DNA from: Tomocerus qinae | Taxonomy: Eukaryota; Arthropoda; Collembola; Entomobryomorpha; Tomoceridae | NCBI GenBank assembly: GCA_020055645.1 | Contig: CM034546.1 | Span: forward strand, 126,377,875 to 126,441,874 | Length of the DNA: 64,000 bases | Direction of reading: 5' to 3' | In this document: positions 1 to 64,000 of the stretch, piece after piece | Layout of the letters: every line of letters begins with the position of its first letter | Position numbering within the stretch: the stretch's first letter is position 1 | Translations under genes and position numbers: made by a program | Notes under the pieces: generated by a model | Databases searched by the model: none | Told to the model about the DNA's origin: nothing | The model's input: only the letters and a program-made list of their open reading frames with translations

Positions 1-903
1 AGCGCGCCTTTTAGCTCTTTGGATGCGCTAACATGAAATAAACTGCCAAATGCCGATGTAATTTGACCTAAAGGATCTATACATTAAAATATTTAATGTT
101 TGGACCGCGCATTGAATGATTATATTAAATTTAAAAGGGTTGACAGATTATCCTAATGAGTTTGAATGCGAGCTGGGATGTTCTAATATATCCCGAATCC
201 CAATAGCCATTGCTGTAGATTAGTAAGTAGATTATAAAGAGTGCTGATGATGCCTATAGATGTTTAGTACGTTGTAGACATTTTTTATCAAGGTAAAATC
301 ATGTCTCCTCCTTTTGTCCTAATTAATTTGCCTTTCTCCTTTCGTTAGCATTGGCAGGGTTTTAATTTGGCCTTTTGGCTAACAAGGAAATGATTAGGTA
401 GGAAAATGTCTGCGTATTTTTAGTTGAACATGTACATACGTGTCTGACACGGTTTTAGTGTTTTATGGTTCTGTGTATCGTAGACGTATACGTATGTATG
501 TAAGGATTTATGACTTAGATGTAATTTAGACATGCAGGGAGTGCAGTCCATAATATTTGCATACCAGACGAGGCATAATACTTACATTTGAGACTGGGAA
601 TTCTTCCATGTGTATTTAAGGTAAGTATTAAATGCATATTTGCAGGATATTTTAGCACTCTGCAGGAAATTCGTATCCTTTCTCGGGTTATTAAACATGA
701 AAGTTTCAAGGCATAAAACTTGTCTATTACATCAGCGGAAATTGTGAACATTTATCTCGCTTACCTGCTATAAGCTACTGTCCTAAGTTATTAGTTATGA
801 TGCGAGAGCTTACTATTTGTTTTTTTGAATAAATTGTAAGGGGAAGGGTAGCAACTAATTAAACATTCTCCCCCTCGTAATATAATAATAATAATATTTT
901 TAT

Positions 904-3852
904 TTATTTATTATTGCCTTTGTATCCGACGAAGTAAATCGCTGTCCATTCGTAAGGCAAAAGGTCTTCTGTTTTCGTTCGCACAGTTTGTCCAGATCGA
1001 TAGTTGACTATTGCATGTCCCTCCAGTACAACACGAACATCTAAAACGCAAAAAAATCATCACGGGTGAGTAGGTATATTAACTGGGGTAGAAAATGAAA
1101 TAATGTTGCCTCTAATTCCGTGTGCACGAATCCCTACTGCATACACAGAAAGGAAAAGTACTATTTTAAACCGAAAAAAATCAGAATGTTAGTACCATGT
1201 CCGTCTTTGGTGCAGAATTACTTTAGAAATGCATTAATGGCCTAAATACAAGATATAAAATGTAGAAAATGCAATGGAAGTGCTTTTATAGCTTGAGAAT
1301 TCACATTAGAAAATATAACGACAGAATAATCAGATAAATACTCTCTTCAAACACATCGAGTATGTACTCAGATGGTCATAAATAATAATTTAGCCAAAGG
1401 AATGCCCGTATTAAATAAAAAAAGAAATCGGACACCGAATTACACCGAATTCCGAATACGTGTATGAATGTGAATGTTATTTTTCATGTAGCTACGGAGA
1501 TTATCGTCAAATGCAGGTCTATACCAGCAGAAAAGAACAATTAAGGAAAAAAACTAGCTGCAAGTGAAACCTGAGAGCCCGCCTGCCATTTCATATTTCT
1601 TATGAATTGAGATACTTGATGAAACAATCGACGGAACTTTAAGCGTAAGTGTCAGACTTGAGTGTGCTTTATTGAGTTGAGAATTTTGTTCGTATTAAGT
1701 GCAGTAGTAGTTTCATTACAACGACAAGATCTTAGAAATTCTATAAATACAGATATCTACTTAATATAAAATGGCCTAGAGAAAATGAGAAACTTTTTGC
1801 CACATCCCTACAATATTAAAACACTTTTGTTTTGTCATGACTCTTCATATTTGGCAACATTTTATTTTGCTACAGGGTCACATTAAACAAGTTATTTTAC
1901 ACATCCCAGCTTCCTCAAGTTTTTCTAAATACAGTACTGCTGCTGTCTTATTGATTGGATGAGTGTGATAGTTAAATATGACAGCCTTCCACAGAACTTG
2001 GCAAAACTCACAATAAGTTTCATCTTTCTGTCATTCTTTCCCTTTTATAGCGTTGAAAGGCAGACAAAGACAGATTGTGCAATTTCATATGTCACTAGCC
2101 AAAACTTTCATTTCTCAACTCATCTTGTATTTATTTCATTGCATTTATGCCAATTCTCGAACTTTAGTGCCTGGATTAAATACGCTGAATTATTCCACAC
2201 TCCTTGTGTCAAATCATACACAAAATTTTCATAAATATTTCACAGTGACGACAGTAGACTATTTTCATAAATATTTCACACCATTCTTCGCTATGGGATA
2301 TTCAAGACGACTGTATAGAAAATTTTGCCCATGTATGGCTATGCAATATTCAAAAAATTCTCAAGCAGAATTTAATATGAGAAGTTTGACGTTTGTCAAA
2401 ACACATTATTGAACCCAGTTTATATACTCAAATGTGTCGAGTCCTTTCTCTAATGGTTCTTTGTAATTGCAGGATGCGACTAATGTAAAAAGGGAATATT
2501 TCTTTTGTGTAGGTATAGGGACAATAAATAGTACGAATACGACAACTGAATGTAAATAATCGTCCAATGTAGGAATTCCTAGTGCCCAAACAAAAATTGC
2601 GTGTGAATTGCTGTCTCATATAGATTAGGTTAGCTTTAATCAATTCTGCTAAATTGTATGTATTTAGGCAGATAATGACACAGACAAATGTTTGACTACA
2701 AATGGATATATTTCACTACATTCAGTTGAATAATACTTTATATCCCAACAATCCCCCTGTGGGAATTCGCTGCTGAAATTTTACGATAATTTTTGACAGT
2801 ATAATTTGTCACACGAATTATTATAAAATTCAGACGCAATTTATTGATTTCGCCTCTCAAAAAATTTTTTTGGCTATTTATTTGGAATCTTCTTGTATGT
2901 ATAATCCAAGGGGTAAAATTTATAAATTCTATTCAAGACTATTAACTAAAAATTTACTTCCCAAAACTTTCTCCATAAAAGTTACCAGTTTTATTTTATA
3001 TGGGTTAAATATGCAGGGAATAATCAATCAATATTTTATGCATATGGGACAATAGCCAAAAATTTCTGAATGGGCTATGAAGATGAATTACGCATGGAGT
3101 GATTTTAAATAAGAAATGAAGTAGGTAAATGAAAACAATAAGCAATGCAGAGTTTTATGTAGTTGAACGAACGGATTAGAAAATAGAGCGTTCAATAACT
3201 GCAAGAGAAGACGGTTGTTTGGCGCAATAGGCTGTCCATGTTTTTCTGAATAGACGCTTTCTCCTTTCTCAACTTTCTCCATCAAGTCCTACACGTCTTT
3301 TATTTATGATAGAAGTTTACGGGGTTTTAAACTATTACGTATTCCTGTAGCTCCGCCTATTCTACATTAAAGTATTTCCATAGAATGTTATGAGCCACAA
3401 GAAAGCGGGTTGTAAATAGTAAATGTACATTGGCTAGCCGTCAATTAAACAGTAATGCCCGGTCTCTGTACGATATAAAAGAATCGTATAGAGGTAAACT
3501 TATGAATAAATTAGTATTGCCATTAAATTAATTATTGATCCTATGTAAAAGTCAACAACCCTGTGTGTATTGTGTACTTTGTATATAAAACCGTTTATTT
3601 ACACTTATGTAAATGGTAAATAATAATATTTACTCAAAATTGGCAAATAATAAAGAAAAAAAATAAATAAAAATAGTACTTACCATCGCAGTGAAAAGGT
3701 TCAGAATTATTAAGTAATAATTTTCCAGTAATTTCGTCTCCAGGTTTGTAAAATCTCGCCGGGCCAGAGCTACGTCTGTCTAAACTAACTTGGAATGTCT
3801 CTATAGGCAAAGGTGGTGAAATTGTGACACCCACACCCACTTGTTTTGTCAT
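904..3852 (-). CDS. short arrestin-N-like protein (2 exons)
   Basis: Exon 1 is 3684-3852 (ATG at 3852) and ends in phase 1 at a strong donor, ATG|GTAAGT. Exon 2 is 904-1040, after the acceptor TTTTAG. The predicted product is 101 aa. Residues 14-57 (FQVSLDRRSSG, then RFYKPGDEITGKLLL) followed by VRVVLEGHAIVNY look like the first strands of an arrestin N-like domain (hydrophobic-PGD-x-I-x-G-x-hydrophobic, then V-x-V-x-L-x-G-x-A), as in ARRDC and VPS26C-type trafficking adaptors. An AATAAA motif overlaps the stop codon. A full arrestin-domain protein is over 250 aa, so this is either a one-domain remnant or the true 3' exons were missed; I saw no better donor in exon 2. The 2.6 kb intron holds no recognised gene. 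Family is moderately sure, completeness is not. Confidence 0.55.
1041..3683 (-). other. intron of the arrestin-like gene, no gene seen
   Basis: Both splice sites agree in phase (GAT codon split 1+2). The interval holds only short chance ORFs on both strands, without family motifs. The direct repeat CATAAATATTTCACA occurs twice near 2231 and 2267. Confidence 0.4.
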
Positions 3853-4691
3853 TTTGGTGAAAGAGGAAGTGAGGAAAAGGACACTTGTGACGGAATAAAT
3901 TAATTATGAACTAAAAATGAATTTCTTTGTGGAGGAGACTCTATTGATTTAGTATTTAATTAAGTTTTGTTGTGTAAGGCAACTCTCGGTGTTTTTTATT
4001 CGCACTTATATGTAAAGAAGAGACAGGAGATAGTTTTGTTATTGCATGGTCGGAGGAAGAAGGGTTTGGAGACTGACGAGTGGTCGTCGACTGCAGAGAC
4101 TACAGAACTGGAGACTTAAAACTTGTGTTTCTTCTGAGAGCGCATCAGAAAAGCAAAGCACTGCAGTGCAGAAAATCAAATAGCTTGCATGAGCAATTCA
4201 GACCCGAACTGGATAGACATATATAGAGTAAATATTATATTATACACGTACACGCGGCCGGCCGACTCTGCTTTACAGACTTATTGATCCGTGCAACACC
4301 TAGACTTAGACTACTACTCCTGGATATTCCTACACTTACACAACTAACTATTACTACTCCAACCTCTACTTACCTAGCCGAAATATATCCTGCCGTTAAA
4401 TCCCAACTCACTCAAATCCAAACTTATTTATTTCTCTCACATGAAACAATTATCCAAATATAACCAATTCTATTAAATTCAACGAAAATTGGTATTTATT
4501 TTCCGCAAAATTACCAATTAAAGTAGAAACTTCAATTATTTTTTAAGCAGCCCTTTTTACTTTGACAAAACTGTATCTTCCCTATATGGATTTATATATA
4601 GAAATTGAGAAAGTACAAAACGATAATGAAGAAAACAAATGGCAATAAATTGCTGATTTACAAGCATAAAAATTAAAGAAATTTTAGTTTC

Positions 4692-4835
4692 GGTTGAAGT
4701 AAGGCAGTGGTCACACATTTTAAAAATCTCGCCATAAAATACAAAGGGATTACCAAGACCCGCTTTCGGAGGACCTAACCTAATTAAAACATTAATATCT
4801 GTAGGTATTTGTGGAACCACTGACTTACTTCAACC
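4692..4835. mobile_element. 144-bp MITE, GGTTGAAGTAAGGCAG family (copy 1)
   Basis: It starts GGTTGAAGTAAGGCAGTGG and ends with the near-reverse complement CCACTGACTTACTTCAACC. The flanking octamers TTAGTTTC and TTAATTTC match at 7 of 8, consistent with an 8-bp target-site duplication. The core contains GACCTAACCTAATTAAAAC, shared by the other copies. Confidence 0.65.
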
Positions 4836-4934
4836 TTAATTTCTTTGAAAAATTGTTTAAATCTTTAAAAATTATTAATTTTGATAAAAAATAAATTAAT
4901 TTGGAATAACTAAATTCGAATTTTCTAATTTCCA

Positions 4935-5363
4935 GGTTGAAGTAAGACAGTGGTTGCAAATTTAAAATATTGTGAGAATAGAACTCAGGCTAGAACGGAA
5001 CGACGCAAAAGTTAATGCGAGACCCTACTTGGCCGGTCTGTCGCAACTACTAATGCATGTCGTCGTTCTACCTTTAGTTCTGCGGCTGTGAATATGTGTG
5101 TTTCGTGGCCTTGGAACTCTGATTCGCAGCACATTACTCAAATAGAGCTTTAGTGCTCTCCACGTGGGTTATTCGGTTCTATTTAGCGGCAACTATATTA
5201 TGAACCAAAGTTCATACCACACACACATTTACTTCCTTACAATATCGCGCCACGAAATACACAGGGCATGCCAGGACCCACTTTCGAGGGACCTAACCTA
5301 ACCTAAATTAGACAATAACATTGATGGGTATTTGTGTAACCACTGCCTTAATTCAACCAATTT
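4935..5363. mobile_element. GGTTGAAG-family MITE interrupted by ~260 bp (copy 2)
   Basis: The left end GGTTGAAGTAAGACAGTGG lies at 4935. The matching core (ACACAGGGCATGCCAGGACC) and right end resume only at about 5240-5363. The roughly 260 bp between (about 4970-5235) are absent from the other copies, so they are an insertion or the copy is rearranged. Confidence 0.5.
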
Positions 5364-7873
5364 CCAAAATTCTCTTAAATTGATATACCCCTCAGAATGA
5401 AATTAATGTAAAGAGAGTTGAAAATTGCCAGAGAAATTTTTTAAAATTGTTTAAATCTTTTTTAATCCTGAATTTAAAATAATTTAAAGTGATTTAATTT
5501 GAATTTTCAAATTTCCTAAAATTGATATGCCTAATCAGAATTCCTTTTAGAATACAGTTAGTATATGGAAAGTTGCTGAAAATTGCAAGAGCTGAATGTG
5601 AATGAATTTGGGAAATGAGTATACTAAGTTTGGATTTGTATGATTTGGTTGGTAAGGTCTATGTATATGCACAAGTGGTGTAGTATATGTATATGATGCA
5701 ATACTTATTAACACGCGACTTAGAGGATTTATATGTCAATAGAGTTAGTGGATGGGAACAAAGTGCACATAAATCTTGAATCTAGCGTCCGTACACAACA
5801 AAGTCCATTTTTGTGTTCCCCAAACATGGGATCTTTGTAAATTGTTGAGAATGCCTGTACGTATATGGTGTTCATTCTAATTGGTGCGGGAATCATGTCC
5901 AGATTTACATTGGCTGTATAGAGAGGAATACGAAGTACATAGAAAAGGCCCATTTGCAATTCAGGTCGGTGCCTAAATAAATGTTTTTAAGTGCTTGCTT
6001 TAAAGGATCGATCTCTCTCGTGTACATTTGGCCACTGGCCACGGTGACCTGCACTCGGCACTCACACGTTTCGATTTCTAGGCAGGCGCCCGCAGTTTAC
6101 AGGAGTTTTCTACCTGTAGGTAGGTTAGCCAATGTATATACCATTATATATATATATTTAATACGGCATTTATATTTAGGTCACACTGCTACCAAGAAAA
6201 GCTTGAGACGATTCTGCAGATCCATACTTTCCTCCACACACTTTACATTAGAGAATATTTCTACTCCACTTAGCCCGCTACTTTTATAGCTCCACAAACT
6301 GACATTACCTTTTACCTTCCCTTACATCTCATTTCTTCGACCTACGAATAATGCATCACCGTTCTCACGAAATTAGGTGCCAGTTCAAACCCTACCCGAT
6401 AACTTATTTACTCAACTAATCTAATTAATATACTTTACGCTCTACACGTTCCTTTAACTGCTCATTTTCAAGAACACACTAAAAACATACGTCTTTATTA
6501 TGACGTCACTACATACACCTCTAATAAATTGCTGTCCTCTTCTTCCCTGATAAATTACTCTCTTTCTATACACACACATCTATCTACCACACAATATATT
6601 TTAACACAGACACTAAAATAATTGAATTCTCTATTTTTAGACAATCGAAAAATACATCAACCACAAAAACAATAAATGTTACCCAACTTGAAACAATTAA
6701 ATACTCTATTTTAAGACCAAATGCTAGAAAAAAGTCCAACACAGTCAAAAAGTGGAATACATTGTAGTAAAAATATAAAAAATTACTGGGAGAGCATAAA
6801 ACTGAACAATAAAGTATAAAATAATATGTAATCCCATTTTAATACAAGTAATTTAAAATATTTAAGTGCCCATGAAAATAAACTGCAATTTAGTATTAAA
6901 TAATAATACACGCAAATAAATGATTATATAATTTGTAATGACATTAAAAACTTGATATTATATTGACGTGGGATAACAAGAGTGTATTAAAATAATTTAT
7001 AGTGGTATGGTAAAATTTAGCTTGACATGCACCCCCTTAAAAATATAATAAACATAAAAGTGCATTAAATTAATTGAAAGTTATTTTGAGAGCAATATTA
7101 GAAAGTACATGAAAAGAAAATGGCCGGTGTAAGATGATAATAAATATTAAAGTGTAATTACATGAGAAAAGTTGGGTTTTATTGGCATTTGATGACACGA
7201 ATGTCATAAGCAGCCATCGCTTTCCATTACAGTTCAATTGAAATCATTTGAGAGCCATCAAAATATACGGAGCGTGTATTCTTGAGAGCATTAGTGAACT
7301 TTCCCTCGACTTTCTCTGAAGCATCATTTTATATTACACTCTATCCTTTCATCCTACATTTTTTGGAGCATCTAAACATCACTCTCTATCTATCTCTAAT
7401 CATTGCGCAAATGGAAGCCATAAAGTAGCTCTGTCTGCCTTCGTCCGTATAAAGTTAATCGGCTAAGCTGTGTAAGGATGTACAACGGAAAATGTGCATT
7501 AATAAAATACAAGGCTCATGTTGAGAGAAAGTCAAATGGAAAGAGAAAAGTTTGTAATTCTTTAATGCTTTCATCTGTGCAAGGCGTTCTGCAAAAATTC
7601 CTTCGTGATTTTCCTCCTCCCGTTACCCGTTTGCATGCTCCGCAGCTCATTATAAATGGATTATGCACCCACGTTCACCAAAACCTAACACACAATTGCA
7701 TATTATACCCAAATCATAGACTCACTCAGACACAACCTACTTTTATCTCTTCTTGCTTATATTATCCCACCGTAGAAATCCTATTTTATTCGTACCTTTT
7801 CACTACCTAACCCATTTTAGTTTTTATAACTATTTTTGCAAAAATACCTTTGCAAAAACCAAATTATAATTTC

Positions 7874-8182
7874 GGTTGGAGTAAGGCAGAGGTTGCACGT
7901 TTTAAAAAACGCGCCATGAAATACACAGGGCATACCAGAACCCGCTTTTGAAAGACCTAACCTAATTAAAACATAGCATTGATAAGTATTAGTACAACTA
8001 CTGCCTCACTTCAACCGTAATTTCTACTCTCAACGGGGTTGAAGTAAGGCAGAGATTGCACAATTACCTATCAATATTATGGTTTTAATTAGATTAGGTT
8101 TTTCAAAAGCGGGTTCTGGTATGCCCTGTGTATTTCATGGTGCGTTTTTTAAAATGTGCAACCTCTGCCTTACTTCAATCCT
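7874..8182. mobile_element. two head-to-head GGTTGAAG-family MITEs (copies 3 and 4)
   Basis: Copy 3 (about 7875-8021) and copy 4 (about 8038-8181) are the same element in opposite orientation, separated by about 16 bp. Both carry the core ACACAGGGCATACCAGAACC or its complement. Copy 3 is flanked by ATAATTTC/GTAATTTC and copy 4 by CTCAACGG/CTCAACAG, each 7 of 8. The different flanks argue for two insertions rather than one duplication. Together they could form a long RNA hairpin. Confidence 0.65.
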
Positions 8183-9649
8183 CAACAGTTCACCATCCTC
8201 CTAACAATTAATTTACGCCACATTTTTTGAAATAAATGCTGTCCCTGGGGAATTAAATTGATTTATACGGTATACTAACCAAGTTAGTGGAATCTTCTTT
8301 GGTTTCTCATGGATATTTAATTTAGACAATATAAATCGTGGAACTGTAGAATAGAATATCAATTTCTGAGCTACGTTTCCCGAGAACTTTTGCAATCCCA
8401 AAATTACTCAGTTTATTAACTTGTAGCGAATACAGTTGTTGTCAATTAGGGTTTGTTTTTTGTTCCCAATTTTCTAAATTGTATTTCGGAAACAATTGCA
8501 TTATGAATTAGGAATAAACATAGGAAGTTCTGTCTATCTATCTATAAAATGATGTGTTTAATTTTTTCCTCTTGTATATACGAATTTTAAATGTCTTTGT
8601 CGCCTTTGAGTTGAAAAATTCAAAAATGCATTTATACAGGCTTAAATCGTAATAGGAGTTTGGAGATGGAAAGAATCTGGGATATATTATAAGAAAGGGT
8701 CATAAATGGGATTTTGGAAATAAAAACAATTGTGGTGGGAAAGATGAGAGCGTAAATTGCATTTGTAGAGGACATAATGTTATTACTATATAAGAGCATT
8801 CACCTAGCAATCTAATCAGAACTTTGATACTTTTATTTCACGAGTTGGGAAATGTAGGGAGCCATTTGATGGGAGATTGTACACAAGTGCTGAATACATA
8901 TGACAAACATATCAGCCCATAAATACTTAATACAAGAAGGAGAAGAAAATCGTTTTCCCCTTCGCCTGTGATATTGCTTATTTCGTCCGTCTGAATTCCT
9001 CGCCTAACTTCATTATGGTATCTCTCTCTGTCATAACAAATAATGCAATTCTCCACTTAGAGAAGGCTTTGTTTATATTCTGTCTCTGTTCAAGGACACT
9101 AGCATCTCCTTTTTACGAAGGATGAGAGAGGGGAGATCAACCATACAGAAAAATGTCAAGAAATTCCGTCTCAGACCGTCTGCAATACTTTTTATCATTA
9201 TTATATACGTGTGTGGGTCGACTACATGCAAGAAAGAAATGTTTATATTCTACTCCGCTTTACTTTTGCACTTTGCATTGCTACTATGTGGCTGTTTTTT
9301 GTTACATGTCTTCAACATTTGTTAGTTAATAGCACAAAATATTATGTGGGTATGTATGGCATAATACTACTGTTCTAACTACCTACTACAATATTATCGC
9401 TAAAAGTAACTGCATGTATAAATAGGGTGACTATTTCATGACTGCACAACTACATAAAACTAAAACCATACTAGGCCTTTATATTATTGCTAAACATATC
9501 CTACAAACTTATATAATCAGAATAAGTAACGAGTAATACCAACTTTTACGATACCTACACATATAAATGAAACAACGCAATGGTTATTACAGTTCCTCAG
9601 GGTTTCGGATTTTCTCAGTGGGTATAACTATACATGTTAATATCAAATT

Positions 9650-9860
9650 AAATGAAAATTAAATTTAAAGGTAAAATTATTTTAATTATTGCTACAGAAA
9701 TTATTTTTAATTGATATAAAGTATGAATGGTATAATTAATATATATTTATATAATATTTACAAATATAATTTATATCATATTTATTAATATTATAAATAA
9801 TTTTACATAATAATTTATAATTTTATAATATTATAATATTTACTACACTTATTGGAGTTT
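9650..9860. repeat. AT-rich low-complexity tract
   Basis: Nearly all A/T, built from variants of ATAATATT and TTTATAAT. No coding potential or regular period seen. Confidence 0.6.
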
Positions 9861-10533
9861 AAAATTGTAGATAGATTTTACTAAAGGACAGGCTATGAAT
9901 TTTTAGAAATTATAAAAACTACAGTGACAAAATTATGGAATATATTATTAGAACATAATTAAAAAGAAGTCATAACTACTACATAATATAAGGAAATCAG
10001 TCTCCAGATACCAAAAATAAGTGTGACCCACCATCGACCACAAAACGACCGCAAACCCTGACTGAGTAAAGTCAACACTTATGCCTACCACAAATTTACA
10101 CCAACTCAGGGAGACATCCGGCAATTCTCAGACAATTTGAATCTTGGGAAAATGTAGCGTGCGCAGCAAATAATAAGTGACATTTACTATTCATCAGTAA
10201 CTAAACTGTATAATTTGACAATTTAGTATTCATTTGTAACTAACTTGCAATTTGCAATGTACAACTTGCACTTATTTCAACAGTTTATTGACTGAGTTAC
10301 GTACTAGGTTTAAGAAAATTACTTTGCAACTGTAATTTACTATTATCTAGGGCGTGTAACGGATCCTTCCCAAGTTTTAAGACCAGATACTACAGATATA
10401 TATGTTTTTCTTCATTTTAGATGAAACTTGGAAAATATTTTGAAATAAATGATCTATCTATCTGTTACGCTGACTGTGGCTGGTTTCATTTAGCGTGTGG
10501 ACTAATATTTGGACTTGAAGAATTTTAATAATT

Positions 10534-13249
10534 ATGGTTGTGAATGACCGAACGCCATTATTATTGGTTGGGGAGGTTAGTCGATTTTCTAGATTAAAGA
10601 CAAAATTTACAAATTTTTGTTTTCAATTTTGATTTGTACAACTGAATTTATGACATAATTTCTGCCCCTTGCTTTTAATAAAATTCTAGATTAGTTAATT
10701 ATTATGTTTATTTTAGGGGAATGAAGATGAAAATAACAGTATGCAAAATAATAGCGATTTTCAACGTCATGGCAGTGTTGCCAGCATTAATACAATTGTT
10801 CCTGAGACAGTCTCAACCACACTTCTGACTTGGTTTGGAAAAGTAAGTTGTAATACACCTTACGTGTACTTGGGGCATTTTGCTCTGAGCATTTCTTTGA
10901 AAATCTTGGGATTACTATAATATTAATGTTTTAAATTATTAGATAAAACCCCACTTCATGTTATCAAGGATAGAATGGAGTCTAATGGTCATATCTCTTG
11001 TAAATATGGGGATTGGCGCAGGATTTTCAATATATCGACATATGACTGTAAACGATCCAAGCCAATATGTCTTTCTCACGTTATTTTGGTCAAACTTTTG
11101 TTAGTTTATTTTTTGCAATTTTTATTTTGACTTTTCTATCGCCCTTAACAATAATTATTTTCATCTAGTGTATAAATAAGTAGATTAATGTTTTTATAGT
11201 ATTCGCTTTGGTATACATTATTCATGGGATTAGTCAAGAACAACCATTCGAGATCTTGTTATACATCTTCACAACAGTTTTTATGGCAGTTTTGGGTTAT
11301 ATCAACTACCACTCTTCAGAAGTGGATCAATACAAAAACGTCAGAACGGTCTGTATCTATTTTAGAAAAATTATTGTGATAACTTCTGAAGCATAATGAT
11401 CAGGTGTATCTTCTTTTTCAGATTAGGTTGTACTCTTCGATTGTTTTGAGTGTGGTAAATGTCATTCTTGCCCTGATTATGATGTGTCAGTACTGGAGCT
11501 TAGGGTATTTAGCCTGTAAGACGATGCAGAGTTACAATCCGCAAAAAATAAAAATGTACAGACTTCTCTTCAGCGGATACTCCTTGTTGATCTTTGATAC
11601 TCAGTCAGCATTTTCTTGCATTATTCTCGCTTTAGACGATGGAATTGAGAAGATGAGCAGCACGGAGAGTATTTTTGTGTTTGTCGGAGTTTTTTGCATG
11701 GCGGTCTGGATAACTATGGGATTTGTAGCTGTAGGTCATTTATTTATATTCTCCCAAATTATCTGCCTCGTAACTTTCAAAATATTGAATATCTTATCAT
11801 CTTTATTTGACAGATGCGAACTGAGGATAAGCCTTTGACTAAATTCTTCCTAGCAACCTTCTTTGTTCTTCCTGCCACTGTTGGATATCTATTGCACTTG
11901 GTAGAACCTCTTGGAATATTTTATCTCAAGATTTATTATTGAACAGGGAACAAAAAATACCTTTTTTGCCTTTTACCTTTTTTATAAAAAAGGTAGAGTA
12001 ACTTTTTTAAAAGCGTCCTTTTTTGCTTTTTTGATGTAGCAGAATGCCCCATTTGCTTCCACTTTACATATAAATAACGCAAAAAGATAAAAAGGACTGC
12101 TTTTTTAAGGAAAGTAGTACTTTATTACTTTTTTGTAAAAAAGAGTACCTTTTTAAGTCATTTTGTAAATAAGAGTACCTTTTTAAGTCTTTTTATAAAA
12201 AAGAGTACCTTTTTAAGTCTTTTTGTAAAAAAAGAGTACCCTTTTAACTCTTTTTGTAAAAAAGAGTACCTTTTTAAGTCTTTTTGTAAAAAAGAGTACC
12301 CTTTTAAGTCTTTTTGTAAAAAAGGAGTACTTTTTTTGTTTCCTGTCACTAAATTGCTTCCCTATAGAAGTTTATTATAGTTCTTTTTATATTATACTGC
12401 ATATAGGATGAATAATGCTGACTAAAAATTATTTAAATCAGCAGCATTAAAAAGAAAAGAACCAACGCATTATCAATTTCATCCACACCCTAAGAATTTT
12501 ATGTTTTTATTCACGTTTAGGCTTTTAACGATATAGACATGCCCCATCCAGATAGATACAAAGATAGCATGATTTTAACGACTATCGTCTGGAGTTTGGC
12601 ACACTTGGCTGTTATCAGCGTAGTCCCATTCATCCTACGCAACTATGGAAAAGGGTTGAGACAGGAAGGTAAAGTCTTTACACATTATTAAAATTTTATT
12701 GAATTTATAATTTTATTCCCATATTTTATTATGCCTTACACTGCCAAAAGGAATCTTCTGATTGAGATTTTATAGTTTACGATACTAACTGTATTAATAA
12801 TTGCTATTTTTAGTTTATACTTAGTAAATTCAATGAAATATTCTATACAAGAAAATATTGACATTTTTAGACAACTTCTTACTTTTAGCATTGCCTATAA
12901 CTTTCTCACGCATTCTTTGGATTATTTTGTCAGTCTCACTCTTACTTGTCCAGGTTACCCCAGATAGGTAGTAGCAGTAGTCAAGACTTGGCAGAAGCAG
13001 AACGGGTTGTAGCTTACTCTTATCTATTTCTATCCTGACTGTTCACTTTCTGCTGCTTTATATTACTCCTAATCTAATGACTATTATTTCATATCTACAG
13101 TTTATGGCAAACATTATCCACCTGTATCGACGACTTCTACTTCCACTCAGACTCAGCCTGAAAATTCTACTAGTGCCTTGTTGCAAGCTTCTTTTGCCTA
13201 TACTCCCGTGCTCCAAAGGAAGAACATAGGCTACAGCACTATGGCGTAA
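10534..13249 (+). CDS. unknown 8-TM membrane protein (8 exons, 388 aa)
   Basis: Exons: 10534-10575, 10717-10842, 10943-11099, 11200-11348, 11422-11730, 11814-11900, 12521-12668, 13101-13249. All phases agree, and the frame runs from ATG to TAA without a stop. The cytosol-like N terminus carries an acidic-dileucine-like RTPLLL motif. About eight hydrophobic segments follow, in order: SLMVISLVNMGIGAGF, VFLTLFWSNFLFALVYIIHG, the EILLYIFTTVFMAVLGY region, SIVLSVVNVILALIMM, LLIFDTQSAFSCIILAL, FVFVGVFCMAVWITMGF, FFLATFFVLPATVGYL and LTTIVWSLAHLAVISVVPF. The C-terminal tail is Ser/Thr-rich. I do not recognise the family; arthropod proteins with a domain of unknown function look like this, but I cannot name it safely. 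The donor GGT-CTG of exon 4 and the donor of exon 6 (TTG|GTAGAA) are weak. A hAT-type MITE sits in intron 6. Confidence 0.75.
11944..12345. mobile_element. CAGGGAAC hAT-type MITE, copy 1 (internally expanded)
   Basis: Ends are CAGGGAACAAAAAATACC and GTTTCCTG. It lies in intron 6 of the 8-TM gene. It is about twice the length of the other copies because a unit of about 30 bp (AAAAGAGTACCTTTTTAAGTC core) is repeated about six times between 12130 and 12330. The shared motif of the family (TTTACATATAAATAACG here, TTTACATGTAAAGTGGAAG elsewhere) is degraded. Confidence 0.7.
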
Positions 13250-14834
13250 TTTTATAAATTTTCTGCAAACTTTTGACCTACTACTTCCATGTTACCTTTA
13301 CTTACCAATATACAATGATTTCTGTACTTATCTGTATTTGTGTTTTATAGTGATAGTGTTATAGTTGCAATTAACAATGCAGTCAAAATGTACAAAAATA
13401 TTCAAATTACCTATTTTAACTGTAGATGTAAATTAAGTGTTGCCGTTGCCTACTATAACGAATTCTAATGCTGCCATGATAAAAATAGTAGCAACCATAA
13501 AATATTTCTATTTGTTATACATAAGTACATACTATTGATTTAAACTTCCAATGTACTTAATATACTCTTACAATGCCTAAGCATGTATTTATAGTGTTAT
13601 TATAATGAGTGAGAGAGCCTACTCCATTATTTTACTCTTACTTACTCCGCTTTTGATGATCCAACAAAATATATTTACTTAGTAAAAGGAAATAATATGT
13701 TCCCTTGTATTAAAAATAATAAATAAAAGACTAAAGATGTACTCAAGCTCTCGAAGGTGTAGGTATTATCCAAATAAAGTTACTCTTACTGTGTATTGTG
13801 AAATTTTTTAGGTAAAGATCGCAGAGCTCTTCGTTAAGTCTTTTTAATAGATGAGTGCTAGAATTAAAAAAAAAATGTTTTTATACAACCATTAATTTTG
13901 TGTCTAGACTGTCATCCAGTTTGGATTACTAGAATAGTAACTGAACATTTTCTGTAGAATCTTAGAATACAAATACCGAGCACAGCTCGATACTAACATG
14001 AGTATTCAAATAGTATACCTTATTTAAACATTGTATAGAAATAATATTTGAGAATAGTGGACTGGACCTAAATAAAATAAATGTTTTCCAATTTAAGAAG
14101 TATGTAGCTCTATTAACCTATATAAGTATTATCATTATATAAATAGTTTTGTCTTTATAAGTGATGTATGTTTAGTTATGTATATGCAATATTGTCAATA
14201 TGTAGATGATGGAAATCGAGTCTACGAATCTGACTATGTGCAAGGTAGTATTTTAGTCACATTTCTAGAAAGATAGAACTAAACTCTACCTTGTATGCTT
14301 TTGTTATAGCTAAGACAAGTTGTAATATTATATAAACGCATTCATATTTAACAATCATCATTTACATTGACTAAAATCAATTCATCTATAGTCCATACTC
14401 ATAACACTTGTCATAACGCTATTGATTCAGAGAGAGAGAGAAGTAATAGTAAAGGGCAATCCAACATTTCCTTTCTTACAAACACTCTTGATCCAATTTT
14501 CTTCAAGTGTAATTTCCTTGGTCTTCAACATTGATGGTGTCAGAAGTATAATTTTTATATGGTGTCTTTATTTGTAGTCATTTGAGTTCAGAAATAGTAA
14601 TTGACCTTTCAGAACTGAATCTACGACGTGATTTTCTATGTAGATCTGACATACTTTACTGATTTAGTTAATAGAATAACTAACAATTTCATAGTTGAAT
14701 GTCAGAATAGTATTTTTTTCTGCTTTGCTTTTACCCAAACCTAATAAAAAACTAGTTATTGTGATTATTAGTTTATTTTCCAAAAAATGATTGATTTTGA
14801 GTGTTAATTTAGTAAGAATTCACATGATTAGAAA
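13250..14834. other. intergenic, no gene seen
   Basis: 3' UTR of the 8-TM gene (AATAAATAAA near 13727) followed by AT-rich sequence without coding motifs up to the first receptor exon. Confidence 0.4.
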
Positions 14835-17809
14835 ATGGACTGTAGAATAAAGCCATCTACAATAATTCCTCCACCTAATAAAAATAAAGATGAAGATTTT
14901 TCATCCTTGCAGTAAGTTTTGTGTGGCAATATCCATTTTATTTTCTGTATTTCAACGATGAAGTGTAGCATATTTGTTTGAGCGTAGTATTCGCAAGGGT
15001 TTTGCGTAATAAATGCATTTATGAATCGGTTGTCACATGTTTATAGTTCAACGGAGGATCGAGATGACTTTTATAAAAAATTTCGAGGTTATCTAATTCT
15101 GGGACGATTTCTTGGTGTGGTACCCATTCAAAATGTATTTCAGCCAGATGTTAACAAATTGTACATCAGGTACGCCACAATTCTCTTTTCGAATATATTT
15201 TACTATTATCAATATAGGATGCCAAAAATTTATTCACTGTCGAGCATGACTATAAAAAGTTTGCAGACAGAATTTGGCCTTCTTATTACAAATTCCCATT
15301 TTTGTCACTCATTTAGTATAAAAGCTTATTGTTCATTGATTCCTAGTTAATTAATACTTTTACTGAAAACTTGAAATACATTCTTGTGTTAAAATGTGGC
15401 CAGAAAACTAGAATTTAGTGATATTCATTTTATTCATAATAAAAGTGGGCATATGCAATTGTAAAAGTGTTTCAGATATTATTAACTATTTCAGGAAAAC
15501 GGGCTTTGGTTACATTTTTAGTCTGCTGCTAATCACTCTGATATCATTGTGGGCATTTTGTTCCTTGGCGAGGATGACCCAAGTTAAGATGAGCAGTGCA
15601 AAAGATTTGGCATGGGCTGCCTTTCCAGTAATTTATACTTTGTACGGAGTCTTTTGGTAAGTGTCATAATATGTGTTTGTGTTGAAATAATACGTAACAA
15701 TAAACTGGACATCAATGTCGAGGGACTAACAATGTTAAATTGATTATTAACTATATACGATATTATAAAATAAGATAGTACATAAAAAATGAAAAAATGA
15801 TTTAAGCGTCGATTTAAACAAAACAAATATGTATTTCGGCATTTCAAACAGTTACATGTACTTTCTCTGGAATGGTGAGACTTTCATAAGACTTTTTCAA
15901 CGTTGGAATCAACAACCCTTGGTTTTCTTTAAGAAAGATGTTCATTTGCAACGAGATATGATCATAATTTGTATAATTCTGTTTACATCGGCAGTCTTAG
16001 AAAACGGATATCTTCAGGTGCTTCAATTTACAGGTTAAAAATTTGAAATCAGAAATAGCAAAAGTTGAGATAAATTATGAGGTGATGAGGTAAATTAACT
16101 CCTAGATCCTTAACAACGTCTAAATCATTATTTTATTGACACAGATTCAAAAGGGGAAATCCTCAAGCTTAACATTTCAGAAAGTCTTTCACCATTAAAA
16201 ATCTATTACTATGTCGGAAGAAGCGAAGTCTCTGAATTGGTTCCTTATAACCCAGTCGTTACAATTCTTTTATTTATTGGTAATAAGTTCATACTCTACA
16301 CGTGGTTTTACCTGGACGTTTTCATAGTGTTCATTTCAAGAGCATTGTGTCATCAATTCCAATCCTTAATAGAAAAAGGAGAAGAAAAATTATTTAATGG
16401 CAGAGAAAACGGTAATTAATAAATGGCTACATTTTATTCAATTATTATTTTATTTGAAAAACATACGCTAGTAAACGAATATAATAATGAATATGGAATT
16501 TCATCAGCAATTTTAAAGCAGAACTACAGTAAGCAGAGTTTTATTAACCACCGGCTAGTGGGCAAGTGGTTATGGGGCAAAAGTGGCTAGTGGGCGGGCA
16601 AAATGTCAGGTGGCTTGTGCACAAAAGGGGCAAAAGTAAAACTAAGTTTTTAAAAGTAGCACAAAAAACTTTCAAAAGTTTTAGGAATAAAGGAATAAGT
16701 TTTTCTAAAATTTTCTTGCTGAAGTATTTATTCAATTAGCCTGATTGTTTATGTTAAAAGATTTCTAAATTAAGAGAGGAATTTTACCTACAGATGAGAA
16801 TCTCATCTCGAGTCTGATTTAAAGTCACACACAGGGCTTCTCTAAGTTCTCTATACTGAGCAGTATTTAAGTAGTGTGTGAAGAGTGCAGACAGAAGAGT
16901 GGACTTGCACTTGTTCTATGTTTCATTCCAGCATTAGAGTATCATTTTCCATTGTTGTACAGCTACACGTTAAGTAACATCAACGCTTGCAACACCTACC
17001 GAAAAGACTCTGAGGTGTTTATTTCACCTTCCCTGATAGAACAACATTCATTTAATTTCTATTTAGTTTTATTTAATTTAGACAATTTCTAGCATCGTAA
17101 AAATATTTCTGCTGATTCAAAATCAAAATTTATTTTAGATTCTTGGTTATGGAAAACGCTGATGACAGACCACAGGCAGTTATGTCTCATACTTGAAGAA
17201 TTTGCAAATGTGCTATCACCACTTATCTTCTTTTCTTATTCCATGAACACATTTTTCTCATGTCTACAGGTAATATGTATTAATCGATATCTGAACCAAG
17301 ATAAAATTTAATGTTGAATAATTTCCATATTTTTGGTACATATATTTAATAGTGGTACAATGTGTTAACACCATCGAGTTTTGCCAGTTTTGGTAACGGG
17401 TATTATGCAGCATGGGCTATTATCCAACTATCTGTGAAAATGATGATCGTTACAGTGTCGGCTTCTAATCTACAAGAAAATGTTCAAGGGATCGCTAAGG
17501 TTTTTGAGAAATGTCCACAAGTCTGTCAAACACCTGGTGTAAGTACTAATTTAGATTTTCATGGAATTATAACGTTTTAATGGTCTCGTTCAATCATTGT
17601 TGCCCTTAATAATCACTATTTTATTTCTGTTGAGTTTCAGACGGAATATTTTATTATCTTTACAGATTGAACGATTTGAAAGGAAACTTGAATCTGGAAA
17701 GCATTTAGGTTTTCATGGTTTGGGGTGTTTCAGAATCACGAGAAGTTTGCTCCTAAGCAATTTCTACTATATACTTACATTCGGATTATTACTCGGGCTG
17801 AATTCTTAA
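14835..17809 (+). CDS. gustatory-receptor-like 7TM protein 1 (8 exons, 423 aa)
   Basis: Exons: 14835-14911, 15047-15169, 15495-15656, 15852-16033, 16145-16411, 17139-17269, 17353-17538, 17666-17809. All junction phases agree. The start ILGRFLGVVPIQNVF, followed by FQPDVNKLYIR, is the usual first-TM neighbourhood of arthropod gustatory receptors. The end HGLGCFRITRSLLLSNFYYI, then LTFGLLL, is the usual TM7 block. Seven hydrophobic stretches can be placed, and 423 aa is normal for the family. The classical TYhhhhhQF signature is not intact (YILTFGLLLG). Such receptors are ligand-gated cation channels with inverted topology in insects; the ligand cannot be read here. The paralogue at 31420-35392 has the same eight exons and phases. 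Intron 5 carries odd GTGGGCAAG/GGGGCAAAA-rich sequence near 16550-16640. Confidence 0.82.
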
Positions 17810-18030
17810 TAATGCTGGAACATAGACAATATCTTTCATAGGTACACAAATGCGTGGCTGACATTTTTAATACTCTCTTCAAATATATAGTGACACCTTC
17901 AGAAAACTTTCATGAGGGCTCGGCTGGTACCAGAAACCACAAGGTTGTACGACACACTAGAGCCGCATAAAAAACGAAAACTGCGTGTGTGAGTCACACA
18001 CTTTGGTAAAGAAAGTATTAATACGATAAT

Positions 18031-18244
18031 CAGGGAACAAAAAAGTACTCCTTTTTTACAAAAAGGTAAAAAGTACTACTTTTTTATAAAAAGCAGTCCT
18101 TTTTACCTTATTTACATGTAAAGTGGAAGTAAATGGGGCAAACTTCTACATAAAAAAGGTAAAAATGTAAAAAAGGACTACTTTTTCAATATAGTACTCC
18201 TACATTTTTTTTAAAAAGGCAAAAAGGTCCTTTTATGTTCCCTG
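18031..18244. mobile_element. CAGGGAAC hAT-type MITE, copy 2
   Basis: CAGGGAACAAAAAAGTACTC at the left and TTTTATGTTCCCTG at the right. Flanks ACGATAAT and ACGATGGA agree at the first five of eight bases, a decayed target-site duplication. It contains the family core TTTACATGTAAAGTGGAAG. Confidence 0.75.
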
Positions 18245-18312
18245 ACGATGGAACGAACATCGTCTTAAGTTGAACCATGCTATTGCACTATTGCACATGT
18301 TATTATATTCAA

Positions 18313-18480
18313 GGACGTATTGAGGGATGGGCTTTACGGGCTGAAGCCTCCCCCCCCCAAAATCCAAGAAAAATGGAATTTTTTTCTCAAAATAGCAAAA
18401 ATTTCATTTGCCATTTTAGCCCATTTTTGACTCATTTCCTTCAAAAAATGCCAAATGGCAAATGAAATTTTACGCGCGCA
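18313..18480. repeat. dispersed C-tract repeat
   Basis: GGACGTATTGAGGGATGGGC followed by a C9 run and alternating AAAATGG/TTTTTCTC. The reverse complement of 32003-32180 shares the order C-run, ATCCAAxAAA, TTTTTCTCAAAATA and TTTTAGCC, so this is a low-complexity family present in both orientations. Confidence 0.45.
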
Positions 18481-18639
18481 AATATATATACTTAAAATAT
18501 CTATTGGAAATCTAGCCCCCTCCGAAACTCAGTTCTGTATACGTGCTTGATTATATTATATACTAGGTTAATTTGTAATTCTCGGATTTGTATATTTGTA
18601 TCGGATTGTAATTGTATACGGTAGGCTTTTTGATAATTT

Positions 18640-19215
18640 TGGTTTAATTTCAAAGCATTCTTTCCAGAAAAGTGTAGTTTATTATTTTATGTAATATGCC
18701 TCGTGATGGCGCATTTAGGCTTTCCCTACCAGATATACACAAGCAGATTGGCCTAGTATTGAATTTCAAAAGATTTGTACGTCAATATTTGGTTTAATTT
18801 CGAAACATTCTTTCCAGAAGAGTGTATAGTTAACTATGTCAAAAGATTTGTGCCTATGGGCGTGGTTCAAAAACTAATTATTGCTTGTAACTTTAGTTAT
18901 CGGCATTGTAGAACGTCATGATATAGCTCGTTAAGTCAAGTCATCTGGGTAAACAGGTCATTGGAAAAATGCAATAAAAACGAACCATTGGACATGGTTT
19001 ATTTTATGTCAAAAGATTTGTGCGTCAATATTTGGTTTAATTATGAATCATTCATCTCAGAAGAGTGTAGTTCATTATTTTATATCAAAAGATTTTTGCG
19101 TCAGTATTTGGTTTAATTTCGAAATATTCTTCCCAGAAGAGTGAAGCTCATTATTTTATGTAATATGCCTCGCGCTTGCTCATTTAGGCTTTCCCTACCA
19201 GACATACATAGATAC
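18640..19215. repeat. degenerate tandem repeats
   Basis: GGTTTAATTTCGAAACATTC and CAGAAGAGTGTAGTTCATTA recur at about 18640, 18790, 19035 and 19110. TTTAGGCTTTCCCTACCAGA recurs at about 18715 and 19185. Unit order varies, as in a decayed array or nested transposon remnants. Confidence 0.55.
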
Positions 19216-19511
19216 ATAGATATGTTGGTAAATCTATTGCTCTATCTCAAACTGTGGTTATATATTAGAATTATGTTGATTGGATTGTATTTATTGATTG
19301 TATTTTATTTTAATCCCCGTCCGTAGGACGAGTTTATTTATAATTTTGAACAATAATCAGCCCAAAATACATTTCAGCCTTAACATATAGGTAATTCAAA
19401 TCCCACTGATAAAAATTGACATCCATTCAGATACAGACACAAAATTAAAAAAAAATTGTCATTCATAGTTATTTCTTTGTGTACGTATGGGCATTTAAGT
19501 AGGGATTCAAA

Positions 19512-21846
19512 ATGGTTAATACTTATTTTTTCATCCTCGCCTTCTTTGTAAATTGTGGCTTTACTACTGTAAGGATTTCTCGGAATCGAGGTAATGTACC
19601 TACATCAATTCACATAAAATATCCATAATTCAAATTTCTCTACCATTTCACTGACAATTACTGCAGTTAGTAGTATTTTCAAAGTGAAATTTCTTCAAAA
19701 TATTTTAGATAGAACATAAAAGTTAATTATTTTATCAAGATTCTGGACTGTGGGACACATTTGATGGAAAACCGCCGCTATTGATGGCCCACCGTGGGGA
19801 AAAGGTGATGATGCCGGAGCACACGATTGGTGCATATGAAATAGCGTCGATAGAAATGGCAGATTACGTTGAGCCGGACTTGGTTTTGACAAAAGATGGT
19901 CACCTGGTCTGTTTTCACGATTTGACAATAACGGATGGAACAGACGTCAAGAAACATCCGGAATTCCAGCATCTTATGCGCGAGAGTTGGACTGTAGAAT
20001 TGGATGGAAAAAACAAAACTTTTGAAAATGAGTGGTTCATTCAGGATTTTGAATTAGAGGAGTTGAGAAATTTAAGTGTAACTCAGAGTATCGTAGGGAT
20101 TCGACCGCAACTATTCAATGAAATATTCGTGATACCAACGTTTGAGGAATACCTTCAAGTCATTCACAAAATGACATACCAGCAAAAGAGATCTATCGGT
20201 AAGTAGTTAAAGACTGAATGACAAATTTTCATTACGTAATGAATTCTATATATTTCCATTAGAACTATATTTTAAAACCACTGCCAACACAGCATCAGGC
20301 TTACTTAAAATTAACTAACTGAAAAGTATTATCGGTTAATATACACTGCTAGTGAACCCAGCAAAGCAAGATACCTAGCACCCTGGCGGAACTTTCATAT
20401 GCAATCACCTCACCAAATGCATAAAAAATTTCTTTTGGCTAGTTCCTTGTACAAAATTGACATAAATGGTATCCTTGAAACTTGACAGCTAAGCAAACAT
20501 ACCTTAAATCTTGCATATTATACCTTAAATTTAGCATAGTCATTTCTAAAATAATATAATATTTTGTATAATATTGCATTAATAATTTCCAAGTACTGTT
20601 ACATAGTACCGGGTGAGCCAGCATTATGGCATTATAACGTGTAGACGTTATAGCTCCTAAACGGAGGCTGCTACGGAAATGAGGCGAGATCCACAGAGTT
20701 CGGGTTCAGTTCAAAGATAAACTATAAGTAAAATAAGTAAAAGTATATTTATTTTATATTAAGTTGTATTATTACAGAAATAATTTATAAGACTTTGTTG
20801 GTAGAAGGCTGATTTTTTTTGCAAAATGATTTGGCACTCATGACGGTCACTGTACGTTACGTGTACGTAACTGTCCCTATCTAGGTGTAAGTAGACATCC
20901 TCCCCCTACATTAACCTAACCTAGCCTAACTTAATCGATAGACTGTTGATAATGATTATTTAGTAGACCAATTTTTGATGCCCAAGCGTGTTGAAGCGTG
21001 AAATGACGTGAATACTGATAGTTTTAAATTATTTTTACAGGTGTAATTCCAGAAATCAAGCATCCAAAATATCACAACAGAAACAGAACGTCAGAAAATT
21101 ACATGGAAGATAAAGTGTTGAGTGTCCTTAAGGAATATGGGTACGCCATCACAGAAGGGGACGTAGCACGATGTAATTTCACAGCTAAGAACGGGACAGA
21201 GTACCCCATCACATGCAATCAAGTTATCATTCAAAGCTTTGAATTCGACTCTTTGGTGTATTTGAGTACAAAAAGCAATATCGAGTTGCTGATGTTAGCG
21301 GAATCGAGTAACTTAAGGCATTTGACCTTCGACGGAATAAAAGAAGTGGCGGGGGTGGCTCAACATTTCAGTGTGTGGAAGGAGTTGATGTACACTGGAA
21401 TAGAGGCAGAACTTAAGTTTTTCAACATTGAATACGACAAAGACGAAATCGCACGCCTGGGAGGATTTATTCCCGCCAAAGATTTCGTAAAAGAAGCCCA
21501 TCGTTTAGGACTGAAAATGGGGCTCTTCACTATTTACGATTCGCATGAACGTTCATTTCGTGGCTGTACTGTCGCCACGACTGTCGCTTGTGACGGGGAG
21601 GACAAGCAGAAAGAAATGTTTTACTACTTCGAAATGGGAGTCGACAGTCTTTTCGTTGAAAATATTCAGGAGGCCATCGAACTTCGAATGCAGTATAATG
21701 AGATATTGCAACAACGACTTTTGAAAATAGAAGTTGAGACATTGAAGACAGAATTTAAGATGGTACGAAATTCTGTCTCCAATTTATTACCCACCAAATT
21801 CTATTTATTTTCTGTTTGTTTAATCGCTGTTTTTACGTGGATATAG
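19512..21846 (+). CDS. secreted GlpQ-like glycerophosphodiester phosphodiesterase (3 exons, 447 aa)
   Basis: Exons 19512-19590, 19740-20198 and 21041-21846; both introns are phase 1. It hydrolyses glycerophosphodiesters to sn-glycerol 3-phosphate and an alcohol if active. An N-terminal signal peptide is clear (MVNTYFFILAFFVNCGF). Catalytic motifs of the TIM-barrel GDPD fold are present: LLMAHRGEKVMMPEHT (His-Arg and Glu), VEPDLVLTKDGHLVCFHD (metal-binding Glu/Asp and second His), GVIPEIKHPKYHN, then VIIQSFEFDSL and GVDSLFVENIQEA. The order and spacing match bacterial and plant GlpQ-type enzymes more than animal GDE1-type proteins. The last 20 residues are hydrophobic (PTKFYLFSVCLIAVFTW), compatible with a GPI-attachment signal or a tail anchor. 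The acceptor of exon 2 (TTATCAAG) is weak. The stop codon overlaps the target-site duplication of a hAT-like element. Confidence 0.82.
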
Positions 21847-21852
21847 TGGGAG

Positions 21853-23240
21853 CAGTGTACAAAATTTACCACTTTTTAGGCTTTTTTACCATCACAGTGG
21901 TAAAATTGCACTTAATGGTAAAAATGCATTTAATGGTAAAAATGGTAAATTTCAGCGATTTATTAGACAGATTAGTATAAATACACAAGACTTACTAAAA
22001 TATGGGTTTTAAGGTTGAGTATCAGTAATGTTAATTTCCTATCTCAGGAAAGTGAAAATATCTGAAGTAATATTGCACGTACAAGATTTTGGTGACTATT
22101 GTTGGAAAGATTAAACATTTCCCTGGAACTTGTGGCCCTCCGAATTTTCAAAAACAAACCAAGTGGGTCATAATTAGCGTTTCAAAAAATTAAATTTATA
22201 GAAAAAGGGCGCGGAAATTTTCTACGACAATTTTGTGATGTATTTTTATTACAATCAAATAATTTAAAAATCTGAGAGCCACATGTTCCAGACAAATCCT
22301 GGAGGATCAACACAAAATTTACCGAAATGAAATCGGTTGATTATTTTTTGATTTATGTCCACTATTATAAAGGTCTGTAATTTGAAAAAATGTATAAGCA
22401 AAACCATCAGAGAACGACCCACAAATCTAGAGTGGCAGAGTACACAAAACAAGTATGGAACTAGAGTTACAAGTTACAGTGCACACTCAAAACAAACTAG
22501 ATATTTGTTTTCTGTCCTAGTTCCGTCTTTCTTACAGATTTTTGATCCGTTTGAAAATATATCCGGATTCTACAAAAGTATGAATTGTCATCTATCTAAT
22601 CTGTTGTTTGTGTGCGAGGGTAAATGTAATTTTGTGTTGGCGGAATTTGGAGTGCCAAAGGGACTACTTTATACCAAGGAAGGATTTAATTTTTAGCGCA
22701 GAGCAGTTAGCTTTGCTTTTGCTAGCATTGATGTACTTGTGGGAGGAGCTAAACCTCCACTATTAGCCACCCTTAAAGCTTTATTTTCTATAAAATATTT
22801 CCAATTAGCCCTTTAGTTAATCAAAGTAATTCTATTCATTTGGTTGTTCCTCGAAAGGTATAAAAAAATGTTACTAAAACCAAGGTTGCATTTGGTTTCG
22901 CCAATTTAAAATTGATATGAATGCGCCAATTTAATTGCAATTATGTACTATCTCAATCGGCAAATAAGAGCGATTAGTGTCCCCATCGGTTGAATCCAAC
23001 TCTGATTGAATGGACATTTATCAATTTGTGACAACAATTACCAGCTAGCTGCTAAGCTATTTCATACTTTGGCACTCAACTTTATTCAAAATTTAAACAC
23101 GAAATTTAAATGAAACTATTTTTTACCATTTTTACTTATTTATACCACTTACCACTAGTTTTTAGCTGGTGGTATTTAACGTTAAATACCATTAAAAACC
23201 ACTTACCACTGGTAAGTGGTAAATGGTATTTTGTACACTG
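21853..23240. mobile_element. 1388-bp non-autonomous hAT-like element at the GDPD stop codon
   Basis: It starts CAGTGTACAAAATTTACC and ends ATTTTGTACACTG. Exact 8-bp duplications AGTGGGAG flank it at 21845-21852 and 23241-23248. Both ends carry many TGGTAA/TTACCA subterminal repeats, the arrangement bound by hAT transposases. No transposase reading frame is visible inside. The left duplication shares its first two bases with the stop codon TAG of the phosphodiesterase gene. The AATAAA lies on the far side at about 23266. Confidence 0.88.
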
Positions 23241-23264
23241 AGTGGGAGTACTTCAATGTAACCA

Positions 23265-23272
23265 TTAATAAA
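23265..23272 (+). promoter_or_regulatory. displaced poly(A) signal of the GDPD gene
   Basis: TTAATAAAAT lies about 20 nt beyond the right target-site copy. If the insertion is removed, it falls about 25 nt after the stop codon, so it was probably the original polyadenylation signal. Confidence 0.45.
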
Positions 23273-23529
23273 ATACATAATGTACTGAAATTTTTTTCCA
23301 CTTATTGGTCAAGTTTTATTTTATTTTGTATCTTGTCATGCATAACCAGAAAAATAAATATACTTTGTGTATATTACTCTAGGTTGTTAAGTTAGGCTTT
23401 AGATTTAAATAATTTAATTTAGTTATTTACCATTGGAAATGTACGATTTTTAGTAAGTGACTTAAGTAAGTAAGTAACTTAGCAGTTGAATCCTTATGCT
23501 TGATTAGTAGTTGTCCTCACTAAACGAAC

Positions 23530-23900
23530 AATTTCCGTGGTCGACTTGGAAAAATAGGCTGGCTGAAAACTAGGTAGCTAATTAGCTGATTTATAAACGT
23601 TCTTGTGGTCAACTTGGAAGAAAAAGGGCTAGCTGGAAGCTAGCCGGCTATTTAGCTTAATTGGTAAAGTTTCTTTAGGTCGACTTACGAGGAAAACCTA
23701 ACTAAAATCTGGCTCGCTAATCAGCTATTTGTGAAAATTTGCAGTCGAGTAAGGAAGATAAGGCTTCCAGAACGCTGGCTGGCTAATTAGCATATTTGGT
23801 CAACTTGTGGTCGAGTTGTGAAGAAAAGGCTTCCTAAAGGCTAATTGGTTAATTTGGTGGTTCTGTGGTTAGGGTTGGAAAGAAACGGCATGTTAATATT
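23530..23900. repeat. degenerate ~69-bp tandem repeat, about six units
   Basis: The anchor GTGGTCGACTTGGAA and variants recur near 23537, 23605, 23677, 23741, 23808 and 23868, a period of about 69 bp. Each is followed by GGCTGGCT and CTAATTAGCT. Not coding. Confidence 0.6.
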
Positions 23901-23978
23901 TGACTGGGCTGATTGTGGAGGACTAGGAAGCTGAAGAGAGAAGATATATTTATATGTATATTATTTATTTAATTCTAT

Positions 23979-24066
23979 AGCAATTTTACTATATATTATA
24001 ACACTGGGATTAATGCTGGCAATGAATCTAAAATCATTTATGTTTTTAACTATTGCCCAATTAGAG
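23979..24066 (+). pseudogene. relic of a gustatory-receptor last exon
   Basis: An acceptor-like TATAG is followed by CAATTTTACTATATATTATA and CTGGGATTAATGCTGGCAATGAATC. This matches the last exon and 3' UTR of receptor gene 2 (35338-35425) almost base for base, continuing through ACTATTGCCCAATTAGA after the stop position. A net 2-nt insertion in the YYILTLG stretch breaks the frame. Nothing upstream of QFYYI is recognisable. It lies between the two intact receptor genes. Confidence 0.7.
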
Positions 24067-24550
24067 CTGTTCAAGCTGTAATTTTTGAGATTTAAAATAC
24101 ATATAGTTAAACCTGAGAGAGCTTATTTTGCAAAAGGTCCACATATTTATTTCCGTTTAAATAAAAATAAAATAAGTGAAGTTTCATCCTTGATCTGACT
24201 TATTCAGGAACAAACTTCTATAACTTCCACACCTTTAGCTATGATAAATTTTCCATTACTACAAATACGTCATTCTAATCAAACAATTTGTAAATGAATA
24301 ATCGACGACAGGTAGAGAAGCAATGATAACAAAATTGGCATAATTTGTTACTAGGAAACTGTATTTAGTTTATTTTTATTTTTGGACATGATTTTTGGAC
24401 ATAAACACTCAACGTTAACTACCATCATTTAAAAATGTATGAAAATTTTTAGCGTATATGTCGTAAAAGTGAATTTCATCTAATTTTTGGTTTGCTTAAA
24501 TAAAAGTTCTGCTAAAAACTCCATCAAGTAAGAAATTCTTTGCAATAAAA

Positions 24551-27500
24551 TTAGCCGACCAATAGATTTAGATTTTTAATGAGGGTAAGCATCAGTGGTG
24601 GTATTGGTGGAGTTGACGAAGAGTAGTTTGTCCACGTTTTCAAAATCATATCAGCTCCTTTCTCTCCGATCATTATCGATGGAGCATTTGTGTTTCCATT
24701 TGTTACTGATGGCATTATGGAGGCATCAACAACACGTAGTCCATTAATACCAATAACTCTACAAAAAATAATTAATAAATGATATTTTGGTAACATACTA
24801 TCTGGGACAATTTTATTGCGTTTAGAAGTAGATATGAATTGACTTACCGCAATTGAGGATCAACTACTGCTTTTGGGTCGTTAACTTTCCCCATGCGACA
24901 AGTTCCAGAGTAATGCCAAATAGTTCCTGTGAAATGTCTAACATGGCATTCGTAGTACTCGTCACTTTTGAATTCGATGTCTTCACATCCAGGGAACGGT
25001 TTAGGTAGAACTGTAGCGTTGTACCTTTTGTACGCATTTGTGTTCTCATAAATGTTGACCAAGTACTTCAAACCTAGTAATTGATGGTAATTTAAAATGT
25101 TATACTTATAGGAAGGTACTTTATTACTTTTATTTATAGACATTTAATTATTTCTCTTACCTTCGACCATTCCTTGCATGTCAAAGTTATCAGGGTCACT
25201 GAAATAATTTGGATCAATCAAAGGTGCAACATTTGGATTTTTGCTGGCTAACTTGATCGTTCCAACACTCTTTGGTTTTACCTGAGAAATAAGGCCTAAG
25301 TTACCATCAGTTGGGCCGTCACTGTAGGGCTGAAAATACTCTTCAAGAGTTCCGGGTTTAAAGTTGTAAAGTCCGTTGAATGCCTCGCCTGTAATTGGAC
25401 TAATGCCAACATAAGATGTAAAGATTTGAATATCTGGCCAATTGGGGTCATTGTTCATCGGGCTTGAAGTGTATCCAGTAGCAAAAAGATTATTGGAACC
25501 AAGGGCACCTGGGCAATAAGTTTTTACATAATTAATTGTGATTAAAAATCAGAATTGGACCATTTAATTATGCCCAATTCATTAAATAATGTTCTACTTT
25601 AATTTTTAAATATCTCCACAAAAGCAAAACCTTTCTAAATTACAATCAAAAAATTTTCACAACGGCTTTAATTAAATACTGCTACTTTGTCTACACCTTA
25701 ATGGTAAAATTCGAAATGGTTCAATGAAAAATGTCCAACTTTTCGAATGGAAGGTAAAAAATGTAGTCGAAGATAAACAAATGTTAAAAATTTTGTAGGA
25801 AGACCTCCTAAACAGGTTTAAAATTAAAATGGTGATATGCAAGCACGTATCCAGTAGAGAGCGGGAGCGCAGCGCCCCCCCTAAATCTGAGAAAAAGAGA
25901 AAAGTTTTTCTCGAAAAATGGTCAAAAATTGCAAACTTGCGAACGCGAATATGTCCTTTTTTCATTTTTTTGGTTGCGCCCCCCCTTGAACAAATATCTA
26001 AATACGTGACTTATGGTAGTGCATGGAAAAGAGTGAAATAAACAGTAAACACCAATGAAATGCTTTAAATACTATAAATACATTGTATACTTTATATCTA
26101 GTTCATAAATTAGCAACATACCTGACCTGCTGTTGTTATACTGGAGCAAAGTGTCCGGTAACTATACATATTTACGAAAAAAACAATATTATAGAACCTG
26201 TTTGAGAACAAATGAAAAAAAGGTATTTTAAATGTTAAATAAGCAATTACCAAATCTCTTTCGACGATGAACGATGTGTCTGTCTCGTTAAACACTATAG
26301 GAATAATAGTAGCAAGGTGATCTTGAAGATTTTTTCCGACATTCGTATTGTTTAATACTAGTGAAATCTGAAAACAGTAATCCAAATTATTTTTGTCTTA
26401 ATCGTAAAAGGTTCGAAATATTTTATATGTACTAATGGATTCATTTACAGCAGGGAACAAAAAGGCACTCCTTTTTTACAAAAAATAAATAAAGTAGTCC
26501 GTTTTACATTTTTTACCTCATTTACATGTAAAGTGGAAGTAATGGGACACGCTGATACATCAAAAAAGCAAAAAAGGACTGGTTTTAAAAAAACTTACTC
26601 TCCTACTTTAAAAAAAATAATAGCAAAAAAGGTAAAAGGTAAAAAAGGACATTTTTTGTTCCCTGATTTACAGTTACGATCAAATTGTATTATAATATTG
26701 CACTAATAAACTTAGGTTCGACATACATTTAATTGTTGAAGATCTTCTGCTGGTCCGACTCCTGACAAAAGAAGCAGCTGTGGCGAATTGATTGCTCCAG
26801 CACTTAAAATTACTTCTTTACTAGCAAAAGCGTACTTCGGATTAGTATTGTTTTGACGGACGTACTGGACGCCGATAGCTTTTTTAGGGTTTTGCGGATC
26901 AAAGATTACCTACACCATAAATATGTGGTTATGACATAAAGTATGACAATAAGATTTTCTACCTCAAACGCTTTTTGTATAGGGTAGTATATGTACGTCT
27001 TCAAGACAGGCAGGGTTTTGTTTTAACTTTATGTGAACTTATTTGAATACATTTGCGTGTAAAACGCTTGAGATCAGGCAACTCGATACCATCGGCCAAA
27101 AAACCTTTCGATTCTTGGTTTTGGTAATTTGTGCTAATAAAATAATGCTGCAAACTTGACAGTTTTGTTTAACCATACAAATGTAGCAAAAATTAAAATT
27201 GGAGTAGGTACAGGAATTAAATTGAATACAATATTGTAGTCAATTAGCATAATATTATTAACCTTACTTTGTACACTTTGGAGTAACGGTTGACTACAAG
27301 ATTGCTTCTGGACAAAACCGGTTCAATAAATGCAGAGTACGTGCTCCATCTCACTCCATTGTTAATCGTGGCGTCAATTTTCATCCATGCTATGGATATT
27401 AATATTTATAATAATGTTAATCCATTCGTTGCTTAAATTATATCCGAATACTCAATTTTTTTGATAAAAAATTTCCCATCGAGTTTTGTGATTTAATTGC

Positions 27501-29158
27501 AAGAGAATAAATTAACTATGAAAATTTCATTCAGTTAAATTACACAGATATCTCCATACACCAGCAAAAATTACATCTACAATATGTTACAATCAAAAAT
27601 CAAAAATATGAAAATTGTAATAAAAGAGAGCCCAACACTCAAACAATCAAAATGCTTGCATGCGAAAATTTTATCTTTATCTCGACGAAAGCAGGTTAAA
27701 TGGGATTGTATTTCGTAGTATGTAGTCAAAAATAGATGTTGTTACCATTTGTTTGATTATCGTTCACATCTTGTTCTGGATAACCCAATTCTTGAATGGC
27801 TTCAAAAAATCTATCTGAACCTTGATGGAACGTCATTTGGTCGACATGCAATAAACCTTGTGTTCCATGAACTTGAGCTACCCAGAAAAACTAGATTAGG
27901 AATATTATCAATTATTATAATACTAAATGAAATAATAAAACTTACGATTTGGATAGTTTCCTTGATAATTTTCGGATTTCATAAAATAGGGCAAAACGCC
28001 TTGAGCGTTCCAACTTGGATCATTAGTGACATTTCCCCACTCATCGAAACCATTTTGATTACCGCGTAAATAAATCATGAAGTTAATTGAAGATGACCCT
28101 ATAAATTAAAAAAATTCATAATAATCACTCATTGTAGTAAATATATATTCAATTTTGAAAATTTGTCTAAAGATTTGATTTATAAAAAAAGCATGATTAC
28201 CTCCCAAACATTTTCCCCTTGGTACATAACTGATCTGAAAATAGTATAAGTAAGGGAAATATAATTACAGAATAATCCCTTACTTTACATCAAATGTTTA
28301 TCGGATGTTACACTGAATGTGAATTCAACTATCTAAATTAATTAATATTACAAAAACGAGTTATCTTTACGAGTTGATTCTATTCTCATTTAAACAAAAC
28401 CTTCTATATCAGATCACAACCTCAAATCTAGATAGAAATGAACCAAATTAGGTAGTCCTTTTTTACAAAAGTTAAAGTACTACTTTTTCTAAAAAAGCAG
28501 TCTTTTTTACCTTTGTTACCTTGTTTGCATATAAAGTGGAAGCAAATGGGGCACGCTGCTACATCAAAAAAGATAAAAAGGCAAAAAAGGACTGCTTTTA
28601 AAAAATCTTACTCCTGTCTTTATTATAAAAAGGCAAAAATGGTCCTTTTTTGTTCCCTGTTAGAAAAACTGATCTCACCTGATCAACCATCGACAAGCAG
28701 GCATTCCTTTGAGGGACTGACTGGTACATCCAATCGATACTCGGATTATGTGCACAAAACAGATCGGCAGCTGGGATATATGACACCCAGTTGGGATCAC
28801 CGCCTGCTTCTAGCAGGAGAACTTTGTAGTTCTTCGGAGGAGCGGAAAGGCGATTGGCTAAGACCGCCCCGGCTGAACCACCGCCGACTAACCATGAACA
28901 ATAAAATTCAATTTAAAAATTCTTTCTAATATTTTCTCAAAAGTGTTAATGGTCGGTCTTTGTGCTTAAAAGTAGGAGGATGCCAATGTGATTCTCACCG
29001 ACGATGAAATCGTAGACATGATTGTCTTCAGCAACAATTGGAACAGCATTTAGAACAAAATCGTCAGTTTTTTGTATGGACGAGTAATATGCTATCAAAT
29101 ATGGAATGGCCATAAATGAAAAGGACATTACAGGTCCTGGAATCGATGGTAAAACCAT
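24551..29158 (-). CDS. GMC oxidoreductase, glucose-dehydrogenase-like (12 exons, 643 aa)
   Basis: Exons in transcript order: 29158-28999, 28887-28679, 28234-28201, 28098-27946, 27877-27746, 27389-27268, 26909-26727, 26367-26251, 26161-26122, 25508-25161, 25073-24848, 24758-24551. All phases agree. Secreted or luminal: a hydrophobic N terminus precedes the FAD-binding [20 protein letters not shown] and the [12 protein letters not shown] motif. [20 protein letters not shown] is GMC signature 1, and [16 protein letters not shown] is signature 2. The C-terminal block has [11 protein letters not shown] and [20 protein letters not shown], with His and Asn at the usual active-site pair positions. 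These enzymes oxidise alcohols or sugars with FAD; the substrate cannot be told. The length is normal. CAGGGAAC MITEs lie in introns 2 and 7, and a C-run repeat in intron 9. Exons 3 (34 nt) and 9 (40 nt) are very small but are needed for phase and motifs. Confidence 0.88.
25840..26040. repeat. dispersed C-run repeat in intron 9 of the GMC gene
   Basis: Begins GCACGTATCCAGTAGAGAGC, continues with GCGCCCCCCC and ends near TGCGCCCCCCCTTG...AATACGTGAC. The outer CACGTAT motifs form an imperfect inverted pair. Similar starts occur at 43511 and 57268. Confidence 0.5.
26451..26665. mobile_element. CAGGGAAC hAT-type MITE, copy 3 (exact 8-bp TSD)
   Basis: CAGGGAACAAAAAGGCACTC at the left and TTTTTTGTTCCCTG at the right. 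The exact duplication ATTTACAG is at 26443-26450 and 26666-26673. It carries the core TTTACATGTAAAGTGGAAG. Lies in intron 7 of the GMC gene. This copy defines the family as hAT-type. Confidence 0.88.
28451..28659. mobile_element. CAGGGAAC hAT-type MITE, copy 4 (5' truncated)
   Basis: The left end begins inside the element (GGTAGTCCTTTTTTACAAAA), so about 14 bp of terminal repeat are missing. The right end TTTTTGTTCCCTG is intact. Lies in intron 2 of the GMC gene, ending 20 bp before its exon 2 donor site. Confidence 0.7.
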
Positions 29159-31419
29159 TTTGAGTTACAATATGAATGGCTTACTCAGATGACGACTATT
29201 CTTTGCAATGGTCTTCGCCTTATTACTCTGAATTAACGATTTACAACGGTTTTAAACTATTCACACGCCGAATGCGGTAAATGTCAATGTCAATTACACA
29301 TTTTGATATCCCTATGAATAAAACTGTAATAAAGATAAAACATTCTGTTTGCGTGCGTAATAAACATTTTTACGTTGTGTGTGACATTTTAATTCCAGGC
29401 ACGAATCATACAAATCTATGACTGAAGTAAAAAGTACCGCATTTCATTTACTTGATTATAAAATAATTTATTTCAATGTACTCGTTGGAATATTTGACTA
29501 CTTATAAAGTTTGAATTCTTAACTTGATACTGTTATACGGTTATAGTTTTCAGTAATGATTTTACATTACGAATGCAGTTACGATATATTAATGCAGATC
29601 CATGTAGACACTTTAATTATTAGTACGGCATCCATACCTACATAGCAACTACATGCCACTATCAAAAGGCATGTTAAAACTGTCGTTACATTCACCGAAA
29701 TTCCTCCCGAACCAAGCATTTGATTTTCATGGTACTCACAGATTTGGAATCCAGGGATATCCAGTTACAGAACGTATAATTCTGTTGTTTGACATTGTTC
29801 ATTTAAATAGTTTTAAAAAATCAAATTCCTGAAGAAATGTAAAATTGTGCCATTTTTAGGAATATTATTTTTTAAACTATTTAAAGGAACAATGTCAAAC
29901 AACAGAATTATACGTTCTGTAACTGGATATCCCTGGATTCCAAATCTTTAATACCATGAAAATTAAATGTTTGGTTCAGGAGGAACGTAACGACAGTTTT
30001 TCAAAAATTGCGAATTTCAAATTCGATGGAGGTTGACCCGAATTTTTATGCATGGAATATCCGATCGAGCACAACAATAATAGTGTAAAAGTTAGTTTCG
30101 AGGAAACGAGGGAAGTTTATTATTTACTAGAAGAGAGCTTTATTTACTTACTATAATATTAGCAACAATGCCTTTGCATTTGCAATTCCATTACTTGTGG
30201 TATTGTATGGAAAGTAAAGGAACAATGTATGGTACTAAGACAAAATTGTGGCTTTGATGATGTTTTAGATTATTATGTATAGCAATTTTGCAGAAGCATC
30301 ATTTTGTAAAACAATTAATTTATCGTCACAGGTTACATAAGGCTGGCCATCGTTAAGCACTCTAGTAGGTACTTTCAATGGTAAATATTGCTAAGTACAT
30401 AATTTTAATTAATTGCATTTGAAGCAATTCATGGGAAGAGCTCAGTAAGATCTGAAGGTTATGAACAAAATGCTAATGGTGTGTGTATCGATTTTTACCA
30501 TTCAAAATGTATGCCATTACCACCTTTTTAATAAAATAGTGGACGTTTGTCAAAAATTATACTTGAGACAATGACTTGTTGGACATTTGGGGACTGTGCA
30601 TATATAATACATAATATCTATTTTGAAAATGAGTCCTTCACAAGAAAGATGCTCAGAGAGTCATCATAAGTCTTTCATTTTTTAATATGCAAATTTTTTG
30701 TTTTGTGATTTGAAATGTTTTTAGAAAACGCTGAAATGTTTTCCGCAGCATGATTTTGAAAGCATATAATGTGGGAATGTAGAATTATATTTGTAAAATG
30801 GGTCTTGTGTAACTCTCTAGGAACCTGAAAATTCAATATAGATGAAATTTTTTATTAATATTATACACATGGGCTGGGCTGAGGGAAAAACTTATAAAAA
30901 GAGTTGCAAAAGTAATTCCACAATAATTGCACTTCATTGCATGCTTAATTGACAGCGTTTGTTCATTCATATTCATAACATGTAGGAGATAGTGACAGTT
31001 CCCCGAAACTCTTTCCCATCAATAAAAAAAGTAGGAGAATAGGTTACTAGAATGTGTAGAAAGATATTTAGGTTAAAAACAGTGCTTAGAAACAATATTA
31101 TTGAGTTTAGTAAATATTATAATTGGTTTAGAAAAGTGTCATTAGTTCTAACCAGTAATCTAATTGTCTTCTAGTTTTATGATATATCACCTATTTAATA
31201 TATTAAATATTAATTATAATATAACTAACATATATTTAATTTAACTCATCATTCTTGTGTCATTTTCTTTGATTCACTGAAAAATGTTAAATTTTAGTGC
31301 AAAATAGTTAAGGGTAAATTTTTAGTCTTTGAAGAAAGTCAAAACAAGCTAACCACATCTCCTTTCAATTTCTCTTATTTCACAGCCGCAATTTTGAGCA
31401 GTTCAGACCAAGTAATGAA
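29159..31419. other. intergenic, one foldback element
   Basis: Apart from the palindromic element at 29676-30000 I see only AT-rich sequence with no exon motifs. Confidence 0.4.
29676..30000. mobile_element. 325-bp foldback (palindromic) element
   Basis: Arms of about 140 bp are near-perfect inverted copies: AACGTATAATTCTGTTGTTT with ATATCCAGTTACAGAACG on the left, and AAACAACAGAATTATACGTT on the right. The loop is about 45 bp. Outer ends are AAAACTGTCGTTAC and GTAACGACAGTTTT. No clear target duplication. Confidence 0.75.
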
Positions 31420-34400
31420 ATGGACTCAAAAATAACATCTCATCCTTGTAAAAGTGCAAATGAAAATACTCCTTCAAAGTAAGTGTTCGTGAAACAAAAA
31501 TATTTTTAAAGTTTATTTTGAAGCTTATATCATTAATTGTGTTATGTAATATAAATATCCACCCACAAAACATTACTATTACATAAACGCGAAAGTTACT
31601 GATTCGGGATTACGCAACGAATTTCAAGCAGGACATGAAATAGGAAATGCCACTTTTATACTAAAATGGCAAGGATAGTATAGCTAAAACTGTATATTAA
31701 CGCAAATTATGACTTATCATGCACATATTATACAGATGTAAGTATACGAACAAGATTATTTTATGTAATGTAACTGTAACAGTTACAAGATTATATTTAG
31801 ATATGTATCAAATTCAGCTGTTAAGATTTACATTTATTACTAGTCGATCACAATCACAGGACCCACGTCCTATTATATATATGAATCTAGTGAGTATGTG
31901 TGCATTATATGATGGCAATGTAGAATGTATGATGAGTGGTGAGAAAATGGAATTAGATATTATTATGTTTCAAGTCAGTACCGTTATTAGAAGTCCATTT
32001 CGGAGGGGCAATGACGTCGTAAACTTATATTTGTTTGGCTTATTTTGGCTAAAATGAGTCAAAAATAGCTTAAAAATCACATAAAATGGCGCGAAGCGGG
32101 AAATTTTTTGGTATTTTGAGAAAAATGTTTCTCATTTTTTGGATATCGAGGGTTGGGGGGGGGGCATTTGCTTCAATGCCCCACCTCAATACAGCCTTGT
32201 TACAACTTTGTGCAGATGCGGACTGTTGTACAAATGCAAAATTCCTAGGATATTTGTATTTTAAACCAAAATTTTGTTTTTAATAAACCTAAACTAATGT
32301 ATGCATGTTTTCAGATTATCATCTATGGAAAGGAATGAAGACTATTACCAAATATTTAGACGATATCTAATTTTGGGACGACTTCTTGGTGTGGTGCCCA
32401 TTCAAAATGTATTTCAGCCTGATGTAGGAAAACTTTTCATCAGGTACAGTTCCAGCAAGAGTAAAAGGCCTACTCACCCTGCCTTACAAACCAACCTAAG
32501 TTATCAATCACAATCAAATCTATTCTAAGGGTGGGGCCTTTTAGTTTTATCGATCGATTGCAAACTGAAATCAAAAGGAAGCCATAAATTGATGACACTT
32601 TTAAATTTATATTATCAAATATCACTCTAAAATCACATTCGCTCTTAACATGACAAAATAATATTTTCTCTAAAAACTAAGGAACTCATGAATGTATGAA
32701 TGGTCCTATTATAGTCTATTAACAATAATAGGTATTATATTTTATCAATTTCAGAAAAACCAGTTGTAGTTATATATACAGCCTTATAGCAATAATTTTA
32801 CTGTCGCTGTATTCGTTGTCGTATTTGGTAGTAGCTGTTCAGCTTCAGACAAGCAGTTTCACAAATTTGATATTGAATATAACGGGCTTTATTTACATAA
32901 TGTATGGTGTACTTGGGTGAGTAAAATTTATTAATGCCTATAATGCTTGTCTTAACAATTACAACCAATATTTCGAAAAGTTTTGATTCAATGCCAACAT
33001 GTCAAACAGATATACATATTTTCTATGGAATGCCAAAGCATTTATTCGGGTCTTTCAAAACTGGAATCAACAGTCCTTATCATTCTTCAAGAAAGATGTC
33101 AAATTAGAAAGGGATATAGCCATAATTTGCGGAGTACTATTTACTTCAGGAATCTTGGAAAACATGTTTGCAGATATTCTTCGATTTACAGGTAAGATGT
33201 AAGATTAAGCTAGGGTCTGAGGACTCCATTCCACAAAGTATAGTTCTAATACCACTTGCGCAGTGAGCATAATACTTTAATTTATATATATATGTCCGGT
33301 AGATGGATTCTAGGAAACAGGAAAATTATTACGCAATACAAAATTGTTGATTATTGATACCCCTCAGCTATGTGTAGCGCAAAAATGCCATCTACTCATG
33401 TGTTGATCGCAGCACTTTGGGTAACCTAAAGTTACCCAAAACCAGAACAACAGTTACCAAAACCGTATAAGTTAAGGTCCGTACCCTCCCTTCTCAGTTG
33501 TACACTGTACACATAATATGTGCACGTTCCATAAAAGCAAAATGCGTAAAATTCAAAAGCAGAACTTTTGTATTACTCTACTCTGCTTTACCTTCACATT
33601 TTACTTTTTTTCAAAATTTACAGAAGTGCCGAGGGCCTAGTTAGTTATATATAATGAATGCCCTGCTTCTGCGTATAACACGAATTTTATCGATCAACCT
33701 ATTTTATTGCGCAGTTCCACTTCAGCTTTATATTGTTGGTATGATAAAATAGTTTGACAAATAACATTTCGTATTAATCAACAGGTAGAACAGGTTCCAG
33801 CGGGCATGCACAAATTTTAAACGCTACTTTAAATCACTCGGCATTGGAAAATTATTATTACGAACAAGGAAGGCAATACGCTAACATAATTCCATATAAC
33901 CCAATGCTGGCGATTATTGTATTTCTGAGTGATAAATACGTACTATACACATGGCACTATCTGGATATCTTGATAATTTTGCTTTCCAGAACACTGTCAC
34001 ATCAATTCAAATCTTTGACAAAACTAGGAAATGAAAAAGTACGTCAGGACCTAAACAGTAAGTTAAAAATTAACAATTGAAAATAATATGTGCAACCTTA
34101 ACAGAAACTCGCCTGAGTTAGTTAATTTTGAAATGAAACCAAATGCGCAAATCTTTTGAAATTCAATAGGAGTGCTGGTGGCCTAGTAAGTTATAAGAAC
34201 AAAATCTTGTTTGTAGAGCTTATGCAGTCATTTCAAACTAATTTGACAATACAATACCTCTTAATCAAAACGTCTTAAATTGTCTGAATCTATGCATTCA
34301 TGGCTTTAGATATTTGGTTTTCCTGATATAGTGAATTTTGAGAAAAATATACTTTTTAGAAAAATGAGCCACAATAAGCCCTTAGAAAATATGTGGTACA

Positions 34401-35392
34401 TGTTTTAAAAAATATGACAAATTTTTATTGTGTGTTATCACTTCACTGCTCTGCTCATCAACGAGACAACCCAGAAACAATGTGCCCCATCGAAGAATTG
34501 TATTTAGGATTGCTTTGATTTGAGTTGTTTCCCAATGTAAAATATTCATATAAACCCCTCACTTAAATCTACAACGCTGATGTCGAAACGATATGTATTA
34601 TTCTTGGTTACTTAAGGCAAATGAAATACCAACATAATTAAATACCTATAATATTAAATAAGATCAACAATCTACTTGATTGCCAACCTTCATTTGAATT
34701 TGTAATCTTAAGGTAAAAAACATAAATTGCTGAACTCAACTACTTTTTTCCTTGCTAAAATCAACTTTAATTAGATCCTTTGCTTTGGAGAAAGTTGATG
34801 GCAGATTATGACCAACTTTTTATCGTACTTAAGGAATTCACGCATTTGCTATCGCCTCTCATCTTCTTATCATATTTCGCAAGCACATTTTTCTCATGTG
34901 TGCAGGTAAAATAAAGATAATGTAAAAAGATATCTCTAGATTATTTGACGTTCACCGAATATAATCTAATTTTGTCTACAGTTCTACAATTTGTTCACAC
35001 ATACAGAAGCATCGGCTTATTACAGAATTTATGCGGCTTGGGCTATTATTCAACTGACGGTGAAAACAGTTTCCGTCTCAATTTCGGCTGCTAATCTAGC
35101 AGAAAGTATTCAGGGGATCCTTGACGTTTTCTACAATTGTCCATCAGACTGTTACATCCCAACGGTATCAGAATTATGCCAAAATCGTAATTACAACAAT
35201 TTTATAGGTTTCTACGGCTAAAATTATGTATCAATTACCTACTTACAGATTCGACGATTTGAAAGGAGAATTCAGTCCGGAAATGCAGGGTTTCACGGCT
35301 TAGGGTGCTTTAGAATCACGAAAAGTCTAATACTACAACAATTTTACTATATCCTTACGCTGGGAATATTGCTGGCGGTGAATCCAAAATAA
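31420..35392 (+). CDS. gustatory-receptor-like 7TM protein 2 (8 exons, 420 aa)
   Basis: Exons: 31420-31478, 32315-32443, 32755-32916, 33010-33191, 33785-34057, 34775-34905, 34982-35164, 35249-35392. Exons 3, 4, 6 and 8 have exactly the same lengths as in receptor gene 1 (162, 182, 131, 144 nt), and every phase is identical. The shared blocks are YLILGRLLGVVPIQNVF, YxYFLWNxxxFIR, YTWHYLDILI, SPLIFLSYFASTFFSC, AAWAIIQLTVK and FHGLGCFRITKSLIL. The family TM7 signature is again altered (YYILTLGILLAV). A weak first ATG overlaps out of frame; ATG at 31420 is chosen because it gives the phase-2 exon 1 seen in gene 1. Intron 1 contains a C-run repeat in inverted orientation. The ligand is unknown. 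Confidence 0.82.
32003..32195. repeat. dispersed G-run repeat in intron 1 of receptor 2
   Basis: Contains CTCATTTTTTGGATATCGAG and a G10 run near 32155-32165. It is the opposite orientation of the repeat at 18313. Confidence 0.45.
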
Positions 35393-36569
35393 TTTATTCG
35401 TGTAAACTAACTATTGTCCAATTAGAAAATAATTGTATATGACAACAAAAAGATTTTGAATGATTTTTTAGAAAATCATTTTAAGAAAGTATGGGCTATG
35501 TTACTAATATTACAAGCAATTGTCTTTACGATTCATTAATATTATCTTTTAATATATAAAACACATTTTCTTTAAGCAGTAATATATAAGCTGGTATTCA
35601 CGCGTTATGGATATTAGCCCTTAGAATTCAAATAAAATCTTTATTGCATGTAATGTCATAAAACTATTGGTTGGTAACAGTCAACAATATAAAAATCCTA
35701 TCACTAGTTCACAAGTAGAAATATCAATGAAATAAGTTATTGCATGTTGCATGCGTATTAAATTTTCAGTAATCTATAATAATTTATTATGGGCATATAT
35801 GAATATGCCAAATCAAATGTAAACTCCTATTGCTAAAATATATGCAGTAAATGCAACAGAAGTGACAAATATAGAAACATGATTTCCATATATTTTGTGT
35901 TTAAATTTAGTTATTTATTCGTAATGTATCTCGTGTCTGTATTATTTCATTGATTTGGTTACTTGAATACGGACAAAAGACGTTAAGGCTATACAACTAA
36001 CTGACGATAATTGAACAAGTGTTCTCCTTAGTGACATATGGCGATGTATAGAAAATTGTAATCGGGTGACGCATAATAAGTTACAAGGACGCGACTAAGA
36101 AATATTCCTGACCAGTAGGGGGTGGATGGTAGGGTGCCAAACACACTATAGATATTTTCTCTAAAATAAAAAGTACATTTTATACACAAGAAAACTATTG
36201 TCCCATGTTCAAGCACCCCCTTAATTTCGCTTCTGGCTACTCCCTTGCCAATATAGGTATCCTATTTGACTCTCAAATATTATTACAATAGTAAGATTTA
36301 TCCGCGTAGGATATGTTAATTAAATGAACACATGAACAGCGGTAAGAAACTAATTAAACAGACTTTATGCAATTCTGTCCAGTTGGATATTTTCTGTTGT
36401 AAATCCATATCGATCACAAACATATCTAATAAAGAATAAGGAGGAGCATTAAAGAAGGATCCTTAGAACTTCATTTTGTTTTGCAAACCATTTTTAATTT
36501 CAAGCAACAAATATATAAATCATAACAAACTTTTATATAAATAGACAAAAATACATTTTATTCTGCGTC
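35393..36569. other. intergenic, no gene seen
   Basis: 3' UTR of receptor 2 followed by AT-rich sequence. TATA-like motifs ATATATAAAT (36511) and TTATATAA (36533) lie shortly upstream of the SDR start codon. Confidence 0.35.
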
Positions 36570-37863
36570 ATGTCATTCCAAGAATGTTTTCACAAGAAAA
36601 GAGTTCTTGTAACTGGAGGTGGAAGAGGTATAGTAAAACACATTTTTAATTTTGAAAGATATGTGATAGTCATAATTATCGAAATACGTCGTGATGATAA
36701 CTGATTAATTTTCAACTCAAAAACCATAATTACTTAATTTTTTATTTTTTTAATTTAGGAATCGGAAAAGCAGTGGTTAAACGTCTGTATGAATACGGAG
36801 CTGTAGTATATGCTTTGGCTAAGACACAGGAAAACTTGGATGCCTTGAAAAAGGAATGTCCAGACATTAATACAATTTGTACTGATTTAGAAGACTGGTC
36901 TGCAACTCGGGAAATAGTTTCCAAAATTGGACCGGTTGACTTTCTTGTAAATAATGCTGCGATTTTGTCTTTTGAACCTTTCATGGACATTTCTCCGGAG
37001 GTTTTTGACAAGTAACAACATTAAAACTCACTATTCATAAATACTTCAGAAAACTAATAATTTTTTGGAGTATTAATATTAAAATAAATAACTAAATATA
37101 GCAATTAATTGAATAGAAGATCTTCAAATAGTACCTGTTTCTAATTTATTTCTTTTGATAGAATGATTGCTGTTAATGTCAAAGCACAAATTAACATGGG
37201 ACAAATTGTTGCCCGAGGAATGATGGATTCAAAAATCAGAGGGAGAATTGTAAACGTCTCATCAGATGTGAGAATCAAAATTACTTTTTGTAAACAGTGT
37301 CATTTACATGTTTTAAATATAAGTCGATTATAATTTTTTTTCAAAAAAATGTCTGCATTTTGTGAATTGAAAAATGTTTTTAATTTGTTTAACTAGGGGC
37401 ATACATGATTCCAGGTAGTCGCATAAAAATAGGCAGTTAATAATTATCTTAGAAAGTGGTGTAAAATTTTTACAATGAGCATTACTCACTGTTTGATCTT
37501 GGTTTGCAGTCAAGTGTAAAAATGGTGCCCGGTACTACAATTTATTGCATTACGAAAGCTGCAACTGATATGTTGACAAAAGCGATGGCTGTGGAATTGG
37601 GTCCTCATGGAATTCGGGTGAATTCAGTCAACCCTGCGGGAGTTCCTACAGACATGCTACAAGATTACTACGAGAAAGTTGCCAATTCCCAAGGGAAAAG
37701 TGTGGAAGATATAAAAGCTGGAAGAAGTAACCGTTCTCCCCTTGGAGCTACCCAAATGGACATCTCAGACATTGTCAATGCTATTCTGTTCATGCTCTCT
37801 GATTTATGTCCATTTGTAAATGGTGAGTCTCTTTTCGTCGATGGAGGAAATCGACATACGTAA
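36570..37863 (+). CDS. SDR, L-xylulose/dicarbonyl-reductase-like, copy A (4 exons, 256 aa)
   Basis: Exons 36570-36627, 36759-37011, 37162-37267, 37510-37863; phases 1, 2, 0. A classical short-chain dehydrogenase/reductase with an NADP(H) Rossmann fold. RVLVTGGGRGIG is the cofactor loop, VDFLVNNAA the structural NNA motif, RIVNVSSDSS carries the catalytic Ser, and YCITK is the Tyr-x3-Lys pair. The segment ECPDINTICTDLEDWSATRE and the tail LFMLSDLCPFVNGESLFVDG closely follow DCXR-type carbonyl reductases, which reduce L-xylulose and alpha-dicarbonyls. 256 aa is normal for the family. A tandem paralogue lies 1.9 kb downstream with identical exon lengths. The NNAA (instead of NNAG) motif is tolerated in DCXR relatives. 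Confidence 0.9.
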
Positions 37864-37991
37864 TCCATTTTCGTATAAATGCGATTGTCAACTTTTGTTC
37901 GAATTTGCTGAAACAATTCGCATTTATGCAAAAATGTAAATTACTGAGTTTGCTAAACCAATTAGCTGTTATAATGTTTAAGAGTATTAAT

Positions 37992-39006
37992 TAGGGAATC
38001 CAAAGCCGGTTTTACACCGGTTTTAAAACCGGTAAAAAACCGCAATTTTCAAAACCGGAAACCGGTTTTCACTTTCTGAAAACCGGTGTTGATAGAAGAT
38101 ATTTAACTATATCTGATATGCAGTTAAAATAGCAATAAAGCCTGAAAATTCGAAAAACCGAAATTGAGATACAATTATAAAGTCACATAAATTATTTAAA
38201 ATAGTAAAACATTTATTAGTAATAACATGTTTGGATATACGTGCAATTATGTAGACTCCAATAAAGTAAAACACAATAAACTAGTATTTACAATAACAAT
38301 AAAGTAATAGATAGAAGGGCATTAAACAGTTCCGTTTAGGGTTTTTTACTGTAGAGTAACACAATACAAAAATGTCAGTAAAAATTTTCTATCCTTGATA
38401 TATTTTTTGAAATAAAATTGAATTTGTCACTTAGATGGAATCTTTTTAAACCAATTTTCGAAAATTTAGAAAGCATTAAAATATGAGAAAAATTTATGTG
38501 CTTCAATGACGCTATATTCTATGATGAGATATTCTATGATTGCTTTACCTTTGAGAATTATCGAAAACCGGATAAGTTGGAAAAAACTTACTACACAGAT
38601 TCACAACTCTCAGAACGTTTTTGGAGGGGCCAATAATGTTAGTACACGTAGTACATGTAGTAATTCACAACATTTTCATTATTCCTCATGAGAATGACTC
38701 GATAGAAGTAGAAGGGTCCCCTCCAATTGCAATACATTTAGTACTATTAGCACCCTTTAAATGTTAATACCAAAAACTACTTTTGAGATTTATATCTCAT
38801 TTAAAAATTAAAATAAAATTTTAAAAAGTTAAAATTCCATTTGATGAAATTGTGTTCGCAAACACATTAATTTGATAGTTTTAGCATTGAATTTTTAAAA
38901 ACAAATTTTCGGTTTTTAAAACCGGTGAAAAACCGGTTTTAAAAGTTAAAAAACCGAAAAACCCGAAAACCGGTTTCAAAATTTGGGTCCGGTGTTGGAT
39001 TCCCTA
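37992..39006. mobile_element. 1015-bp non-autonomous hAT-like element, CCGGTTTT-rich
   Basis: Terminal repeats are TAGGGAATCCAA and TTGGATTCCCTA. The exact 8-bp duplication GTATTAAT is at 37984-37991 and 39007-39014. Both ends hold clusters of ACCGGTTTT and its complement as subterminal repeats. No transposase frame. It lies between the two SDR genes and is unrelated in sequence to the element at 21853. Confidence 0.9.
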
Positions 39007-39793
39007 GTATTAATTAAAAAATCAATTTTAAACAATTTGTTTTGTGTTTTATTTATTTGTGTTACTAATTTTTCTTCCTCGACCATCCTTATAGTCTTTA
39101 GTCCTTACCTTACTCAATAACTTATACCCTCCGGATGGCCCCCTGGCCACTTAATTTATAAATTCGACAAACATTTTTAATAGGCACGCATGTAACCAGA
39201 CTACTTTACACAAATGTATACCCGTCCTTCCTCTTACATACTCTACTCTACTGTATAGTGTTATCTCATCTTAACCTCGGTAGTTGAAACTTCATTTTTC
39301 CGCATTATATATTGTTAAATGTTTGTCTCAATATAAATAAACTTGACTGGAACTGTTGATCGATTTATATTTAGTAGAAGGCGGATGGCTATTATTATCA
39401 CTATCGCTTGCTTTTATTTTTCATTACATAATGATTGTCATGGCCTTGCGGATAACGCGTTTTAAATATGAAGTGTGATGAAAGCCTTGGATCTGCATGG
39501 CAGTGCAGTAAATGAAGGTTAATAAAAAAGGTCAAACAGATTTACTATATGTACAATATTATATACACTTCAGCCAGTTTGCATTGCAACAGCTAACTAA
39601 GTTTATAAATAAATATAACAATTCATGAAACTATATTAATCAAAATGTTATGTAAAGTCTTATAATGAATCTGATGAATCCAAGAGTTGTCAGCTAAGAG
39701 TTTTCATACATCGGACAGCATTCAACCAACTCACAACTTTAGTGATTTCAAGCATTGTTTTAAGTACCTACCTATTTGAATATTTATTACAGG

Positions 39794-41256
39794 ATGTCAT
39801 TCAAAGAATGTTTTCACAAGAAAAGAGTTCTTGTTACTGGAGCTGGAAGAGGTACCAATTATTATTTTAATTAAGGCAATTTTAAAAATGGAAACAAGGT
39901 AAGGTACTCAATTAAGTTTATATTATTATCAAGTTCTTATACTTATTAAATTTTTTAGAATTACTGCTTTTTTTATGATAACCATTTTTAATTTGCATAT
40001 TAAAAAAAACTATTCCAGGAATCGGAAAAGCAGTAGTGAAACGTTTGCACGAATATGGAGCTGTAGTGTATGCTTTGGCTAGGACTCAAGAAAATTTGGA
40101 TGCCTTGAAAGAAGAATGTCCAGACATTAATACAGTTTGTGCTGACCTGGAAGATTGGTCTTCTGCTCGTGAAGTGGTTTCTAAAATTGGACCAGTTGAC
40201 TTTCTGGTGAATAATGCTGGCGTTTTCGTTCTTGAGACTTTCATGGACATTTCACCCGAAGTCTTTGACAAGTAAGAACAATTTTTTAAGTCTATAATTC
40301 AGCAGAAAATAATTAGTATTAGGACTATTTACTTATTTTAAAGGTGGTCTAGCAACTAAGTTGAGTTGAGGTTCTAATAAAATTAAGAATTGAAGATGCA
40401 ATAAATATTTTGACCATCTGAGTGTCAATTGAAAATCATTTAAGGTCATTTAAAGAATCTGACTGATTTTGTTATCACCGGACGATATAAGAATTGTATT
40501 TATTTATATGATTGTGATTTATTAGATAGATAATGCTTTTATTTAACAGAATGATGGCTGTGAATGTCAAAGCACAAATAAATATGGGGCAAATTGTTGC
40601 TCGCGGAATGATGGACTCAAAAATTAAAGGACGAATTGTTAACGTGTCATCTGACGTAAGAATCTGAACTAATTATCTGTTTTTGAGCAATAGCTGTTTT
40701 TATTTTAAAATATATCTTTTATGTCTTCGAATGATCAAAAATATTTTTTAACTTTAAAGGAATTATTTATTAGCTTATATATATACAAGGTTGTTGCTAT
40801 CAATTATGAGCTTTTGGGTCACTAAATTGTAATACTTTTTTACTTAGTATATTTTATACACGTTGAATTTGCCAAACGGCAAATAATTTTTTTGATTTTT
40901 AGTCAAGTGTAACGATGGTTCCTGGCCTGGCGGTTTACAGCGTGACGAAAGCTGCAGTTGATATGCTAACAAAAGCAATGGCTGTGGAACTTGGTCCTCA
41001 TGGAATTCGAGTGAATTCAGTTAACCCTGGAGGAGTTCTGACTGACATGCTTCAAGAGTACTATGACAGTTTAGCACAGGCCCAAGGAACAACAGTAGAA
41101 GCAATCAAAAAGGCTACCTGTGAACGTTGCCCATTAGGGAGCAGCGAAATGCAAATGTCGGACATTGTCAATGCTACTTTGTTCATGCTTTCCGACCTTT
41201 GTACATTTATGAATGGAGAATCCCTTTTCGTGGAAGGAGGAAGTCGTCATACATAA
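39794..41256 (+). CDS. SDR, L-xylulose/dicarbonyl-reductase-like, copy B (4 exons, 256 aa)
   Basis: Exons 39794-39851, 40019-40271, 40550-40655, 40903-41256, exactly the lengths of copy A. The motifs are complete: RVLVTGAGRGIG, VDFLVNNAG, RIVNVSSDSS and YSVTK. The start ATG directly follows TTATTACAGG, so a 5' UTR intron may end here. The proteins A and B differ mainly in the region before the catalytic Ser and in the stretch after DMLQ (YYDSLAQAQG versus YYEKVANSQG). The changes are conservative, as in a working duplicate. The substrate is presumably a sugar ketone or dicarbonyl, inferred from family only. Confidence 0.9.
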
Positions 41257-41488
41257 TCCAAGCCAATAAAACATCATTTCAAAGATACAATCCAGTTAGG
41301 TGATGCCAATAAATAAATGGCTATCTAGGTTAAACTTCTTTATTAAACATCAATTCAAAAATAACAATAAATTTCACTTGCATGCGTGTACACATTGTAT
41401 TTATTTCATTTATTTCAAATATTTGATTTTTCAAAAAAAAATTCTTGAAATAAGAAATTAATGCCATGTCTGAAGTCAAAGAAATGGA

Positions 41489-41723
41489 CAGGGAACAAAA
41501 AAGGTACTCCTTTTTTCTTCCTTTTTTACAAAAAAGGTAAACAGTTCTACTTTTTCTAAAACAAGCTACCCTTTTTACCTTTTTTCCTTATTTACATGTA
41601 AAGTGGAAGTAAATGGGCAACCTGCTACATTGAAAAAGGTAAAAAGGCAAAAAAGGACTGCTTAAAAATATCTTACTCCTACATTTTTCATAAAAAGCAA
41701 AATAGGTCCTTTTTTGTTCCCTG
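41489..41723. mobile_element. CAGGGAAC hAT-type MITE, copy 5
   Basis: CAGGGAACAAAAAAGGTACT to TTTTTTGTTCCCTG. The flanking octamers GAAATGGA and GCAATGGG match at 6 of 8. It lies between the convergent ends of SDR copy B and the CUB gene, about 60 bp after the CUB stop codon. Confidence 0.78.
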
Positions 41724-41783
41724 GCAATGGGGGCTGTTCTCATTAATGTGGGGATACGCTTAAACACTACCGAACCACATAAT

Positions 41784-42701
41784 TTACACAACAACCGTAA
41801 CTTTGCAGTCATAGCCAGTTCTTTTGACACTAGACAAATAATTCGTATGATAGCCGACTATAATTTTGTTAGAATTTGACGTGACAGGAGTCAAGGAAGA
41901 TCCGCAGTAAGCTTTTGTAGTTATTAAAGATGAATCACCGTCGACCGAGATGTACATGTAGTCTCCATCAAATAAATTCGGTCCTCTTAGGAGGGGGCAA
42001 GTGGGCGACATGTCAAAATGACTACAAGAGACTTGCAGTCTTGTTCCAGCTGGTGAAGAGACGCAGTCATTATAATCTCGATTCAAATCGTAAAGACCGG
42101 GATAATTCGGAGTTTTAATTTGGTAGAAATCTCCCACTTTATCCAGATTGATTCCATTTGGACAAATTTTAACCGGACCGGGTGTAGGAATTCTTTGAGT
42201 GGTAGTCGTCGGAGTTAGTGCATTGCAGTCTGGAACAGATTTCCCGTCTTCCCCCACCACAGTTACTATACAATCATACCCGGTTTTTGAGACTCCCGCC
42301 GCATCTGCATGGTATCCAACTTGAATGCTACGACCTTCGGAGATCAATGGTTCGAATTCATCATCCACGTAGTTTCCGCAGAACCATTCCATGTCGTTGT
42401 CTAATTTGGTATTCTTCAGAGACACGTACATGAAATCCCCGGAAACTCGGTTATTAGCTGCCCGTCTGCATTTACCCATATCCACGTTCTTACACGTCAG
42501 TTTCAGCTTTGTATTGGGTGGAGAATTTATGCACTGGTTTTTATCGTCGTTACGTGGATACAAGTTTGGATAATTTGGGCTCTTTAGCGATACTTGGTCT
42601 CCGATTTTTACCAAATCTACCGTACTGAGACATGGAATTGGATTTTGGGCAGCAGTGAGACAAATGCCCGTCAATAATAATATGGCAACGAAGGAATTCA
42701 T
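41784..42701 (-). CDS. secreted protein with two CUB-like domains (intronless, 305 aa)
   Basis: The start is the ATG at 42701; the frame remains open upstream but begins only with TTG. The signal peptide is MNSFVAILLLTGICLTAAQ. Two homologous halves follow. Each has a VDLVKIGD/INLDKVGD start, SPNYPNLYP or TPNYPGLYD, four or more Cys, GDFMYVS/GDYMYIS, then a late VGYHxxxxxVxxTGYDCxVTVV. PNYPxxY and the Cys pattern are typical of CUB domains in arthropod extracellular proteins. A Thr/Pro linker (TPTTTTQRIPTPGP) joins them. No catalytic domain, so a binding or matrix/haemolymph role is inferred. It lacks introns, unlike its neighbours. Confidence 0.85.
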   Translation of the reverse strand: MNSFVAILLLTGICLTAAQNPIPCLSTVDLVKIGDQVSLKSPNYPNLYPRNDDKNQCINSPPNTKLKLTCKNVDMGKCRRAANNRVSGDFMYVSLKNTKLDNDMEWFCGNYVDDEFEPLISEGRSIQVGYHADAAGVSKTGYDCIVTVVGEDGKSVPDCNALTPTTTTQRIPTPGPVKICPNGINLDKVGDFYQIKTPNYPGLYDLNRDYNDCVSSPAGTRLQVSCSHFDMSPTCPLLRGPNLFDGDYMYISVDGDSSLITTKAYCGSSLTPVTSNSNKIIVGYHTNYLSSVKRTGYDCKVTVVV

Positions 42702-42764
42702 TTTAAAGATGAATTTATTGATTGAAAACAAATGGAAAAGTGAAAAAACTCAACAAAATCTATC

Positions 42765-42773
42765 GCTTTTATA
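42765..42773 (-). promoter_or_regulatory. TATA box of the CUB gene
   Basis: TATAAAAGC on the minus strand, 64-72 bp before the start codon, leaves room for a transcription start near 42740 and a short 5' UTR. Confidence 0.6.
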
Positions 42774-43321
42774 CCTAGATTGACTCTCCATTTGAATGAT
42801 TAATATGTTAAATTGTCTATTCGGTTGATACCATTCAATCACACACTCCTAATAGTAAAATATACAAAATTGCATTTTATATTGCCAAATAATGGGAAAT
42901 GTAAAAGTATCTGGTTAGATTTCTTTTGTCCGTATTGCTGAAACAATATTTACGCAAGTGTCATTTTGGGCAGACGCAATTCTATTTCTACGTGGGTTTA
43001 TTATTACGTACATGCAACATTTACTTAGTTTCACATTTTCAAATCAACTCATAATATTCTCTAGGTTTTGCTGTAAAATGATTTATACCATTCTATGATA
43101 ACAGCAATTTCATTTGATACATAAATTAAAATTCTAAAATTGAAATAGGTTTACACCTTAAATTATTTGAACTCTGGTGCTTATTATGTTCTGTGAGATA
43201 CTATGCACATTTGAAGTAAATTAGTTCAACCGAAATTAAAATAAAATAATGCCGAGCAAAACCGCATGACCTTACTATCATGACTATAGTATAAACGTAA
43301 ACTTACGCACGCGGATTGAAT

Positions 43322-43484
43322 AATTAATGTTTTTAATGATGTACCCCAAAGCAATTTACCCGAAGTCCACTATAATCAAAGTGCCTTTTGTCGGGTAACT
43401 TCGGAAGGCACTCGACAAAAGCACGTTACGTGTGGTGGACGTCGGGTAAATTGCTTTGAGGGTACATTATTAAAAACATTAATT
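43322..43484. mobile_element. 163-bp foldback element
   Basis: The left arm AATTAATGTTTTTAATGATG continues with GTACCCCAAAGCAATTTACC. Both are mirrored at the right end (GGTAAATTGCTTTGAGGGTAC, TTAAAAACATTAATT). Arms are about 43 bp. The centre holds a second small inverted pair (GTGCCTTTTGTCGGGTAAC, AGGCACTCGACAAAAGCAC). Confidence 0.75.
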
Positions 43485-45167
43485 CGGTATGTTTGTATGT
43501 ACTAATGAGCAGGCACGTATCCAGAGATTTGGTCAAAGAGGGTAACAACAACACAATAACAATGGCAAAAACTTAACACAATTTTTACGATGCTTGGCCT
43601 TTTTATTGAAAAAGCTTCTCTGTTGCTCAGATTAAGGAGGCTCTGCTTCCCGGTTCCTACTGGATACAAGTATCAAAAATTTATGTGTTTTCCATGCCCT
43701 GGGTTCAATGCATTTTATAATGGAAGATATTACAGTTTTTTATAGTACCCTCTTATTCATATTGACATGTCTATAAGTTAGAAGGGTAGCGGAGATCCTA
43801 TGTCAAAGTTATAGCAATTTTAATTTGCATAATAATATTTAACTTAAAAGTACCGTAGACAGTTAAGTTCCTCCCTTTCCTTCTAGCATGCTCTAATCGT
43901 GTAATGGTTTTACTTCATTCGAGTAAGACAAAACCAACTTAACACAAAGTAAAAGGTGTTTGGCATTGCACGTCAAGGTCAATATAAGCATTGGTAAATA
44001 TTCTAAAAATAAAATTCTATGTAAATTAGCTATGTTATGCTGATTTATGTTCATCCGGATAATGTATGCACTTCGACACTGAACGTTTTGAGTTGAATGC
44101 CAATTCACTATTTGCCAATAGTTTAGTTTACCTGTTTGAAGTTATTATATTAAACTACTAGGAAATCAATAATCCAGGGGTCTGTCTGGGTAGAGTCAGA
44201 AGTGAAAATTTAAAACCTCCATATAGCGAACAGACGGACTTACAGTAGTGTTGATTTTAATTGTGTGTTTTAGATTTTGAAACATAACTTAAGCACATCA
44301 GCTTTTCTGTTAATCGCGTGTATACCTAAGAGTATATAAATATTTGTCTATTCATAATTACATTTAACCGGTTTACCGGTTTTCTATATAAAAATGTCTA
44401 ATGTAATAAATTAAATAAAAATTAAAAAATAAATTATTTGATGCATAATTCATGTATAATGATGCTCTTCCAAGTTTCAAGTTATTTCCAAGTACAAAAC
44501 GTTTCAGTCGTGTATCTTAAAACAAAATTTAAAATTATTGAATCGATTTCATTTTTTCTTCATTCTTTTCTCAATATTATTGTCAGTCATTGCTGGTTTT
44601 TTCTCGCCTCGGTTATTAATTTTCCTGTTGATGTGCGAGTACGTTTTGCAGTCTTCTGATTAGAGTCCGTCGAATTGATATTTTCTATCACAGTAAGTCG
44701 AAATAAGTTTAAATATTATCTAAACGAAATTAAACATTTTTCATAATTGCAATTGATAAATTTTCATTTACGATAAATGTAATTAAATTTTTAAATAAAA
44801 TACGAAATTGCTAAACAGAAAATCAAATGTTTTTTGCTTGATTCATTGCCAAATCAAGGGTCATTTTTGTATTTTCCAGTGTTAATTGAAATTTAACACT
44901 CGTGAAGAATTAAAGTTTTTAATTATGCACCCTAATTAAGTGTTATTTTGTTAAAATTCTAAACTGGATAATTACATCTGCAATAAATAATCAATCCGGT
45001 ATGTGATCATTAAATATTTTAGTAAAGGTGACATTTTATGCTACTTTATTTTTACTCAGTACGTACACAGTAATCAAGATAAACTGTTGGCAAACAGGCG
45101 TATACGCAGGATCGAAGCGGGAGATTTAAAAAAAAATTCTGATGGTCTGGTTGTCCTTCGATAATAA

Positions 45168-46805
45168 AATGCACGCATATTTTGGAACGACATAACTTGT
45201 TTCAAATCTGCTTTTTGCATATGGTAGCACATGTATACAGCCACAATCAGTTATCATTAGAATCAAGGCAAATAGACAGATTCCTGTCTCTTCCTCCCCC
45301 CATCCCCTGCCCGTATCAGGTGGGTTCTGTAGAGAAAGTCCTATAAAATAGTTTGAAATTTTATATGGGACTTTCTTTTGAATTAGTCCCATTCCGGAAT
45401 CCCATTCCTGTCCCAGATCAAACTGCTGGTAGTCATGAATATCCACCCTTCAGGAGTCAATTAACATCAAGCTAAATAGTGATATCTTGTCGATTTTGTA
45501 GATTCCACGATAAAATGTTTATTCCAAATAGTTAACTTCAATTCTTCACCATGTGTCAACATGCAGAACTAAATCAATTCCTAGTAGACTGTAAAGCTGG
45601 AAAGAATGGAATATGTCATTTAATAATGAGTAGGGATGCATTCGGCAAGTCAGCTGGAAATACAAATTCAATATAGTAACGTGACTTAAACAATACCTAA
45701 ATAGTAATATCTTGTTGATTTTGTAGATTCCACTCACTACGCCATCTAAAATGTAGGGTTATAGTTGGAGTCTTTGGTCCAACAGTCTGGGCGGGAGTTG
45801 ATGGTATTGGTATTAGAGTATTCATATAAGTTTGGAGTCAACATGCAGAACTCAATCAATTCCGCACCAGGTGACTGTAAAGCTGGAAAGAATCGAGTAT
45901 CACGATTAGGATTATACCCGATTAATAATTTTTTGGATTTCAATACAAATTGAATATAGTATTGTGATTTAAACAATACCTAAATAATGATTTGTGACAA
46001 CTGTAGTTAACTGCACTCAGCACTGATGAATCCCACACGTGTATTTATAATGAAGTGACGATGGACAACCATTTCCATTATATTTTGACAATTTTTACGA
46101 TAAAATGTTTCAAACTAATCACAACCCAATCAATTCCGCACCAGGTGACTGTAAAGCTGGAAAGAATCGAGTGTCACGATTAGGATTATAGCCGTTTAAT
46201 AATTTTTTGGATTGCAATACAAATTGAATGTAGTATTGTGATTTAAACAATACCTAAATAGTGATTTGAGATAATTGTAGTTAACTGCACTCACCACTGA
46301 TGAATCCCACACATGTATTCATAATGAAGTGAAGACGGATTCAAACTCTTATATTTTGACAAGTTTTACGATAAAATGTTTCAAACTGTATTTAACTAAT
46401 CACAATGGACAAAAATCCTATTCTTTAGCCAATTTTCACTTTTGGGTTACAATGCAGTGACAATATTGTTGCAATGAAACGAAAATTGTATTCAACTAAT
46501 CGTTGCTCTAGAGAAGCTATTTTATATTGCATTTGTCTCCCGCAGTTTCAGAGCATGTTAATACCAGCGCGGTGTGTAGTCTCTTAGATAGCTCAGCTCA
46601 TTCACAGTCCTCTATGTTATACGCTGTCTGTCTCACCTGCCGTACTATTACTGTCTGCCTCACCTGCTGCACTTTTATAATTTCCACAAAGCAGGGGATG
46701 CGTCGAATTTGAATTTTAATGATAACTGGTTGATCCTGAATATATATGCTACCATATGCAAAAAACAGATTTGGAATAAGTTATGTCGTTGCAAAGATAT
46801 ACGTG
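45168..46805. repeat. region bounded by ~95-bp inverted repeats
   Basis: The left arm (about 45168-45265) reads GCATATTTTGGAACGACATA and TTTTTGCATATGGTAGCA. The right arm (about 46712-46803) reads TGCTACCATATGCAAAAAAC and AGTTATGTCGTTGCAAAGAT. About 85% identity by eye. A GCAGGGGATG motif just inside is also mirrored. Probably a decayed terminal-inverted-repeat element. Confidence 0.55.
45545..46400. repeat. ~290-bp tandem duplication (two full copies, one partial)
   Basis: CAATCAATTCCGCACCAGGT, GACTGTAAAGCTGGAAAGAA and AATTTTTTGGAT recur at about 45850 and 46130. The duplicate continues through CTGATGAATCCCACAC to GATAAAATGTTTCAAACT. A shorter, diverged copy lies at about 45557-45730. Confidence 0.65.
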
Positions 46806-47082
46806 CCAATAAAACACCCATAAAATTAGTGGACGTACAGACGATCGCCAGAGTGACGGCGACAAATTCATAAGGATACTAAGCAAAGCTTCGATCCTAA
46901 TAAGTCAATACACCATTTGAATGGAGAAAAAAACTAAGAAACCAAACATAACGAATATGTTAAAGTGTAGCAATATTCTTTTTTCACAAAATTAAAACTT
47001 AAATTAATCATTATTGGTAAGTAGATGTTTTTCTATTTATCATATTGATAATGATGATGAATTGTTGACTCAATTTCTGATT

Positions 47083-50000
47083 TTACGAAGCTGCTTGTTC
47101 CAGCAGTACGACAGAAATAAATACTCCAAAATTGCTGCAGTGACATTGTATAGCGTTGTCAGTAATAGAAATGTGGCATGACATTTCGGTCATTTCTAAC
47201 TTATTGCTGACATATCTGAGAGTAGCGCATGAAAGTTTCTGGTTTGTACTGTTGCGAGCATTCAGCATATCTTGTGTCATATCAAAATAAACTTTAATGC
47301 TAGAAGACAAATTTGAGACTCCATTTAGCGATCTGACAAAATAAAAAATATTTTTCATTAGTTTCGTCCTTGAGGGGATCTAAGAAGATTATTTTAGTAA
47401 TGTTAAAAAAGAAAAAAAATACTACGGAAAAAGATTTTTAGTTGATTTAAATATTTTGACGATTTAAAAAAGTATTAACTGACTAACCGGATTTCAGTAG
47501 AGTTAAAAGCATCTAATAGTACGGGGCGGACCTTTGAGCGTCTATCCTTTGTACTTGGACCTTGAATACTTGAATTTGAAGTATTCCATCTATGGTAAGG
47601 AAATTTGTCAATTTTAATTATCGATGACACTATTTTCCCAGAACCTACTTCAGGAGAGAGGACTTCCTTGACGTTGCGAAATATAGTAAATATTATTATT
47701 TCTTCGGGACTAATTTCTGTTTGAACTTGAGCATTTAACCATCCTGGATATCTATATATGACAAAATTTTTCTAAATTTTGTAGATTTTTATAATGAAAT
47801 ACTATTTAATCATGTTTAAATTACTCAGAATGATTTCCTGGAAATTGTATAATATTTCCATTTTGTTCAGGGACCATGGGTTTACTTTTTTCTGAGTGAA
47901 GTATAAGTACATCGGAAGTAAAATGCATATTATTTTCAATAAAAAACCTAGAACATAAGATGTGTATGTACTGAATTATTAACAAAAGCCATTAAAATGC
48001 TAAAGAATTACAGAAAATGTACAAAATAATTAGAAAATGCATATACTGTCTACTTACATTGTGTTTACTCGAATTTGCTTCCCAATGACTTCATTTAGAG
48101 ACTTCAGAGTCTTATTCTCTACATAATGGAATGGAGAATTGTAGAAATCTTTCTGTTAAACAATTAATAAAACAATTTTATGCTATTGCAAATAGTATTA
48201 AGTACTAATTCAAAAGTAAATTCTAAATAAGTATATTAAAGTAAAATAACAGCCAGAAAAGTACACTAACCGTGCCTTTTTCTTCCAAGTAGACAATAAC
48301 ATCATCTAGAATAGATTTGATTATTTCCTTCTCTCCAGGAAATAAAAATGATTTTTCGGAAATGTAAGATGTGACAATTTCCCACAATTGATTGATATCG
48401 GCCAAGGCAGTAAATCCTCTCTTGGCACTTTCCATCTTTGTAAAATTGAATATAAATCCCAATTAAAGAATTGTTTCTTCAATTTCATAAAGCTAAAAAC
48501 TGTTGTTTCAATTGATTGCAGGAATAATTGACTTACAATTTGGTTGATTCTTTCAAAGCCTCTGCTCATACAATTGGAAAAGTCACTTAGACTCCACCGA
48601 GGCTTCCTTTCCACTATTTGACAATCTCGTTGTACAAAACCATTGTAATTGTTTGGGCAATTGACTTTTGTCTTGAGATTTGGTGCTGACAATGGCCACC
48701 TGACTGTAAAGGATCCTACATCTTCTGTTTCGTCGGGACACACCAAGGAATCGTTAAGAGGGATTACCTTTACTTGAACAGTTTGTCGTATTTCTGCACC
48801 TACAGATAATACAATACGAAATGGAGATGCAGAATACTAAATAAATGCCTGGAATTATTAACATACTGAAAGCGTAATAATAATTATAAACCTGTAATAT
48901 TGACAGACACGCATGAATAATTTGCTGATTCAACTGCTCTTGGAATTTTCAATAGTTTCCCTCTGTATAACATTTCCTCTGTGACTTCTTGGTCTGACTC
49001 CGTCAGATTTCGATTATTTTTCTCCCACCAAAAATAGTTTTTTGTCCTTCTCCACGCTGCAAAAGATATTTGTCTGCTAGTGTCTCTGCACATCAATATC
49101 CCTGTTTGGTTCTTGAAAGAGATACAATCATTACAATACTGATTGGCTAAAATAATCAGATCTAGTTAGGAATAGTAAATACCTTCAGTAGGACAAGACT
49201 ACTCGGATTTACAACCAAGTCAGGAGGATGTAAGACAGATATGTGGACACTCGTGCATTTCTCCTGATGATTATCCGTCACCTGTATAACCATTGGGAAA
49301 ATGTAGAAATTAATTTCCTAAACATCTTAGAAGTGGTTGATGTTTCTAGAAATAAAAGAAGGCTTGATGAATTTTAAAGCTTTAGTCTAAACTTAATTCT
49401 TATATGCATTCGCTATATTAATTGTAATGAGTAAGTCCACAGCAACATTTTTCAACCAAAAAAACATGAAAATGACACATTGGCATCACTTTGAAAGATG
49501 TTGCAGATGTTTTTGTTAGTTTATGTGCAGAACAAGGAAATGTTGGAATGATATCCTAAAGTCTGCTATGCTAATCTGTCACTCTCACCACTATTAGTCT
49601 CAGTCTGCTGAGTCTGCTTCACTTTACTTATCAATTATCATCCATTCATTCACTTGCTCTAGCATTCTGATAGAACTACACTGGAAGGAATGTCTTAGTT
49701 TTAGTCTCTTTACTTTAATCTCATATTTACATGCGTTTTGGTGAGATTTGAAGAACTAACTGGCTCCGACTGTTACCAGGTAGAAAATTCTGTAAAGGTT
49801 TAGGTACTCAACATTTATTTTGCTTAATTTCGTGATTTAACTCAGAGTGGAGTTTATTATTTTATGTAATTAGCTATTTCCAGGAGGATATTCTTATAAT
49901 GAAATGAGGGTGATTGATGATTTCAGATTACCTTGCAGCTATAAATTCCTGCATCATTAGTAGATACATTAGTAAGGTATAGAAAGCTCGTACCTCCAAA

Positions 50001-53000
50001 ATGTCCACTATTTACTGGGAATACATTTTCGTATGTGTTACTACAAGTTCAGAGGATTAATTAAAATCTACTCACTTTTGTATAGTAAAAATTCATTATT
50101 GATTTAGAAAGATAACCTTGTAGCTAAACTGCTGTTAAAAGGAATTCCATCTTTAAGCCAATAGAATTTCGTTTTCACCGATCCAAATGCAGAACACACC
50201 AGCATCAAATTCTGTCCTAAAGGGACAGGACCGTTCGGCTGCCAAGACACTTTCTAGTTTACATTCATAAAACTAATTTCAATTTCAACCCAAAATTATG
50301 AATTTCATTTATTGCTTTCTTCTGGAGAATTTGGTGATGCGACAATAATTTCAACATTTTTTAACTTATACCTTAATTCTTAATTCTGGAAAAGCTGTGA
50401 GGTCATGAAAAGAGCTTTGTGCGTATCCTGGTAGAAGTTCACCTCCATTGTCTAGGAGTGTATTAAGAATATCAAAGTTTTCATCGAACATCGATTGTTT
50501 TCCAGCAAATTTGTAGGTAATGATGGAATTTGATCTAAAAGAATTTCAAAGGTTAAACAGAAACAGCTAAACTTACTTTTCATTTAAAAATATGCATTTA
50601 GATTTCGAGAAGTTACCTCATGGAAATAATTTCCACATTGTTTATGGATTTTCCCAAAGTATTTCTGAGTCGTCTCGTCAATTCCCTTTTCAGTGAATGA
50701 ATCTCATCAGGAATAACTGTCGAATTTTTTTCGTCCCAAGTTTCCAGAGTAGATGGGTTGTTGAGAGTCAAACTGCCATTGTAAATCACTTGCTCTACGA
50801 CACAACTAAATTCATTAACTTCTACCAAGGATCTTTGATTTATTTCTCACTTTCAATTTAATCAATACATTAAAAAATTATGCATTGATTAAGGTTTAAA
50901 ATTAATTTTGTAACTTACCTGAATGTATTCTTAAACTCTCTAGGATTACCTTGAAACTTTTTATCGGCATCTGTTGATTCTCGGTCATGATAACGAGAAT
51001 CACTCTTCGGTGGAGGCGAAGAGCAACCTGCAAAGCAGAAAATAACAAATTTGTCCACCATTTATAATTGGGTCAATAATTAAAAATTACCATTTCTTAA
51101 AGAATATAATTGCTATACAGGGTGTCCTCGAAACATATCTAACACAACTAATTTCCCATGTTTCGCGGATACCATGTACTAATAATAAAAAATAATTAAT
51201 AAAAGTTAATTCTTGGAAAACAATAGTTAAAGTTTGTTACCCCTGTTATTGTCTAAACATCTTGAATTTATAACTATAAACGGTAACCTACTGTTTATTG
51301 GTGGAGGATCTTTTGTTTCACATCTATCCCCTTTAAATCCTGTTCCAGAGCAATTACAATTGAAGAATATATCATCTATCATCCTGACAATTTAAATAGA
51401 TTTACAATAATGTAATTACTACTTAACTAGCTTTAAAATCAAGGAATAATTCAAAAGTAGTTTTCTAATAATTTAAACGTAGACATGATTTCTCACCTGC
51501 ATTTACCACCGTTTAAGCAGAAGTTGATATTTTGGGTTGGATCGCATTTATATCCAAATTCACAATTGGGTCCAAAGCGTCCTTCGAAGCATTCGCAATT
51601 AAATTCCCTATAGATTAAAAGTAGCTTTAATTCTTTTATAATAACAAAAGGCATCATATATACTGTTACAATTATCGCTAAGAGATATTTTTCAAATAAT
51701 AACCGCAGTGAAAATCGCTTCTGATTGGTCGATGCATTTTTGAAATTGACCAATCAGAGCACAGAATTCCATAGCAAAATTTTATATGATTTTCATAAAT
51801 CACTAGCGCCAATGCCAATCCACATAAAAATCAAATACAGTTATATTTTTGTCGTGATGTTTTTATACTTGCTTGCATTTTATATTTTTCATTCCTACAA
51901 TCGATTTGGCCAATCCATTCTACAATTGAGCAGCTTGATATCCATACAATCTTATTATCATCGTTACCTTTAGCAATAAAGCTGCAACGCCTATATATTT
52001 AAAAAAAATTAAAAGTATATATAAACCGGCTCCAGAAAAACCACAGCATCACTGTTTCATCATAAAACTTTTATAGAATCCGATAATCGCAACGGAATTG
52101 TCGTATTGTATATTACTAATTTGTATCATAATTATATTTGTAATGGTGCCTTAACAACACATGGTGCCTTAACAACACATGGTGCCTTAACAACACATGG
52201 TGCCTTAACAACACATGGTGCCTTAACAACACATGGTGCCTTAACAACACATGGTGCCTTAACAATACATGGTGCCTTAACAACACATGGTGCCTTAACA
52301 ACACATGGTGCCTTAACAATACATGGTGCCTTAACAACACATGGTGCCTTAACAACACATGGTGCCTTAACAATACATGGTGCCTTAACAATACATGGTG
52401 CCTTAACAACATATGGTGCCTTAACAACATATGGTGCCTTAACAACACAGGGTGCCTTAACAACATTTGGTGCCTTAACAACATATGGTGCCTTAACAAC
52501 ATATGGTGCCTTAACAACATATGGTGCCTTAACAACACAGGGTGCCTTAACAACACAGGGTGCCTTAACAACATATGGTGCCTTAACAATACATGGTGCC
52601 TTAACAATACATGGTGCCTTAACAACATATGGTGCCTTAACAACATATGGTGCCTTAACAACACATGGTGCCTTAACAACACATGGTGCCTTAACAATAC
52701 ATGGTGCCTTAACAACACATGGTGCCTTAACAACACATGGTGCCTTAACAACACATGGTGCCTTAACAATACATGGTGCCTTAACAATACATGGTGCCTT
52801 AACAATACATGGTGCCTTAACAATACATGGTGCCTTAACAATACATGGTGCCTTAACAACACATGGTGCCTTAACAATACATGGTGCCTTAACAATACAT
52901 GGTGCCTTAACAACATATGGTGCTTTAACAACACAGGGTGCCTTAACAACACAGGGTGCCTTAACAACATATGGTGCCTTAACAACACATGGTGCCTTAA

Positions 53001-55435
53001 CAACATATGGTGCCTTAACAACACATGGTGCCTTAAAGTAAATTCAATAAAGATTCATCGGAACTTATTCTAGAGGTTATATTTTAAAAATTTCACAATT
53101 TTGTCTTTGATTGGAAGACACACGGATCACAAAATGCAAATACAGAAATATGTATCAATTTCAAGTTTCAAACGATGATATAAATTTCAAAGTTTTCAAA
53201 AAGTATAACCTCTAGAGTAAGTTTTGAAGGCTTTTTTACACTTACTACATGGGTGTAGGATCAGTAATCTCAGATCCTGTAGGACTTTCCCAAAATGGTA
53301 CGAATTTTCGCGATGCCCATTCACCCTCTATGATAATTTTTGCTGGTTACCTAACAGCGTCCCTATTTGTGGCAAAAACAGTCTTTTGAAATCTGCACCA
53401 CTGCCTTAAACGGTGCAAAATTTGCTTTACAGAATCGAAAACTGACTCATTTTTTTGGGAATCTAACTTTTATTAAACCAATTCAAAATTCAAAACATCA
53501 ATGTAGATGGCCAAATTGAATTTTCCTGCACATGAAGTAATAGAAACCTTGAGCGCACTGAAAGCTGGAAATTTTTTTATACAGAATGCATGCATTGTTC
53601 CTGTAATGAAATTTTTTGTGCCTTGTAAGTCGTAGGAGACTATAGACTGCGCAGTGCATAATTGTGTACTGCCCTGCCACCAATAATTGTTCTGCTTTGG
53701 ACTTGTTGGAATTTGCCTCATTATGTGCGTTATTATGTGCTTGGCTGAGTTTTAGAATTACGGCAAATCAACACATGGAAGTACAAACATACAAACGGAA
53801 TTGTCACGTGACTGACTTTTGCCGTTTATCTAATAGTAGTGATTCCCAAGGGAAATATTTGTTTCAACACTGAACTTTAAACTACAGACTTGTGATAGGA
53901 TAGGAAAATACGGACTAACACTTTTAGCATAATCGCAAACTAATACACTGTACTCAACTCTATGATGCTTACTTGCTGAACAGAGCAACTGCGTGCATGT
54001 GTAACAATTGATTATTACTTAATTTATGCAATATATTTTCAATGATATCTTGTAATTGTAAATTTAAAAGTAAATCTAATTAATTAGTTTGTACTACTTC
54101 ACAGAGAGAGATGAATACGCAGTGTAGTAGTGATGATAATTTGATGCAAAATGTTATGATTATATGTTTGTCCAGGTCCAGACTGCTTAGTGAAGTAATA
54201 ATAAATTGTAACACATGCAAGCAGTTGCTCTGTTCAGCAAGTAAGCATCATAGAGTTGAGTACAGTGTATTAGTTTGCGATTATGCTAAAAGTGTTAGTC
54301 CGTATTTTCCTATCCTTTCACAAGTCTGTATAGTTTAAAGTTCAGTGTTGAAATAAATATTTCCCTTGGGAATGATTTATGAAAATCATATAAAATTATG
54401 CTATGGAATTCTGTGCTCTGATTGGTCAATTTCAAAAATGCATCGACCAATCAGAAGCGATTTTCACTGCGGTTATTATTAAAAAAATATCTCTTAGCGA
54501 TAATTGTAACAGTACACAGGAAACAAAAAAGGTATACTCTTTTTTTTAAAAAGGTAAAAAGTATTATTTTTATAAAAAAACAGCAGTCCTTTTTATCTTT
54601 CTACCTTTTTTACCTTATTTACATGTAAAGTGGAAGTAAATGGGGCATGCTGCTATATCAAAAAAGGCAAAAAAAGAATTGTTTTTAAAAAAGCTTGCTC
54701 CTGCCTTTTTTATAAAAAAGGCAAAAGACGTCCTTTTTGTTCCCTGATTATACAATCTTAAGAAAATGCAAAAAATAACTAAAAAAATTAAAGTGCTTAT
54801 GATCGAGCTTACTTAAATGCTTTGTCAATATAACAATTTCCTGCGTATGAGCATCGTTTGAACGTGCAGCTCTTGTTTGACTCCCAAGATTGGGATTGGG
54901 ATGTGTTAGCACAAAGTGAAACTACTTCATAAGTAATATTAAATCCATAGCGGTCCAGTAAGTTTCCAGTTCGCAAGTGGCCTTCGTTTGTAGAGTTGAT
55001 AACTAAATCTATTTCCAAAAAAGGTCTTTCGGAGATGATGACGACTGCCTTTGTCCAGTCGTTGAAATCTGCATTTCCATAATTAAAAACGTTTCTTCTG
55101 TTGTTTAGTTGAGAATATTCCAAATTTTGGCGATCGAAGTTTTCGTGGTGATAAAATATCAAGTAGCGAGTGTCCGTGAGATAAAGCTGGGTTAAATAAA
55201 TCCTGATTTGGAAAGGAGGAGTCCAACTCGATGCATTCAGTACCCATTTTCTGTCAAACGGAGTGGGAAATTCATTGGGAAAATTGGGTGTTTGTATAAT
55301 CCCGTGGTGAGTGTTGTTGTCTTCTGGGTCAATATCCAGAAACTCTACTTTGTCCCAAATATCCGATGCTCCTAAACTGATTGTCGAATGTTGCAGCAGG
55401 ATAATCACCGTTACTAAACTTTTGAAAAGCAGCAT
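47083..55435 (-). CDS. CUB-EGF2-SEA-Ig2-HormR-GAIN/GPS protein without 7TM (16 exons, 1012 aa)
   Basis: Exons: 55435-54813, 51607-51497, 51383-51292, 51027-50919, 50805-50617, 50534-50372, 50253-50117, 50040-49932, 49281-49183, 49138-48892, 48799-48537, 48435-48271, 48152-48058, 47947-47825, 47751-47488, 47332-47083. All phases agree. Order: signal peptide; CUB-like domain (TPNFPNEFP); two EGF-like units (CECFEGRFGPNC, CLNGGKCR with CNCSGTGFKGDRC); SEA-like region; two Ig-like domains (MLVCSAFGSV to DAGIYSCK; ILMCRDTS to ANYSCVS); Cys/Trp-rich HormR-like domain; GAIN domain ending in a GPS-like motif (SCATLRY, EMSCH, IQCHCSNFGVF). The SEA-Ig-HormR-GAIN order resembles adhesion GPCRs of the ADGRF type. 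However, the GPS lacks the NHLT cleavage stretch, and translation stops about 14 residues later with no membrane helix. A possible donor (TTC|GTAAAA) overlaps the stop, but no 7TM exon follows in the window. Most likely a secreted, uncleaved receptor-like protein. Confidence 0.8.
52143..53040. repeat. 18-bp minisatellite, about 50 units
   Basis: The unit is GGTGCCTTAACAACACAT. Units differ mainly at positions 13-18 (ACACAT, ATACAT, ACATAT, ACACAG, ACATTT). Because 18 is a multiple of three and no unit carries a stop, both strands appear open for about 300 codons (GALTTH on one, HHVLLR on the other). The array lies inside an intron, and no spacer or independent promoter is visible. I treat it as non-coding. 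Confidence 0.9.
53058..53225. mobile_element. small foldback element
   Basis: GAACTTATTCTAGAGGTTAT at the left and ATAACCTCTAGAGTAAGTTT at the right form about 23-bp inverted ends around about 120 bp of AT-rich sequence, directly after the minisatellite. Confidence 0.55.
53843..54372. mobile_element. 530-bp foldback element with 3-bp TSD (TGA)
   Basis: Ends are TTCCCAAGGGAAATATTTGT and ACAAATATTTCCCTTGGGAA-like (TTCAGTGTTGAAATAAATATT then TCCCTTGGGAA). The arms are about 160 bp and almost perfectly inverted. TGA flanks both sides (53840-53842, 54373-54375). The inverted copy at 51803-51787 reads TAGTGATTTATG without the insert and so acts as an empty site. No coding capacity. Confidence 0.8.
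54517..54746. mobile_element. CAGGGAAC hAT-type MITE, copy 6
   Basis: Left end CAGGAAACAAAAAAGG (one changed base) and right end TTTTGTTCCCTG. The flanks ACAGTACA and ATTATACA match at 5 of 8. It sits against the outer end of the 142-bp inverted repeat in intron 1 of the GAIN gene. Confidence 0.75.
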
Positions 55436-55807
55436 GTTACAAACAATGACCTAGAAATAACCAATTAAATATTAATTTTCTTTCTCATTCCAGACCACTT
55501 AAATGCGTCTCCTGCGAAGGTAAAGTTAAAAATGTAATGCAAAAAATTCCAGACAGCATAAATCCTGTTAAATTTTTAATGCTTACTAAAATTACTTAAG
55601 ATTTTCTTATTTTTCTTAGCTTTTTTAATTTTAAGTATGCTTATTCAGTTTTCGGTGTGTAAGCTAAACGATTTACAGTAAAATTTTGTGTGTATTGAAA
55701 TGTATAGTTAAAAATATATTAGGTTAATAATATATTGTGCTTTAGGAGCTTACCGATGACAGGTTACTGAACTAGTTTCAATTTAACTTAATCTGCACTT
55801 TTAAATA
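55436..55807 (-). promoter_or_regulatory. 5' UTR exons and promoter of the GAIN gene
   Basis: The coding exon is preceded by an acceptor TTTCTAG at 55451. A matching donor CATCG|GTAAGC lies at 55754. Just upstream is an arthropod-type initiator TCAGT (55766-55770), and about 30 bp before that a TATA-like TATTTAAAAG (55798-55807). This gives a tiny non-coding first exon of about 15 nt. Inferred from motifs only. Confidence 0.45.
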
Positions 55808-58038
55808 AGATCGGCAACAGTCTTTATAGTATCTTCTCCCAACCCAGGAATAACATTTGAATATAATGTATAAATGTTGTAACATTTTATGCAAAGTTGT
55901 TTGAGGTCTAGAATCTCGATCTCAACTACCCTACCAAACCAAGATAAAGTCAATGTAACAGTAAGTAATATCCCAGGCATGTTCTAGTGCAAATCAGGGT
56001 GTTTTACAGTAAATTAAGAAAGGGAATTACATGTATAATATTTCTCGATAACATTTTCTCCAGGCGACAAAAAATGCAAACATTAGATGGCAAAAGCAAA
56101 AGATCCATTGAATCTTATTTCCATGAAATGAAACATTATGATTGATTTTTCTACTTTTCACATCTTTTTTCTTAAAGTCGAGCAAATAAATATTGATCAT
56201 CGTGCCAATAACAAATAAATAAAAGCCAAATTTTCCAATCAATATAAATTTTTAAAACTTCCAGTTATTTCTTTGGTGTAGACAATTTTGCGGTAATCAT
56301 GATGATCCATCATAAATATTCTTAAAAATCGTTCTTACAAATTAATGTACTGCTGGCGCCAGAATGAACTTAATTTTTATTGACATTTTTGACTCCTAAA
56401 TACTTTGCAGTGCTAAAGAATGTCTTAACTTCAAGATTAATTCATTTGAAGATAGTTATTTAATGTATTTGATATCACACTTCATGGCGCTATGAGATGA
56501 CGCATGAGGGTAGCGTTAAGTAGGCATCTAAAGTAATTTAGCTTTTTATGACAAGTTAAATGTTGCTTGACATTTTATAGTGTGCAAATAATATATTATA
56601 TATTCATATGTAATGTAATGTACCAATTGTAACGTAATGCTTAACTTTTATTACGTTAAGTAAAACGACAGTCAAGAAACTTTGCAGAAGATCAAATACA
56701 TTTTGTCAGAGTGCAAATAAATTGCTACAAAGACCGACGTTTAAAAATACTTGTTTTGCTCCAGGTCACTAATGGTTAATAGTTTGCATCACAAGACTTA
56801 ATCATGCTGTAAACGTAAAAGTCTGACTTCATTTTTTTAAAGTTACAGGCTTTAATAAGCATATCCGTGTTTTGATTTAATTGCTAACTAAATTAAAGAT
56901 AGTAATTATTTTCCAGAAATTACTGGTCAAAATTTGTTGACTGCATTAAACGTTGCATAATAAACTTATTACGACTACGAGTGATAATTTTAAAAGTTGA
57001 TAATGTTTGAGAGGTCAATAATTGAAAGTGATCAGCATCATTAGAAATAAAAGATCCTCAAGCCAGAATATATTAACTTCAACAAATTTAAAGCAAAACA
57101 AATTAATTATATACTCTGATTTAATAATGCAAAACCAGAATTAACAACTACACGAACGAAGTACCCATCTTTTTCCTACTAATCTGAAACTCAGTACCAA
57201 AAACAGACATGATCTTAATTTAACTGTTGCACACATTAATCCTCTTCTATAATTACAATATAAACAAGGACGTATTTAGGGGGTGCTTAAGCACCCCCTA
57301 AATTCCCTAAAAACACAATATAAAGTGGTTTAAGACATAAGAAAAATCCGCTGACATGGTTAAGCACCACCTAACTTTGATTTTTGGATACGCCGTTGAA
57401 TATGCACCCAAGCCATCGATAATGTATTATTTAGAAACAGGTCAGAGACACCTAATTTCAGTACTTTATTTTTAGATCATCAATAAAAATTTAAACCAAT
57501 TTCGCTTTAATGAAAGTAAAAGGCAAGATTCCGCGGTATAGTAAAAGTTTAGAACCCGTTTATGAAAACTTTATAAAACAGTTTACAAATTATTTTGTAG
57601 CAATGTTAAAAACATGTAGCTCATTCAAAACAATTGGTCAATACACGAAAATTAACTAAATTGGGCACATAGAAGTACGTATAATATACGGATGAATAGT
57701 CATTAACAGGAGGTAATTAAATAGGGCAAATTTTTAGTCTTATTACTTTGTTCATCAAAGCATGGCGCTAAATTAATAATAAAATCGTTTGTTTATAATA
57801 TAGCCTTTAATCGTCAAATAATGTGTTATTTGTTATCACTAACAATTAGGTATTTAGCTAATGTATGGGAACAATAAAAACGCTTGAGACAGAAATAAAT
57901 GAATAATTGTTTATAACTGAAGATTTCCATGTGCCTCAAATCCAAGGATCCGGTCCGGTCAAATAAAATAATTTGTATACTTATTGACAAGGGGATGTCC
58001 CAATTGAAGTACAAATGACACCTCTTAAAGGTGAAAAG
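55808..58038. other. intergenic, no gene seen
   Basis: AT-rich sequence without exon motifs. A repeat near 57268-57400 starts GGACGTATTTAGGGGG and contains the palindrome GGGGGTGCTTAAGCACCCCC. Confidence 0.4.
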
Positions 58039-58576
58039 TTAATTTATATGACAGTTTGCTTGAATCATATAACACGTTGTATATGTGAGCGGTGAGCAGG
58101 GGCTCACTAACCCTTGACCCTTGACGAACTGATTGCGAAAAAAGAAGTCATATCTAAAAATAAATAAAATAATTTGCATTATGATGTTAAGTATAAAGCC
58201 AAATAGAAAAGTTCATACTTATAAAAATTTTGTTTTGATTATTATTATTAATTTTCAAATTAAGACCATCAGTACCTTTCCGGGCAAGTAATGACAATGC
58301 CGTTTTCAGTCCGGGAGGAGGATGGTCATAAGCTGGATTGGTGTGAGCTTCACGATTGAGTTGAAGAGTCTACTATACAATCTTATGTAATTTTTCACTT
58401 TTTTATTAATATTTATTGTACAAAAATTAAATTGAAATACGTCCACTAAGATATACTGAAAAAAACATTTACCTTCATGACGTTTCATAAAGACAGTCAT
58501 AGAGCTAAACGGTAGTTAAATTGGACTTGCAACCAACTGCAGAAAAACCACCTTCTTCTCTATTCCTGAACGGAGA

Positions 58577-58972
58577 CAAAACCAACTCCAGAAAAATCAC
58601 CTTCTTCAAGGAACCTTCCGGAAAAGACCGCACCAGCTCCAGAAAAATCACCTTCTTCAAGGAACCTTCCGGAAAAGCGGCACCAGCTCCAGAAAAATCA
58701 CCTTCTTCAAGGAACCTTCCGGAAAAGACGGCACCAGCTCCAGAAAAATCACCTTCTTCAAGGAACCTCCCGGAAAAGACGGCACCAGCTCCAGAAAAAT
58801 CACCTTCTTCAAGAAACCTTCCGGAAAAGACGGCACCAGCTCCAGAAAAATCACCTTCTTCAAGAAACCTTCCGGAAAAGACGGCACCAGCTCCAGAAAA
58901 ATCACCTTCTTCAAGGAACCTTCCGGAAAAGACGGCACCAGCTCCAGAAAAATCACCCTCTTCATCCTTCCT
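58577..58972. repeat. 51-bp minisatellite inside the PIWI exon, 8 units
   Basis: The unit begins CCAGCTCCAGAAAAATCACC; starts are at about 58579, 58631, 58681, 58732, 58783, 58834, 58885 and 58936. Read on the minus strand in the PIWI frame, each unit gives ELVPSFPEGSLKKVIFL. The unit starting at 58631 is one base short (AAAAGCGGC for AAAAGACGGC). Confidence 0.88.
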
Positions 58973-59535
58973 TGAAGGGAAGCAGCAGTTAAGAGTCTGA
59001 TGTTCTCCGCCAGTTCATCCTGAGTGGAGAAGAGCGAGATCGTACTGTTGAAGCAACGAGCCAAATAGGAGTTTGAGCAAATGCACAATAACGCACCAGC
59101 TACACTCCTATCTCTTCTACCCACACAATCCCTTATTTCCAGAATTTTGGCATAAAAAGCACTGCAAAGGAACTGAAAAAAACAAAAGGTCGAGTGAACT
59201 TTACAAAATTATGACCATATTTAGTTATAGATATCAAAAATTATTAAATGAAAAATAACCTCCTTAGTCAATTCTGCTGTGTGAATAAAGTTCTTGACAG
59301 CTGAATAAAGTTCAATTCTTGCATGTCCAAGAATGACAAAAATCATTTGAATTTTGTCCCTTCCCTGTACTTGATTCATGATTTTAACAATGGCCTTGGC
59401 CTTGATATACGACTGTGGGCGATTAGACGGAATTCCAACTCTGCAAAATTACATAATTTAATGCGGTGGAGGACAATGAATGAGGTGGAAATAAAAATGT
59501 AGGATTTTTCTCACCCGTCACCCACTCTTCAAGTA

Positions 59536-59790
59536 AGGTACAGTATACAATGCACTAATAATTTCCGGATACTTTGTACAATACCAGAATATTTTTTTTG
59601 GTTTACAACAAACCTAACCTAATTTCAATCAAGCATTTACATGAAAGTGCATTTTACAGTAAATAAGTTGTTTTAAATTAGGTTAGGTTCGTTATAAACC
59701 AAAATCTTGGTAACTAAAAATGCGTATATCCTTGAAATTTTTCTTATGCACAAATTACATAATAATAAAACCACATTGTATGCTGTACCT
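59536..59790. mobile_element. 255-bp Tc1/mariner-like MITE (TA TSD)
   Basis: Ends AGGTACAGTATACAATG and CATTGTATGCTGTACCT, flanked by TA on both sides (59534-59535, 59791-59792). A second inner inverted pair, AACAAACCTAACCTAATTT and AAATTAGGTTAGGTTCGTT, makes it nearly palindromic. Lies in an intron of the Argonaute-like pseudogene. Confidence 0.7.
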
Positions 59791-60141
59791 TAGTTGAGGA
59801 GTGAGTGACAAAAGGAGGAGTGAGTTATAGGACAAAAACTCTCTATCTAGTTCTTCATTTTTACTTCAATTCATTCTTCCACTTCCTAACTTCACTCCAC
59901 CTCCGTCCTCCAACTCGGCAACCACTGTCTTACTTTCACCCTTCCAGATTGTTGATGCGATAACCCAGAGGCTCACTAATGCGTACTTACGGTATAAGAT
60001 TGTCTATTCCTCTGTCCGAATGCGTGGGGACAATCATGCACCAAGTTCCCATAATAGTTGTGACATGGACAAGATTGTCTGAGCTACATACAGGTTAGAA
60101 ATCAAGTAATTATTACTTTAGATAATTACTAGTTTGCTAAA

Positions 60142-60351
60142 CAGGGAACAAAAAAGGTACTCCTTTTTTACAAAACGGTAAAAAGTACTACTTTTTCTAA
60201 AAAAGCAGTCCTTTTTACCTTTTTTACCTTATTTACATGTAAAGTGGAAGTAAATGGGGCAACTTGCTACAACAAAAAAGGACTGCTTTTTTAAAATCGT
60301 ACTCCTGCCTTTTTTATAAAAAAGGCAAAAAAAGTCATTTTTTGTTCCCTG
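60142..60351. mobile_element. CAGGGAAC hAT-type MITE, copy 7
   Basis: CAGGGAACAAAAAAGGTACT to ATTTTTTGTTCCCTG. The flanks TTGCTAAA and ATGCTAAG match at 6 of 8. Core TTTACATGTAAAGTGGAAG present. Lies between the first two exon blocks of the Argonaute-like pseudogene. Confidence 0.8.
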
Positions 60352-60883
60352 ATGCTAAGTTTAGTAAAAAGCCAAAATTTACATCGGAATACTATTGATC
60401 AGTCTATTCTTGTTCCCTGCCCCCTTCAAATCTCAACCTTTCACTTGGCTTAATTTTCACTGGACTTCACTTTCACTCGTCCAGAATTTGGTCCAAACCG
60501 TTATTGAATCGAACTCCGCATTTTGTCATGTCGGCTTGTATCTTTAAAATGTAATGTAAAGACAATTAATAATAACCGATGTTACCATTACAATCTTTTA
60601 TCATTGCATATAATTAAAAGTTTAACAATAAATAAACAAAAACAAGTTTGAAATCACTAATGATGAATGAGTCACAGTTTACCTGTTATTAGCTACTCCA
60701 AATTATTTCCATGAAATTCATTAAAATCGTCGCACGTTGGTCGGGAACCATATACAGATGTTGTTGAGACAGACATATCCCTCAGTCTATCATTAACTGG
60801 AAATTCTGGTCTTCGCCTAATCTAGTTATATAGCACAGTTCAGGAACGAGAAGATTTTGGTCTCCTATTGAGACTCCAACGTT

Positions 60884-61205
60884 TACCTTGACGAACGGAT
60901 TGAGGCACAAAAGTTTTCCTTGACGAACGGATTGAGACACCAAAGTTTTCCTTGACGAGCAGATTGAGACACCAACGTTTACCTTGACGAACGCATTAAG
61001 ACACCAAAGTTTTCCTTGACGAACGGATTGAGACACCAAAGTTTTCCTTGACGAGCAGATTGAGACACCCAAGTTTTCCTTGACGAACGCATTGAGACAC
61101 CAAAGTATTCCTTGACGAGCGGATTGAGACACCAAAGTTTTCCTTGACGAGCGGATTAAGACACCAAAGGGTTCACTAATCCTTGACGAACGGATTACGG
61201 TAAAA
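60884..61205. repeat. 32-bp minisatellite, about 10 units with a 3-unit higher order
   Basis: The unit is TTGACGAACGGATTGAGACA plus CCAAAGTTTTCC. The bases after GACGA follow ACGG, GCAG, ACGC, ACGG, GCAG, ACGC, GCGG, so a 96-bp trimer has itself been duplicated. No spacers. The array grows out of the last exon block of the second Argonaute-like fragment. Confidence 0.88.
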
Positions 61206-61604
61206 ATCATATCTAAAAATAAATAAAATAGTTTACATTAAGGTAATATGTATAAGACCAAATTGAAGTACATAATTATAAAACTTTTGTTCTGACCATT
61301 ATTATTAATTTTCAGTACCTTTCCGGGAGAGTAATAACAATGCTGACAACAGCCGGGAGGAGGATTTTCTTAAGCTGGATTGTTGTGAGCTCCACGATTT
61401 AGTGAAGAGTCGGGGTTTAATTCTTTTATCAACTATAAACGTTGATCTCCGATCCTACAGCCCGTAGACTTTTTCTATGATGTTCTAAAATGAATATAAT
61501 TTATAATATTTTTTATTAACATTTATCATACGACAAAATTGGAATTGAAATAAGATATACGGAAAAAACATTCCCCTTCATTTGTTCCATAAAAACAGTC
61601 AGTG
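61190..61604 (-). pseudogene. second Argonaute/PIWI C-terminal fragment
   Basis: Blocks: 61604 to about 61573 (LTVFMEQMK), 61389-61319 (LKKILLPAVVSIVITLPE) and 61212 onward (YDFYRNPFVKD, then stop). They parallel the last three blocks of the copy at 58.0-58.5 kb, including the flanking intron sequence (GTACCTTTCCGGG, ATATCTAAAAATAAATAAAA). Here the middle block keeps the frame that leads into YDFY, which shows the extra base in the other copy is secondary. KRH is lost (MEQMK). Only the 3' part is present. Confidence 0.6.
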
Positions 61605-62309
61605 CTAAAAAATATGCAATCCTTGTAAGGAAAAAATCGCCCCAGAATCCAATTTCTGATTATTTATTGTTTATTTGCCGGAAAAATCTTAGAGTGACTA
61701 GTTTCATATTATCATCAGACTCTACATCACCAAAAATTATTTATATTATAAAATATCCTTAAGTACCAGCTTAATGATATCATTTTATATTTTAAATGAC
61801 AGAATACACATAAAAATGCCACTGAAGTGATTACCTATTTCGTTTTCCTTTCACAAAACATTATTTCTTCAATAATCTAGTTGTATACTAAATTACATTG
61901 TCATCTTCTAAAAAACAACATTATAAAAACATTAAATTTCGTTACTATCGTTACATTTTACAAAAACAGAGCAAGTAAAAAACGGTTATACATTAGTTTA
62001 TAGAATGTAAAGTATAGGCTTATACAAATGTAAAAATATAAAGTTACCTTTGATACAATTTTAGAAAAAAATCTAAAATTCTGACAGAATTTTTTCTGTC
62101 CTGTCCCGGCTGATGTTAATTGCCTCTCAATGTCATAATTTCCCACTCCTTGCTATTAATGACAGGTTTTTATGTGTAAGTAATCTTAGACTGAGAGACA
62201 CGAGAATTCTGTTTCTCTTTACCCCTTTAACATTTTCTGTACAGAGTTTATTTTTGTATACGCTATACTTATGGTAACATTAGTTGTCCAATCTTTGAGT
62301 TTTTCATCG
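61605..62309. other. intergenic or 3' flank of the Penelope-like element
   Basis: AT-rich, with no recognised exon. May include the untranslated end of the retroelement. Confidence 0.35.
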
Positions 62310-64000
62310 TTACATTTTTTGTATTGCGTTAAACACTTCCTCCTTAAAAATATTACCAATATTCCGTATATTATTATAAAAAGGTACTACTACAAATATC
62401 TTATTACCAAACTCTTTTTCCGTTAGCTTAGTTACGTCTATTTTATAGTGTTCCAATATTTCTGGAGTATGTATTCTGAGATTGCGGATCAGTAAGTCTT
62501 TTTTAGGTGTGAGAATAGAATGTCTGCTTACATTTTTCAGTTTTTTAACGCAATCATTTAAAAGACTATTTGGATAACATCTAATTTTAAATTTTTCCAT
62601 TTCAGATGTGATTTCCAAATTTGCCTTTTCAGTATCAGAAAAACATTTCATAATTCTTATACCCGCTGAATAAGGAAGTGACTTTTTTACATGGGTTGCG
62701 TGATTTGAATAGTAATGAAGATACAAATGCTTACTCATTGGCTTACGGAAAATTACAGTTTCTATAATATTATTATTTAGACCTATTGTTAAATCTAAAA
62801 AGTTTACTTGATTATAAGACCATTCGTATGTAAATTTTAAAAACTCGTGTTGAAATAGGGAATTAAGATACTCATCTATATTATTAATATTGGTTACTTC
62901 AATGAATAGTAAAATATCATCAATAAATCTATTCATGGAAATAATTTCCTCTTTATCTTCAAATAGTTGCTTGATTTCTCTAGATACAGTTATATTACTT
63001 ACAGTTACACTACAATTAGATCCCATTGGTATTCCTTTATGTTGTTTAAAATATAGTTGGTTAAATTCTATGAAGTTGTAATCAAGACTCTAATCTAGCA
63101 ACTTGGACAACTGCATGCTTGAAATATCACATGGTAAATTAATTAAATGTCTATTTTCTTCAAATGCTTCTAGACATTGTGTTTTACAAACTTTTATGGG
63201 AAGATTCGGGTACAGTGCTTCAATATCCGCAGTTACTAACACGTACTTCTTTTCTGGATTTAAACTTATTTCATTTAATCTTAAAATTAGATGGTTAGTG
63301 TCTAGAATCACATCTGGCATAAGATTCATAACTGGTTGTAATATTTTGTCAGTTATTTTACTAATATTTCTATTACAACATTTTAGTGTACTGCTTATTG
63401 GTCTACATTTTGGAAAATCTTTGGAATCTTTTTTGAGTTTGTGTACTTTAGGTAGACCATAGAAAAGAGCTGCTTCATAATTCTTATCCACTATTTGCTT
63501 TATTTTCATTTCCATTGGCATTGAAAAATATCTAACTTCATCCAATAGCGATTCTGTTTTGTAAATGAAATGCGACTTAGTGGAAGGAAAATATGTATCA
63601 GTATTTTCAAGTTGCGATAATATTTCGGTGTCATAATCTTTTCTGTACATAACACATGTCCCTGCATTTTTATCACTAGGTTTAATAATAATATTATTGT
63701 CTATTTGGAAGTCTTTAAACGCGTTAATAAAATCCTCAGAAAACATTTCAATTGGATTATAATTTTGGGTAACACGGTTACATACATTTTTAATTAGTTT
63801 ATCCCTGTCAGGAAAGATCTTATATTCTAAATCTGAATGAACTTTTGGTTTGGTTTTCTTCGTAAACTGGTATGCAATGTTTTCAAAAATATCTAAATCT
63901 TTTGATTCTTTGTCAGAGAAATACGCATTCCACCCCAACTTTCTCATCATTTCCTTAAAACTCGCTCTTATGTTTTTAAAGTTTGGTTGCTCGTCTACAC
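62310..64000 (-). mobile_element. Penelope-like retroelement, reverse transcriptase part (runs off window)
   Basis: The open frame enters from the window edge and ends at 62310. Conserved RT blocks in order: IIKPSDKNAGTCVMYRKDY; ALFYGLPKVHKLKKD (the LPKVHK block typical of Penelope-like elements); CRPISST; VTADIEALYPNLPI; QHKGIPMGSN; MNRFIDDILLF (catalytic Asp pair); VNFLDLTI; FRKPMSKHLYLHYYSNH. The frame ends after VVVPFYNNIRNIG, where an intact element would go on to a GIY-YIG endonuclease. I see no GIY-YIG remnant, so the 3' end is truncated or of an endonuclease-lacking type. The 5' end lies outside. Confidence 0.85.
62310..64000 (-). pseudogene. Penelope-like reverse transcriptase ORF with one in-frame TAG
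   Basis: The two open halves, 64000-63093 and 63089-62310, are in the same frame and separated only by TAG at 63090-63092 (SKLLD, stop, SLDYNFIEFNQ). No other stop or frameshift lies within about 560 codons, so this copy is young or the stop is suppressed. The fingers/palm blocks before and after the stop are all recognisable. Confidence 0.8.

Follow-up and report, generated by a model that had tools for sequence, protein, structure and literature searches.

Sequence Analysis of a Decayed Piwi-Subfamily Argonaute Pseudogene and the Minisatellites of Its Cluster

The minus-strand stretch described here is, judged by its sequence, a decayed Piwi-subfamily Argonaute pseudogene. It lies in the window, by which we mean the whole 64,000-nucleotide stretch analyzed (C1:126377875-126441874, from a genome of 334 Mb in 115 contigs), and what it displays most likely amounts to the ordinary decay of a pseudogene inside a duplication cluster rich in minisatellites, within an unusual gene-family expansion. 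Between 61.6 and 57.9 kb, the minus strand holds the remnants of two PIWI-gene copies arranged head to tail. The copy flagged by the original prediction starts with an L2-linker exon (60854) immediately after a 32-bp array, continues with MID and PIWI exons, and extends as far as its true 3′ end (57915). The second, upstream copy consists of 3′ exons only (61587-61169), with the 32-bp array (61169-60867) at its end.

Identity and exon map of the two copies

The homology of the flagged copy to PIWI/MID exons is established by exon collinearity and by tblastn with a paralogue from the same genome, L033, whose spliced product (six exons, joined by eye) matches Siwi (5guh) at 2.1e-92 and the Pfam Piwi profile (PF02171) at 3.5e-87. 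With the L033 PIWI protein as query, tblastn recovers window 59442-58993 (E = 8.5e-23) and 58185-57954 (E = 5e-10). The first of these matches bears out the proposed PIWI exons, which lie at 59449-59262 and 59172-58996. Read to the letter, the profile search suggested with the original prediction gave the result named there as refuting it: the window pieces tested, which left out the last exon of the flagged copy in its PIWI frame, gave no PF02171 match up to E = 10, and the exon C piece gave none up to E = 1, whereas the paralogue matches the same region as above. Because the homology is visible through same-genome paralogues, the missing profile matches do not refute the PIWI identity. Sub-threshold matches of the flagged pieces to Pfam SopA_C, DUF6567, and BBH37 were set aside, as was a PDB match to an RNA polymerase III subunit (E = 0.4) from a search that carried no PIWI signal. 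The joined exon-block translation has 64 matches in its own genome, six in the window, nine in the cluster beyond the window, and 49 elsewhere; 36 of these 49 start less than 6 kb from a listed Pfam Piwi match, and the other 13 have none so near. The features of the two copies, from upstream to downstream on the minus strand, are as follows.

61169..61587, minus strand: 3′ PIWI exons (NIIEKVY.., ..VITLPERY, start of YDFF..) of the upstream truncated copy; blastn to L033 4474-4909, 79% over 366 aligned bases including introns
60867..61169, minus strand: 32-bp minisatellite, 9.5 copies, of the FLVSQSVRQG exon piece (B-type); TRF, unit matching L033 4871-4899
60369..60854, minus strand: flagged copy, L2/MID exons interrupted by stops and frameshifts (..LLVPELCYIT.., ..IQADMTKCGVRFNN..); blastn to L033 2879-3285, 66%, and translations
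60141..60351, no strand assigned: MITE-like inverted-repeat insertion with ends AGGGAACAAAA..TTTTGTTCCCT in an intron of the flagged copy; the same L033 intron is without it
59947..60088, minus strand: PIWI-gene exon (ELGTWCMIVP.SDRGIDNLI..); blastn to L033 3341-3480, 81%
59262..59449, minus strand: exon A (RVGIPSNRPQSY..FVILGHARIELYSAVKNFI); 80.6% over 196 aligned bases to L033, with indels, and tree
59129..59172, minus strand: exon B, truncated, its open frame not the PIWI frame; blastn to L033 3547-3885 stops at window 59126
58996..59129, minus strand: exon C (GRRDRSVAGALL..FSTQDELAENI), abutting exon B through a deletion; blastn to L033 4136-4260, 76% over 152 aligned bases
58971..58992, minus strand: left remnant of exon D (the RDG exon), NGCLPSR codons; gapless L033 match, 0/1000 shuffles as high
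58564..58970, minus strand: 51-bp minisatellite (A-type) over the RDG catalytic block; TRF and unit cores
58448..58537, minus strand: right remnant of exon D (VGEGQLNYVFSS..MK) and intron start; local alignment to L033 exon D, 4/1000 shuffles as high
57915..58327, minus strand: last exons and true 3′ end of the flagged copy; blastn to L033 4687-5104, 72%, 81% over 454 aligned bases including introns, and a tblastn row at 57995-57954

Pieces related to the MITE-like insertion are present in an inverted-repeat element at window 54513-54738.

Identity of the aligned window blocks to L033 is 75-81%, indels of non-triplet length are numerous, and the MID-PIWI reading frame of the flagged copy is not intact, being interrupted by frameshifting indels and stops in several exons. 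Exons B and C abut through a deletion that, compared with L033, removed ∼250 bp, among them GFDVYH with the first catalytic Asp. Only one residue of the D-E-D-H catalytic tetrad is kept: the first D falls inside this deletion, the E is retained (STQDEL), the second (RDG) Asp is overlaid by the 51-bp array, and the QYAHK histidine has become Y, close to a stop. The tetrad positions (Siwi D670, E708, D740, and H874) were read off the L033-Siwi alignment. The closest known systems are the Piwi/Aub-clade Argonautes Siwi and Drosophila Piwi (6kr6), to which the flagged copy is tied by its exon-wise collinearity with L033, whose spliced product matches Siwi; unlike them, it begins at the L2 exon and lacks three of the four catalytic residues. 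The tblastn match together with the lost residues, frameshifts, and stops upholds the original prediction of a PIWI-clade Argonaute that is dead or dying. The consistent phase that it read across the blocks is contradicted by exon B (59172-59129), whose open frame FLCSAFYAKILEIRD differs from its PIWI frame (PSQCFLAKNVGNKGLMSIATK in L033) and which the deletion joins to an out-of-frame exon C; nor does exon C share its frame with the remnant of exon D.

The 51-bp array and the origin of its unit

TRF places the array at 58581-58964, with a period of 51, 7.5 copies, and 97% matches. Eight unit cores start at 58957, 58906, 58855, 58804, 58753, 58702, 58652, and 58601, with a single step of 50 nt (58702 to 58652), so that the eight-unit array with a 1-nt loss is as first described; units 2-5 are 96-100% identical. 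Genuine exon D flanks the array on both sides, NGCLPSR on the left (0/1000 shuffles) and VGEGQLNY..MK with the intron start on the right (4/1000 shuffles). Among the window and the 48 loci compared with it, the unit was found in the window and in the loci of its cluster only. The 1-nt loss had also been held responsible for breaking the frame; it is real and confined to one unit, but other frameshifting indels, stops, and deletions lie outside the array.

In the unit, the open frame of the preceding block continues as ..LELVPSFPEGSLKKVIF..; this had been called the PIWI frame, but the left exon D remnant (58992-58971) aligns without gaps to the NGCLPSR codons and thereby sets the PIWI frame on NCCFPSRKDEEGDFSGAGA.., not on the ELVPSFPEG frame. 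The unit is open in five of its six frames. Shuffled 51-mers have a mean of 2.8 open frames, 98% of them have at least one, and ∼5% reach five; because shuffled units are mostly open in some frame, an open frame through a 51-bp repeat is little evidence of coding, a warning that applies beyond this case. At the same site, the sister array in L031 has a period of 52 bp (6997-7268) and those in L030 are irregular. For this reason the 3 × 17 length is no sign of coding, and its divisibility by three looks like coincidence.

We consider it unlikely that the unit arose when the RDG..EL part of the PIWI exon was tandemly duplicated in frame, with the frame lost later through the 1-nt deletion. The array does sit exactly at the RDG block, VPSFPEGSLKKVIFLEL and RDGVGEGQLNYVFSSEL are alike by eye at 6 of 17 residues, and two sister copies carry PIWI homology past the left anchor, at best 4/1000 shuffles for L030a and 5/1000 for L031 (both against the L031 8430 exon D), while L030b, right-anchored against L033, reaches 1/1000. 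Local alignment of the window unit to L032 1940 gives z = 4.3 (0/200 shuffles) under one scoring scheme and 2.1 (10/200) under the other; for an L030 unit aligned to the same target, the corresponding values are 3.1 and 1.3. However, when the window array itself is aligned to four exon D sequences, 509-944 of 1000 shuffles are as good or better with left anchoring and 112-521 with right anchoring, whereas two array-free sister exons aligned to L033 as positive controls give z = 8.8 and 7.5. The remaining coding-strand local alignments of the window unit stay at z ≤ 2.4, and the claimed frame differs from that of exon D. The shuffles in all alignment tests described here, those of the other arrays included, preserve base composition only, not dinucleotides. 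Against the antisense of the L042 gene, the window unit gives local scores of z = 4.9 (0/60 shuffles) and 2.1 (2/60) under the two schemes. The VSQSVRQG exon was rejected as a source of the A-type unit, since the L031 unit has to it only a weak local match that some shuffles equal. With the anchored alignments at the level of shuffled sequence and the local ones mostly so, as compared with z = 22 for the 32-bp array against its exon, we do not uphold duplication of part of the PIWI domain as the source of the unit. The unit may instead be a sequence inserted at the site, or one diverged beyond recognition; a repeat inside an exon need not derive from that exon.

PIWI-derived arrays and the history of the cluster

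The repeat unit of the 32-bp array (60867-61169) is a piece of the FLVSQSVRQG exon from the second, truncated copy (z = 22, 0/60 shuffles as high; z = 13.8 in a second run), and by this alignment the array is clearly a minisatellite that is truly PIWI-derived and adjoins the flagged copy. TRF arrays with periods of 15-120 were tested against PIWI exons in 20 sources (the window and L030-L048). Two exon pieces have turned into minisatellites, in six arrays (four B-type, two C-type) with periods of 30, 32, 36, 37, and 43 bp. Each B-type array corresponds to L033 4871-4899 (FLVSQSVRQG) or a few bases around it.

Window 60867-61169: B-type, 32 bp; L033 4871-4899
L030 8271-8729: B-type, 36-37 bp and multiples; L033 4871-4899
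L032 785-1346: B-type, 30/57 bp; L033 4871-4899
L032 3859-4006: B-type, 36 bp; L033 4871-4899
L031 7686-7817: C-type, 42-43 bp; L033 2826-2878
L032 3733-3856: C-type, 42-43 bp; L033 2826-2878

Other arrays with z > 5 (window 9731-9799, two in L036, and those in L037, L038, L043, L046, and L048) were set aside because they correspond to intron positions of L033, a few of them extending by some bases into an exon edge. Minisatellites of period 15-120 cover 12.0% of the 30 kb of L030-L032 versus 3.3% of the 150 kb of 16 other paralogue loci; the density is uneven, with 18.3% in L046, 4.7% in L031, and 3.8% in the whole window. L030 (C1:126442001-126452000) is dense in other arrays, including 8-bp GGGGTGCT-type blocks, a 19-bp array, and a 27-bp array of ∼38 copies. 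An 18-bp tandem array of ∼50 copies occupies window 52143-53036, with several frames open on both strands.

Coding repeats inside an Argonaute are already known from the glutamine-rich repeats of Drosophila Ago2, which, in the available text of PMC3002974, are likewise tandem repeats of variable number within an Argonaute gene. There they belong to the amino-terminal domain of an expressed protein, whereas here the repeats lie in dead PIWI/RDG, C-terminal, and L2 exons. Among the literature matches listed, from a search with subscription papers mostly outside its scope, no title concerned a minisatellite in a PIWI pseudogene. The present cluster documents the decay of a silencing gene through partial head-to-tail duplication and through minisatellites made from the same exon pieces in separate copies.

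The cluster was seen at C1:126.432-126.462 and 126.504-126.514 Mb only. In an exon A tree of 20 rows (18 different), its five copies split from the 15 others at 100/99, in an analysis in which the bootstrap was not settled; the root is a midpoint root, and only under that root are the cluster copies monophyletic. The head-to-tail junction TTCGTCAA..GTCTT.GCTTCGTCAGCGAATAAT.CATGA is common to L031 and L032 with small differences, and since both sites meet at the same junction there, the partial duplication is older than the L031 and L032 copies. The window has the junction in eroded form, in which the 32-bp array directly abuts the L2 exon and the C-site is absent. The L033 sequences TCGTCAGCGAACAATG (L2 exon) and TCGTCAAGGAACAGTG (last exon) are similar short sequences, and from this likeness we infer that they probably mark the breakpoints of the duplication.

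Differences were summed by codon position (1/2/3), the sums being added by hand over pairs that are not independent. Cluster copies versus L033 give 34/27/83 in exon A and 23/34/44 in exon C, which suggests that the ancestor of the cluster was formerly constrained. Among themselves, the five cluster copies give a flat 65/56/60 in exon C and 72/59/98 in exon A, leaning to position 3; this suggests that their divergence is mostly neutral in exon C and less clearly so in exon A, and that some of the divergence may predate the loss of constraint. L033 may not be a clean functional reference. Its exon A differs from that of L042 by 6/6/8 and from that of L044 by 3/3/2, with little third-position excess, which makes it an imperfect yardstick; in exon C, a third-position excess is present between L042 and L033 (1/2/9).

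The explanation that we hold with high confidence is that a Piwi/Aub-type PIWI gene lost constraint, that its segment from the L2-linker exon to the FLVSQSVRQG exon was duplicated head to tail, and that the dead copies, of which the flagged one is a 3′-terminal copy, gathered deletions, insertions, and minisatellites. The arrays would have grown by slippage or unequal exchange once function was gone.

The original prediction had also entertained an expressed PIWI protein with an extended repeat. Two open frames (169 and 183 aa) do run into or through the 51-bp array, and the near identity of units 2-5 could be taken for a young variant still expressed and under selection, but with three of four catalytic residues gone, stops and frameshifts in the exons both upstream and downstream, a copy that begins only at the L2 exon, and different periods in the sister arrays, such a protein is very unlikely. 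It is exceedingly unlikely that the arrays are artefacts of assembly, error-prone as tandem arrays generally are in assembly: their units and lengths vary between copies and their fillers are common with the neighbors, and an artefact is hardly to be expected where arrays differ between copies yet occupy homologous exon positions. Highly improbable, too, is the idea that the dead cluster, with its repeats of PIWI exon sequence, serves as a small-RNA source regulating the many live PIWI paralogues, or, in a milder form, that minisatellites arise again and again at the two short exon motifs of PIWI copies because these are intrinsic hotspots. If the small-RNA reading were true, a silencing gene family would police its own copy number.

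The PIWI family across the genome

Grouping the 150 listed Pfam Piwi matches, out of 153 reported (a figure that is itself a lower bound), and joining those less than 4 kb apart yields at least 71 PIWI-domain loci in the 334-Mb genome, which is probably more interesting than the flagged array. All 150 listed matches are more than 100 kb away from the window, so decay of the flagged cluster has gone too far for it to appear among the listed profile matches. A number of the listed matches contain stops, and some of these may be introns read through. The pea aphid, for which the available part of PMC9962485 gives eight Piwi-like and two Ago3 genes, offers a comparable case of PIWI genes multiplied within one genome, but there are at least 71 loci here, a number of them with stops.

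Within the window, a reverse-transcriptase-like reading frame at 62313-63089 matches Pfam RVT_1 at 4e-05, below the cut-off. On the same contig, C1:45.55-46.32 Mb holds 23 of the at least 71 PIWI loci. Twelve dispersed PIWI loci in both orientations occupy C3:18.57-27.63 Mb (including L049 and L050), most with three matches alike in spacing and scores. Two sampled C3 copies are 94.6% identical over ∼2975 bp, with the homology ending sharply on one side, as if these copies had been spread by a mobile or segmental process.
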